DNA from: a virus
Virus record (IMG/VR): IMGVR_UViG_3300044644_000378
Location: 1 to 37,628 of that record
Strand: one strand, 5' to 3'
DNA: 37,628 nt
Part shown: positions 1 through 37,628 of the stretch, one piece after another
How the letters are laid out: every line of letters begins with the position of its first letter
Numbering within the stretch: the stretch's first letter is position 1
The notes under the pieces: model-generated
What the model saw: the letters and a program-made list of their open reading frames with translations, nothing else
What the model was told of the DNA's origin: nothing
Database searches by the model: none
Program-made: the position numbers and the translations under genes

Positions 1-667
1 CACGGCCTGTGTTCCAACCTTCGTTAAAACGACTACGATATGAGTTTGCACCCATTGAGCTACGTGAACCAATAACACGTTGTCCTTCGCCACTTAACAA
101 TAAATCATACATTAGTTTAATAACAGCTATTGGACTAACTAAACTATCAAGTCTATTTTTAAACCAAGCTACTTTTTCTGGTTTCATTGGTCGTGCGCTT
201 GGTTTACTAATTAATGCAAATGCACGTGCTTTTAATGTAGCTAAATCTTTAATGCCTTCTAATTCTTTAATATCGTCAGCTGTGAAGTTATCTGTATCTT
301 TTTTATATTCATTTAATTCAGTTTCTTCAACTGTAGTATAACGTTTACTTGGTTTACCATGTTTAGTATATTCACGAACAGGTCTGCTACCTTTACGACT
401 TGGACGTTTTTCTTCTACGCCAATGTCATCTTCCATAAAGTTAGCGTATGCTTCTGCTAGTTCTTCTTCTTTGGTTTTTGGAGTAGGACCTTTAGCTAGA
501 TCTTTAAGCACACTTTCGTCTGCACTACCTACTAATTTACCTTTGAATGGATGTTCTTTAGTGCCTACTTTAGCTACATCAGTACCACGTACCTGTTCAC
601 CTGGTTTTTGCTCAGGCTCACCGGCAAATTTAGTCATAGCTTCTAATAGTTTTCGCATCATACTCAT
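1..667 (-). CDS. conserved phage protein, C-terminus beyond window
   Basis: The frame stays open from the ATG at 665-667 to the left edge (about 222 codons), so the gene is partial. The N-terminus is basic and helical (MSMMRKLLEAMTKFAGEPEQ), the middle is charged and probably disordered, and the last visible part carries a compact segment around ARPMKPEKVAWFKNRL and MYDLLLSGEG. I recall similar segments in other T4-like environmental phages but know no function. The start overlaps the stop of the small upstream gene as ATGA, which suggests translational coupling. A structural or assembly role is possible only by position. Confidence 0.75.
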   Translation of the reverse strand, partial: MSMMRKLLEAMTKFAGEPEQKPGEQVRGTDVAKVGTKEHPFKGKLVGSADESVLKDLAKGPTPKTKEEELAEAYANFMEDDIGVEEKRPSRKGSRPVREYTKHGKPSKRYTTVEETELNEYKKDTDNFTADDIKELEGIKDLATLKARAFALISKPSARPMKPEKVAWFKNRLDSLVSPIAVIKLMYDLLLSGEGQRVIGSRSSMGANSYRSRFNEGWNTGR

Positions 668-831
668 TTTGTTTTTCTCTTTTTAGGTTGTTTATACGTG
701 CCACCAAACAAGGTACCTACTTTAGGTCCAGTGCCTACACCTGGTATAGTAGCAATAGCGCCAGAGCTAGTTGCTCCGCTGGTTGCATCTTCGGTTAAGT
801 CTGGTCGTTTGATAATATCGGTTATTTTCAT
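664..831 (-). CDS. 55-residue conserved small phage protein
   Basis: A short frame starting MKITDIIKRPDLTEDATSGA and ending in the basic tail KQPKKRKTK. The middle is rich in Gly, Ala, Thr and Ser, so it is probably flexible. Its TGA stop overlaps the next ATG (ATGA), and an AATAAATA late-promoter-like motif lies just upstream (837-844). Similar short peptides occur next to the same larger gene in related phages as far as I recall. No enzymatic function can be assigned. It is real because the frame is tightly packed between two genes with no other explanation for the interval. Confidence 0.65.
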   Translation of the reverse strand: MKITDIIKRPDLTEDATSGATSSGAIATIPGVGTGPKVGTLFGGTYKQPKKRKTK

Positions 832-836
832 ATATG

Positions 837-844
837 TATTTATT
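837..844 (-). promoter_or_regulatory. candidate T4-type late promoter (AATAAATA)
   Basis: The minus strand reads AATAAATA, close to the T4 late -10 element TATAAATA, just upstream of the ATG at 831. It overlaps the stop codon of the preceding gene, and the implied 5' leader is extremely short. Confidence 0.35.
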
Positions 845-1142
845 GTAATGTAAAACTTATAGCTTGATCATTGATCTGCTCGGAGGTATACAAACAATCA
901 ACGACTTGTAAATTTCTTAATGCAATTTGTGCTATAGATTTATTTTGAGTAACTAGCTCAATTCTAACAGTATTGGTGCTGTTGTTGGGTATATCTACCC
1001 AGATATTTTCGCTGATTAAGGTATTTAAATCCCATATCCATGTGCGCTCAGTTAACAAATCGTTATTATTGTATAGACGATAATTAGCTTGGTCAACTGA
1101 ATCTACGCAGTGTACTTCAACTGTAAGATTTACTGCAGGCAT
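840..1142 (-). CDS. small beta-rich protein, unknown function
   Basis: A 100-residue protein of alternating hydrophobic and polar residues typical of a beta-sandwich (start MPAVNLTVEVHCVDSV). It has no signal peptide or membrane segment. Its stretch from IWVDIPNNSTNTVRIELVTQ resembles in style the beta-sandwich protein at 1909-2358, two genes upstream in transcription order, so both may be small carbohydrate-binding or virion-decorating modules; that is inference. It follows the nucleotidyltransferase gene after one base. Not recognised as a named family. Confidence 0.6.
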   Translation of the reverse strand: MPAVNLTVEVHCVDSVDQANYRLYNNNDLLTERTWIWDLNTLISENIWVDIPNNSTNTVRIELVTQNKSIAQIALRNLQVVDCLYTSEQINDQAISFTLQ

Positions 1143-1143
1143 A

Positions 1144-1878
1144 TTAGATTAAGCGCAATGCTTTGAGATTTTTATTAATCGCACCTGGTTTAATATCTAC
1201 AGTAAGAGAATTACTCCAGCGTGGATCTTTGGCTTCTTTCTTGTTCTTTGGAATGTAGCCACTGCATTCTGCTAACTCTAGATCAGTTAACATCATGCCT
1301 TTGCGTACTGCTTGATATAATGGTTCGGCTAGTTTACCGGCTCCTGTTGCTTGTGCAAATGTTTCTAAGTCACTGTTAGCGGCTGCTTCACGAGCTGAAC
1401 TGGCACTAACACCAGCAATACCATCTGCATCAGGATCACGTTCACCACTAGAAACAAATTTAATATCATCGAACTTGTAGTAAGCACCATTGGCACCTTC
1501 TACACCATTATATTTAGGCAATAATTCTTGGAAACTACCAATACGATCACTGCCTGCAACCATTGTTATACTCTTATACCCATTGGCATATAACCAATGA
1601 ATAACATCCATGATAGTTTTTATACTAGGATCGTATACAACATGATTGGCCTGCTCTGGAAATAATGCTCGAACAAATTTAACTTTGGTAGCGTAATCTA
1701 ACGGATTCTTTTTCTTATCTTGTGTTTGGCTAACAAACACAAAGTAATCACCACCTTGACTAGCTTGTGCTACAGTGTTGATTAATTGGCCATGGCCAAC
1801 AGTGGGAGGATTCATGCGGCCAAAGCAAAAGGCAGCGTGTTTCGGAGTTGTTGATTCAAAAATATTAGATAAACGCAT
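1144..1878 (-). CDS. cytidylyltransferase-like nucleotidyltransferase
   Basis: A 244-residue member of the HIGH-superfamily nucleotidyltransferases (NMNAT/PPAT fold). The nucleotide-binding signature appears as GRMNPPTVGHG at residues 20-30, a (T/H)xGH variant in which the first His is Thr. The second signature is VSASSAREAA near residues 157-166, equivalent to the ISSTxxR loop. Members of this fold transfer AMP or CMP to NMN, pantetheine-phosphate or sugar and alcohol phosphates. Phage copies are usually annotated adenylyl- or cytidylyltransferase; the substrate here is unknown. A CTAAATA late-promoter-like motif lies about 23 bases upstream. The residues after about 200 are basic and may bind nucleic acid. 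Confidence 0.82.
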   Translation of the reverse strand: MRLSNIFESTTPKHAAFCFGRMNPPTVGHGQLINTVAQASQGGDYFVFVSQTQDKKKNPLDYATKVKFVRALFPEQANHVVYDPSIKTIMDVIHWLYANGYKSITMVAGSDRIGSFQELLPKYNGVEGANGAYYKFDDIKFVSSGERDPDADGIAGVSASSAREAAANSDLETFAQATGAGKLAEPLYQAVRKGMMLTDLELAECSGYIPKNKKEAKDPRWSNSLTVDIKPGAINKNLKALRLI

Positions 1879-1900
1879 AGTAATCCCGTGACTATTACTA

Positions 1901-1908
1901 TATTTAGT
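1901..1908 (-). promoter_or_regulatory. candidate late promoter (ACTAAATA)
   Basis: The minus strand reads ACTAAATA in the short gap upstream of the nucleotidyltransferase start at 1878. It resembles the T4 late -10 element and the CTAAATA form reported for marine T4-like phages. Confidence 0.4.
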
Positions 1909-2358
1909 TTATAATTTTTCTAAGAGCCAGATATAATAAGGACTAGAAAATTTAAGCGTGTAAGAACCATTCCAGCCAAGATTAACACAATTATCTAGAT
2001 GTGTTATTTTGTCACCTTGATATTCTTGTGGTTTATCTAATAGAAATATTGATTCGGACCATAACAATTCACCGAGCGATATATCGTCGATGGAAATATT
2101 GTTAATATTAAGTAACATATCTTTACTGACTTGTCCATCAACTATTAACGTATCGCTGTCGGTTTTATTTTCTAGTTTAATTCTGAGAGTATGTTCGCCC
2201 TCGTCAATCGTATGGGTAAATTTGTGAGTTTGTGGAGATTCACTAGAAATTTCAGTTTGTATAATAACCTTGTTATCAAGCCAGATAGAGAACTGTGGTT
2301 TTTTATTCCAATATGTTCCGCTGACTGTAACTGAAAAATCCAGTGATTCTTGTTCCAT
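1909..2358 (-). CDS. beta-sandwich protein, possible carbohydrate-binding module
   Basis: A 149-residue soluble protein. The first 70 residues (SGTYWNKKPQFSIWLDNKVI, then THTIDEGEHTLRIKLENKT) have the pattern of a small jelly-roll or Ca-dependent carbohydrate-binding module: alternating strands, a DEGEHTLRI turn, and Asn/Asp-rich loops. No catalytic motif is visible. It lies 3 bases downstream of the glycosyltransferase stop and upstream of a nucleotidyltransferase, a context consistent with glycan handling. The family assignment is inference from pattern only; it could instead be a virion decoration protein. Confidence 0.6.
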   Translation of the reverse strand: MEQESLDFSVTVSGTYWNKKPQFSIWLDNKVIIQTEISSESPQTHKFTHTIDEGEHTLRIKLENKTDSDTLIVDGQVSKDMLLNINNISIDDISLGELLWSESIFLLDKPQEYQGDKITHLDNCVNLGWNGSYTLKFSSPYYIWLLEKL

Positions 2359-2361
2359 GAT

Positions 2362-3177
2362 TTATGCTGCGGGCTGAGCTGCTTTAGCTGCAATTTGATC
2401 TGGGGTAATATCTGGCATTGTTGGTTTACCGCCAGTTAACACACTTAAATCACCTGCGAATTCATAGTGACCACAGTGGTTCAATAACACTTTAGCATGA
2501 GCATAAATCTCACCGCCAAGTTTTTGCCAACGACGACAGAATGTCCAGTCTTCACTTAGATAGTGACCTTTCTCATCAATTTCTGTGTCAAACAATGAGT
2601 ACATAAATGGCTCGTATTGTTTACCAAGACCAACATCATCTACGTATTTTGTAGTTGGACCATAATGTTCAATCATTTTCTCAACTACTGTTCGTTTAAA
2701 CATCATAAAGCCAGTGCCCATAGTATCGACTGGGAAAATATCGTTAACAATTTGTGTATTAGGTTTAACGTTAATTACATAAGAGATTGGCAATGCTTTC
2801 TTAGGGTATAGTCCACCGATGATATCTTTTTCGCATAACAACATTTGGAAAATTGATTCTGGTTGGAATCTAATGTCGGAATCGATAAACATAAAGTGCG
2901 TGGCTTTTTCGTTAGTCATCATCTTAGCAACTAAGTTATTACGAGCACGTGTTACTAATGATTCGTTAACCATAGTGTCTAGTGACCATTGTAAGCCAAC
3001 ACGTTGCGCCATGAGAATGAAACGTAGGAAACTTGTAAATGTCGGTTCATTAATTTGCCCACCGTAACAAGGAATAGCAAAGTGAATATGGTATTTGCTA
3101 AAGTCTGGTTGTGCTGGTTGTGCTTGTGGTAGTGCGGCATTAATCGCCGGTTGATTCGGTTTAATACGTTTTGCCAT
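2362..3177 (-). CDS. GT-A type glycosyltransferase
   Basis: A 271-residue protein. After a Pro/Ala/Gln-rich N-terminal tail (residues 1-27), the fold begins at HIHFAIPCYGG. It has a conserved RARNNLVAKMM stretch and a DxD-type metal and nucleotide-sugar site in FMFIDSDIRF (DSD at about 99-101). A later acidic motif LSEDWTFCRRW fits the catalytic-base region of GT2-like enzymes. Such proteins are common in T4-like environmental phages. The likely reaction is sugar transfer from a nucleotide sugar to DNA, virion protein or host glycan; the acceptor is unknown. The C-terminus is again Ala/Pro-rich. No membrane segment, so it should act in the cytoplasm. Confidence 0.8.
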   Translation of the reverse strand: MAKRIKPNQPAINAALPQAQPAQPDFSKYHIHFAIPCYGGQINEPTFTSFLRFILMAQRVGLQWSLDTMVNESLVTRARNNLVAKMMTNEKATHFMFIDSDIRFQPESIFQMLLCEKDIIGGLYPKKALPISYVINVKPNTQIVNDIFPVDTMGTGFMMFKRTVVEKMIEHYGPTTKYVDDVGLGKQYEPFMYSLFDTEIDEKGHYLSEDWTFCRRWQKLGGEIYAHAKVLLNHCGHYEFAGDLSVLTGGKPTMPDITPDQIAAKAAQPAA

Positions 3178-3202
3178 TGAAAATCTCTCTTTTTGAATTG
3201 AA

Positions 3203-3367
3203 TTATGCTACGGTGATTTCTACAAGTGTGCCTGCACCTGCAAGCTCTTGTACTACTGCTTCTAAACTTTCTAAAATGCCTGCATTTAGTAACGCACTGG
3301 CTTCATCTGTATCTTTTAGCAGTTTACTTACTTTAACTACAATTACTTCTTCGTGTAACTTTGCCAT
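3203..3367 (-). CDS. 54-residue conserved small phage protein
   Basis: A short frame starting MAKLHEEVIVVKVSKLLKDT and ending ELAGAGTLVEITVA. The pattern suggests strand, helix, helix, strand, without a signal peptide. The start has a GAGGAT ribosome-binding site a few bases upstream, and a GATAAATA late-promoter-like motif lies at 3397-3404, so it probably begins a late unit that continues into the glycosyltransferase. Function unknown. I recall near-identical small proteins in other freshwater or marine T4-like phages. Confidence 0.7.
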   Translation of the reverse strand: MAKLHEEVIVVKVSKLLKDTDEASALLNAGILESLEAVVQELAGAGTLVEITVA

Positions 3368-3396
3368 GATATATCCTCATAATAGCTGTATATAAT

Positions 3397-3404
3397 TATT
3401 TATC
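3397..3404 (-). promoter_or_regulatory. candidate late promoter (GATAAATA)
   Basis: The minus strand reads GATAAATA in the gap between the clpA stop (3425) and the 54-residue gene start (3367), about 30 bases upstream of the ATG. It matches the late -10 element at seven of eight positions. Confidence 0.45.
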
Positions 3405-3424
3405 ATGGCAAATACTACCATAAA

Positions 3425-5734
3425 TTATTCTACTATAATAAAACCTTCGTCGTCAACCGTTTTGTTTTCTAATAGAATCATATCATTATTTGGTTCAACG
3501 ATAATAAACTCTACTGCATCATTGACATAATCTGCTGTAACCGCACTACCGCTAGCAATGTTTTCAAACAGTATTTTCTTACTTAACGGTACTTTAATTA
3601 ACTCACTAATCTTACGTGATAGTGGACGTGCGCCCATTGCACGATCAAACCCAACTTCAACTAAGTGATCAACTAATGTTTCTGTTGAACGTAGTTTAAT
3701 TTGTTTCTCAGCAAGCAATTCATTAAGCTCGTTTAAGAATTTAACAACAATCTTCTTCATGCTAATCTTATCAAGTCCGTTAAACTTAACCACTGCATCT
3801 AAACGATTGCGAAATTCTGGTTTAAAGAACTTTTTAACAGCACTATCATCTTCGCCTGATTTTTGTAAGTCGCGACCAAAGCCAATGTTGTTCTGCTCAT
3901 TGTCCGCTGAACCTAAGTTACTTGTTAGCACTAGCATAGCATTGCGGCAATCCGCTTTCTTACCATTGCTACCAGTAATTGTACCTTCGTCCATGATCTG
4001 TAACAATAAGTTACTAATATCTGGGTGAGCCTTTTCAATTTCATCTAACAAGATAATTGAATGCGGGTTACGTTCAACTTCACTAATTAACAAGCCGCCA
4101 CCTAAGTTACCATCTTCGTAGCCGACATAGCCCGGAGGAGCACCGATAAGTTTAGCCATTGCATGTTTCTCTTGATATTCACTCATATCAAAGCGGATTA
4201 ATTTCATGCCTAAGTTTTCACTAAGCAATTTAGCAAGCTCTGTCTTACCTGTACCAGTTGGACCTAAGAATAAGAAGTTACCGATTGGTTTGTTATGTGC
4301 TTTTAATCCAGCCTTGGCAACATAAATCTTCTCGAGCACTGCATCAACTGCGGTATCTTGTCCGTATAGTTTGTCTTTAATATTGCTTTCTAAACTTGGT
4401 AACGAAGTTGATGCATGTTTACTATCAAAGTTTTCTTTTGGAATCTTGGTTGCTTTGGCGAGTGTATCAATAATTGCATCACCATTAACTACCCAAGTTG
4501 GATTGCTAATTTTAAGACGTGCGCAACTCATATCAATTAAGTCAATTGCCTTATCCGGCAAACGTTTGTCTGTTTGATAACGTACACTTAAATCAACTGC
4601 TAGTTCAATTGCTTCTTCTAAAATTACGCCGTTGTGAAACTTTTCAAAGTGCCCTTTAAGTCCAAGTAAGATGTCCTTAGCAACTTCTGGACTAGGTTCA
4701 TCAATGTTTAATTTATAGAATCTGCGCATTAATGCACGATCTTTTTCAAACGACTGTGTGTATTCTTCGTAGGTAGTACTTGCAATAACTTTAAGGCCGC
4801 CTTTAGCCAATGCTGGTTTGAGCATATTAGCAAAGTCTACTGAACTTGAACTACCTGCACCTGCACCCTGCATTTGATGTGCTTCATCAATGAATAAGAT
4901 ACAGTTACCTTTGGTGTTTAATGACTCAAGTACATCTTTAAGTTTTTCTTCAAATTCACCGCGATACTTACTACCTGCTAACAAACTACCAATTTCTAAG
5001 TTGTAGACTGTATAAGGTTTTAAATACTCCGGAACGTCACCGTTAACAATTTTAAACGCAAGTCCTTCTGCAATAGCAGTTTTACCCACACCCGGATCAC
5101 CAATCATTAGCACGTTGGATTTATGACGACGAGCAAGTACCTGTGCAATTTCTTCTAGTTCATATTCACGACCGATAACAGGGTCAATTTTGCCATCCGT
5201 AGCAACTGCATTTAGATTTGTACAATACTCTTCTAATATTGCATCGGAATAATCCTGTTTAACTTTTGGATCTTTAGCCTTAACTGCTTTACCGTCGACA
5301 AATTTATCTGCGTAATATTTTACTAGATCTTTACGGTTAATACCCCATTTAAGCATAAAGTATGCCGCATGACTATTAGTTTCTTGACTGATACTTAGGA
5401 ACAAATCAACCGGCTCCATTTGCTCACGTGCTGTAAACAACACCTGTGTAAATGCACGATTAAACACTCGCTCTAAACTATGCGTACGTTGCGGAACAAT
5501 TTCTTTATCGGATAAATCCACAAGGTGATCTTGTTGCGCAGTGTATTCATATAAGTCTGCTAATAGCGGAGTAGTATCAATACCATAGTCGGTTAATAAC
5601 TTTTTAAATGATCTAAATTCAACTAATGCAATTAACAAATGTTCTAGTGTTACATATTCATGCCTATAGTCACGTGCAAGTTCAGTTGCAGCTGCAATGA
5701 TTTCTTCAATTTCGGGATTAGAATTTATTGCCAT
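3425..5734 (-). CDS. clpA: ClpA-type AAA+ unfoldase
   Basis: A 769-residue double-ring Clp/Hsp100 ATPase, close to the E. coli ClpA length of 758. It has a Clp N-domain (about 1-145), D1 with Walker A GDPGVGKT (212-219) and Walker B LFIDEA (280-285), and D2 with Walker A GPTGTGKT (491-498) and Walker B LLDEIE (562-567). It lacks the long ClpB middle domain between D1 and D2, so it is ClpA- or ClpC-like. At 616-619 it reads NIGF, in the position of the ClpP-docking loop of ClpA (IGL) and ClpX (IGF). The likely role is unfolding proteins for host ClpP. It follows dnaJ by 12 bases, so both are probably co-transcribed. No phage ClpP is present in the window. Confidence 0.93.
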   Translation of the reverse strand: MAINSNPEIEEIIAAATELARDYRHEYVTLEHLLIALVEFRSFKKLLTDYGIDTTPLLADLYEYTAQQDHLVDLSDKEIVPQRTHSLERVFNRAFTQVLFTAREQMEPVDLFLSISQETNSHAAYFMLKWGINRKDLVKYYADKFVDGKAVKAKDPKVKQDYSDAILEEYCTNLNAVATDGKIDPVIGREYELEEIAQVLARRHKSNVLMIGDPGVGKTAIAEGLAFKIVNGDVPEYLKPYTVYNLEIGSLLAGSKYRGEFEEKLKDVLESLNTKGNCILFIDEAHQMQGAGAGSSSSVDFANMLKPALAKGGLKVIASTTYEEYTQSFEKDRALMRRFYKLNIDEPSPEVAKDILLGLKGHFEKFHNGVILEEAIELAVDLSVRYQTDKRLPDKAIDLIDMSCARLKISNPTWVVNGDAIIDTLAKATKIPKENFDSKHASTSLPSLESNIKDKLYGQDTAVDAVLEKIYVAKAGLKAHNKPIGNFLFLGPTGTGKTELAKLLSENLGMKLIRFDMSEYQEKHAMAKLIGAPPGYVGYEDGNLGGGLLISEVERNPHSIILLDEIEKAHPDISNLLLQIMDEGTITGSNGKKADCRNAMLVLTSNLGSADNEQNNIGFGRDLQKSGEDDSAVKKFFKPEFRNRLDAVVKFNGLDKISMKKIVVKFLNELNELLAEKQIKLRSTETLVDHLVEVGFDRAMGARPLSRKISELIKVPLSKKILFENIASGSAVTADYVNDAVEFIIVEPNNDMILLENKTVDDEGFIIVE

Positions 5735-5746
5735 TTTTAGTCCTTG

Positions 5747-6574
5747 CTAGTTAATTGTTTTAAGTATTTCTATCTGTGCCGCTGTTAATGTTGGAGTTTT
5801 AATTATTGTATTGACAATTAAATCACCTCGATAGTCGGTGTTCATTTGATATAGGCCTTTGCCTTGTAGACCAAACTTAGCTCCAAATTGACATCCTTGC
5901 GGAATCTTAATTAAGAACGTACTACCATCGATTCCTTCTACTTCTTTTTCTGTGCCTGTCATTGCTTCAATTGAGGAAATTTCTAAATTACTAACTAAAT
6001 TAATGCCGTGCAGTTCAAAACGTGGATCATTAATTACATTAATAATAACATATAAATCACCACGTGTCAACGATTCAAAGAAGTTGTCGCCCATTTGTGT
6101 ATATTTAATTGTTGTGCCATTACTTACACCACGTGGTATTTTTACATCAACGTTAAACTTATCATTTTTAGTAGTCTGAACACTTACTGTTTTTTGTTGT
6201 TCGTTTAATGTGCTAGCCATAGTAACAGTTATATTGATACGTAGGTCTTTGTTGCGTCTTGGTTGTGATTGTTGATGGAATGGATGTCCACCACGTTGGC
6301 TAAAGAATTGACTGAATATATCCTGTGGACCACCTCCGCCAAAATGGAATTCAAATCCACCACCATTACCACCGAATGGATTTGGATTATCGTGTTGCTG
6401 GCGTTTTTGTGGATCGGAAAGCGTTTCGTACGCACCCTGTATCTCTTGAAACTTAGCAGTGTCGCCACCTTCTTTATCGGGGTGATGTTTAGCGGCGAGC
6501 TTGCGATAAGCTCGTTTAATTTCTTCGTCTGTGGCGCCGCGTTGTACGCCTAGTGTTGAGTATGCATCTGTCAT
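5747..6574 (-). CDS. dnaJ: DnaJ/CbpA-type Hsp40 co-chaperone
   Basis: A 275-residue J-protein. The J domain (about 1-65) has the HPD motif at residues 31-33, followed by a Gly/Phe-rich linker (about 66-105) and a two-part C-terminal substrate-binding region. No Cys-rich zinc finger is present, so it is CbpA-like (class II). It should stimulate host DnaK. The frame extends 20 codons further upstream, but that extension contains the -10 box of a consensus promoter. The ATG at 6574 ([10 protein letters not shown]) matches the family start and is chosen. No Shine-Dalgarno precedes it, and the predicted transcript starts at or within a base of this ATG, implying a leaderless message. It is followed by clpA. 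Confidence 0.93.
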
Positions 6575-6581
6575 AATAGTT

Positions 6582-6610
6582 ATTATATGTGAAAAAAGGA
6601 GAATTGTCAA
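6582..6610 (-). promoter_or_regulatory. consensus sigma-70 promoter for dnaJ-clpA
   Basis: The -35 TTGACA (6605-6610) and -10 TATAAT (6582-6587) are separated by exactly 17 bases. Only 7 bases lie between the -10 box and the dnaJ ATG, so transcription should begin at about 6575. The -35 box lies mostly inside the loop of the preceding terminator hairpin. Confidence 0.88.
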
Positions 6611-6622
6611 GCTCTCCTTTTT
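6593..6622 (-). terminator. rho-independent terminator after the holin unit
   Basis: A 10-bp inverted repeat (arms 6593-6602 and 6613-6622) with a 10-base loop, read on the minus strand as AAAAAGGAGA, loop, TCTCCTTTTT. It ends in a T-run. It lies directly after the stop of the holin frameshift extension (6647) and before dnaJ. The stem is AT-rich and only moderately stable. Confidence 0.6.
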
Positions 6623-6646
6623 ATTTACTATCAAATCGATCTGATG

Positions 6647-6880
6647 TTAAGTTTTCTTTCTACGTAACGGTCTATTTGGATCTACAGCTACTGGTTCAGG
6701 TGTAACTTCTGCTTCTTGTGGTATTTCTACCATTTCCTGACCAACTGCTATTTCCTGTACTTCATTAACTACTGCTGGTTGTTTTGCAGTTACTGGTACG
6801 TTATCCTCTGGCGCACTTTGACTTAACCATACAGGCTCTGTTGAAGAACTTAATACCGGGGCGTCTTCAAACCCTGTTAC
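6647..6880 (-). CDS. C-terminal extension reached by -1 frameshift from holin gene
   Basis: A 77-codon open stretch in the -1 frame relative to the holin. The peptide is acidic and Pro/Val/Glu-rich (for example VEIPQEAEVTPEPVAVDPNR) with a basic end RPLRRKKT. It has no ATG, GTG or TTG near its beginning; an in-frame TGA lies five codons before the joint, and the first Met is at codon 50. It is therefore best read as the second part of a frameshifted 173-residue holin product. Composition and codon use look protein-coding. It is presumably a soluble tail on the cytoplasmic or periplasmic face of the holin; function unknown. Confidence 0.68.
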   Translation of the reverse strand, partial: VTGFEDAPVLSSSTEPVWLSQSAPEDNVPVTAKQPAVVNEVQEIAVGQEMVEIPQEAEVTPEPVAVDPNRPLRRKKT

Positions 6881-6886
6881 TTTCCC
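6841..6886 (-). promoter_or_regulatory. programmed -1 frameshift site: GGGAAAG slippery heptamer plus hairpin
   Basis: On the minus strand the last holin codons read GCG GGA AAG TAA, giving the heptamer G GGA AAG (6880-6886) in the correct register for simultaneous -1 slippage, directly before the stop codon. The same heptamer is used in the phage lambda G/GT frameshift. Nine bases after it comes a perfect 7-bp hairpin (arms 6864-6870 and 6841-6847). After slippage the ribosome reads GGG AAA GTA and continues for 77 codons. Confidence 0.7.
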
Positions 6887-7167
6887 GCATCACCGTTTTC
6901 AATAGATGCTACTTTTTCTTTACCGCGTGTCCAGGCTGCAATACCTAAGATAGCACCCATGGAGATATGGTATAAACCACCGCCCTGTAATGTTAACGGT
7001 ACCCACATACCCACTGCTTGACCAGGATTCCAATATTGTAGTAAGTTAAATAAGATCGGTCCTACGATAAAGTCAAACCAAATTGTTGCCATGTATGTAA
7101 TAGCCATTAATGGGCGCCATTTGCTGGTCATCCAATCTTCTGATTTTTTTTCTGCTTGAGTTGTCAT
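6877..7167 (-). CDS. holin-like membrane protein (zero-frame product)
   Basis: A 96-residue protein with a charged N-terminus, a conserved SKWRPLMAITYMATIWFDFI region, and hydrophobic segments at about 19-43, 52-60 and 65-80, followed by a short charged tail. This resembles the 3-TM phage holin families. It lies in a lysis cassette with endolysin and spanins, which supports a role in permeabilising the inner membrane. A good ribosome-binding site (TAGGAG) precedes the ATG, and an AATAAATA late motif lies at 7198-7205. The last sense codons form a -1 slippery site, so a second product of 173 residues is predicted. Confidence 0.78.
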   Translation of the reverse strand: MTTQAEKKSEDWMTSKWRPLMAITYMATIWFDFIVGPILFNLLQYWNPGQAVGMWVPLTLQGGGLYHISMGAILGIAAWTRGKEKVASIENGDAGK

Positions 7168-7197
7168 TGTGTTGCTCCTAATTATTATTGTTATTAT

Positions 7198-7205
7198 TAT
7201 TTATT
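7198..7205 (-). promoter_or_regulatory. candidate late promoter (AATAAATA) before holin
   Basis: The minus strand reads AATAAATA in the AT-rich gap between the 69-residue gene and the holin start, about 30 bases upstream of the ATG. This is appropriate for late expression of a lysis gene. Confidence 0.45.
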
Positions 7206-7214
7206 AGTTTGTTG

Positions 7215-7424
7215 TTAACTTACTGCACCAGCTACATCAATTAAATCATTGATTATTTCGTTTAACTGACTTAATTTTGCTAAATCACCAGCTGCCGCTT
7301 CGATAACTTTAGTACTTTGTAAATCTTTAAGTAATTCTTTATACTCAGTTAACGATAGCTTACCAGCTGTAAATTCTGCTGCTAATGCATGTACTTCCAT
7401 TACTACATTGTCTACGCTACTCAT
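7215..7424 (-). CDS. small helical protein in the lysis cassette
   Basis: A 69-residue, mostly helical, acidic protein (start MSSVDNVVMEVHALAAEFTA) with no signal peptide or membrane segment. Its ATG overlaps the TGA of the upstream lipoprotein gene (ATGA), so it is translationally coupled to the lysis genes. Function unknown; it might modulate lysis timing, but nothing in the sequence proves that. Confidence 0.65.
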   Translation of the reverse strand: MSSVDNVVMEVHALAAEFTAGKLSLTEYKELLKDLQSTKVIEAAAGDLAKLSQLNEIINDLIDVAGAVS

Positions 7425-7834
7425 CTTGGTTTAGCTCCTATTACTGTTTTCATTGTACCCGAACTGTTTTCTATATTATTAAATTTAAGTTCGCAGTACT
7501 TTTTACTAACTTCATCACCGCTATCATAACGATCTTTAAGACCTTTGGTAATGACAGCAAGTTCTGTGGTCATTGTTATTGTAGCTTTGTTCTCAGGAAT
7601 ACTAGCTGAGTAGTTACGAAGTTCTATGCTTTTAACATAAACAGTGTCTACATAGGCTAACACTTCTTTAGTACCGCATTTAGTCACGCCTACTTGTGCT
7701 TGTGTATGAATTTGATTAACTAAACTGTATTCGTTGCTGTCAAACTTAGCCATACGGTACGCATCAATTATTGTACTAATACTAGCACAACCTGACAATA
7801 GAACTACTAGACTAACTAGAGCTAGTTTTTTCAT
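7421..7834 (-). CDS. predicted lipoprotein in the lysis cassette
   Basis: A 137-residue protein with a lipoprotein signal peptide: MKKLALVSLVVLLSGCASIS, lipobox LSGC with Cys at position 16. The mature part is mixed alpha/beta with two further Cys. It is expected to be exported and lipid-anchored. The start overlaps the o-spanin stop (ATGA) and the end overlaps the next gene, so it is embedded in the lysis operon. It is longer than a usual Rz1 and not Pro-rich, so it is not the main o-spanin candidate. It may be an extra outer-membrane or superinfection factor. Confidence 0.7.
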   Translation of the reverse strand: MKKLALVSLVVLLSGCASISTIIDAYRMAKFDSNEYSLVNQIHTQAQVGVTKCGTKEVLAYVDTVYVKSIELRNYSASIPENKATITMTTELAVITKGLKDRYDSGDEVSKKYCELKFNNIENSSGTMKTVIGAKPR

Positions 7835-8091
7835 TTAACTTCCTCGTAGATACGACGTTGTTCTTTATACCAAATACCCCATGCTTCGTGTTTGGCTTGA
7901 CATTCATAATAGGTGCTATAGTTTTCACTTACATTGCTCACAACATCACTTAGTTTGCTAGTGTCGGTTGGTAGCTGGGTAAGAACTGGACAATCTATAG
8001 CAAGTTCACTCGGAACATCTGGAAATGGTGCTTTAACTGGCACTAGAGTTGAACACCCTGAGAGTAATAATACCGCTAATAGATATCTCAT
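7831..8091 (-). CDS. Rz1-like outer-membrane spanin lipoprotein
   Basis: An 86-residue protein with a short signal peptide and lipobox (MRYLLAVLLLSGCSTL, LSGC, Cys at 13), followed by a Pro-containing segment VPVKAPFPDVP typical of Rz1-like subunits. It directly follows the i-spanin gene with an ATGA overlap, the classical Rz/Rz1 order. It should be anchored in the outer membrane and pair with the inner-membrane spanin to fuse the two membranes at lysis. The mature part is acidic and contains a C-terminal helix. The assignment rests on the lipobox and context. Confidence 0.72.
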   Translation of the reverse strand: MRYLLAVLLLSGCSTLVPVKAPFPDVPSELAIDCPVLTQLPTDTSKLSDVVSNVSENYSTYYECQAKHEAWGIWYKEQRRIYEEVK

Positions 8092-8537
8092 TTAGTTTCT
8101 CCCACTGGTTTCTCTGCGGCCTTGTTTAATATTTCAATAGCTTCTTTAGGCACTACGCATTCACCGTTGATAATCTTTTCTTTTTCTACAATTTCTTTCT
8201 GTAGTTGAACCTGTACTTCTTTAATTTTTTTGATCTTAGTAACTACTTTAGTTTTGATCACTGTGTTTGTTTCTTGGCTTTTAACCACAGCCGCATCTAC
8301 TTTAGCCTGTAATTCTGCAGCACGAGCACGCCACTGCATCTCAACTTCGTAGCCGCCTTTAAAATATACACCTGCTACCAACAGCATAATGCCTACAACC
8401 TGTACTATTAGTCGATAGGGTCTAAGGTAACTAAAATTGAATACAAAGCCTAGCAATGAAGTAATGATACCGGCATAGAATACACCGTTAACGAATCCAT
8501 GTATGATGCTATCTGGAATAAATGTCAACATCCACAT
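8088..8537 (-). CDS. Rz-like inner-membrane spanin
   Basis: A 149-residue protein with two hydrophobic segments (about 10-33 and 43-60), then a long charged coiled-coil region (about 68-125, rich in VVTKIKKIKEVQVQLQKE-type heptads). This is the expected organisation of an i-spanin, although most Rz proteins have only one membrane segment. It starts one base after the endolysin stop and overlaps the o-spanin start. An alternative start at the second Met (residue 3) is possible. Role: periplasmic coiled coil linking inner and outer membranes during lysis. Confidence 0.72.
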   Translation of the reverse strand: MWMLTFIPDSIIHGFVNGVFYAGIITSLLGFVFNFSYLRPYRLIVQVVGIMLLVAGVYFKGGYEVEMQWRARAAELQAKVDAAVVKSQETNTVIKTKVVTKIKKIKEVQVQLQKEIVEKEKIINGECVVPKEAIEILNKAAEKPVGETK

Positions 8538-8538
8538 G

Positions 8539-9384
8539 TTATTCTCCTAGCATTTTTTTGATAGTATTTGGACCAACAACACCATCTGCGGTTAGGCCAT
8601 GTGCTGTTTGCCATGCTTTAACTGCTTTCTCTGTACCTGGACCAAACTTACCATCTGCTGTTTGTCCTAGAGCCTTTTGTACTGCTTTAACTGTGTCGTT
8701 ATTGCTACCTACACGTACTGTTACGTACTCTGTAGCTGTAGCAGGTGCCGCATGTGACTCTGCTACGTGTCCGCCACCTAGTAAGTGTTTAGCTTCTTTG
8801 TAGTGCTTTGTACGGTCTTCTAAGCCAATGGTACCACCGTTAATACGTTTAGTCATTTTAACTATATCATCACTATCACAGATAGCGTTTAGGCCATTTG
8901 TTTTCCAAAACCAGCAAGCTGATTCAATAGCACCGTCTAGTGTTTCTAAGTCTGCTACTGCTTCTTCTACAGTTAAGCCTACTGATTTAGCAAATTTAGT
9001 ATAGTTGTCACGTCCTGTTAGTTGAATAGCACCACGACCACAGAATTTAAATCCATCACCACTAGACTCTGGACCATTGCCCATACGTCCACCGTAGACT
9101 TTGTTAGCAATCTTTTCTGGTTGACGATGATATGGTTGCGCACTTGCTAGTGTTGGGAAATATTTTTTAAAGATTTTACTTAAACCCTCTGCTGAATAGT
9201 TTAAGTTTTCTTTAAGAATTGTAAAGCCCGCCGACTCATGTCCGCATTGTGCTAAGAAGCCTGCTGCACGATTAACTGTGTTAATCTCGTACTTTTCAAA
9301 TTGCTCTGTAAGTACTTCTGCTAGGTCTTCTGGATGTTTATACTTTGGAAATAGTGCTTTGATTATACCTGCTGTAATTTGCAT
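8539..9384 (-). CDS. endolysin: GH19 chitinase/lysozyme domain plus peptidoglycan-binding domain
   Basis: A 281-residue endolysin. The N-terminal glycoside hydrolase family 19 domain (about 1-200) shows the catalytic-site segment AQCGHESAGF (Glu50), the NYSAEGL segment, and the conserved GRGAIQLTGRDNY substrate-cleft motif near 118-130. A Thr/Ala-rich linker is followed by a C-terminal PG_binding_1-type domain (about 215-281, with VKAVQKALG and TADGVVGPNTIKKM). It has no signal peptide, so export depends on the holin. It cleaves the glycan backbone of peptidoglycan. It is first in the cassette order endolysin, i-spanin, o-spanin, lipoprotein, small protein, holin. Confidence 0.92.
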   Translation of the reverse strand: MQITAGIIKALFPKYKHPEDLAEVLTEQFEKYEINTVNRAAGFLAQCGHESAGFTILKENLNYSAEGLSKIFKKYFPTLASAQPYHRQPEKIANKVYGGRMGNGPESSGDGFKFCGRGAIQLTGRDNYTKFAKSVGLTVEEAVADLETLDGAIESACWFWKTNGLNAICDSDDIVKMTKRINGGTIGLEDRTKHYKEAKHLLGGGHVAESHAAPATATEYVTVRVGSNNDTVKAVQKALGQTADGKFGPGTEKAVKAWQTAHGLTADGVVGPNTIKKMLGE

Positions 9385-9403
9385 AATTGAAAAATCCTTG
9401 TTG

Positions 9404-9970
9404 TTATTTTATTCCTGCCGCCCGTCTTAAACTTTCTGTAAATTCATTTATTGGCGCTGTTGTAGTTACATCAACTCCTGCGGCTAGTTTGAGCTGATCT
9501 AATTCTTTGTCTTGATCTGCATCTTTTTCATACCTAGCACGATATTTTTCTGGAGTTAATGCCATAATTTGACCTAATACCTCAACTGTTAGTTCGTGCT
9601 CACTGTTAGATTTAAAATAACGTACACGCCAATCAGTGATATCTTGTTCTGTTAAGTTTACTATATCTGATATTAATTGATAAATTTGTTCAGGCATTGC
9701 CGGTGTGCGATCAAGTTCAACAAACACTAGGTAATCGCCACCTTCTTTTTCACCTGAACTAACATCAGCATCGAGTACCCAGTCATAGCCTTTTTCAATA
9801 AAGCCGACTAGGTCGGTTGCGGGCTCTTTACCTGAGACTTTAAAGCTAACCACGCAGACATCTGCATCCTCGCCCATTTTACTTTTATATTCGTCGATGT
9901 GTAGTTCATTGTGAACTAAACGTTTTAAGTCGCCACTTTCTAAGTTTTCGTTAAGCTGGTTGTTGTGCAT
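9404..9970 (-). CDS. conserved phage protein, unknown function
   Basis: A 188-residue acidic protein from the Met at 9970 (MHNNQLNENLESGDLKRLVH). The frame extends 23 codons further upstream, but that region overlaps the preceding gene, and the chosen ATG lies one base after its stop. The core has alternating strands (ADVCVVSFKV, GGDYLVFVELDR) and a C-terminal helical stretch around MALTPEKYRARYEK. The C-terminus ends SLRRAAGIK. I recall homologues in T4-like environmental phages next to the same neighbour. A structural role is possible but not shown. Confidence 0.7.
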   Translation of the reverse strand: MHNNQLNENLESGDLKRLVHNELHIDEYKSKMGEDADVCVVSFKVSGKEPATDLVGFIEKGYDWVLDADVSSGEKEGGDYLVFVELDRTPAMPEQIYQLISDIVNLTEQDITDWRVRYFKSNSEHELTVEVLGQIMALTPEKYRARYEKDADQDKELDQLKLAAGVDVTTTAPINEFTESLRRAAGIK

Positions 9971-9971
9971 T

Positions 9972-10511
9972 TTATGCGATACCTTGTTCATTGCCTTGCT
10001 CATTTTGTTCGTCTGATATGTTTTCTGCTGCGTCATCACCTTCTTCGTATGCTTGATTTACATCTTCAAGGTCTAAGGTTTCGCTTTCTAACTCTAAGCT
10101 ACCTTGTTGTATTTCCTGCATTAGCTTTTTAGGCATAACAATTTTGACCAGCCATACCGGAACTTTTTTCATCTTAGGCATTTTACCGCCCGGTTCAAAG
10201 TCATCTGGTTCTTTAACTTTAACTGGATATTCTAGCATATCTTTGCTATAATATACTTCACAGTCGTAACTTAGTAAACGCTCGCCACCACGTGGGTCTG
10301 GCATCATTCTGTGCGGCCACATGAATGTACAGGTTACAAAATATTTTTCGTATGCTGGCCCTTGTACTAACTCACCTTCTTTCCAGTGTTTAAACACATA
10401 AAGATCAAGTTCGTCTAATACTCGTTCAAAGTCCAATAGAGTATTCAGACTGCTGTCAGTCATAAATATTTCTTTTGTATTTTGTATAACGTCTGTAATT
10501 GCTTTGGTCAT
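9972..10511 (-). CDS. conserved phage protein, unknown function
   Basis: A 179-residue protein. The core (about 20-130) contains a conserved region VTCTFMWPHRMMPDPRGGER and the basic strand GKMPKMKKVPVWLVKIVMP. The C-terminus is strongly acidic and Gln/Asn-rich and probably disordered. It is paired with the next gene (1-base gap). A GAATAAATA late motif at 10531-10539 sits upstream. An internal Met at residue 17 is an alternative start. No catalytic signature is recognised; by association it may be a virion or assembly protein. Confidence 0.7.
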   Translation of the reverse strand: MTKAITDVIQNTKEIFMTDSSLNTLLDFERVLDELDLYVFKHWKEGELVQGPAYEKYFVTCTFMWPHRMMPDPRGGERLLSYDCEVYYSKDMLEYPVKVKEPDDFEPGGKMPKMKKVPVWLVKIVMPKKLMQEIQQGSLELESETLDLEDVNQAYEEGDDAAENISDEQNEQGNEQGIA

Positions 10512-10530
10512 AAGTTTAGGTTCTTTATGT

Positions 10531-10538
10531 TATTTATT
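10531..10538 (-). promoter_or_regulatory. candidate late promoter (AATAAATA)
   Basis: The minus strand reads AATAAATA about 20 bases upstream of the gene starting at 10511. It overlaps the stop codon of the sulfotransferase-like gene. Confidence 0.4.
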
Positions 10539-11184
10539 CAATTCCGCGAGCTTGCTTGGATTGTACACCGTGCCAAACTTCCTGATCTAACCAGTATTCA
10601 TCTACGTGTTTAACATACTTGGCATTAGGATCAACATCTAAAAACTTAAAGATGTCCGGATTAGCGTAGTCTACAGGAAAACTTAACAGTTTATTAATAT
10701 ATTTAAGGTAATGCTCGCGATGTAAAAATAATGCTTCATTTGATAGGAAATGTATAGGAAAATCGCTGGTTAAGAGATGATTATAGTAGTATTCTTGCGC
10801 AATTGGTGTGGTTATTTCCTTGCGTACTCGTAACTGTTGTTCTGCATTAATATTCATATCACGAGTAATAATAGCGATCTTAACATCTATACCAAATCCA
10901 CGTGCTTGTTGTGCTACTTCGAGTATTTTAGGAATATAACGTTGCCCATCGTAAAAGAAAGGACAGCTAACATTAGCCAACCAATAGTCTCGACCTTCAA
11001 ATTGCCTGGCAGTGAGCCGCTCAGGGTAGACCCAATATTCAGCAAACGGTTCTAGATCACTAGGCACCCAATAGTTGTCTAATAGACTTTTCCAACCTCC
11101 TACATTATTGTGTGTGCTAAGAATACGGCTGAATAAATGATTACCACTGCCCTGCGGCCCTGTGATTATTAATAACGTTTTCAT
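10534..11184 (-). CDS. P-loop sulfotransferase-like protein, copy A
   Basis: A 216-residue protein beginning with a strand and a P-loop-like turn, LLIITGPQGSGNHLFSRIL. The usual Walker Lys-Ser/Thr is replaced by Asn-His, as in sulfotransferase-type PAPS-binding loops rather than kinases. GGWKSLLDNYW and FAEYW motifs follow, and a C-terminal KYVKHVDEYWLD segment. The upstream gene (11181-11810) is a clear paralogue with the same motifs in the same order, with overlapping ends (ATGA). The probable cofactor is a nucleotide or PAPS; the substrate is unknown. The fold is fairly sure, the reaction is not. Confidence 0.68.
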   Translation of the reverse strand: MKTLLIITGPQGSGNHLFSRILSTHNNVGGWKSLLDNYWVPSDLEPFAEYWVYPERLTARQFEGRDYWLANVSCPFFYDGQRYIPKILEVAQQARGFGIDVKIAIITRDMNINAEQQLRVRKEITTPIAQEYYYNHLLTSDFPIHFLSNEALFLHREHYLKYINKLLSFPVDYANPDIFKFLDVDPNAKYVKHVDEYWLDQEVWHGVQSKQARGIE

Positions 11185-11810
11185 GGTTTTTGTTTTAGTA
11201 CTGTTCCAGTTTTGTTACATTCGTCTAAGAAATATTCATCTACGTAAGTGACATATTTTTTATTACTATCCTCTGACAATATATCATTAATTCTATGATC
11301 GTTCCATGCTACCGGAATGTTAACATCTAATGTTTTTAAATAGTGTTGTTTGTACAAATACAATAATTCGTAGCTGACAAATTTTGTTGCTATAAATGTA
11401 GATCCTAATGCCGATAATAATAATGGTACTGTATTTTCACCACGTAGCCTAGTCTGCTGTTGAAATAGAATATTTTGATCTCTGCCACATACTATTAATT
11501 CTGGATGTACCCCTGTGCGCATCAACTGTCTGATAAACATTTCGATATTTGGAGACCACTTGGTATCGCCGATACCTAACGGCACACTAATGCTGGTAAA
11601 ATAATAGTCGCTTTGGGTCCAATCAAAATCCTTTAATAATTCAGGATTACGCCAATAGTCGGCAAACGGTTCTGCATAACGATGAGCTTCCCAGTAATTA
11701 TCTAATAGGCTTTTCCATCCATAGACCTCCGGATGCAGACTAAAGATTTTACTCCACAGATGATTGCCGGCACCCTGTGGGCCAATTAACACTAATATCT
11801 TCTTAGCCAT
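11181..11810 (-). CDS. P-loop sulfotransferase-like protein, copy B
   Basis: A 209-residue paralogue of the adjacent downstream protein. Shared landmarks are LVLIGPQGAGNHLWSKIF (P-loop with Asn-His), GWKSLLDNYWEAH, FADYWRNPELL, an RDQN segment in the middle, and the C-terminal KKYVTYVDEYFLDE. The two arose by tandem duplication followed by strong divergence. The start overlaps the end of the amidotransferase gene by 8 bases, so the three form one translational unit. Their pairing may reflect a heterodimer or two related substrates. Confidence 0.68.
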   Translation of the reverse strand: MAKKILVLIGPQGAGNHLWSKIFSLHPEVYGWKSLLDNYWEAHRYAEPFADYWRNPELLKDFDWTQSDYYFTSISVPLGIGDTKWSPNIEMFIRQLMRTGVHPELIVCGRDQNILFQQQTRLRGENTVPLLLSALGSTFIATKFVSYELLYLYKQHYLKTLDVNIPVAWNDHRINDILSEDSNKKYVTYVDEYFLDECNKTGTVLKQKP

Positions 11811-12342
11811 AAATTAATTTCCTTAGATCACTAGGTAATACAGGGGTGTCCATACGTTCCGGATGCCATACTAGTCCCCATATAGGATAGTCTCGATGGC
11901 GATATGCTTCGCAATGATCGTCGTGACTTGCAATACTAATTAAATTTTTACCTAGTTCGTAAATACAAATATCATGATAACTATTTACTTGCTGAGCCAC
12001 TCCCTCTAACAGGACATTGTGTGATACATTTCTATGTCCGGTGATTTCAGCATTAACTCCGCCAAATATATAGTTAAGAAAAAATGCACCGTGACAAATA
12101 CCAATTATAGGTTTATTATTACGCATAGCCCAATCACATACCGTTAATTCAGTTTTTAGACGCTGTTGAGTTTCGTTGCCGCCGGATACAACCAGTATAT
12201 CCGATTCTTCTATTGTAACATCAACTAAATTTGGAATTAAACACAATTCGTGATCTTTAAACAGATGATACCAACCCTGTTCTAAACAGTCATAAACAAT
12301 ACCGTTAATTTCAGTTTGTCGTTGTGTAATTGCTATTTTCAT
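11803..12342 (-). CDS. class I glutamine amidotransferase-like (peptidase C26 type)
   Basis: A 179-residue enzyme with the full class I triad: nucleophile Cys83 in IGICHGAFFLN, and His160 and Glu162 in LVWHPER. The start MKIAITQR and the segment DCLEQGWYHLF resemble stand-alone amidotransferases found in polysaccharide and LPS gene clusters. It should hydrolyse glutamine to give ammonia, or cleave gamma-glutamyl amides. No synthase partner domain is fused. It overlaps the membrane protein upstream (ATGA) and the P-loop protein downstream. The context suggests a small biosynthetic module. Confidence 0.83.
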   Translation of the reverse strand: MKIAITQRQTEINGIVYDCLEQGWYHLFKDHELCLIPNLVDVTIEESDILVVSGGNETQQRLKTELTVCDWAMRNNKPIIGICHGAFFLNYIFGGVNAEITGHRNVSHNVLLEGVAQQVNSYHDICIYELGKNLISIASHDDHCEAYRHRDYPIWGLVWHPERMDTPVLPSDLRKLIYG

Positions 12343-12569
12343 TTGAAGTATGCGAAGTAAATTAGTCCAGCAATAATCATAAAGATTTGCGGCAAGAAAT
12401 TAGTAATTAAACTTTTCTCATTCCATTTAAAGCCTACATAAACCCAACCGCAGGCACCGATAATTTGCAAGATGCTATTCCAGGGAGTAATACCCAATAT
12501 ATGTAACGGCATGGCACATAGAATCATTGTTGCTGAAAACCATTTAACAATTACTGTATAATCTTTCAT
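12339..12569 (-). CDS. small integral membrane protein
   Basis: A 76-residue hydrophobic protein with about three membrane segments (about 8-27, 32-48 and 55-74) and a short cytoplasmic loop KWNEKSL. The pattern resembles small uncharacterised membrane proteins from marine bacteria and their phages (DUF6552-like, from memory). It shares an ATGA overlap with the amidotransferase. Function unknown. Confidence 0.65.
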   Translation of the reverse strand: MKDYTVIVKWFSATMILCAMPLHILGITPWNSILQIIGACGWVYVGFKWNEKSLITNFLPQIFMIIAGLIYFAYFK

Positions 12570-12588
12570 TAAAATCCTAGAGGTAAAA

Positions 12589-12612
12589 AAAGGGACCTAA
12601 GTCCCTTTCTTT
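12589..12612 (-). terminator. rho-independent terminator after ferritin-like gene
   Basis: A perfect 8-bp stem AAAGGGAC / GTCCCTTT (arms 12589-12596 and 12601-12608) with a 4-base loop and, on the minus strand, a following T-run. It lies just after the stop at 12636 and before the small membrane protein gene. Confidence 0.85.
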
Positions 12613-12635
12613 GAAACTTATACAATTAATTATGC

Positions 12636-13325
12636 TTAGTGAGCAGCATCCATTAATTTTACAGCTTCTGGTGTAGCAGTTGTGTTCATGCAAGAAATAG
12701 CAAACAAATCCATACGCATTGTACGTGCAATTTCTTCAATGCGAGCTTGTGTATCAGCATCAGTTGCTAACAACTCTAATGCATGACGACCAATGTTGCT
12801 GTGGAAGCCTTCATCTTTAGCAATCTTAGCGTAGGTTGTTGAAATATATTCATCTTGAATACATTCAGCCATTTTGTTCCATACACGTTCCGCACGACCT
12901 TCAGCAATGAATTGGTAAGCAGCTAGTGCTAGTGGATCGTTTTGTGCTTCGTACTTAGCTAATAGAGCAGCACCTTTAGCAGTTGGTTTAGCAGCTTCTG
13001 CAGCAATTGCAGCTTCAACGTCAACTTTCTCGCCAGTGATGTGTTCAATAACTTCTTTAACCATACGGAAGTGATTAGCTTCGTCTAATGCTTGTTTACT
13101 TAATAGTGCTAGTGTTTCTACTGATGTATCAGCAGGTGCATTAGCAACTTTAGTTGAGATTTCAACCATGTTCATACGCTCGTTAACCATACGACCAGTA
13201 AAATGTTCTACTAGTTGTTCTTGGCTAGGGTTACTAGCAAAGTACGCTTCGACATTCATTTCACTTGCTTGAAATAGTGCTTCATTGTCTTGTGCTAATT
13301 TAGCAACAAATTGTTTTGAGTTCAT
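12636..13325 (-). CDS. ferritin-like diiron-carboxylate protein
   Basis: A 229-residue all-helical protein. The arrangement fits a four-helix diiron centre: Glu49 in MVNERMNM, Glu82 and His85 in DEANHFRMV (ExxH), Glu142 or Glu146 in EGRAERVW, and Glu172 and His175 in KDEGFHSNIG (ExxH). Relatives include rubrerythrin-like, ribonucleotide-reductase-like and PaaA-type oxygenases. The reaction (oxidase, hydroxylase or iron storage) cannot be told from sequence. It has a good ribosome-binding site (AAAGGA) and its own terminator, so it may be a strongly expressed single gene. I consider it a candidate auxiliary metabolic gene. Confidence 0.75.
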   Translation of the reverse strand: MNSKQFVAKLAQDNEALFQASEMNVEAYFASNPSQEQLVEHFTGRMVNERMNMVEISTKVANAPADTSVETLALLSKQALDEANHFRMVKEVIEHITGEKVDVEAAIAAEAAKPTAKGAALLAKYEAQNDPLALAAYQFIAEGRAERVWNKMAECIQDEYISTTYAKIAKDEGFHSNIGRHALELLATDADTQARIEEIARTMRMDLFAISCMNTTATPEAVKLMDAAH

Positions 13326-13348
13326 GTTATATTTTCCTTTTAATAACG

Positions 13349-13918
13349 TTATGTTTTAATCAATGTAACTAGTATATCTGGCCAGACGTTAGTTACCTTG
13401 ACATCTGCGTCGAAGTTTTCTTTAATCCACCCGGATGTAAAGTACTCCCACTTACAGTTATTTATCATTGCAAATTCTAATATAGCCTTATTCTGTGCCA
13501 TAATTTCATTCATCATGCCCACGCTATCTTTGTAAGCATCGTAACAGGGATATTTAATTTGAAAGCCGCCTGCTTCATGCCACCAAGCATAACTTGACAT
13601 ATCCGGGCGATATACTAGCATAATCCAACCAGGTAGTTCACTTAATTTATATGCCCAGTCGTGACTCTTAACTAACTTACACCCGCCTGGTTGTGTCCAT
13701 GCTTGATCTACATAGCTAGCCGCAGGAATAGCATCAAACTCCATGCTACGGCCAAAGTATGCACCTATGTGCCCTGTGTAGGTGTGATGTGTATAATTAC
13801 GTTCTGGAGTACGATCACTGGTATTCATGCCAGGTATAGTTTCTATAATCTGTGCAATGCCACTCCATCGACTTCCTGGTACGCCTGTAAAAAATATGTG
13901 ATTAGGTAATTTGCTCAT
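13349..13918 (-). CDS. sulfotransferase-like P-loop protein
   Basis: A 189-residue protein from the Met at 13918 (MSKLPNHIFFTGVPGSRWSG). The opening strand and loop, FFTGVPGSRWSGIAQII, resemble a sulfotransferase 5'-phosphosulfate-binding loop. Later motifs are KLVKSHDWAYKL and MLVYRPDMSSYAWWH, the latter like the 3'-phosphate-binding region. The frame is open 19 codons further upstream, but those overlap the divergent plus-strand gene, whose start is only 12 bases away. It is distinct from the paired P-loop genes at 10534-11810 but probably related in fold. Substrate unknown. Confidence 0.65.
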   Translation of the reverse strand: MSKLPNHIFFTGVPGSRWSGIAQIIETIPGMNTSDRTPERNYTHHTYTGHIGAYFGRSMEFDAIPAASYVDQAWTQPGGCKLVKSHDWAYKLSELPGWIMLVYRPDMSSYAWWHEAGGFQIKYPCYDAYKDSVGMMNEIMAQNKAILEFAMINNCKWEYFTSGWIKENFDADVKVTNVWPDILVTLIKT

Positions 13919-13930
13919 ATAAGTAATTAT

Positions 13931-14446
13931 ATGAATCAAACAGCACTTAATAATTATTTTGGTACCACATGGCAATCAAATTTAAAACAATACACATACT
14001 CCGGGTGGGCATTGGTTGATAAAATTAATCCCAACGAATTAGTATTAGATGTGGGCTGTGGATTCAATGAGTTTAAATCTCGTATACCCAATCTTGTAGG
14101 CATCGATCCTGCAAACGACAAAGCCGATTTTAAACTACCTATAGAATATTTTAGAAATGATATAAAGTTTGATGTAGCATTTTGCCTAGGTAGTATTAAC
14201 TTTGGTAAAGAAATTAACATAGTCAATCAAATTACACATGTAATTGCATGTCTCAAACCTAAAAGTAGAATCTATTGGCGTTGCAATCCTGGGTTGCACG
14301 ACCACGGTAATACTGAATGTAATAATATAGACTTTTATCCATGGACTATAGAAAAACATGTAGAGTTCGCTGAATTATTTGGATTTAAATTAACGGTTGC
14401 TAGATGGGATACTGCTAATAGAATCTATGCTGAATGGACCAGGTAG
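13931..14446 (+). CDS. SAM-dependent methyltransferase, class I
   Basis: A 171-residue protein, one of only two intact plus-strand genes. It has the SAM-binding motif I ELVLDVGCGFNEFK (about 36-49), the acidic end of strand 2 in LVGIDPAND, and a motif IV-like FDVAFCLGSINFG. It lacks the DPPY or Pro-Cys motifs of DNA methylases, so a small-molecule or sugar methyltransferase is more likely. Its start is 12 bases from the start of the divergent sulfotransferase-like gene. The C-terminus ends RWDTANRIYAEWTR. Confidence 0.78.
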   Translation: MNQTALNNYFGTTWQSNLKQYTYSGWALVDKINPNELVLDVGCGFNEFKSRIPNLVGIDPANDKADFKLPIEYFRNDIKFDVAFCLGSINFGKEINIVNQITHVIACLKPKSRIYWRCNPGLHDHGNTECNNIDFYPWTIEKHVEFAELFGFKLTVARWDTANRIYAEWTR

Positions 14447-14754
14447 CTTAATACTTAGTCTAGATCTTAAAAATATAACTGAGCACTTTCAACCATTTTC
14501 TTATAGTTAAATAAATTTAACATAGGAGGACAAGCAATACAGAAATTAGCATAAGTTTAATAAATTGTACACTCAGACGACGATGTTGTTAATACACTGA
14601 CACTACAAGAAGGCATATTCAGACAGTCTCAATTAAACTCTGCACTTACTGTATTCACAAATACAATAATAAATTCGACCAACCTTTAATTAACAGTGGC
14701 GCAACATTTACCACACCGCATGATTAATAACTAATTAACTAACAATGGTGGACT
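14447..14754 (+). pseudogene. 308-base gap with possible decayed gene remnant
   Basis: No intact gene is visible here. One plus-strand frame gives protein-like pieces separated by stops: IGGQAIQKLA (from 14522), then after three stop codons a 40-residue piece starting near 14561 that includes DDVVNTLTLQEGIFRQSQLN (14576 onward) and ends at 14689. After a one-base frame change comes LINSGATFTTPHD to about 14730. There is no start codon; an AGGAGG lies at about 14524-14529. A short inverted repeat GTTAAAT/ATTTAAC precedes it. The simplest reading is a decayed structural-type gene. It could also hold the PhoH leader or an RNA. Confidence 0.3.
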
Positions 14755-15534
14755 ATGACAAAACGCAGAAGCAATACAACTACAAAAGCACGTGAATTCG
14801 TAAGATTTATAGATAGTAACCCAATACCAATACCAACCGCATACAACCAAAAGAAATTTTCAAGTCATGATTTAGTAGGTGTAAGCCCAAAAACAACAAA
14901 CCAACAACGAGTCTTTGATATGTGGAATGATGACTATTCCATGATATTAGCCGGGTCGGCTGGGTCAGGTAAAAGTTTTATTGCATTGTATCTTTCTTTG
15001 TGTGATGTACTAGATAAAGTTAATGGATATGAAAAAATAATTATTGTACGCAGTGCAGTTCAAGCTCGAGAGCAGGGATATGTACCGGGCACACAAGAAG
15101 AAAAGAACGCAATTTACGAATTGCCCTATACACAACTGTTTAATGATTTATTCAAAAAAACAAATCAGTATAGATTCTTAAAAGAAGCAGGTATTGTGGA
15201 GTTTCATACTACCGGCAATATTCGCGGTGTAACTTGGGATAATAGTATTGTTATTTTTGATGAATTTCAAAATGCCAACTACGAAGAATTATCAACAGTG
15301 GCAACACGTGTTGGACATCACTCTAAACTTATCTACTGTGGTGATATTGCACAAAACGACCTACATCGTAAAAAGAATGACATCAGCGGCTTTGCTAAGT
15401 TTGTAAAGATTGCGGCTATGATACCGTCATTCCGTAGTGTGTACTTTAATCACGATGATATTGTGCGTAGTGGATTTGTTCGTGAATTTATTATTGCAGA
15501 AGAACAATGGAACGAAGCTAATCCGAATGGGTAA
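14755..15534 (+). CDS. phoH: PhoH-like P-loop ATPase
   Basis: A 259-residue protein. After a basic N-terminal tail and a QQRVFDMW segment comes Walker A AGSAGSGKSF (GSAGSGKS about 67-74), then RSAVQAREQGYVPGT and Walker B SIVIFDEFQN, followed by ATRVGHHSKLIYCGDIAQND, all typical of PhoH-family RNA helicase-like ATPases. PhoH is very common in marine and freshwater T4-like phages; its cellular role is not settled (RNA metabolism or phosphate response). It is on the plus strand and its 3' end overlaps the convergent HAD gene by 17 bases. A GGTGG precedes the ATG. Confidence 0.92.
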   Translation: MTKRRSNTTTKAREFVRFIDSNPIPIPTAYNQKKFSSHDLVGVSPKTTNQQRVFDMWNDDYSMILAGSAGSGKSFIALYLSLCDVLDKVNGYEKIIIVRSAVQAREQGYVPGTQEEKNAIYELPYTQLFNDLFKKTNQYRFLKEAGIVEFHTTGNIRGVTWDNSIVIFDEFQNANYEELSTVATRVGHHSKLIYCGDIAQNDLHRKKNDISGFAKFVKIAAMIPSFRSVYFNHDDIVRSGFVREFIIAEEQWNEANPNG

Positions 15535-16117
15535 TTAACTCAAAGATTTCTTTCCAATTCTTAACTACAGGATATGGGCACTCATGATGCATGTTGTGCC
15601 CATGTTCAAACAGTATTGATTTCAATCCAACTGCATGACCTAGGTCTGCATTTTCAGGTTTATCTTCAATCCAAAAAAGCTCACTATCTCTGTATTTCTC
15701 AAGTGCTTCATCTTTATCTGCACCGGTATCTAAACACACAATCTCTTCGAATGTATTAGCACCAAACAACTTATTAAGATTCATTGTACGCAACTTTTGC
15801 GCATTAATGTCTTTGCTTATACTAGTAATACAATGAAACACATAACCATATTCTTCATGTAGACGTTTAACGTAGTATACAGCGTCACGCAGGGCTGGTA
15901 CAAAGCCCATAGCCGCACTTTCATTAAACAACCGTACTAACTTCTTACTTTCATCATGTTCAAGGTTATTGTACATTAAGTGAATGTAGTATGTTAGCTT
16001 TGCATCTTCGTGTAATACATACCCACGCTCTTGCATCCATACGTGAAACGCATACTCCCAATCTAAGAGTACTCCATCACAGTCGGTTAGGATAATTTTT
16101 TTATTTTTATAATTCAT
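15518..16117 (-). CDS. HAD-superfamily phosphatase
   Basis: A 199-residue protein from the Met at 16117 (MNYKNKKIILTDCDGVLLDW). Motif I is DCDG with nucleophile Asp12 and acid Asp14, motif II is in the FHCITSIS segment, and motif IV is FWIEDKPENA. The small helical cap suggests a 5'(3')-deoxyribonucleotidase or sugar-phosphate phosphatase. The frame extends 22 codons upstream, but the TTGGAG ribosome-binding site and the family start support the internal Met. It is headed by its own promoter at 16155-16183. Confidence 0.82.
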   Translation of the reverse strand: MNYKNKKIILTDCDGVLLDWEYAFHVWMQERGYVLHEDAKLTYYIHLMYNNLEHDESKKLVRLFNESAAMGFVPALRDAVYYVKRLHEEYGYVFHCITSISKDINAQKLRTMNLNKLFGANTFEEIVCLDTGADKDEALEKYRDSELFWIEDKPENADLGHAVGLKSILFEHGHNMHHECPYPVVKNWKEIFELITHSD

Positions 16118-16154
16118 CTGTTGCTCCAATAACACTTTTTCATTAATTATATGT

Positions 16155-16183
16155 AGTATACACTCATTAATGCTGTTTGTCAA
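16155..16183 (-). promoter_or_regulatory. sigma-70 promoter for the HAD gene
   Basis: -35 TTGACA (16178-16183), 17-base spacer, -10 TATACT (16155-16160), just after the stop of the cupin gene. The HAD start lies 37 bases downstream of the -10 box. Confidence 0.8.
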
Positions 16184-16186
16184 TGG

Positions 16187-16507
16187 CTATAGGAGATGTT
16201 TGTCAGTAGGAATGCTGGGAGTTTTAATGCTTATTAAGGTTGTTTCTTTGATATATTCTGATTGGCTGATTTCTCCAGGATATAATATATACCCCTGGCC
16301 TGCAGTGAATATTTTACCGTTGGTTAGTATTTCGCCGGATATAATCAGTGTAATTTCTGTTATGTCGGCATGATAATGGCTAGCACACGGACCACGGGGA
16401 TTAGTCTGTACTCCAACTTCGAAGTCTTTAGTTTGAAATACTGCTTCAGCAAAATCTCCAATAAACCAGCCACGGGCGCCGGATTCAGATAATTTAAATT
16501 CCTTCAT
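16187..16507 (-). CDS. cupin-fold protein
   Basis: A 106-residue single-domain cupin. Metal-site motif 1 is CASHYHADITEITLIISGEI, with His44, His46 and Glu51. Motif 2 is weak, GQGYILYPGEIS, without the usual His. The start MKEFKLSESGARGWFIGDFA resembles phage and bacterial cupins found beside sugar-nucleotide genes. Possible roles are an isomerase, a dioxygenase or a binding protein; the missing second-motif His argues against a standard dioxygenase. It overlaps the upstream gene by 14 bases. Confidence 0.75.
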   Translation of the reverse strand: MKEFKLSESGARGWFIGDFAEAVFQTKDFEVGVQTNPRGPCASHYHADITEITLIISGEILTNGKIFTAGQGYILYPGEISQSEYIKETTLISIKTPSIPTDKHLL

Positions 16508-16799
16508 TTAAATTATTCACTGCATCATCAATATATTCAGCGTAGCCATCATAATAGTGTGTGAATAGCTCTTCGAAATTATTGGCATTTTTGAAGGTGT
16601 TTTTAATGATTTTAGCTTCGGTTAGGTTCAAAATCACTTGGTTTACAAGCTGTTTGTTATGTAATCCGCGGGTGATGTACACTTGCTCTTCATATTCAAT
16701 ATTAGCAGGATCTTTCATATAACCTGCTTTATGAGTCTGTTTAGGATCTTTAGGTTGCCCTGTGTACTTGGCAATTAGGTATATGCTTAGATCTGCCAT
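16494..16799 (-). CDS. conserved protein next to clamp loader, unknown function
   Basis: A 101-residue protein: MADLSIYLIAKYTGQPKDPK, then a charged helical region and an acidic C-terminus. It starts at the stop of the clamp loader gene (TAATG), so its translation is coupled to that of the clamp loader. The position equals that of gp62, the small clamp loader subunit in T4, but it is much shorter than gp62 and I see no similarity, so no such role is claimed. Confidence 0.65.
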   Translation of the reverse strand: MADLSIYLIAKYTGQPKDPKQTHKAGYMKDPANIEYEEQVYITRGLHNKQLVNQVILNLTEAKIIKNTFKNANNFEELFTHYYDGYAEYIDDAVNNLNEGI

Positions 16800-17722
16800 T
16801 ATTGTGATACCTGACTTAGTTCAATCATCATTGCTGATAGGTTAATTTCATGATCTGCAACTAGTGGTGCGTTAACTGCGGCTTTACGAATAATTAATAT
16901 TGCTTCGTCTTGTCCTTCATCAGTTTTACTCCACAAACTTAAATTGTTATATGCCCATGAAATAATTTCTTCCATTTCTTCTGGACGAGCTTGTTCACAA
17001 AGCAGTTTACGTGCTTCACGAATCTTACCCTGTTTAAACAAATCAATCATTGCAAGTTTATAATCACTTGTGCCGGTACCTGTTTCGCTAGGTGCTTTGA
17101 GTTTGTTATCAGTGCTGTTCATTTGTAACAAGTTTAAACACTTACGCAGGTCTGGATAGGTTGCTTTAACGTAGCTGTCTAACGTATCCAAATCAAACTC
17201 TACACCTTCTGTTACTAGCACAGTTGCCGCACGTGCTGTAAACTCAGTATGATCAACTTTCTCAATGTGAAAACCTTGACAACGACTGTGCAGTGCTGGA
17301 ATAATCTTATGTGGATAGTTACAGGTCATAATAAAACGTGCTGTATCGCTATATGTTTCCATTAGCCCACGCAACACTGCCTGCGCACCTGGTGATAAGT
17401 AATCAGCTTCATCTAACAGGACAATTTTAAACTTACCAAACGGCATTGTGCTGACAAAGCCTTCGATGCGTGTTCTAATAAAGTCTACACCGTTATCACG
17501 TGACGCATTGATTTGCAAAATATCATATTCGTCAACGTTTAACGCTGTAATAAGAATCTTTGCCAATGTTGTTTTACCGATGCCTGCCGAACCACTGAAT
17601 AGTAAGTGAGGTATTGCACCTTCCTTAATCCATTGTTTAACTTGTTCACGTTGTGTTTCATCGCGAAACACATAACCGTCCACATCGTTAGGACGGTATG
17701 CTTCTACCCATAATTGTTTCAT
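16799..17722 (-). CDS. sliding clamp loader ATPase (gp44-like)
   Basis: A 307-residue AAA+ protein. Walker A is LLFSGSAGIGKTTLAK (GSAGIGKT about 44-51), Walker B IVLLDEADYL, sensor 1 FIMTCNY, and the SRC arginine-finger motif ALHSRCQGF, followed by the lid and a helical collar. This matches T4 gp44 and archaeal/eukaryotic RFC small subunits. It should load the sliding clamp for phage replication as a tetramer with a gp62-like partner. The start overlaps the stop of the 54-residue gene upstream (ATGA). No clamp or polymerase is in this window. Confidence 0.9.
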   Translation of the reverse strand: MKQLWVEAYRPNDVDGYVFRDETQREQVKQWIKEGAIPHLLFSGSAGIGKTTLAKILITALNVDEYDILQINASRDNGVDFIRTRIEGFVSTMPFGKFKIVLLDEADYLSPGAQAVLRGLMETYSDTARFIMTCNYPHKIIPALHSRCQGFHIEKVDHTEFTARAATVLVTEGVEFDLDTLDSYVKATYPDLRKCLNLLQMNSTDNKLKAPSETGTGTSDYKLAMIDLFKQGKIREARKLLCEQARPEEMEEIISWAYNNLSLWSKTDEGQDEAILIIRKAAVNAPLVADHEINLSAMMIELSQVSQ

Positions 17723-17883
17723 TGATCGCCTTTGGCTGTTGATAGTTTAAGTGTATTGTTGAGAGTGGACAATGTGTCAGCAATTCTACGCATATCTATG
17801 CTTAATTTACATTGTCCAAATGCTTCTTCAACTTTTCTTGCTAGATTGTGTTGCTCAATTATTACTTGGTCTAAATCGTTCAC
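17719..17883 (-). CDS. 54-residue protein with GTG start
   Basis: A short helical protein read from the GTG at 17881-17883 (MNDLDQVIIEQHNLARKVEE) to a TGA that overlaps the clamp loader ATG (ATGA). A good ribosome-binding site, AAAGGA, lies 7 bases before the GTG. The helical pattern suggests a small coiled-coil or adaptor protein. The coupling to the clamp loader and the SD support a real gene; function unknown. Confidence 0.65.
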   Translation of the reverse strand: MNDLDQVIIEQHNLARKVEEAFGQCKLSIDMRRIADTLSTLNNTLKLSTAKGDQ

Positions 17884-17911
17884 ACTAATTCCTTTAAGGT
17901 TAATAAGTTAT

Positions 17912-17940
17912 ACATTAACATAAAAAAATCTAATTGTCAA
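17912..17940 (-). promoter_or_regulatory. weak candidate promoter before clamp loader unit
   Basis: A perfect -35 TTGACA (17935-17940) five bases after the GroES-like gene stop. At 17 bases spacing the -10 is only TAATGT (17912-17917); a better TATAAC has a 22-base spacer. The position is right but the -10 is poor. Confidence 0.35.
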
Positions 17941-17944
17941 TACT

Positions 17945-18298
17945 TTACAGACCTCTTCCGATAATTTCATCTACGGTTGGTGTATCTCTGACTAACAAAA
18001 TATCATTGTGATCAATTCTGCGTAGTGTATGTTCGCCTTCGGTATCTTCAATCTCAATACCGCGTGTCCAACGACCATGTTTAACTAACACATACTGTCC
18101 AACTCGAACGTCTTTTTGCTTGTTGCCGATAGCATATACTCGACCCCATCGTGCATGTATACCTTCTAACTTGCCGTCTGTGTTTTGTATAATAATACCA
18201 CTAGTAGTAACACGTTGATCAAAATTCATATCAGTTACCAGCACGTGATCTTGCAGTGCTCTAATCTTGTTTATTTTGTGTGCTTCGAATGCGGCCAT
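17945..18298 (-). CDS. GroES-like co-chaperonin (gp31-type)
   Basis: A 117-residue protein with the GroES layout: N-terminal IRALQDHVLVTDMNF, a mobile-loop-like segment around QRVTTSGIIIQNTDGKLEG, core GRVYAIGNKQKDVRVGQYVL, and C-terminal RRIDHNDILLV. T4 gp31 and related phage co-chaperonins cap host GroEL so that the major capsid protein can fold; this protein probably does the same. It has a C-terminal tail of about 15 residues beyond the barrel. It follows the 154-residue conserved phage protein after 9 bases. Confidence 0.85.
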   Translation of the reverse strand: MAAFEAHKINKIRALQDHVLVTDMNFDQRVTTSGIIIQNTDGKLEGIHARWGRVYAIGNKQKDVRVGQYVLVKHGRWTRGIEIEDTEGEHTLRRIDHNDILLVRDTPTVDEIIGRGL

Positions 18299-18307
18299 AA
18301 TATTCCT

Positions 18308-18772
18308 TTAAATTCTTCTAATACCCGGAGTAGGATCCGATAATGGTTTCAATAATTCTTGTCTAACTTCAGTTTCACTGGCAATTGCACCAGCAAAACT
18401 ACCGCGTGGTTTATTAGCTGGTGCATTACTTGCACTAGCTGGTGCAGTACTTGCACTAGCTGGTGCAGTACTTGCATCTGCAGACGCAGTAATTGGAACT
18501 TCTTTAGCTATCGGTTGTACAAGTTTAGTAGTTGGCTTTGAGTTATCTAAGGAATTTAATATAACGTCATTTTCCTGTGACACTACTGGAGTATTTAATT
18601 TGTGATATTCTTGCATTAATTGCGCTCGAGTTTTTAACACCTGACCGCCTGCGCCTAATTCGTCGCCGCGTGCGTTAGTGCGCATATTGCCCACTGCAAT
18701 TACATTTTCATTTGCTACACGAAGCGAGTCAATATCAACTGCCTTGCCCATTGCTGTTTTATATGTTGCCAT
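18308..18772 (-). CDS. conserved phage protein with Ala/Ser/Thr/Pro repeat linker
   Basis: A 154-residue protein. The N-terminal 60 residues (MATYKTAMGKAVDIDSLRVA, then NMRTNARGDELGAGG) are conserved among T4-like environmental phages in my memory. The middle holds a low-complexity linker of repeated STAPASA units encoded by a 21-bp tandem repeat, and the C-terminus ends LLKPLSDPTPGIRRI. A structural or scaffold role is possible. A GTAAATA late-like motif lies at 18798-18804, and a TATAAT sits upstream but without a -35. Confidence 0.7.
   Translation of the reverse strand: MATYKTAMGKAVDIDSLRVANENVIAVGNMRTNARGDELGAGGQVLKTRAQLMQEYHKLNTPVVSQENDVILNSLDNSKPTTKLVQPIAKEVPITASADASTAPASASTAPASASNAPANKPRGSFAGAIASETEVRQELLKPLSDPTPGIRRI
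18430..18471. repeat. 21-bp perfect tandem repeat (two units)
   Basis: Units 18430-18450 and 18451-18471 are identical 21-mers, with a degenerate partial unit just before. They lie in frame inside the 154-residue gene and encode seven-residue Ser/Thr/Ala/Pro linker repeats, so copy number could vary without breaking the frame. Confidence 0.9.
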
Positions 18773-18797
18773 ATCTTTCTCCTATTATACGTGTACT

Positions 18798-18804
18798 TAT
18801 TTAC
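18798..18804 (-). promoter_or_regulatory. candidate late promoter (GTAAATA)
   Basis: The minus strand reads GTAAATA, overlapping the stop of the DnaE-fragment gene, 25 bases upstream of the ATG at 18772. Weaker match than the other late motifs. Confidence 0.3.
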
Positions 18805-19313
18805 TTTAAGAATTCATTGATGTCAAGTTGATAATGTAAGGAGTCAATTTTATGTACGCCTAATAAGAACAATACATAACTTGCTACACTAGATCCACGA
18901 CCGACTCCCCATACTACGTTATTCTTACGTAGAGTATCAACAAGATATTTTAAATAACGCAATAGATTAAACAAATCACGTTCTTGATACAATAATAACT
19001 CTTGTGCTACACGTTGTAGTTCATAATCTTCCTGACATAAACTTAAAATATATTCTGCAATATCTAATTCTTTATAATCATCGGGCATGTGCCATTGAGT
19101 TTGCAGTGCATCATCATACTTGTCTACGGGCATGCGTTTACTAGTATACAATCCTAGTTTGTTTATTTCGGCATGCAGTGCATCAACACTACTATTGAAC
19201 TCATCAGGATCCTCGACTTGAAATAAATTAATATTTAAATCAGGTTTAGCATACAATAGATCACACAGTTCTTTTGTGTCTGTATAACCCTGTCCGTATT
19301 CATCGTACTTCAT
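18801..19313 (-). CDS. free-standing fragment like DNA polymerase III alpha (DnaE)
   Basis: A 170-residue protein. The last 45 residues contain VVWGVGRGSSVASYVLFLLG (GVGRGSS about 136-142) followed by HKIDSLHYQLDINEFLK. This matches the C-family polymerase palm segment GPGRGSAAGSLVAYALGI...LLFERFLN, which in DnaE lies just before the PDFDxDF catalytic aspartates. The gene stops exactly before that point, so it has no active site. The first 120 residues are acidic and helical. It starts at the stop of the previous gene (TAATG) in a MazG-headed operon, so it appears to be a maintained gene rather than debris. Its role is unknown. Confidence 0.72.
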   Translation of the reverse strand: MKYDEYGQGYTDTKELCDLLYAKPDLNINLFQVEDPDEFNSSVDALHAEINKLGLYTSKRMPVDKYDDALQTQWHMPDDYKELDIAEYILSLCQEDYELQRVAQELLLYQERDLFNLLRYLKYLVDTLRKNNVVWGVGRGSSVASYVLFLLGVHKIDSLHYQLDINEFLK

Positions 19314-19549
19314 TATTTGATATCAATCTTGTCTTTGAATGTTTTGCTATTCTTTTCTAAATCATCTAGCATTTTTTGATTACGACGTTGAACTTCCATA
19401 TCATAATCGCCCATGACTAACTGTATCTGACCAATCATATCGCCATGCCCCATACGATATGCAAACATCATACGATTACTTAACTCAGCACGCTTTTTAT
19501 GTAATTCATCATCTGACAAACCTGATAGGTCTGGTGTAAGTGGATGCAT
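19313..19549 (-). CDS. conserved small phage protein
   Basis: A 78-residue helical protein starting MHPLTPDLSGLSDDELHKKR, with a central QIQLVMGDYDMEVQRRNQKM helix and a charged end. The family is familiar from T4-like environmental phages, often beside the same neighbours. It begins at the MazG stop (TAATG) and ends at the next start (TAATG). It is probably a two-helix hairpin; function unknown. Confidence 0.75.
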   Translation of the reverse strand: MHPLTPDLSGLSDDELHKKRAELSNRMMFAYRMGHGDMIGQIQLVMGDYDMEVQRRNQKMLDDLEKNSKTFKDKIDIK

Positions 19550-19983
19550 TATAGGTCTCCGTCTTTACGATTCTCGCTATAGTGGGCATCAAAACTGCCA
19601 CCCGGATAGCGTGATTGTAGTTTATTTACATTTTCTTGTATTACATCATTGGGATCTAGATTTAACGCACGGCAAGCATTTATCCAATACCACATGATAT
19701 CACCCAGCTCACGCTTCATGTGAAACACATTCTCATCGTTAAGTGGCTTACCTTGGAATAACATTTTCTTTGGAATTTCGCAAAACTCGCCAGACTCTGC
19801 CGCTAGCCCTAAGCATGCTGTAATTAGCAAAGAAACATTAACATCTGGGCCATGCGTTTGTGTTTCGTAGTCATAATTACCATCTAAATCATCTAAACGA
19901 TTCATAAAAGTAGTTAGGTCGTTGCTAGGCTGGCTTGTTACTTCTTTTACGAAGTCTGAATATTTGTTTAAATCGATGTGCAT
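19549..19983 (-). CDS. mazG: MazG-like nucleoside triphosphate pyrophosphohydrolase
   Basis: A 144-residue all-helical protein with the MazG/dUTPase-like metal site: ACLGLAAESGEFCEIPKK (Glu63, Glu66, Glu69) and MKRELGDIMWYW (Glu92, Asp95), an ExxE...ExxD arrangement. It should hydrolyse (d)NTPs, or alarmones as proposed for phage MazG, to the monophosphate. It heads an operon with the 78-residue protein and the DnaE-like fragment. Its AAGGAG ribosome-binding site is part of a long inverted repeat at 19992-20036. Confidence 0.85.
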   Translation of the reverse strand: MHIDLNKYSDFVKEVTSQPSNDLTTFMNRLDDLDGNYDYETQTHGPDVNVSLLITACLGLAAESGEFCEIPKKMLFQGKPLNDENVFHMKRELGDIMWYWINACRALNLDPNDVIQENVNKLQSRYPGGSFDAHYSENRKDGDL

Positions 19984-19991
19984 AAATGAGA

Positions 19992-20036
19992 ACTCCTTAG
20001 TAATACTACTAGTTTATAGTAATATCGCTAAGGAGT
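19992..20036 (-). promoter_or_regulatory. long hairpin hiding the mazG ribosome-binding site
   Basis: On the minus strand the outer arms (20028-20036 and 19992-20000) pair over 9 bp, and after a 2x2 internal loop the inner arms pair over a further 9 bp (one G-U) around a 5-base loop. The 3' outer arm contains the AAGGAG Shine-Dalgarno 8 bases before the mazG ATG. It has no T-run, so it is not a standard terminator. A read-through transcript would have the SD paired. Confidence 0.6.
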
Positions 20037-20039
20037 CAA
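20011..20039 (-). promoter_or_regulatory. candidate promoter overlapping the mazG hairpin
   Basis: -35 TTGACT (20034-20039). Either -10 TAAACT at 17-base spacing (20011-20016) or TATAAA at 15-base spacing (20013-20018). A transcript starting from it would lack the 5' arm of the hairpin and leave the SD free. Confidence 0.5.
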
Positions 20040-20055
20040 TGGGTTTGGTAATATA

Positions 20056-20982
20056 TTATGCGAAAGTTACGCCATTATTCCCAATACAGAACCATTTTGA
20101 TGCAACATATTGTAAAGTACAACCATCACCGATAGTATCAAATGTAATTGTTCCTGTGCCAGATGCTTTCCATCCTGCATTAGTAACAGTAATTACCATA
20201 TCACCACCATCTGCAACCATGGCAAATGTTTTAATTTGACCATCAGTACCAGCGGCTAATGTAGCTGTTTCTGCTGTAGAAGTTGTAAAATATGATGCAG
20301 TTTTTACTAGACTAGCAGCGCCAGATGCAGCTAAATCTTCGCTGCCCGACAATGCTAACCTACCCGTAATTGTAAAGTTACCAGTAACATTATTACGATT
20401 ACGTGTTAGATCTTCAATAGTGAGTGTAGTACCTGAATTATATGTTGTAATTTCGAATACGTATTTACCAGTAGCCGGAAACGTAATAGTTTGTCCTACA
20501 GCACCTTGTATATCAGTAAGACCGGACCATGTTATACCACTAGACGGCAAAGTTAATGTTTCTGTTGCAGCATCACTAGTGACTTGAACTTCGAGTCTTA
20601 ACTTAGCATATAATCCACTTGTTGGCCAATTACTAAATTGAGAAATAGTAAGCGGAGAACTAGGAGCAGTTTGCACTCTTTGGTAATGTCCATCTGCAAA
20701 ACTAACTATAGTTGATGTTTGTTGTCCTAAATCTTTAGTAGTTTCAACAGTTTTAAGTAATTGCGCACTTTTTATTTGTGCAAAATTCATTTCATTAGAA
20801 AAAGTTCCATCAGCTAGTGGTTCTGTTAATAATACTTTCTCCTCTAAATCTGTAATTTCATTTTGGGCGAAAGTTAAATTATTTTTAATATTAGTAAAGT
20901 TATCACGAAAGCCCTGACTATCGTTGTCCTGGCCTGCAATTGGGTAACTTCCGTTTATGTTATTTGGGTTAATTGATGACAT
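20056..20982 (-). CDS. virion structural protein (tail or fibre associated)
   Basis: A 308-residue protein. The N-terminal SINPNNINGSYPIAGQDNDS and the RDNFTNIKNNLTFAQNEITDLE helix form a module I associate with virion proteins of marine and freshwater T4-like phages. The middle is beta-rich and Thr/Ser-rich. The C-terminal domain (TLAAGTDGQIKTF to SKWFCIGNNGVTFA) is a common phage fibre ending. It starts one base from the stop of the 1342-residue protein and is probably part of the same virion gene block. Confidence 0.75.
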   Translation of the reverse strand: MSSINPNNINGSYPIAGQDNDSQGFRDNFTNIKNNLTFAQNEITDLEEKVLLTEPLADGTFSNEMNFAQIKSAQLLKTVETTKDLGQQTSTIVSFADGHYQRVQTAPSSPLTISQFSNWPTSGLYAKLRLEVQVTSDAATETLTLPSSGITWSGLTDIQGAVGQTITFPATGKYVFEITTYNSGTTLTIEDLTRNRNNVTGNFTITGRLALSGSEDLAASGAASLVKTASYFTTSTAETATLAAGTDGQIKTFAMVADGGDMVITVTNAGWKASGTGTITFDTIGDGCTLQYVASKWFCIGNNGVTFA

Positions 20983-23900
20983 TTAATTAAATACTCCGAG
21001 TTTAGCAAATTTAATGTATTTATCTCTGGCTTCAGGTAGAGTATAACTATCTCGATAACTGTAGAATCGTGTACCGTTTCCGTCGAATTGAGTTGATATA
21101 ACTTGTATCTCTTCTCGTATAACACTATAGTTAGGGATAAGACTTCCTGGTTTTACTACTGGGTCATAGTAAATATTAGTCGAACCGTAGGTAAATCCAC
21201 GTCTGACATATAATTTATTATAAAACGATATTTCTCGTATATGTGTTAGTGTAACAATATTGTTAGCATCAATATTAATGCGCCATATACCGATACGTTC
21301 GTTTTTTATTAACGGATTAAGATTGTTTTCAATATATCCAGGTACTGTGGCAGCGTCGTCCCAGGCAATGTCATCATTAGTGGCCGATCCGACATCTCCC
21401 GGAGTGCCCGAATCATAATCCCAAGGATCGCTGTCCCATACTGTAGCAACATCGTTCCACCCTTGATTATAATCGCCTATATCATTTTGATCTTGTTTAA
21501 ATTCTTGGCGTGCAAATACCAATGTTTCTCCATCAATAAAGCGAGTCATACCATCAAGTCCGCCTAGACTGATAATAGATGATTTAGCACGATTATTAAT
21601 ATTTTCATATGGTATACTTACAGCATAATCAACAGTGTCGATGTTAACAAACACACTAGATAATCCTGGGTAACGATCAAATGTCGTTTCGCTACTAGTA
21701 ATAAATGCACCGGCTGCAACATCATAATTATCTGAATAACCGTTATCAATTTGATAACGATCAACCGTAAAATCAATTTCGTTCATGTTAAAGTTTTGTT
21801 GTGAAAATCTATACGCAATTAAACTACTAGCGCCGGGTACAGTGTAAGCCAACACCACAGCACGAGTAAAGCCGAGTATGAAACCATTTGCCTGTCTGCT
21901 GGTCATCCAGTCTGGCAGTGCACCTTTATTTGCATATCCTAATGCCGCCACTGTAACATCTTTCATGTTGCTAAAAGAATTTGGATATGCAACGGTATAA
22001 GCATTTCCTTCGTAATCATAATACGGAGTATCAATAGCTGGAAATTGAATGTCTGCAGGCCCTTGACCGCTGACATTCGTATTGTCGTCTGATATTTCTA
22101 AATAGACAACTTCGTATTTGATGTTAAAATTACTATCACGTGCTACCGCAGTTTTAATATTACCAAACGTAATTCGTTTTTCATAATGATTAGTCATTAC
22201 CGCGGCTGCATACTCAGACATTAAACTTGGACTTAACCCTGGTAAAAATAATGTTTTAATATCGGTAGCACGTCCAAAGAATGGATCTTCGCTACGATAT
22301 ATCAATTCCGATGGAAATATAGATGTATTCTGCATTATTGATATAAATTGAGCACGTTGGGCAGTCGATGGTAGAGCTTTAAGGTATAAATCTTCGTAAG
22401 GAGTAGTATTCCTATTAAGTACACGAATAGTAAATGTACGATCTGATGCAACACTGATACTAGAATCCGATGCAGTAACCGTAAAGGTATATGTACTATC
22501 AAAGGTGGTTGTTGCATCACCTAATATATTACCATCTAAAAATGTAGTACCCTGATCTAAACTAAACAATTGAAAACTAACTCGTCCGGACAGTAGTCCG
22601 CTAGGTGTAAGCGACAATCCCTGAGGTAGTCGATGTGCTCCGTTAGCAGATAATTTATACTGTAGAGTTTTGTCTTTGGTCGAATATGCACTTATTAACA
22701 AATCACTTACTCGGCCGTTTTCAATAGTGCCTAGGTTATTAGGTGTTACCCAAACAATTTTATCATTTAAATCGCCTAATAAAGTTAATGTGAATAACGC
22801 AGTGGTTTGATATGCTAGATAATCTCTTTTGTAAACTACAACTTCGAATGGATATTGTGTTTGACTAGTAGTTATATTTGGTAATCGCCCAGTAAGCCAA
22901 CCTGAATTTATATCCATAGTTATAGCATCGGAAATATACAAGGGACTTTGATCAAATTTTGATTCGTCAAATCCAATGACACCTTCTGTAGATATTAATC
23001 CTAATGTAACACCAACACTGACTACTGAAGTTGGTGTTGCACCGGTACTAACGGTGTTTATGTGCAGTATTGCTCCAGATGCCAATGAATTAAGCGTAAA
23101 GGTAGCTGAACTATTGTATACCATTCCAATATTGGTATTAGCTACAACATCAACTGGAAATGCAGGTATGCTAGTAGAGTTAACTAATATATTTCCAGAG
23201 CCCGTAGCAAACGTGCCCGACGTAAATGCAACAGGAATAGTAGTAGTCGTTGCGACATTAGCAGTCACAGTAGCAGTTGCACCCGTAGATGATTGAGTAA
23301 TTACATCACCGATATTGGCTGTTACTCCTACTGGATTTTCGGATCCTGTGAATGTGTGTGGATATGCGCCTATACTAGTGCTGTTGATTAATATATTACC
23401 CGAATCAAGAGTAAATGCAGTGCCCGAATAGGTTATAGGTAATGTGTCTGAATCGATTACATCAGCAGTCACCGTAGCAGTTGCACTACTACCAGATTGT
23501 GTAACAACATCGCCAATGCTAGCTGAAACTAGTACATCGTCTAATACTGTGGATATAGGATGAGCATTGATATATGTGCCATTAATTTGCACATTACCGA
23601 TACCATTGATAAATTCGCCAGCAGTTAATTCGATAGCTACACTTGGCGAATTTACCACAGTTGCTCGTACAGTGGCATTAGCCGTGCCGCTAGGTTGAGT
23701 AATAAAATCACCCACATTGGCTGTGATCAATTGATCAGAGACAGTCAATAGACCGATATTTGTATTTCCGCTAATTTCCAATAGCCCGTCAATACGTTGA
23801 CCTAGTATTTCAATAGTGCCGACTGTGGCACTTATATTAGATATAGTAGCATTTGCAGAGCTTATTGTCTGAGTAATAAAATCTCCCGGGGCGCCAGTGA

Positions 23901-25011
23901 CTATGGTAGTGCCAGTAACAGTTAATTTAATATAATCATTTACAGTGGCATCATACCAATTTAATTCATCGGGACTTGTTAAATTTAGTACTTTAATTTC
24001 GTCACCGGATGCTAGTGCCGGCTTGGTAATATTTTCTACTGAATTAACTCCTACGAATAAATTACCTCCGATCAATGTAGATGCAATATATGGCTTGCCA
24101 TTGCCTATAATAATCTGTTCGTCAAATGTAATTGTTTCAGTATTTGGTAGTGCGTATTGTAATACATCATTGTCAAGATCTAGCCCAACAATTTGAAAAG
24201 AAAAGTAACTACCTTGGCGTTGAGGTTCTAATTCTATTTGTGTAGTTACTATAATTGGTTCATGTCGAGCACCAGCATCAATAGTAAGCTCACCAATACC
24301 CGTTTCTGTACGGTCTGTGGTAATTACTGTAGAATCTGCTGCAAGTGTTTCTTGCGGAGTTACTAATATCTGATATGGGGTAGCATCATAATTTACACCG
24401 TCGAATACTTCTACAGTAAAATTAAATGTTTTAGTAACTGCAATTAATGAAAACTCCCAACCTAGTTGATCCCAGGGTGTTAGATCCCAGTTCGGCTGGC
24501 TACCCGGACCCGGACCAATGATTGGTTCGATATATCCGTAGATTAGTCCACCGGGAGACAATGTTAAGCCCGGAGGCAATTCTCCACTTTTTATGCGCCA
24601 ATTTAATGCTGTGCCAGGAGTAGCTTCAATTGCTTCGAGTTGTATGTTAATTATTGTACCATCAAACCGTAGGCCGAGATCAACATTACGTGGTATAATA
24701 ATTGCTGGTGCAACGTTAGATACTGTGATATTAAATGTTCTATCAGATAGACCATTTGTAATAGAATTCTTAACTCTGATGGTAAATCGATATTCTTCGT
24801 TTTGATCTCCGGTAGTCTGGGCACTGACCGGTATACCTTGCAGTCTCCCAGTAGATATTAATTGTATACCCAACGGCAATCTACCTGAAATATGACTGTA
24901 TACTAATGTTCCGCCAGAAGCATCATACGCATCCAAATTAAATTCGTAGTACTCAAGTTCTGGTACGATTCCTAATTGCCCTGCTGGAGTAATCCACTGT
25001 GGTAATGCCAT
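20983..25011 (-). CDS. very large Ig-like virion protein
   Basis: A 1342-residue protein, the largest in the window. It has several putative-Ig (He_PIG-like) units marked by GRLPLGIQLISTGRLQGIPV (about 43-62), GELPPGLTLSPGGLIYGY (about 143-160) and a later LPQGLSLTPSGLLSGRV. A central block holds four diverged repeats, each with a GD(F/V)(I/V)TQ motif at about 376, 434, 500 and 568. The C-terminal 400 residues look like a different mixed domain with many Tyr and Asp. No signal peptide or catalytic motif is seen. It is probably a tail or baseplate-attached adhesin or spike, flanked on both sides by fibre-type genes. Confidence 0.78.
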   Translation of the reverse strand: MALPQWITPAGQLGIVPELEYYEFNLDAYDASGGTLVYSHISGRLPLGIQLISTGRLQGIPVSAQTTGDQNEEYRFTIRVKNSITNGLSDRTFNITVSNVAPAIIIPRNVDLGLRFDGTIINIQLEAIEATPGTALNWRIKSGELPPGLTLSPGGLIYGYIEPIIGPGPGSQPNWDLTPWDQLGWEFSLIAVTKTFNFTVEVFDGVNYDATPYQILVTPQETLAADSTVITTDRTETGIGELTIDAGARHEPIIVTTQIELEPQRQGSYFSFQIVGLDLDNDVLQYALPNTETITFDEQIIIGNGKPYIASTLIGGNLFVGVNSVENITKPALASGDEIKVLNLTSPDELNWYDATVNDYIKLTVTGTTIVTGAPGDFITQTISSANATISNISATVGTIEILGQRIDGLLEISGNTNIGLLTVSDQLITANVGDFITQPSGTANATVRATVVNSPSVAIELTAGEFINGIGNVQINGTYINAHPISTVLDDVLVSASIGDVVTQSGSSATATVTADVIDSDTLPITYSGTAFTLDSGNILINSTSIGAYPHTFTGSENPVGVTANIGDVITQSSTGATATVTANVATTTTIPVAFTSGTFATGSGNILVNSTSIPAFPVDVVANTNIGMVYNSSATFTLNSLASGAILHINTVSTGATPTSVVSVGVTLGLISTEGVIGFDESKFDQSPLYISDAITMDINSGWLTGRLPNITTSQTQYPFEVVVYKRDYLAYQTTALFTLTLLGDLNDKIVWVTPNNLGTIENGRVSDLLISAYSTKDKTLQYKLSANGAHRLPQGLSLTPSGLLSGRVSFQLFSLDQGTTFLDGNILGDATTTFDSTYTFTVTASDSSISVASDRTFTIRVLNRNTTPYEDLYLKALPSTAQRAQFISIMQNTSIFPSELIYRSEDPFFGRATDIKTLFLPGLSPSLMSEYAAAVMTNHYEKRITFGNIKTAVARDSNFNIKYEVVYLEISDDNTNVSGQGPADIQFPAIDTPYYDYEGNAYTVAYPNSFSNMKDVTVAALGYANKGALPDWMTSRQANGFILGFTRAVVLAYTVPGASSLIAYRFSQQNFNMNEIDFTVDRYQIDNGYSDNYDVAAGAFITSSETTFDRYPGLSSVFVNIDTVDYAVSIPYENINNRAKSSIISLGGLDGMTRFIDGETLVFARQEFKQDQNDIGDYNQGWNDVATVWDSDPWDYDSGTPGDVGSATNDDIAWDDAATVPGYIENNLNPLIKNERIGIWRINIDANNIVTLTHIREISFYNKLYVRRGFTYGSTNIYYDPVVKPGSLIPNYSVIREEIQVISTQFDGNGTRFYSYRDSYTLPEARDKYIKFAKLGVFN

Positions 25012-25019
25012 AATATACC

Positions 25020-26837
25020 TTAAATAATTACTGCTTCAATAACACCAACTTCTGCGGTAGTCTTATTTTCTAATGCTTTAGCAAATACCGCTTGCCCATA
25101 ATTACTAGCACGGCCAACACTTACTGCAACACCTGGAATAGTTCCAGTAACTAATAAATCACCTTTTCTAATAGCTCCCTGCACTTTTACTGGCACTCGG
25201 CCACGTAGTGCCACTGGTTGTCCATCAAGTGCTTCATTCATTAGATAAGCAGGGTTAGTTGATATGACTCCTGCTACTGCTGTATCAGCAAATGATTGTG
25301 TAGTAGTAATTTCTTTATCGCCACCAAACACTACTACAGTACCAGCCGCATAGTCAACATCACTTAGATAATTTTCTGCTAAGTCAGCATATCTAGCTGT
25401 AGTTGATGTACCATTGAATGTTAACGCAGATGCTGTTTGACTGATTGAACCGACAATTGATCCTGCTGCGTTAAAGAAAGTTATGGCATTTGTTGAATCG
25501 GTAGTTGGTTGAAGCCCTATTCCGTATTGTGTGCCTCCGCCCGGATATTTAATACCTACGAACGAGTTAGCTCCACTAATCTGAGAATAACCACCTAGAA
25601 ATGCCGATCCACCAAGTGTTAATCCGCCGGTAGCAATAAAATTACTACTTGTTCTGATATTGCCAGTTACCGCTAAGGAACTAAGTGTACCCAATGATTG
25701 TAAGTTTGAATTCACAATAGCTGTTGGTAACGTAGTACCTGTAATTGCACTTGCAGCAACTGACCCAGCAGTTCCATCAATGCTTACTCCACTTAATGTT
25801 TGTGTGGCACTAGTCCGATTTAATGCAACAGCGGATGTACCAATATATACAGTTGAATTGCCCAATACAGTACTTGGTACAGTGCCTATTAAACTACCTG
25901 CAGTTAATACAGTTAAGTTTGCACCACTGACAGCACCAAATGTACTGCTCCATGTACCAGAAGTAATTGTACCAACAGTTGCTAAAGAACTTGCTGATGT
26001 AATATTATTTTGTGCAGCTGTTTGCAATGTACCGGTTAAGTTTGTAAAATAACCATAGTTAAATGTTGCACCACTAGCACCAATATTACCAGTAGCATCA
26101 GTTCCACCATTGGTAATTGCAGTTGGCGTTGCGGCCTTAAGTTCGATATTACCTAATACTAAGGTATCGTATTTGGCATCGGTGCTGGTCATTGCTATTT
26201 GTGTTGTAATCGCTGCCGGCGGAGTTGGTACAGCTACATTACTGAACAAATACCATTTATGGTCTGCATCATTGCGTACAAAGCCAGTGTGTTGTTCTAC
26301 GTTACCAACTGCACCAGTAAAACGACCATAAAACCCAATATCAAAGCTATATGGATATGCTGGTATAGTATCAAAGTATACCAATGGGCTTGTTGATACT
26401 AAGGTCGTTACGCTGGTTTGAACAGTGTTGGATACAAATAAATTACCAGATATTCTAATATCGCCATCAACCCCTAGTCCACCATCTATAACCAATGCTC
26501 CGTTATTAAATGCGGTTGTTGGTGTTGTATTTGTTATATGTACAATACCACTCGATGTTAATCCAGTTAGTGTACCTACTGACGTAATTTGTGATTGGGT
26601 CGGAGTTTGAATAAGACCGTATAGATTCGTAGCAATTGCACTGTCGGCGGTTGTTATATTTCCGATAGCTTCAATTGCACCTGTCATTTTGATGTTACCA
26701 ATGTTACACCCGACATCTTCAGAAGCTAATAAAAAATCATTTACTTTATCAAATGCTGTACGGAGATCATCTCCTGTTCCGTCGTTTGCTACGGTTCCGA
26801 TATTGACTGGATTAAATTGTACTGTGGTTATAGTCAT
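25020..26837 (-). CDS. tail-fibre protein with ARYADLAENY C-terminal domain
   Basis: A 605-residue protein. The N-terminal region (NPVNIGTVANDGTGDDLRTA) is a phage attachment-type segment, followed by long Thr/Ser/Gly-rich beta repeats. The C-terminal domain begins with ARYADLAENYLSDVDYAAGT and contains VAGVISTNPAYLMNEAL, similar to the Peptidase_G2/intramolecular-chaperone-type domains of phage appendages. The protein at 35202-37307 shares this C-terminal domain. It is headed by an ATAAATA late motif (26865-26871). It probably forms a trimeric fibre. Confidence 0.8.
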   Translation of the reverse strand: MTITTVQFNPVNIGTVANDGTGDDLRTAFDKVNDFLLASEDVGCNIGNIKMTGAIEAIGNITTADSAIATNLYGLIQTPTQSQITSVGTLTGLTSSGIVHITNTTPTTAFNNGALVIDGGLGVDGDIRISGNLFVSNTVQTSVTTLVSTSPLVYFDTIPAYPYSFDIGFYGRFTGAVGNVEQHTGFVRNDADHKWYLFSNVAVPTPPAAITTQIAMTSTDAKYDTLVLGNIELKAATPTAITNGGTDATGNIGASGATFNYGYFTNLTGTLQTAAQNNITSASSLATVGTITSGTWSSTFGAVSGANLTVLTAGSLIGTVPSTVLGNSTVYIGTSAVALNRTSATQTLSGVSIDGTAGSVAASAITGTTLPTAIVNSNLQSLGTLSSLAVTGNIRTSSNFIATGGLTLGGSAFLGGYSQISGANSFVGIKYPGGGTQYGIGLQPTTDSTNAITFFNAAGSIVGSISQTASALTFNGTSTTARYADLAENYLSDVDYAAGTVVVFGGDKEITTTQSFADTAVAGVISTNPAYLMNEALDGQPVALRGRVPVKVQGAIRKGDLLVTGTIPGVAVSVGRASNYGQAVFAKALENKTTAEVGVIEAVII

Positions 26838-26864
26838 AGTTTCACTCTAATATACTTGTTTAAG

Positions 26865-26871
26865 TATTTAT
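26865..26871 (-). promoter_or_regulatory. candidate late promoter (ATAAATA) before fibre block
   Basis: The minus strand reads ATAAATA 27 bases upstream of the fibre ATG (26837), in the gap after the erpA terminator. This is a sensible place for late transcription of the three virion genes down to 20056. Confidence 0.5.
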
Positions 26872-26904
26872 GTTAAAACTATTATTGTTTAATTTGTCTA
26901 GCCA

Positions 26905-26930
26905 ATAAAAAACCCGCACTCGGCGGGCTT
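26905..26930 (-). terminator. rho-independent terminator after infA-erpA
   Basis: GC-rich stem CCCGC/GCGGG (26913-26917 and 26923-26927), extended by G-T and A-T pairs, with a T-run on the minus strand (complement of the A-run near 26907-26912). It lies 16 bases after the erpA stop codon. Confidence 0.85.
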
Positions 26931-26945
26931 GTTAGGTAAACTTAG

Positions 26946-27266
26946 TTAAACTGCAAATGAACTTCCGCATCCGCATGTAGTAGTTGCCTGCGGATTTTTA
27001 ATACTAAAGTTACTGCCTGCTAGAGTTTCTACATAGTCAATTTCTGCACCCTGTAAATATTGACTACTCATACTGTCAATGAGTAACTGCACACCATCTA
27101 GATCAATGGCAAAATCTTCTTCGGTTTGGGCTTCGTCAAAGGTAAATCCATAACTGAATCCACTGCAGCCGCCACCTTGTACAAAGATACGTAACTTAGT
27201 ACCCTCGGCTTCTTCTGCTAATAATTCTTTAACTTTTTTAATTGCATTTGGTTGTACTGTGACCAT
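26946..27266 (-). CDS. erpA: ErpA/IscA-type iron-sulfur carrier
   Basis: A 106-residue A-type carrier. The three conserved ligand Cys are present: Cys34 in [12 protein letters not shown], and Cys98 and Cys100 in the C-terminal [10 protein letters not shown]. The motif [15 protein letters not shown] is more ErpA-like than IscA-like. It would receive Fe-S clusters and pass them to apo-enzymes. It starts one base after the IF-1 stop, with its AGGAAA ribosome-binding site inside the IF-1 end, so the two are co-translated. A terminator follows directly. Confidence 0.9.
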
Positions 27267-27267
27267 G

Positions 27268-27483
27268 TTATTTCCTATATACGATTCTTGCTTTGGTTAA
27301 GTCATACGGCGACATCTCGATGTCAACTTTATCACCGAGAATAATTTTAATAGTAAACTTGCGCAATTTTCCACCGATGTATGCTATCACGGTATGATTG
27401 TTTTCCAATTTAACTCTAAACATGGAATTGCCTAATACTTCTTCAACAACCCCACTAAATTTTAATACTTCTTCTTTGGCCAA
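27268..27483 (-). CDS. infA: translation initiation factor IF-1
   Basis: A 71-residue OB-fold protein almost identical in length to bacterial IF-1. It starts [20 protein letters not shown], has the core [22 protein letters not shown], and ends [12 protein letters not shown], as in the family. In the host, IF-1 occupies the ribosomal A site during initiation. The only in-frame start is a TTG (27481-27483) with an AAGGA ribosome-binding site about 10 bases before; no in-frame ATG or GTG lies between it and the upstream TAG. It is coupled to erpA. It probably gives the phage control over initiation. Confidence 0.92.
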
Positions 27484-27507
27484 TGTGGCTTTTTCCTTAT
27501 TGTAATA

Positions 27508-27741
27508 CTATTTAACCAAATTGGCTGTTAATTGATGCCAAGTAAATTCTTCTGGTGTCATATACTGATGTAAGATTACTGGCGTGCCTGGTCCAGTAAT
27601 AATTCTCTTGCCGTGATAGGCTTTTCTAAGCCACACCCATTTATCATAATAGGTTCTGCGAGGAATCCACGTAAATGTTATCTGCCATTCCCAGGTGCTG
27701 TCCCACATAGTGCCCCAATAATTAGTGTATCCGGTACCCAT
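27508..27741 (-). CDS. Trp/Tyr-rich small protein
   Basis: A 77-residue protein from the ATG at 27741, which overlaps the TGA of the upstream gene by one base (TGATG). A longer frame from a TTG at 27780 is possible but overlaps that gene by 40 bases. It is extremely aromatic (MGTGYTNYWGTMWDSTWEWQ), with many Trp and Tyr, and appears beta-rich. It may be membrane-interfacial or bind a ligand. Unknown function. Confidence 0.6.
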   Translation of the reverse strand: MGTGYTNYWGTMWDSTWEWQITFTWIPRRTYYDKWVWLRKAYHGKRIITGPGTPVILHQYMTPEEFTWHQLTANLVK

Positions 27742-27923
27742 CACTTGTTTATAGACCACGGTGTAGTATTCCTTGCCCAATCTTGTACTAGTAAACTACT
27801 AATCATTAAACGATTGTACACAGGGTATAACCAACCCCAATCAAGCCTATCCATTGGTTTACTCACCAAATCACCCAACCAGTACAATACTCGGCTTATC
27901 ATACACCCAATAAACTTTTTCAT
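27741..27923 (-). CDS. small conserved amphipathic protein
   Basis: A 60-residue protein, MKKFIGCMISRVLYWLGDLV then WLYPVYNRLMISSLLVQDWA. It is hydrophobic and basic, with Trp and Tyr at regular spacing, and could be membrane-associated. I recall similar short proteins in T4-like environmental phages. Its start touches the stop of the 131-residue gene, and its stop overlaps the next start. Function unknown. Confidence 0.65.
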   Translation of the reverse strand: MKKFIGCMISRVLYWLGDLVSKPMDRLDWGWLYPVYNRLMISSLLVQDWARNTTPWSINK

Positions 27924-28318
27924 TATCCGCGTCTCATTTTACTAATATCAATAGCATCTTCTTGACGGAACACGGGAATACCGTTGGACTTATGTAGTAC
28001 ACTAACACCTAACATAGCATCGCCTGTGTAGACTTTGTCTGCTGGACGAGCCGCTAGACCTTGTCCAGTATCCAAGCTAGGAATATGACGGGTACTACGC
28101 TTAGGATCATGTGCAGGACTATAACCACTAGTTGTAGCCACTCGGGCAGTTGATCGTACTTTGGTAGCTGCATCTTTTATCTCGTATTTGTCTAGTAGAG
28201 CCTGCCACGATTCGGCATTCTTACGTGCCTTATTAGCCGCAGCAGCATTACGATGTTTCTGTTTACCTTTACGTTTGCCTGTAGTAGTAAGATACGGACC
28301 AACCATGTGCATTGTCAT
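27923..28318 (-). CDS. conserved phage protein, basic N-terminus
   Basis: A 131-residue protein. A very basic N-terminus (GKRKGKQKHRNAAAANKARK) is followed by a conserved region with YSPAHDPKRSTRHIPSLDTG and GDAMLGVSVLHKSNGIPVF. The basic start may bind nucleic acid. The ATG at 28318 has an AAGGA ribosome-binding site. The family is familiar from freshwater phages without a known role. Confidence 0.72.
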   Translation of the reverse strand: MTMHMVGPYLTTTGKRKGKQKHRNAAAANKARKNAESWQALLDKYEIKDAATKVRSTARVATTSGYSPAHDPKRSTRHIPSLDTGQGLAARPADKVYTGDAMLGVSVLHKSNGIPVFRQEDAIDISKMRRG

Positions 28319-28335
28319 ATATTTTTCCTTGCTAG

Positions 28336-28524
28336 CTATTCTTCTATATCTTCGTCGCCGGTTAATTGCTCAACCATATCGCACATTGAACTAAAACACC
28401 ATGGACAAAACGCAACAGGCAACATACCAAAGTGACCTAACACTCCGCCTTCGTCATCTGTAAATTCGCTTGAACAAACATTACACTTATGTTCTTCACC
28501 AACATGATCAAATCCAACTATCAT
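28336..28524 (-). CDS. small zinc-ribbon-like protein
   Basis: A 62-residue protein with two Cys pairs, CNVCSSEF near residue 14 and CPWCFSSMC near residue 40, and a nearby His. This is the arrangement of a small zinc ribbon. The C-terminus is acidic. It starts within the end of the upstream gene (ATGA). It may be a small regulator or adaptor; the partner is unknown. Confidence 0.68.
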   Translation of the reverse strand: MIVGFDHVGEEHKCNVCSSEFTDDEGGVLGHFGMLPVAFCPWCFSSMCDMVEQLTGDEDIEE

Positions 28525-28718
28525 ACGTTAGTACCTGCGGTTGCAATTAAGTCTCGCTTAATCATGTTGTATGCAGTGCGCTCTTGTTTGTCTAAATCGT
28601 CCCAATTCTTTTCCATGCTGTCTAACGCACCCCAAAGATTACGATGTCCGTACGCCTCGCCTGCCCACTGTACAATGCTATACGCTTGTTCAATATCCAT
28701 ATACACAGGTGTGCTCAT
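28521..28718 (-). CDS. small conserved phage protein
   Basis: A 65-residue acidic helical protein (start MSTPVYMDIEQAYSIVQWAG). It is the first gene after a perfect sigma-70 promoter (28751-28779), so it is probably expressed early. It overlaps the zinc-ribbon gene by 4 bases. Function unknown; the Trp-rich core (WGALDSMEKNWDDLDK) looks like a folded helical bundle. Confidence 0.68.
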   Translation of the reverse strand: MSTPVYMDIEQAYSIVQWAGEAYGHRNLWGALDSMEKNWDDLDKQERTAYNMIKRDLIATAGTNV

Positions 28719-28750
28719 AATTAGTACCTTTCTTAATTATCAATACAAGT

Positions 28751-28779
28751 ATTATACAGTAAAATTGGTCAGATGTCAA
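28751..28779 (-). promoter_or_regulatory. consensus sigma-70 promoter
   Basis: -35 TTGACA (28774-28779), 17-base spacer, -10 TATAAT (28751-28756). The TGA stop codon of the upstream membrane-protein gene (28776-28778) is part of the -35 box. It drives the 28718 gene and those that follow. Confidence 0.9.
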
Positions 28780-29087
28780 GTGTTAATATAGCGCAGTAAT
28801 GACTTGCCTGGAAACATTGCTTCGGCTGTAGTCCAAAGTGCTTCTTCTGTATCGGCCTGACAGATAAATGCGTTGGTTACCGCGTCATACATCATCACTC
28901 GATCTGCTACTACTTCGACGCTGACTAATTTAACGGTTGAAAGATCAGCTTGATCAGAGGGAGTAAGTTTGGCAACTTCTTTTCTATAATTGCTAATAAA
29001 TCTAACAATAAAAAATGTTGTAAATAGTACACAAAAAGTAATATATCCTGTTATTATTACATTAAATATTAAAATTATCAAGTCCAT
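28776..29087 (-). CDS. small membrane-anchored protein
   Basis: A 103-residue protein with one long N-terminal membrane segment (MDLIILIFNVIITGYITFCV to about residue 31), a basic stop-transfer RFISNYRKEV, and a cytoplasmic domain of about 60 residues with two strands and a helix. The start overlaps the end of the 275-residue gene. Function unknown. An inner-membrane effector or scaffold is possible. Confidence 0.65.
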   Translation of the reverse strand: MDLIILIFNVIITGYITFCVLFTTFFIVRFISNYRKEVAKLTPSDQADLSTVKLVSVEVVADRVMMYDAVTNAFICQADTEEALWTTAEAMFPGKSLLRYINT

Positions 29088-29905
29088 AAACTTTCCCTTA
29101 ATTTAACTAAACGAATTAACATTTCTTCATCTTCTGCATTGTATTGCTTTTCGAGACGATCCATAGCTGCTAAGATAGCTTTACTACGCTTTTTATCTTT
29201 CTTGCTGTCGTTACCAAAGATCCACTCATCACCATCTTTGACTCTAGTATCTTCGCAGTACTTTGTCCAACCACAGTAATCATAGGCATCAGCACGTTGT
29301 GGACGAACATGTTTCCACCAGTAGTATAATTCCCATTTTTCTTTAGCGGCTTCTGCTTGCGGTGTGGGTTTACCGTATAATGGATCTTTCTTCTTTGTCC
29401 ATTCGTCGTTGTACTTAAGAGTCATTTCCCACTCTAAGTGCGCAATAGATGCTTCTGGACAGCGCCACTCTGCAAACCAACGAGTGTACCACTGTGCTCT
29501 CCACCATGGCATGCGATATTTTGCACGTTCTTCTTTACTGCCCCAACACACATGACTCCATGCTGTTTCAATTTCGATAAAGTCAACAAAACTGTCAAAA
29601 GATGAATGTAGTAAGCGTTCTTCAAACTCGTGCCATTGCCCACGTTTAAGTCTGCTGGTAAGTGCGTGTGTTCGAGTAGTGTAGCGATTGTTTAGGTAGT
29701 AGCGTACATCGTTAATACGTTCTGGAATATAGCACCAAACATCTTGCGCCCGGCTCAATGCTGTTTCTACTAACCAATAGCGAAATGGATGGGTAGTTTT
29801 GGCTAACTTTGTCCAAGCATTCCATTCTTCGCCTGTGCCACTGTCGATACTTTTTGTGCCGCGAAGCCAATCCGCAAACTTCCCAATTGTCCAATAATTT
29901 CTCAT
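29078..29905 (-). CDS. conserved Trp-rich phage protein
   Basis: A 275-residue protein with unusually many Trp, Tyr and Arg residues (for example WWRAQWYTRWFAEWRCPEAS and KWELYYWWKHVRP). It is all-helical in appearance and has a Lys-rich C-terminus (KKDKKRSKAILAAMDRLEKQ). I associate the family with T4-like environmental phages but know no function. A TAGGAA ribosome-binding site precedes the ATG. The dense Trp content suggests a compact soluble protein that may bind nucleic acid or nucleotides. Confidence 0.72.
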   Translation of the reverse strand: MRNYWTIGKFADWLRGTKSIDSGTGEEWNAWTKLAKTTHPFRYWLVETALSRAQDVWCYIPERINDVRYYLNNRYTTRTHALTSRLKRGQWHEFEERLLHSSFDSFVDFIEIETAWSHVCWGSKEERAKYRMPWWRAQWYTRWFAEWRCPEASIAHLEWEMTLKYNDEWTKKKDPLYGKPTPQAEAAKEKWELYYWWKHVRPQRADAYDYCGWTKYCEDTRVKDGDEWIFGNDSKKDKKRSKAILAAMDRLEKQYNAEDEEMLIRLVKLRESLWT

Positions 29906-29912
29906 ATTATTC

Positions 29913-30092
29913 CTAGTGTGCTAACACTGCCATTAAATGTATCTGCGGATCGTTAAATTCAAATTTATAATGTAGTGGACTCATCGACAACATTTTTAAA
30001 TTCCACTCATTGTTATTTAAGTTTTTTTGACACCAATCAATACATTTGGCAGTACGGGCAACATCACTGTATATATCAATCTTGTGAGTCAT
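29913..30092 (-). CDS. 59-residue small protein
   Basis: Read from the ATG at 30092 (MTHKIDIYSDVARTAKCIDW), which overlaps the end of the upstream gene by 17 bases. A longer frame to 30158 is possible but would overlap far more. It has an alpha/beta pattern with the C-terminal part FEFNDPQIHLMAVLAH. Function unknown. Confidence 0.55.
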   Translation of the reverse strand: MTHKIDIYSDVARTAKCIDWCQKNLNNNEWNLKMLSMSPLHYKFEFNDPQIHLMAVLAH

Positions 30093-30465
30093 TTTCGGTA
30101 CCGTGTAGTAATGCTTCGAGTGTTTTGTAGTGATCGAATGCCTGCTGTAATGCTTCATACTTGGCTAACAATTCAGGTTTAGGTTCAAGTATGCTAAGAC
30201 GTTGCTCTACTTTCTGCATCCATGTTACCATACTTTTATCACCAATCACAATATCTGGCTCAAATCCCTCTAGATGCAGCTGACCGTTGGTAGTTATTTT
30301 GGATGATGTTGAGTTAGCCCAATTAGTACTAGCACCACCGGACATTAACCCACTACTTGAATTACCTGCGCCGGCTACACTAACAGTACTAGTGCCAGCG
30401 CCTAATGTTACATTGCTGTAACTACCTGCGCCCGAAGTACTGCTAGCCGGAATATAAACTGCCAC
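30076..30465 (-). CDS. conserved phage protein, Ser/Gly-rich start and coiled C-terminus
   Basis: A 129-residue protein with a GTG start (30463-30465) overlapping the TAG of the previous gene. The first 55 residues are Ser/Gly/Thr/Ala low complexity. The second half has a conserved segment LEGFEPDIVIGDKSMVTWMQ followed by a helical region (KVEQRLSILEPKPELLAKYE) that looks like a coiled coil. This second half is familiar in T4-like phages as small proteins of unknown role, probably virion- or DNA-metabolism-associated. Confidence 0.7.
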   Translation of the reverse strand: MAVYIPASSTSGAGSYSNVTLGAGTSTVSVAGAGNSSSGLMSGGASTNWANSTSSKITTNGQLHLEGFEPDIVIGDKSMVTWMQKVEQRLSILEPKPELLAKYEALQQAFDHYKTLEALLHGTENDSQD

Positions 30466-30620
30466 TAGTTTTTACCTTTGCAATCACAGTTACGGCCTTG
30501 ATTACAGTTGCCTGTACAATTAGTGTCAACCTCGCTGCCGTGTGGCCCAAACACCATATAAACTAAACCTAAACCAATTGCCGCAAGTACAGCCATCGCT
30601 AATATTAAGTATTCTAACAT
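30465..30620 (-). CDS. 51-residue single-span membrane protein with Cys-rich tail
   Basis: Read from the ATG at 30620 (MLEYLILAMAVLAAIGLGLV). It directly follows the TAA of the upstream gene, whose acidic C-terminal codons supply the GAGGAGGAAG ribosome-binding site. A single membrane helix is followed by a tail with four Cys in TNCTGNCNQGRNCDCKGKN, which may bind metal or form disulphides. Function unknown. Confidence 0.65.
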   Translation of the reverse strand: MLEYLILAMAVLAAIGLGLVYMVFGPHGSEVDTNCTGNCNQGRNCDCKGKN

Positions 30621-30621
30621 A

Positions 30622-31326
30622 TTAATCTTCCTCCTCGTCATCATTGTAGTCATCTTCGTCACGTTCTTCGCCTTGATAGACTGGTTCTCCACCTACGATA
30701 ATCCATTTGTTCTCACTCCACTTACCGTTGGTATCGTAGTCATTACCATCAATGTCTTCACCATCATATTGCACACCACTAGTAAGTTCCCAGCCATCCA
30801 TGTCTTCATATAATACACGTAGTTTACTAGGATCAAACGGAGCTTTGAGCTCAAATTCATTACCGAAGAACGTGCCTTTTTCACCCTGAGCACCCCAGAA
30901 TACCACAGTACCCGCAGGATAATCATTGATATACTTTTCATCAATACAATCACTTTCGGCTCCGTTGTCACTTAATGCACTACCTAGTGGACTAGTCCAA
31001 ACCTCAGCACCAGTTTCATCATAGACTGTAATGTTGCTAGAGTCATCGAATGTAGCACCAGCCGTGTGCCCATCGCGATCACATTCATCCGGACTACCCG
31101 GGTCGAATGGACGCATATCAAATGGAACATCGTCCCACATACGCTCTTCCCAACTACCAGCATACTGTTCAATGTCAATCTCTTTTTCTTTAAAGAAATC
31201 GTAGATCTTACGGTCGACCTTGCCCCAATAGACTTCGCCGCCTCGACCCCAAATTTCAACACGATAGGTACGCGGTGTAAATTTAAGTGTCTGCAATAAC
31301 TCTTCTTTTTCTTGCTCAGTTGCCAT
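30622..31326 (-). CDS. conserved acidic phage protein
   Basis: A 234-residue protein from the ATG at 31326 (MATEQEKEELLQTLKFTPRT), preceded by an AAAGGA ribosome-binding site and a perfect promoter 24 bases upstream. The frame is open 24 codons further but those include the promoter. It is beta-rich with many Trp and Gly and ends in a highly acidic tail. An N-terminal RTYRVEIWGRGGEVYWGKVD module may be a small domain. Function unknown. Confidence 0.72.
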   Translation of the reverse strand: MATEQEKEELLQTLKFTPRTYRVEIWGRGGEVYWGKVDRKIYDFFKEKEIDIEQYAGSWEERMWDDVPFDMRPFDPGSPDECDRDGHTAGATFDDSSNITVYDETGAEVWTSPLGSALSDNGAESDCIDEKYINDYPAGTVVFWGAQGEKGTFFGNEFELKAPFDPSKLRVLYEDMDGWELTSGVQYDGEDIDGNDYDTNGKWSENKWIIVGGEPVYQGEERDEDDYNDDEEED

Positions 31327-31350
31327 GATATTTCCTTTCACATTAACTAC

Positions 31351-31379
31351 ATTATACACTAAACAGCCGTTGTTGTCAA
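31351..31379 (-). promoter_or_regulatory. consensus sigma-70 promoter
   Basis: -35 TTGACA (31374-31379), 17-base spacer, -10 TATAAT (31351-31356). The TGA stop of the gamma-glutamylcyclotransferase-like gene (31376-31378) is inside the -35 box. It drives the 234-residue gene at 31326. Confidence 0.92.
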
Positions 31380-31813
31380 CTGCAATATGCTTCACCATAC
31401 ATCATATGAACACGGTCAACAGCATCTTCAAGTTGGACCAAACTAATGCCATGGTCCTCATAACCATCTGCTACCATGTTATAATAACTGTTACTTGGTA
31501 GGCTAAGTTGCTCATCTGGATACATTAAGTAAGTCATTGCAGTATGTAAGGTACCGTCGATAAGCACAGTGACTATTTGTTTGGTGTAGTATACCGGAAA
31601 GCCTTCTAATATGTCTAAGGCATCTTCGCAGTCATCTGATATTTCCCAAACTACCCCAACTGCATCACTAGTATAATCAGCCACTACAGTAGCAAATGAT
31701 TTGAACTCAAAGCGGAAGCCTGGCAATACCGCGGCTCCTAAACTTACTGCCTGTGGGCAACGTCGAGACATTTGTGCTAGATTAGTATTCATTCCGTAAC
31801 TGAAGTATTTCAT
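31376..31813 (-). CDS. gamma-glutamylcyclotransferase-like (AIG2/GGCT fold) protein
   Basis: A 145-residue protein. The start MKYFSYGMNTNLAQMSRRCP matches the YGxN/S...M substrate loop of GGCT-type enzymes. The core has VVWEISDDCEDALDILEGFP with a likely catalytic Glu70, followed by YYTKQIVTV. The enzymes release 5-oxoproline from gamma-glutamyl amines or peptides. It overlaps the SleB-like gene by 4 bases. A role in glutathione or gamma-glutamyl metabolism, or in processing the product of the amidotransferase, is inference. Confidence 0.8.
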   Translation of the reverse strand: MKYFSYGMNTNLAQMSRRCPQAVSLGAAVLPGFRFEFKSFATVVADYTSDAVGVVWEISDDCEDALDILEGFPVYYTKQIVTVLIDGTLHTAMTYLMYPDEQLSLPSNSYYNMVADGYEDHGISLVQLEDAVDRVHMMYGEAYCS

Positions 31814-32379
31814 AGTTTAATTGAATTTCCTTTTGCTTGTGTGTAAAAAATGTGTTGCCCTATCTTTGCTACTCGTTTACCTTTATCACGCCAGTCTGGA
31901 CGAACATAGTCTGCGTGATAAAATAACGCTTTCTTCAATGGTTTTACTCTAACCCCATTATTTAATACTTGACTAGCAATTTCTCTACTGCGAGTCCAGG
32001 TTGCATCGTTGGGTCTAGACCAAGCACGTTCTTTAACTTTGGTCCAACTAAACTGTGCTTTTGAATATACAACATTGCATATATTCTTACCCCAGTAACC
32101 CGACTTCTTACGATTAAGTGTTACCTGCGCAACTGCGTATTTGCCTAAGTCGCTTTCGACACCTGCTTCATAGTATATATTACGTACCAAACACTCAAAC
32201 TCTCGCGGGGTATATTTGGCTCGTGTGCCACTACGTTCTAACACTGCTTCTTTAATTATTTCAACATCATCGTGTATTTCAAAAATATGTTCTTCCATTG
32301 TATCTATGCGTTGATCCTGCACAAATAATATGTATAGCACACCTGCAATAATAAAATAAATTAAGCCACGTTTAATCAT
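31810..32379 (-). CDS. membrane-anchored SleB-type cell-wall hydrolase
   Basis: A 189-residue protein with an N-terminal membrane anchor (MIKRGLIYFIIAGVLYILFV) and a short coil, then a Hydrolase_2/SleB-like domain: ECLVRNIYYEAGVES with the catalytic-type Glu, GKYAVAQVTLNRKKS, and the ALFYHADYVRPDW and AKIGQHIFY motifs. It should cut peptidoglycan in the periplasm. It has its own early-type promoter, unlike the late lysis cassette, so it may serve another step such as superinfection control or local wall remodelling. Confidence 0.82.
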   Translation of the reverse strand: MIKRGLIYFIIAGVLYILFVQDQRIDTMEEHIFEIHDDVEIIKEAVLERSGTRAKYTPREFECLVRNIYYEAGVESDLGKYAVAQVTLNRKKSGYWGKNICNVVYSKAQFSWTKVKERAWSRPNDATWTRSREIASQVLNNGVRVKPLKKALFYHADYVRPDWRDKGKRVAKIGQHIFYTQAKGNSIKL

Positions 32380-32411
32380 AATGTGCTTTCTCTAATGTTT
32401 AAAACACATGT

Positions 32412-32440
32412 ATTATACTATAGATTAGCCCGAAAGTCAA
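32412..32440 (-). promoter_or_regulatory. sigma-70 promoter for SleB-like gene
   Basis: -35 TTGACT (32435-32440), 17-base spacer, -10 TATAAT (32412-32417), just after the terminator of the 82-residue gene and 32 bases before the start at 32379. Confidence 0.88.
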
Positions 32441-32453
32441 GCAAAATATCAAC

Positions 32454-32482
32454 AAAAAAGCCCGCATTACACGGGCTTTTTT
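32454..32482 (-). terminator. rho-independent terminator
   Basis: A perfect 11-bp stem (arms 32454-32464 and 32472-32482), core GCCCG/CGGGC with A/T-runs on both sides and a 7-base loop. It lies after the 82-residue gene stop (32500). It could act in both directions. Confidence 0.9.
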
Positions 32483-32499
32483 ATAACTACAGTTGCTAA

Positions 32500-32748
32500 T
32501 TAAGCAATAAACGCACGAGCACGTGAACCTGTAACGTCACGAGCAGTTACAGTATACGCAGTTTTACCTGTTGTGTTTACTGAAGTCTTAACTACTAAGC
32601 CGCATTTACGGAACTCTGACATACGAGCTGGTAAGTTTTTGATACCGTAGTTAGCAGATGCTTGAGCCGCTGTTAATGTTTTACCTGTACCACGTAAGTA
32701 TGTTTCTAAGAATGCTACTTGATTTGTTACTTTAGCTAAATTTGCCAT
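32500..32748 (-). CDS. small winged-helix-like DNA-binding protein
   Basis: An 82-residue basic protein: MANLAKVTNQVAFLETYLRG, then TLTAAQASANYGIKNLPARM with a helix-turn-helix look, and a beta hairpin KTSVNTTGKTAYTVTAR. This arrangement resembles a small winged helix. It is flanked by its own consensus promoter and strong terminator, so it is probably a highly expressed single gene. It may be a DNA-binding or transcription factor of the phage. Similar proteins are familiar in freshwater T4-like phages. Confidence 0.75.
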   Translation of the reverse strand: MANLAKVTNQVAFLETYLRGTGKTLTAAQASANYGIKNLPARMSEFRKCGLVVKTSVNTTGKTAYTVTARDVTGSRARAFIA

Positions 32749-32805
32749 TGTTTACTTCTCCATAAAGATTAATAAAAGTTTTGCTTAATTCCTAAGCATG
32801 TGTAT

Positions 32806-32834
32806 ATTATATACTCAGTTAATGATGTTGTCAA
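32806..32834 (-). promoter_or_regulatory. consensus sigma-70 promoter for winged-helix gene
   Basis: -35 TTGACA (32829-32834), 17-base spacer, -10 TATAAT (32806-32811). The TGA stop of the AbrB-like gene (32831-32833) is inside the -35 box. The leader to the ATG at 32748 is about 50 bases. Confidence 0.92.
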
Positions 32835-32998
32835 CCTTTTTTGGTTAACCTAATTTCTTTAGTTTCTTCATTGATTGACCACACTAACGTATCATCCTCT
32901 TTCCAACCTAATTGTTCTATTAGGTCAGTTGGTAGAGGAAGAATTAGTTCACCAGTTGTTAAATCTTCGTCTAATACCGCAGTCCATTGCTTGGTCAT
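32831..32998 (-). CDS. 55-residue AbrB/SpoVT-like protein
   Basis: A short gene starting directly after the stop of the upstream gene (TAA then ATG). The sequence MTKQWTAVLDEDLTTGELIL, then PLPTDLIEQLGWKEDDTLVW, fits the swapped-hairpin AbrB pattern (LP..L...LGW..GD.L.W). Such domains bind DNA as dimers, often as transition-state regulators or antitoxins. No toxin partner is visible beside it. Its TGA lies in the next promoter. Confidence 0.68.
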   Translation of the reverse strand: MTKQWTAVLDEDLTTGELILPLPTDLIEQLGWKEDDTLVWSINEETKEIRLTKKG

Positions 32999-33325
32999 TT
33001 AAAATCCATGTAATTCAACTTCAATTTTAAAATCAGTTACGCTGTCTACACGGAAACTGCGCCAAGCCTGTTTGTCTATACACCAAACGCTAATTGTAGC
33101 AGATTCCTTTTCAGTAGCCTCTTTAACCGGTGTTTTACGCTCATACGCAGGCACAATATCTGCTCTAAGGGTACAGGGCATAATGCGAGTTTCGCCGTTT
33201 ACTTTGGTGAATGTTACTTCACATATACGGTATTTTAATTCTTCTAACAATTCTTCTTTAGTCAATATCATACGATTCCTTTCTATTGATTCAGTAAATG
33301 CGTCCATACCCCAGGCTAATAACAT
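32999..33325 (-). CDS. small SH3-barrel (WYL_2-like) protein
   Basis: A 108-residue protein. The C-terminal part (ICEVTFTKVNGETRIMPCTL, and SVWCIDKQAWRSFRVDSV) matches the small Sm/SH3-like barrel known from T4-type phages. The start at 33325 overlaps the upstream stop (TAATG). An internal ATG at 33271 (MILTKEELLEELKYRI) has a stronger AAAGGA ribosome-binding site and might be the true start, giving 90 residues. It is possibly a nucleic-acid-binding regulator. Confidence 0.7.
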   Translation of the reverse strand: MLLAWGMDAFTESIERNRMILTKEELLEELKYRICEVTFTKVNGETRIMPCTLRADIVPAYERKTPVKEATEKESATISVWCIDKQAWRSFRVDSVTDFKIEVELHGF

Positions 33326-33774
33326 TATTCTGCCGTTCCTTTCAACGTCTCAAATGTAATTTCTTTGGCACGCTCGTCTAATGCTTTGCGTTCTAGTACA
33401 TCTATAGTGCGCAATAAATCCTGAACCAAATCAACGATGACCTCGCGGCCATCTGCTGTTAAATGACAATATTCACGCCCGACTGGACTACTGTGCCATA
33501 GTTTGGAGTTGGTAATTAATCCCTGTAATGCACCGTACACAACATCTTTATTAGCCTGCTGGGCTAGTTTGTAATTCTTTGTCATAATTGCGTCCTTAAA
33601 CTTTAAATTATACAAATCAAGTGACTTAGTTGGTTTTCTCAGTCGCTGGAGTCGTTGCCATAGTCGCACATATCGCCATAGTTTATCTAATAGTATCATG
33701 CTTACCCACATAACACTTAATCCAACTGCTGTTACTAGAATTAGCCCCAATGTCGACCATAATCCACTGTACAT
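33325..33774 (-). CDS. membrane-anchored protein, unknown function
   Basis: A 149-residue protein with an N-terminal membrane segment (LGLILVTAVGLSVMWVSMIL) and a basic stretch (RYVRLWQRLQRLRKPTKS), then a soluble helical domain beginning near residue 64. An internal Met at that point could start a separate soluble form. It is headed by its own promoter at 33796-33824. Function unknown. Confidence 0.65.
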   Translation of the reverse strand: MYSGLWSTLGLILVTAVGLSVMWVSMILLDKLWRYVRLWQRLQRLRKPTKSLDLYNLKFKDAIMTKNYKLAQQANKDVVYGALQGLITNSKLWHSSPVGREYCHLTADGREVIVDLVQDLLRTIDVLERKALDERAKEITFETLKGTAE

Positions 33775-33795
33775 AATGTTCTCCTACATTACATT

Positions 33796-33824
33796 AATAT
33801 ACTATCATTTAATGGCATTGTCAA
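33796..33824 (-). promoter_or_regulatory. sigma-70 promoter
   Basis: -35 TTGACA (33819-33824) lies within the last codons of the DNA ligase gene; 17-base spacer, -10 TATATT (33796-33801). It is 21 bases before the ATG at 33774. Confidence 0.85.
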
Positions 33825-35139
33825 ATTGTTCGATAACTTTTGCTAAATCATCTGCTACTTTCTTGTCTGTTCTAAATTCAGCAAAGCGTGGAAGGAATAA
33901 TGAATATTTTGTGTTGTTACCCGTTGGCGGCATAATGCTGTTGCCTTTAACTGTGACAATCGTACCTATTAATTTATCACGATTGTTATGTACTTCTAAA
34001 CGTACTTCATCTGTAAAGCCACTGATGTTTACTTCAAGTAATCCATCGCTTGATTGGCAAACAATAGAACCAAACGTTGCTTCGTTTTTACCGTTGCCAG
34101 CATTAAATCCCATTATAACCAAATCAACGTCGATATCAAGTTTCATTTTAACTTGGTCTTTGCTGGTGGTATCTTTCCAAATACCTGTAGCATTTTTAAT
34201 AATTGTACCTTCCATGCCAAGGTCTAACATTTCACGATAGTGAGCTAGTGCTTCTTCCATGTTGTGTACAATACGTGTATCAATAAGTTCAATACATTCT
34301 GCTTTTAGTGTTTGTGCCGCTAGTTCAGCAAAGCGAAGTTGATATGGTACTGCATACGTACCTTTAGAAACTACCGAAGTTAAGGCAATTTGGTCCCATA
34401 CTAGGTATACAATCTCGTCATTTGCGCCAATATCGCCACCTTTTTGGACCTTGTTTAAGATACCATTACCAATTTGACGTGGTAACACAACACCATCGCG
34501 TTTAATCAACAATTCACCGTGTGACTGTGTACCAGTTGGAAATGTTTTTTGTACATCAGCAATTAAGTGTGCAAAGTATTGCGATGGAAATAATGAACCT
34601 GCACGACTTAGAATTTGTACGTCACCGTCTGCTGTATGATTTACGTTGGCAAACATACCATCTGCTTTGAGCTGACTATACACGCCATCTGTCCAACTGA
34701 ACTCATCTAACTTAGCGGCTTTTGGCAGTGCGCAACGCATATACGGAAACTCCGGAATTAAATTCTTCCATACTTTGTTTGCTGTTGATTCGCCAAAGCC
34801 AGCACGTAGGTCACGGTCTACTACTTTGGCAATTACTTTTGCATTGTCTGCTGATACACATTCGAGTATAAGTTTAAGCTGATTAATACCAGCGGTGCCA
34901 GTAACTTGGCGTGTGCTTAACGTTTCTAATAACGAAAATGCTTCTGACATGGTCATGAAGTCAATGCGCATTTTAGTTTCGTACGGGGGAATTTTTTTAA
35001 TGAAGAAGTTTACAGTTGGGTCATAGGCAAGACGAACAACTTCTTGTAGTTCTTTATTGTCTTTATGCTGGGTAAGGATAGCAATTTTTGCATTCTTACT
35101 AGGTTCGTTTGCAACTTCTTCTAAAATAGCGTTTATCAT
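33805..35139 (-). CDS. ATP-dependent DNA ligase (T4 gp30-like)
   Basis: A 444-residue ligase. The N-terminus MINAILEEVANEPSKNAKIA is colinear with T4 gp30. The adenylation motif I is QLKADGMFANV with Lys158 as the AMP acceptor, almost the same number as Lys159 in T4. Motif III appears in SHGELLI, motif IV in EGTIIKN, and motif V in VKMKLDIDVDLVIMGF, followed by an OB domain. It seals nicks in duplex DNA during replication and repair. It has its own early-type promoter and is followed by a second one inside its 3' end. Confidence 0.93.
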   Translation of the reverse strand: MINAILEEVANEPSKNAKIAILTQHKDNKELQEVVRLAYDPTVNFFIKKIPPYETKMRIDFMTMSEAFSLLETLSTRQVTGTAGINQLKLILECVSADNAKVIAKVVDRDLRAGFGESTANKVWKNLIPEFPYMRCALPKAAKLDEFSWTDGVYSQLKADGMFANVNHTADGDVQILSRAGSLFPSQYFAHLIADVQKTFPTGTQSHGELLIKRDGVVLPRQIGNGILNKVQKGGDIGANDEIVYLVWDQIALTSVVSKGTYAVPYQLRFAELAAQTLKAECIELIDTRIVHNMEEALAHYREMLDLGMEGTIIKNATGIWKDTTSKDQVKMKLDIDVDLVIMGFNAGNGKNEATFGSIVCQSSDGLLEVNISGFTDEVRLEVHNNRDKLIGTIVTVKGNSIMPPTGNNTKYSLFLPRFAEFRTDKKVADDLAKVIEQFDNAIK

Positions 35140-35169
35140 TTATACACTCATTTATTAATTTATAAGTGT

Positions 35170-35198
35170 ATTATACAGCCAGTTAACCAAAAAGTCAA
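35170..35198 (-). promoter_or_regulatory. sigma-70 promoter for DNA ligase
   Basis: -35 TTGACT (35193-35198), 17-base spacer, -10 TATAAT (35170-35175), between the fibre gene stop (35202) and the ligase ATG (35139). Confidence 0.9.
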
Positions 35199-35201
35199 CC
35201 G

Positions 35202-37307
35202 TTAATTACGTCCAACTACTACTTCGATTGTGACTATTTCGCCATCGGGTATTGAGCCCAATGCCTTGCCGATGATACAACCTGGTTGATATTTGGTCAT
35301 ATCTAAACGTTCTGCTACACCGCGCACATCGCTGGTAACTACACGATCGCCTTTGTTAATTGGACCTTGCACACGACATGGTACACGACCTTGCAATGCA
35401 ACAGGCAGTCCATCGAGTTCAGAATTCATTAGATGTGCTGGATTAGTAGATATAACACCTGCAACCGCAGTATCATGACTGAATGTACTAATAGTAATTT
35501 CTTCATTACCACCAAATACTACCACAGTACCTGGAACGTATTTCTTATCGCTAGAATAGTTTTCAGCCAAGTCAGCGTAACGTGCATTAGTGGCTGTACC
35601 AGTCATAACACCGCAGGCAAATGCTTCGTATGATGTCCCTGGATTATTTACAATGGCTATTCTACCACTGGCTTCCATAACAATACTCGAAGCAACCACG
35701 CCGCTCCAGTGGAATGCTAGTCTAGGTGCCGCAGCAATAGCACTAGCTTGGGCGCCGGCCAACCCAGCTTCACGGATTTGAATAGCAGAACCGTAGCCAG
35801 TACCGCTAGAGCTTGATGCAATATAACTGGCGCCTGCGCCATACAAATTAGTTGCTGTGCCGCTAGAAGTGATAAATCCTGCACCATTGGTAAGTTGATT
35901 AGTGTTTGTCACATTAGTGGCACCTGCCGCAATACCATCTAATTTACTAGCGTAGGTGCTGGTCATGTAGCCATTAACTGATGCAGTTGCGGCTGCCATG
36001 CTAATTGCCGGTGTGGTTCCGCCGCTTGATGTAACTGGAGCCGTACCAGTAACACTTGTAACCATAGTAGCGTTTGCACCAGCAAGTGAATTGTTAATTG
36101 CAGTAATATTTGCATCAACATAGCCTTTCATTGCTGTGTTAGCTGTAGTAATAGCAGTTGTTGTGGTACTTATTTGCCCATCAACATAGCCTTTCATGTT
36201 GGTATTGGCTGTGGTAATACTCGAGTCAGTAGTTGATATCTGCCCATCAACATAGCCTTTCATGTTGGTATTGGCTGTGGTAATACTCGAGTCAGTAGTT
36301 GATATCTGCCCATCAACATAGCCTTTCATGTTGGTATTAGCAGTTGTGATAGCACTTTCAACGTTAGTCAAAATACTCTGCCCATTAGCATAGGTAACAC
36401 CGGTTGTGATTAAATTACCAACTCTTAAATTACTGTAAGTGGCATTAGTAAAGTCAACAGTTGTAGTGGGTTCAGCTACTACGTTAGCAAATAATTTCCA
36501 TACATCGTCACTGGCATCACGAACTAACCCAGTATGTTGATAGCCCGGGTTAGTAAAAGACGCAACAAATCCAATATCTAATACATCACCCGAATTATCG
36601 TGCGCCAAATATAATAATGTATCACTGAGTTGTATATTGTTACTACTAAATGTAGTCTGTGTACCTAATACATTTAAGTCGCCGCTAACATTTAAATTTG
36701 CACCAACACTAACACCGCCGGTAACAATTAATGCACCGGTACCCACCCCAGTTGATTGCGTTGCATTAGTAATTGATACCGCACCAGTAAATGTTGCGCC
36801 GCTTAAATCGGCTTTAGTGACATCAACACTGTCAACATACCCTTTCATATTGGTGTTGGCTGTTGTGGCTGCACTTGAAGTAGTTGATATCTGACCGTCA
36901 ACATAACCTTTCATGTTGGTATTAGCAGTTACAATAGCGGCATTTGCAGCAGTTATTTGACTTAATTGAGTAGATGCATTACTTGTCCATGCAGTAGTAA
37001 CTGCATCAACATAACCTTTCATGTTAGTGTTAGCTGTAACTATTTGTCCGCTTAAAGCACCAGCATTGGCAATAATTGCTGTTAGAATACTAACTCCGTT
37101 AGCATAATTATAATTTGCTGCCGATATATTACCAGTTACAGCCAGCGAGCTTAATGTACCTACAGAAGTAATATTACCCTGCGTATTTGCTGACAAATCA
37201 CCAGATACTGTAGGGGTACTAGTTGATCCATCGGATACTACCTGCCCTGCAATAGATATTTTCTTTGATACATTGTCAAATTTAAATGAACGTTTACGTG
37301 ACGACAT
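35202..37307 (-). CDS. long tail fibre with 22-residue repeats and ARYADLAENY domain
   Basis: A 701-residue protein. Repeats of the type TTANTNMKGYVDGQIS occur about seven times (near residues 90-160 and 325-400), giving a predicted trimeric coiled or beta-helical shaft. Part of it is encoded by perfect 66-bp DNA repeats. The C-terminal domain (ARYADLAENYSSDKKYVPGT, VAGVISTNPAHLMN) is shared with the fibre at 25020-26837 and resembles autoproteolytic or chaperone domains of phage appendages. Another shared block lies in the region FTNPGYQHTGLVRDASDDVW. The start overlaps the upstream stop (TAATG). It probably determines host binding. Confidence 0.82.
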   Translation of the reverse strand: MSSRKRSFKFDNVSKKISIAGQVVSDGSTSTPTVSGDLSANTQGNITSVGTLSSLAVTGNISAANYNYANGVSILTAIIANAGALSGQIVTANTNMKGYVDAVTTAWTSNASTQLSQITAANAAIVTANTNMKGYVDGQISTTSSAATTANTNMKGYVDSVDVTKADLSGATFTGAVSITNATQSTGVGTGALIVTGGVSVGANLNVSGDLNVLGTQTTFSSNNIQLSDTLLYLAHDNSGDVLDIGFVASFTNPGYQHTGLVRDASDDVWKLFANVVAEPTTTVDFTNATYSNLRVGNLITTGVTYANGQSILTNVESAITTANTNMKGYVDGQISTTDSSITTANTNMKGYVDGQISTTDSSITTANTNMKGYVDGQISTTTTAITTANTAMKGYVDANITAINNSLAGANATMVTSVTGTAPVTSSGGTTPAISMAAATASVNGYMTSTYASKLDGIAAGATNVTNTNQLTNGAGFITSSGTATNLYGAGASYIASSSSGTGYGSAIQIREAGLAGAQASAIAAAPRLAFHWSGVVASSIVMEASGRIAIVNNPGTSYEAFACGVMTGTATNARYADLAENYSSDKKYVPGTVVVFGGNEEITISTFSHDTAVAGVISTNPAHLMNSELDGLPVALQGRVPCRVQGPINKGDRVVTSDVRGVAERLDMTKYQPGCIIGKALGSIPDGEIVTIEVVVGRN
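36175..36338. repeat. 66-bp perfect tandem repeat in fibre gene
   Basis: Units 36175-36240 and 36241-36306 are identical over 66 bases, and a third unit matches for 32 bases before diverging. Each encodes 22 residues, so length changes keep the frame. Perfect identity suggests recent duplication or gene conversion. Confidence 0.95.
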
Positions 37308-37628
37308 TATTCTGCTACCTCAATTGTTTTAACCACTGCGGTCCAGCGGATTGTTTTATTTGCTGCACCTGTAACATACAAGTTTATACTATTATTTGTG
37401 TCGTCTGCTCTAGCGTCAACTGCCCATGTTACATCATCTTGTGCTACAACAATTTCGTACACATCGCCAACGTCAGCTACTGTACCTGAAAAATTATCCG
37501 TACAGCCTTCTAATTCCCATGCGGCAGATTCACCGGTGGCATCAGTTCTTCTTGCTACGATATGTATATCATACAGTACCGTGGTATTTGTATTTACAGG
37601 CATTCTTGTACCTGCACCTACTGTTAGT
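37307..37628 (-). CDS. C-terminus of a virion protein, 5' part beyond window
   Basis: The frame is open to the right edge (LTVGAGTRMPVNTNTTVLYD continues through it), so the Met at 37603 is internal. The visible 107 residues are a beta-rich domain: DIHIVARRTDATGESAAWEL, then VVAQDDVTWAVDARADDTNN and ANKTIRWTAVVKTIEV. I recognise this as a common ending of long T4-like fibre or structural proteins in environmental phages. The stop overlaps the next ATG (TAATG). Confidence 0.72.
   Translation of the reverse strand, partial: LTVGAGTRMPVNTNTTVLYDIHIVARRTDATGESAAWELEGCTDNFSGTVADVGDVYEIVVAQDDVTWAVDARADDTNNSINLYVTGAANKTIRWTAVVKTIEVAE

Follow-up and report, generated by a model that had tools for sequence, protein, structure and literature searches.

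Holins time lysis, and how phages set the timer is a long-standing question. To our knowledge, the known holins that occur in two forms rely either on a pair of start codons or on an antiholin encoded by a gene of its own. Dual-start genes are described for S of phage lambda (PMC3091744) and for 24.1/24.1* and 26/26* of SPP1 (PMC6316719), in which one gene yields two forms that differ N-terminally by the choice of start; the gene considered here would likewise yield two forms, but these would differ C-terminally, by frameshifting. Frameshifting by -1 with signals of the present kind is known from phage tail and head genes, IS elements and dnaX (PMC5009743, PMC4066793), and GGGAAAG is reported to be one of the three heptamers that shift best in E. 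coli (PMC4066793). In Streptomyces phages, frameshifts have been predicted in genes near predicted holins (PMC9671017). Among the matches listed in a search of the open-access literature, outside which most subscription papers lie, we found no published frameshift holin.

Several described systems resemble the locus in part. Lambda gpG/gpGT shares with it the G_GGA_AAG heptamer, as a preliminary description of this DNA had stated (PMC7618472), a -1 shift close to where the first frame ends and the resulting C-terminal extension, and gpGT is given there as the minor share at 30:1 (PMC7618472, PMC5009743). The present gene differs from gpG/gpGT in that no homology was found, in its position in a lysis cassette, in a conserved candidate H-type pseudoknot and in encoding a membrane protein. 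In dnaX (tau/gamma; E. coli and Chlorobium-type), nested products arise by a -1 slip with a stop beside the site, and both frame orders are described (PMC3711429, PMC5009743), as is predicted here; dnaX, however, encodes a replication protein and its E. coli stimulator is a stem loop, whereas the swap reported below takes place within one phage holin family. For many reversed dnaX genes transcriptional slippage is the favoured explanation (PMC3711429). A shift exactly at the stop codon is described for SPP1 gp17.1/gp17.1*, where part of the product is thereby lengthened by 87 residues (PMC6316719), but this is a +1 shift at CCCUAA in a tail tube protein. Finally, IS3 provides a bacterial -1 shift with a pseudoknot (PMC4066793) and an H-type pseudoknot is predicted at a tail-gene site of phi16 (PMC5506516); unlike the gene described here, the one belongs to a transposable element and the other to tail genes, neither being related to lysis.

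The stretch of DNA analysed here, referred to as the window, comprises the 37,628 nucleotides of the IMG/VR virus record IMGVR_UViG_3300044644_000378. Comparison with its relatives makes it very probable that one of its genes encodes a holin and carries a cassette for programmed -1 ribosomal frameshifting, which would give a short and a long holin. The gene and its upstream neighbours are as follows.

6877..7167, minus strand: predicted holin, 0-frame (short) product of 96 residues (GTA_holin_3TM and phrog_3427 matches, hydropathy)
7421..7834, minus strand: lipoprotein-like ORF with a lipobox LLSGC seen by eye (phrog_1119, 'Cor superinfection exclusion protein', E 5.5e-4)
7831..8091, minus strand: Rz1/LysC-like outer-membrane spanin lipoprotein (phrog_2425, unknown function, E 8.6e-8; phrog_456, Rz-like spanin, E 8.2e-6)
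8088..8537, minus strand: likely inner-membrane spanin, N-terminal hydrophobic segments followed by a coiled-coil-like part, by eye (phrog_4952, 'signal peptide motif', E 1.3e-4)
8539..9384, minus strand: endolysin with a GH19-like part and PG_binding_1 (phrog_181, E 8e-79; PF01471, PF00182)

The short product scores 28.2 bits against GTA_holin_3TM of Pfam (PF11351; curated cut-off 24.8, E 3e-6), in an alignment that spans profile positions 56-117 of 123 and leaves the first half of the profile unmatched, and it matches the PHROG holin family phrog_3427 with an E value of 2.9e-8. In Pfam and PHROG only holin families lie above the cut-off or below 1e-3, and no homology to G/GT tail chaperones was found. 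By eye, the next Met after the holin start is residue 13. The neighbours are lysis genes and not a tail operon: the cassette, read along the minus strand, consists of the endolysin, the likely inner spanin, the Rz1/LysC-like lipoprotein (25.4 bits against PF23793 LysC, slightly below the cut-off of 27), the second lipoprotein-like ORF (no Pfam family at 0.01), a 69-codon ORF and, last, the holin. Past the cassette, two proteins are encoded at positions 3425-6634 of the same strand, one an AAA protein of the Clp type, the other DnaJ-like, with a J domain and a C-terminal domain.

We infer that the product of 6877..7167 acts as a holin. There is a small chance that it is another membrane protein, for example a virion or membrane factor, which the frameshift would then serve. 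The distant homologue in PA5oct (L326:3001-3327) is recorded as a structural protein, with an ESI-MS/MS note, and hydropathy gives two hydrophobic segments in the 96 residues, the second weak, where the GTA_holin_3TM family has three. Against this stand the cassette with endolysin and spanin-like genes, the match to a PHROG lysis family and the small XhlA-like protein that follows in several wider relatives: in nine loci (L049, L051, L054, L060, L065, L068, L073, L074 and L107) a small gene lies directly after the holin homologue, and its product has a coiled-coil-like stretch and a C-terminal membrane segment, being XhlA-like by eye.

The holin frame closes with the codons GCG GGA AAG TAA, and the signals around this end are the following.

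6880..6886, minus strand: slippery heptamer G_GGA_AAG in X_XXY_YYZ register, the 0-frame TAA (6877-6879) following directly
6647..6880, minus strand: -1 extension, 77 codons after the slip plus TAA, giving a predicted long product of 173 residues
6595..6620, minus strand: terminator-like stem AAAGGAGA/TCTCCTTT followed by a T-run, seen by eye after the -1 stop

The preliminary description had read this arrangement correctly in most respects: the heptamer lies in register right before the stop, the -1 frame is open for 77 codons up to TAA at 6647-6649, and it lacks a usable start, its earliest ATG, GTG or TTG being at codon index 49 (0 being the first codon after the slip; read from L002, the locus that represents the window). 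The terminator that it placed shortly after the -1 stop is visible by eye, with a loop of 10 bases; a scanner that accepts loops of 3-8 bases only reports none, and by eye comparable hairpins lie 3' of the -1 stop in all 15 genes of the type described below. The tail has an acidic, Pro-rich body, a PVWL motif and a basic tip, PNRPLRRKKT. Taken singly, the evidence from the window is weak, GGGAAAR occurring three times where 6.2 are expected, so that the heptamer alone is unremarkable. The case for a frameshift carries weight because the arrangement is conserved in relatives.

At positions 6582-6620 of the minus strand, a TTGACA in the loop of the terminator hairpin stands 17 bases before a perfect TATAAT (12/12 match), and from this placement the terminator seems to overlap the promoter of the DnaJ-like gene. 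By eye, a like arrangement is present in L003, L010, L008 (TACAAT) and L009, and as TTGACG in L005, L015 and L017.

Relatives were collected by scanning IMG/VR with several family members, together with one scan of genome contigs. Of the resulting 323 loci, 322 match the family profile, and they were reduced to 128 distinct genes having a stop, which are a sample of the family (for one query, the best 80 of at least 600 stretches). The window itself (L001) is without a stop in its locus and is represented by L002, which equals the window gene over all 521 bases from the start to the -1 stop. Fifteen of the 128 genes, that of the window included, are split in the same way, and they come from 17 contigs with 17 different sample numbers. 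All 15 carry GGGAAAG or GGGAAAA in register, the first G of the heptamer being the third base of GCG or TCG throughout; the 0-frame stop follows the heptamer directly in 13 genes, after one codon in L015 and after three in L020, and the -1 frame is open for 62-93 codons. In the remaining 113 genes, the holin frame itself includes a tail of 30 codons or more in 55 and a shorter one in 53; 5 are unclassed. As a correction to the preliminary description, a tail is thus common elsewhere in the family (55/128 carry at least 30 codons of it in the holin frame). The split arrangement is absent from the homologues in Phosso, Atu_ph07 and PA5oct (three of 15 named phage records were examined), and the genome contigs yielded one distant relative, L116, without it.

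A pattern search of the viral contigs for the element returned 19 matches, among them all 17 split-type contigs. The match in L334 looks like chance G-runs. In L338 (9551-9579, minus strand) the pattern lies at the end of an unrelated gene whose -1 frame continues, and this may be a frameshift of the G/GT tail chaperone type.

The 15 tails contain no stop in the -1 frame and 102 and 94 in the other two frames. Pooled over all pairs, pN/pS of the tail is 0.65 in the -1 frame as compared with 0.91 and 1.21 in the shifted frames, while the holin core gives 0.20, hence the tail evolves fast. Among close pairs, tail dS and dN are 0.26 and 0.04 (L011/L014) and 0.12 and 0.03 (L002/L009); in looser pairs they are 0.62 and 0.31 (L002/L008) and 0.67 and 0.47 (L016/L137). 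Identity between tails is as low as 62% in the 12 compared, and all 15 have the motif P-[VQE]-W-[LIV], an acidic body (net charge -5 to -16) and basic last ten residues (net +4 to +6). On these comparisons the -1 frame shows the behaviour of a coding sequence under purifying selection. The two ORFs overlap in the manner of coupled genes, which would also suit a tail that forms an independent gene, reached by re-initiation or read from a start codon of its own. We regard this as very unlikely, since L014 and L015 have no ATG, GTG or TTG anywhere in the -1 frame after the slip, since the first such codon in the other 13 split genes is at index 23-65, past the conserved first part, and since related tails are fused in frame to the holin in four relatives described below.

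The heptamer is followed by two predicted stems.

6859..6874, minus strand: pseudoknot stem 1, GGGT (6874-6871) with GCCC (6862-6859), five bases past the heptamer
6841..6870, minus strand: pseudoknot stem 2, TTGAAGA (6870-6864) with TCTTCAA (6847-6841), the 7-bp hairpin noted earlier, with a 16-base loop

The hairpin of stem 2 begins nine bases past the heptamer, as had been pointed out, and the GCCC partner of stem 1 sits in its loop. The pairing described at first is thus present, but the stimulator looks like an H-type pseudoknot rather than a hairpin. In general form, stem 1 pairs GGG(G)U with (G/A)CCC(C), and stem 2 is formed between a segment lying between the stem-1 arms and one downstream. 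A simple stem-loop was tried as stimulator and rejected: RNAalifold gives only a stem of four pairs, plus one of two pairs, with little covariation, and a simple hairpin stands out against synonymous resampling (p<0.05) in just 9 of 19 genes. A short and a long fold conflicted over one stretch, which led to the idea of a pseudoknot.

In the 14-codon stretch from the heptamer onwards, synonymous difference is 0.18 per column as against 0.41 in the comparison columns, a value that none of 20,000 permutations matched, the permutation omitting the first 20 alignment columns, in which synonymous change is also low, and taking columns as independent. When 14-codon windows are slid along the alignment (n=177), the eight lowest begin either in the first six columns or 5-6 columns before the heptamer. 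A uniform search finds an H-type pseudoknot possible in 18 of 18 genes, namely the 15 split genes and the relatives L012, L018 and L019 with the opposite frame order, the best stem-1 register deviating in L003, L007, L010, L017 and L018/L019; the limits of this search, like the -16 threshold of the scan of 0-frame tails described below, were chosen after the pseudoknot had been noticed by eye in these sequences. Against synonymous resampling, with codon usage from the 22 ORFs of the window only, at most 16 of 400 resamples equal the pseudoknot in 17 of the 18 genes, and L005 does not stand out (45/400).

Covariation was assessed on an alignment of 16 sequences (the 15 split genes and L012; L018, L019 and L021 were left out) with 13 distinct rows. 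Paired cells make up 87%, where shuffles give 79% and slid partners 63% at the most, and stem 2 has 16 cells changed on both sides, a number reached by none of 500 shuffles and in no slid register. In stem 2, three pairs are A-U in some rows and G-C or C-G in others. TTGAAGA:TCTTCAA of the window stands against TCGAAGA:TCTTCGA in L008, a change from U-A to C-G in which both substitutions are synonymous in the -1 frame. In the fixed register three pairs have a double change, a number that 177 of 500 shuffles reached, and the alignment shows 5 pair types where shuffles give 6.9; the covariation therefore rests on few evolutionary changes. Two pairs are broken in many rows, those of columns 13-30 in 8 of 13 rows and of columns 25-40 in 6 of 13, that is, the outermost of stem 1 and the innermost of stem 2. 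By eye, a Shine-Dalgarno-like AGGTGA, considered as an internal stimulator, lies upstream of the heptamer in some genes, L015, L016, L020 and L137 not being among them. The preliminary description had named conservation among homologues, with synonymous-biased change, as what a functional site should display: heptamer, downstream structure and -1 frame are kept in 15 of 15, and the changes are synonymous-biased and accompanied by compensatory changes in the stem.

That the long product arises by transcriptional slippage instead of ribosomal frameshifting, an alternative known from dnaX (PMC3711429, PMC5009743), appears highly improbable here. The site has runs of 3 G and of 3-4 A, whereas 9 A or T are described for slippage and 7 to 10 A for the dnaX candidates (PMC3711429, PMC5009743), and slippage would predict neither a pseudoknot nor the exact register of the heptamer.

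In four relatives (L012, L018, L019 and L021), a related tail is continuous in the holin's own frame. At the homologous place L012, L018 and L019 have GGGTTTT in register, an immediate stop in the -1 frame and a pseudoknot at a similar distance; L021 has U_UUU, with a -1 stop right after it and a pseudoknot that is marginal (55/1000). The GGGUUUU class is reported to be more shift-prone in E. coli than the rule of Sharma et al. predicts, and U_UUU ranks third among tetramers with a pseudoknot there (PMC4066793). A pattern search for GGGTTTT found the L018 and L019 contigs only, the pattern as written not fitting L012. The four were initially chosen by eye and ranked afterwards against all 55 genes with a 0-frame tail. 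When these 55 were scanned for the combination of a slippery tetramer or heptamer, an early -1 stop and a pseudoknot, L012, L018, L019 and L021 alone were positive, L018 and L019, which are close relatives, both being counted; 51 of 2200 synonymous resamples pass the same scan, so that about 1.3 would be expected among 55 where four are seen. A profile of the 15 -1 tails likewise ranks L021, L012, L018 and L019 at the top of the 55, with 60.0, 58.7, 20.4 and 18.3 bits, followed by L069 with 16.7 bits; these scores are without composition correction, and L018 and L019 resemble the -1 tails modestly. Of 57 genes, 5 combine a heptamer with a -1 stop soon after it, three of these having a hairpin as well. 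L028 and L069 were set aside as frameshift candidates, having a heptamer and a quick -1 stop, yet weak downstream structure.

Relatives with one continuous frame had been named at the outset as a possible pointer to a sequencing error in the window. Such relatives exist, in the four genes just described, and could suggest that the true gene is in one frame, as in L012, and that the split is due to a sequencing or assembly error or to a recent inactivating deletion. The probability of this is close to nil: the same split recurs in 15 distinct genes, whose 17 contigs bear 17 sample numbers, the tails have diverged to 62% identity (12 compared) with the -1 frame stop-free in 15 of 15, and the site has runs of 3 G and of 3-4 A. 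Error is not indicated, because 17 contigs from 17 samples share the split and because the continuous genes keep a slippery site followed by a pseudoknot, clear in three of them and marginal in L021. Lack of conservation of the -1 frame, the other outcome that would have counted against a programmed shift, is not what we find, since it is open in all 15. A two-length output thus seems to be kept among these relatives while the default product is swapped: with the long form as 0-frame product in the four sisters, selection apparently keeps two lengths and not one frame order.

A further possibility concerns the efficiency of the shift. It could be real but so efficient that the long holin predominates, the short one being a by-product, and we give this a minor though not negligible probability. 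In its favour, in 55 of 128 relatives one frame encodes the protein together with a tail that spans 30 codons or more, and CCCAAAG with the IS3 pseudoknot, the strongest pair tested in E. coli, reaches 54% (PMC4066793). However, a tail shorter than 30 codons is found in 53 of 128 relatives, so the short form is also normal, and the swapped relatives suggest that both forms matter.

On a tree of holin cores, the 15 split genes do not form one clade and require four changes, 16 of 36 inner branches being starred as weak. A single origin of the split type on this tree was rejected (p-AU 0.0025). The core of L137 differs, yet its element matches that of L016 bar one difference over the stretch up to the second stem. 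Owing to this near identity, recombination at the junction, with a cassette that travels, is the simplest reading and fits better than independent invention. The contrast between L003 and L010, whose cores differ by a dS of 0.35 and whose tails differ by 0.02, is another sign of recombination at the frameshift junction.

Taken together, it is reasonably probable that the slippery site and the H-type pseudoknot set the ratio of short to long holin, and that they have moved between holin cores by recombination, their polarity having been inverted while the two-product output was kept. The pseudoknot would meet the ribosome when GGA and AAG occupy the P and A sites. Most ribosomes would then stop after GGA AAG and release the 96-residue holin, while a fraction, stalled by the pseudoknot five bases downstream, would re-pair on GGG AAA instead of GGA AAG and translate 77 further codons to give the 173-residue holin. 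The tail of the long form, acidic, proline-rich, probably cytoplasmic and with a basic tip, could slow or recruit. In the four sister genes the long form would be the 0-frame product and the slip would yield the short one. Shifting presumably occurs in the host; the two forms may have a role in lysis timing, their ratio tuning when or how the membrane opens. The two products might stand in a fixed ratio and act in the manner of holin and antiholin, as the preliminary description had proposed. Relatives with a short tail only and relatives with a long tail only both exist, so that neither form can be indispensable throughout the family; in phages that make both, their ratio is the trait likely under selection.

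Ordinary start-to-stop gene calling would report the short form only. The swap of frame order among relatives amounts to a natural experiment on the two lengths, through which the role of the tail is directly testable. If true, the arrangement would be a distinct way for phages to programme lysis or to set the make-up of the lysis apparatus, in which control would lie in a ribosomal frameshift and the ratio of the two holins would be written into an RNA element.
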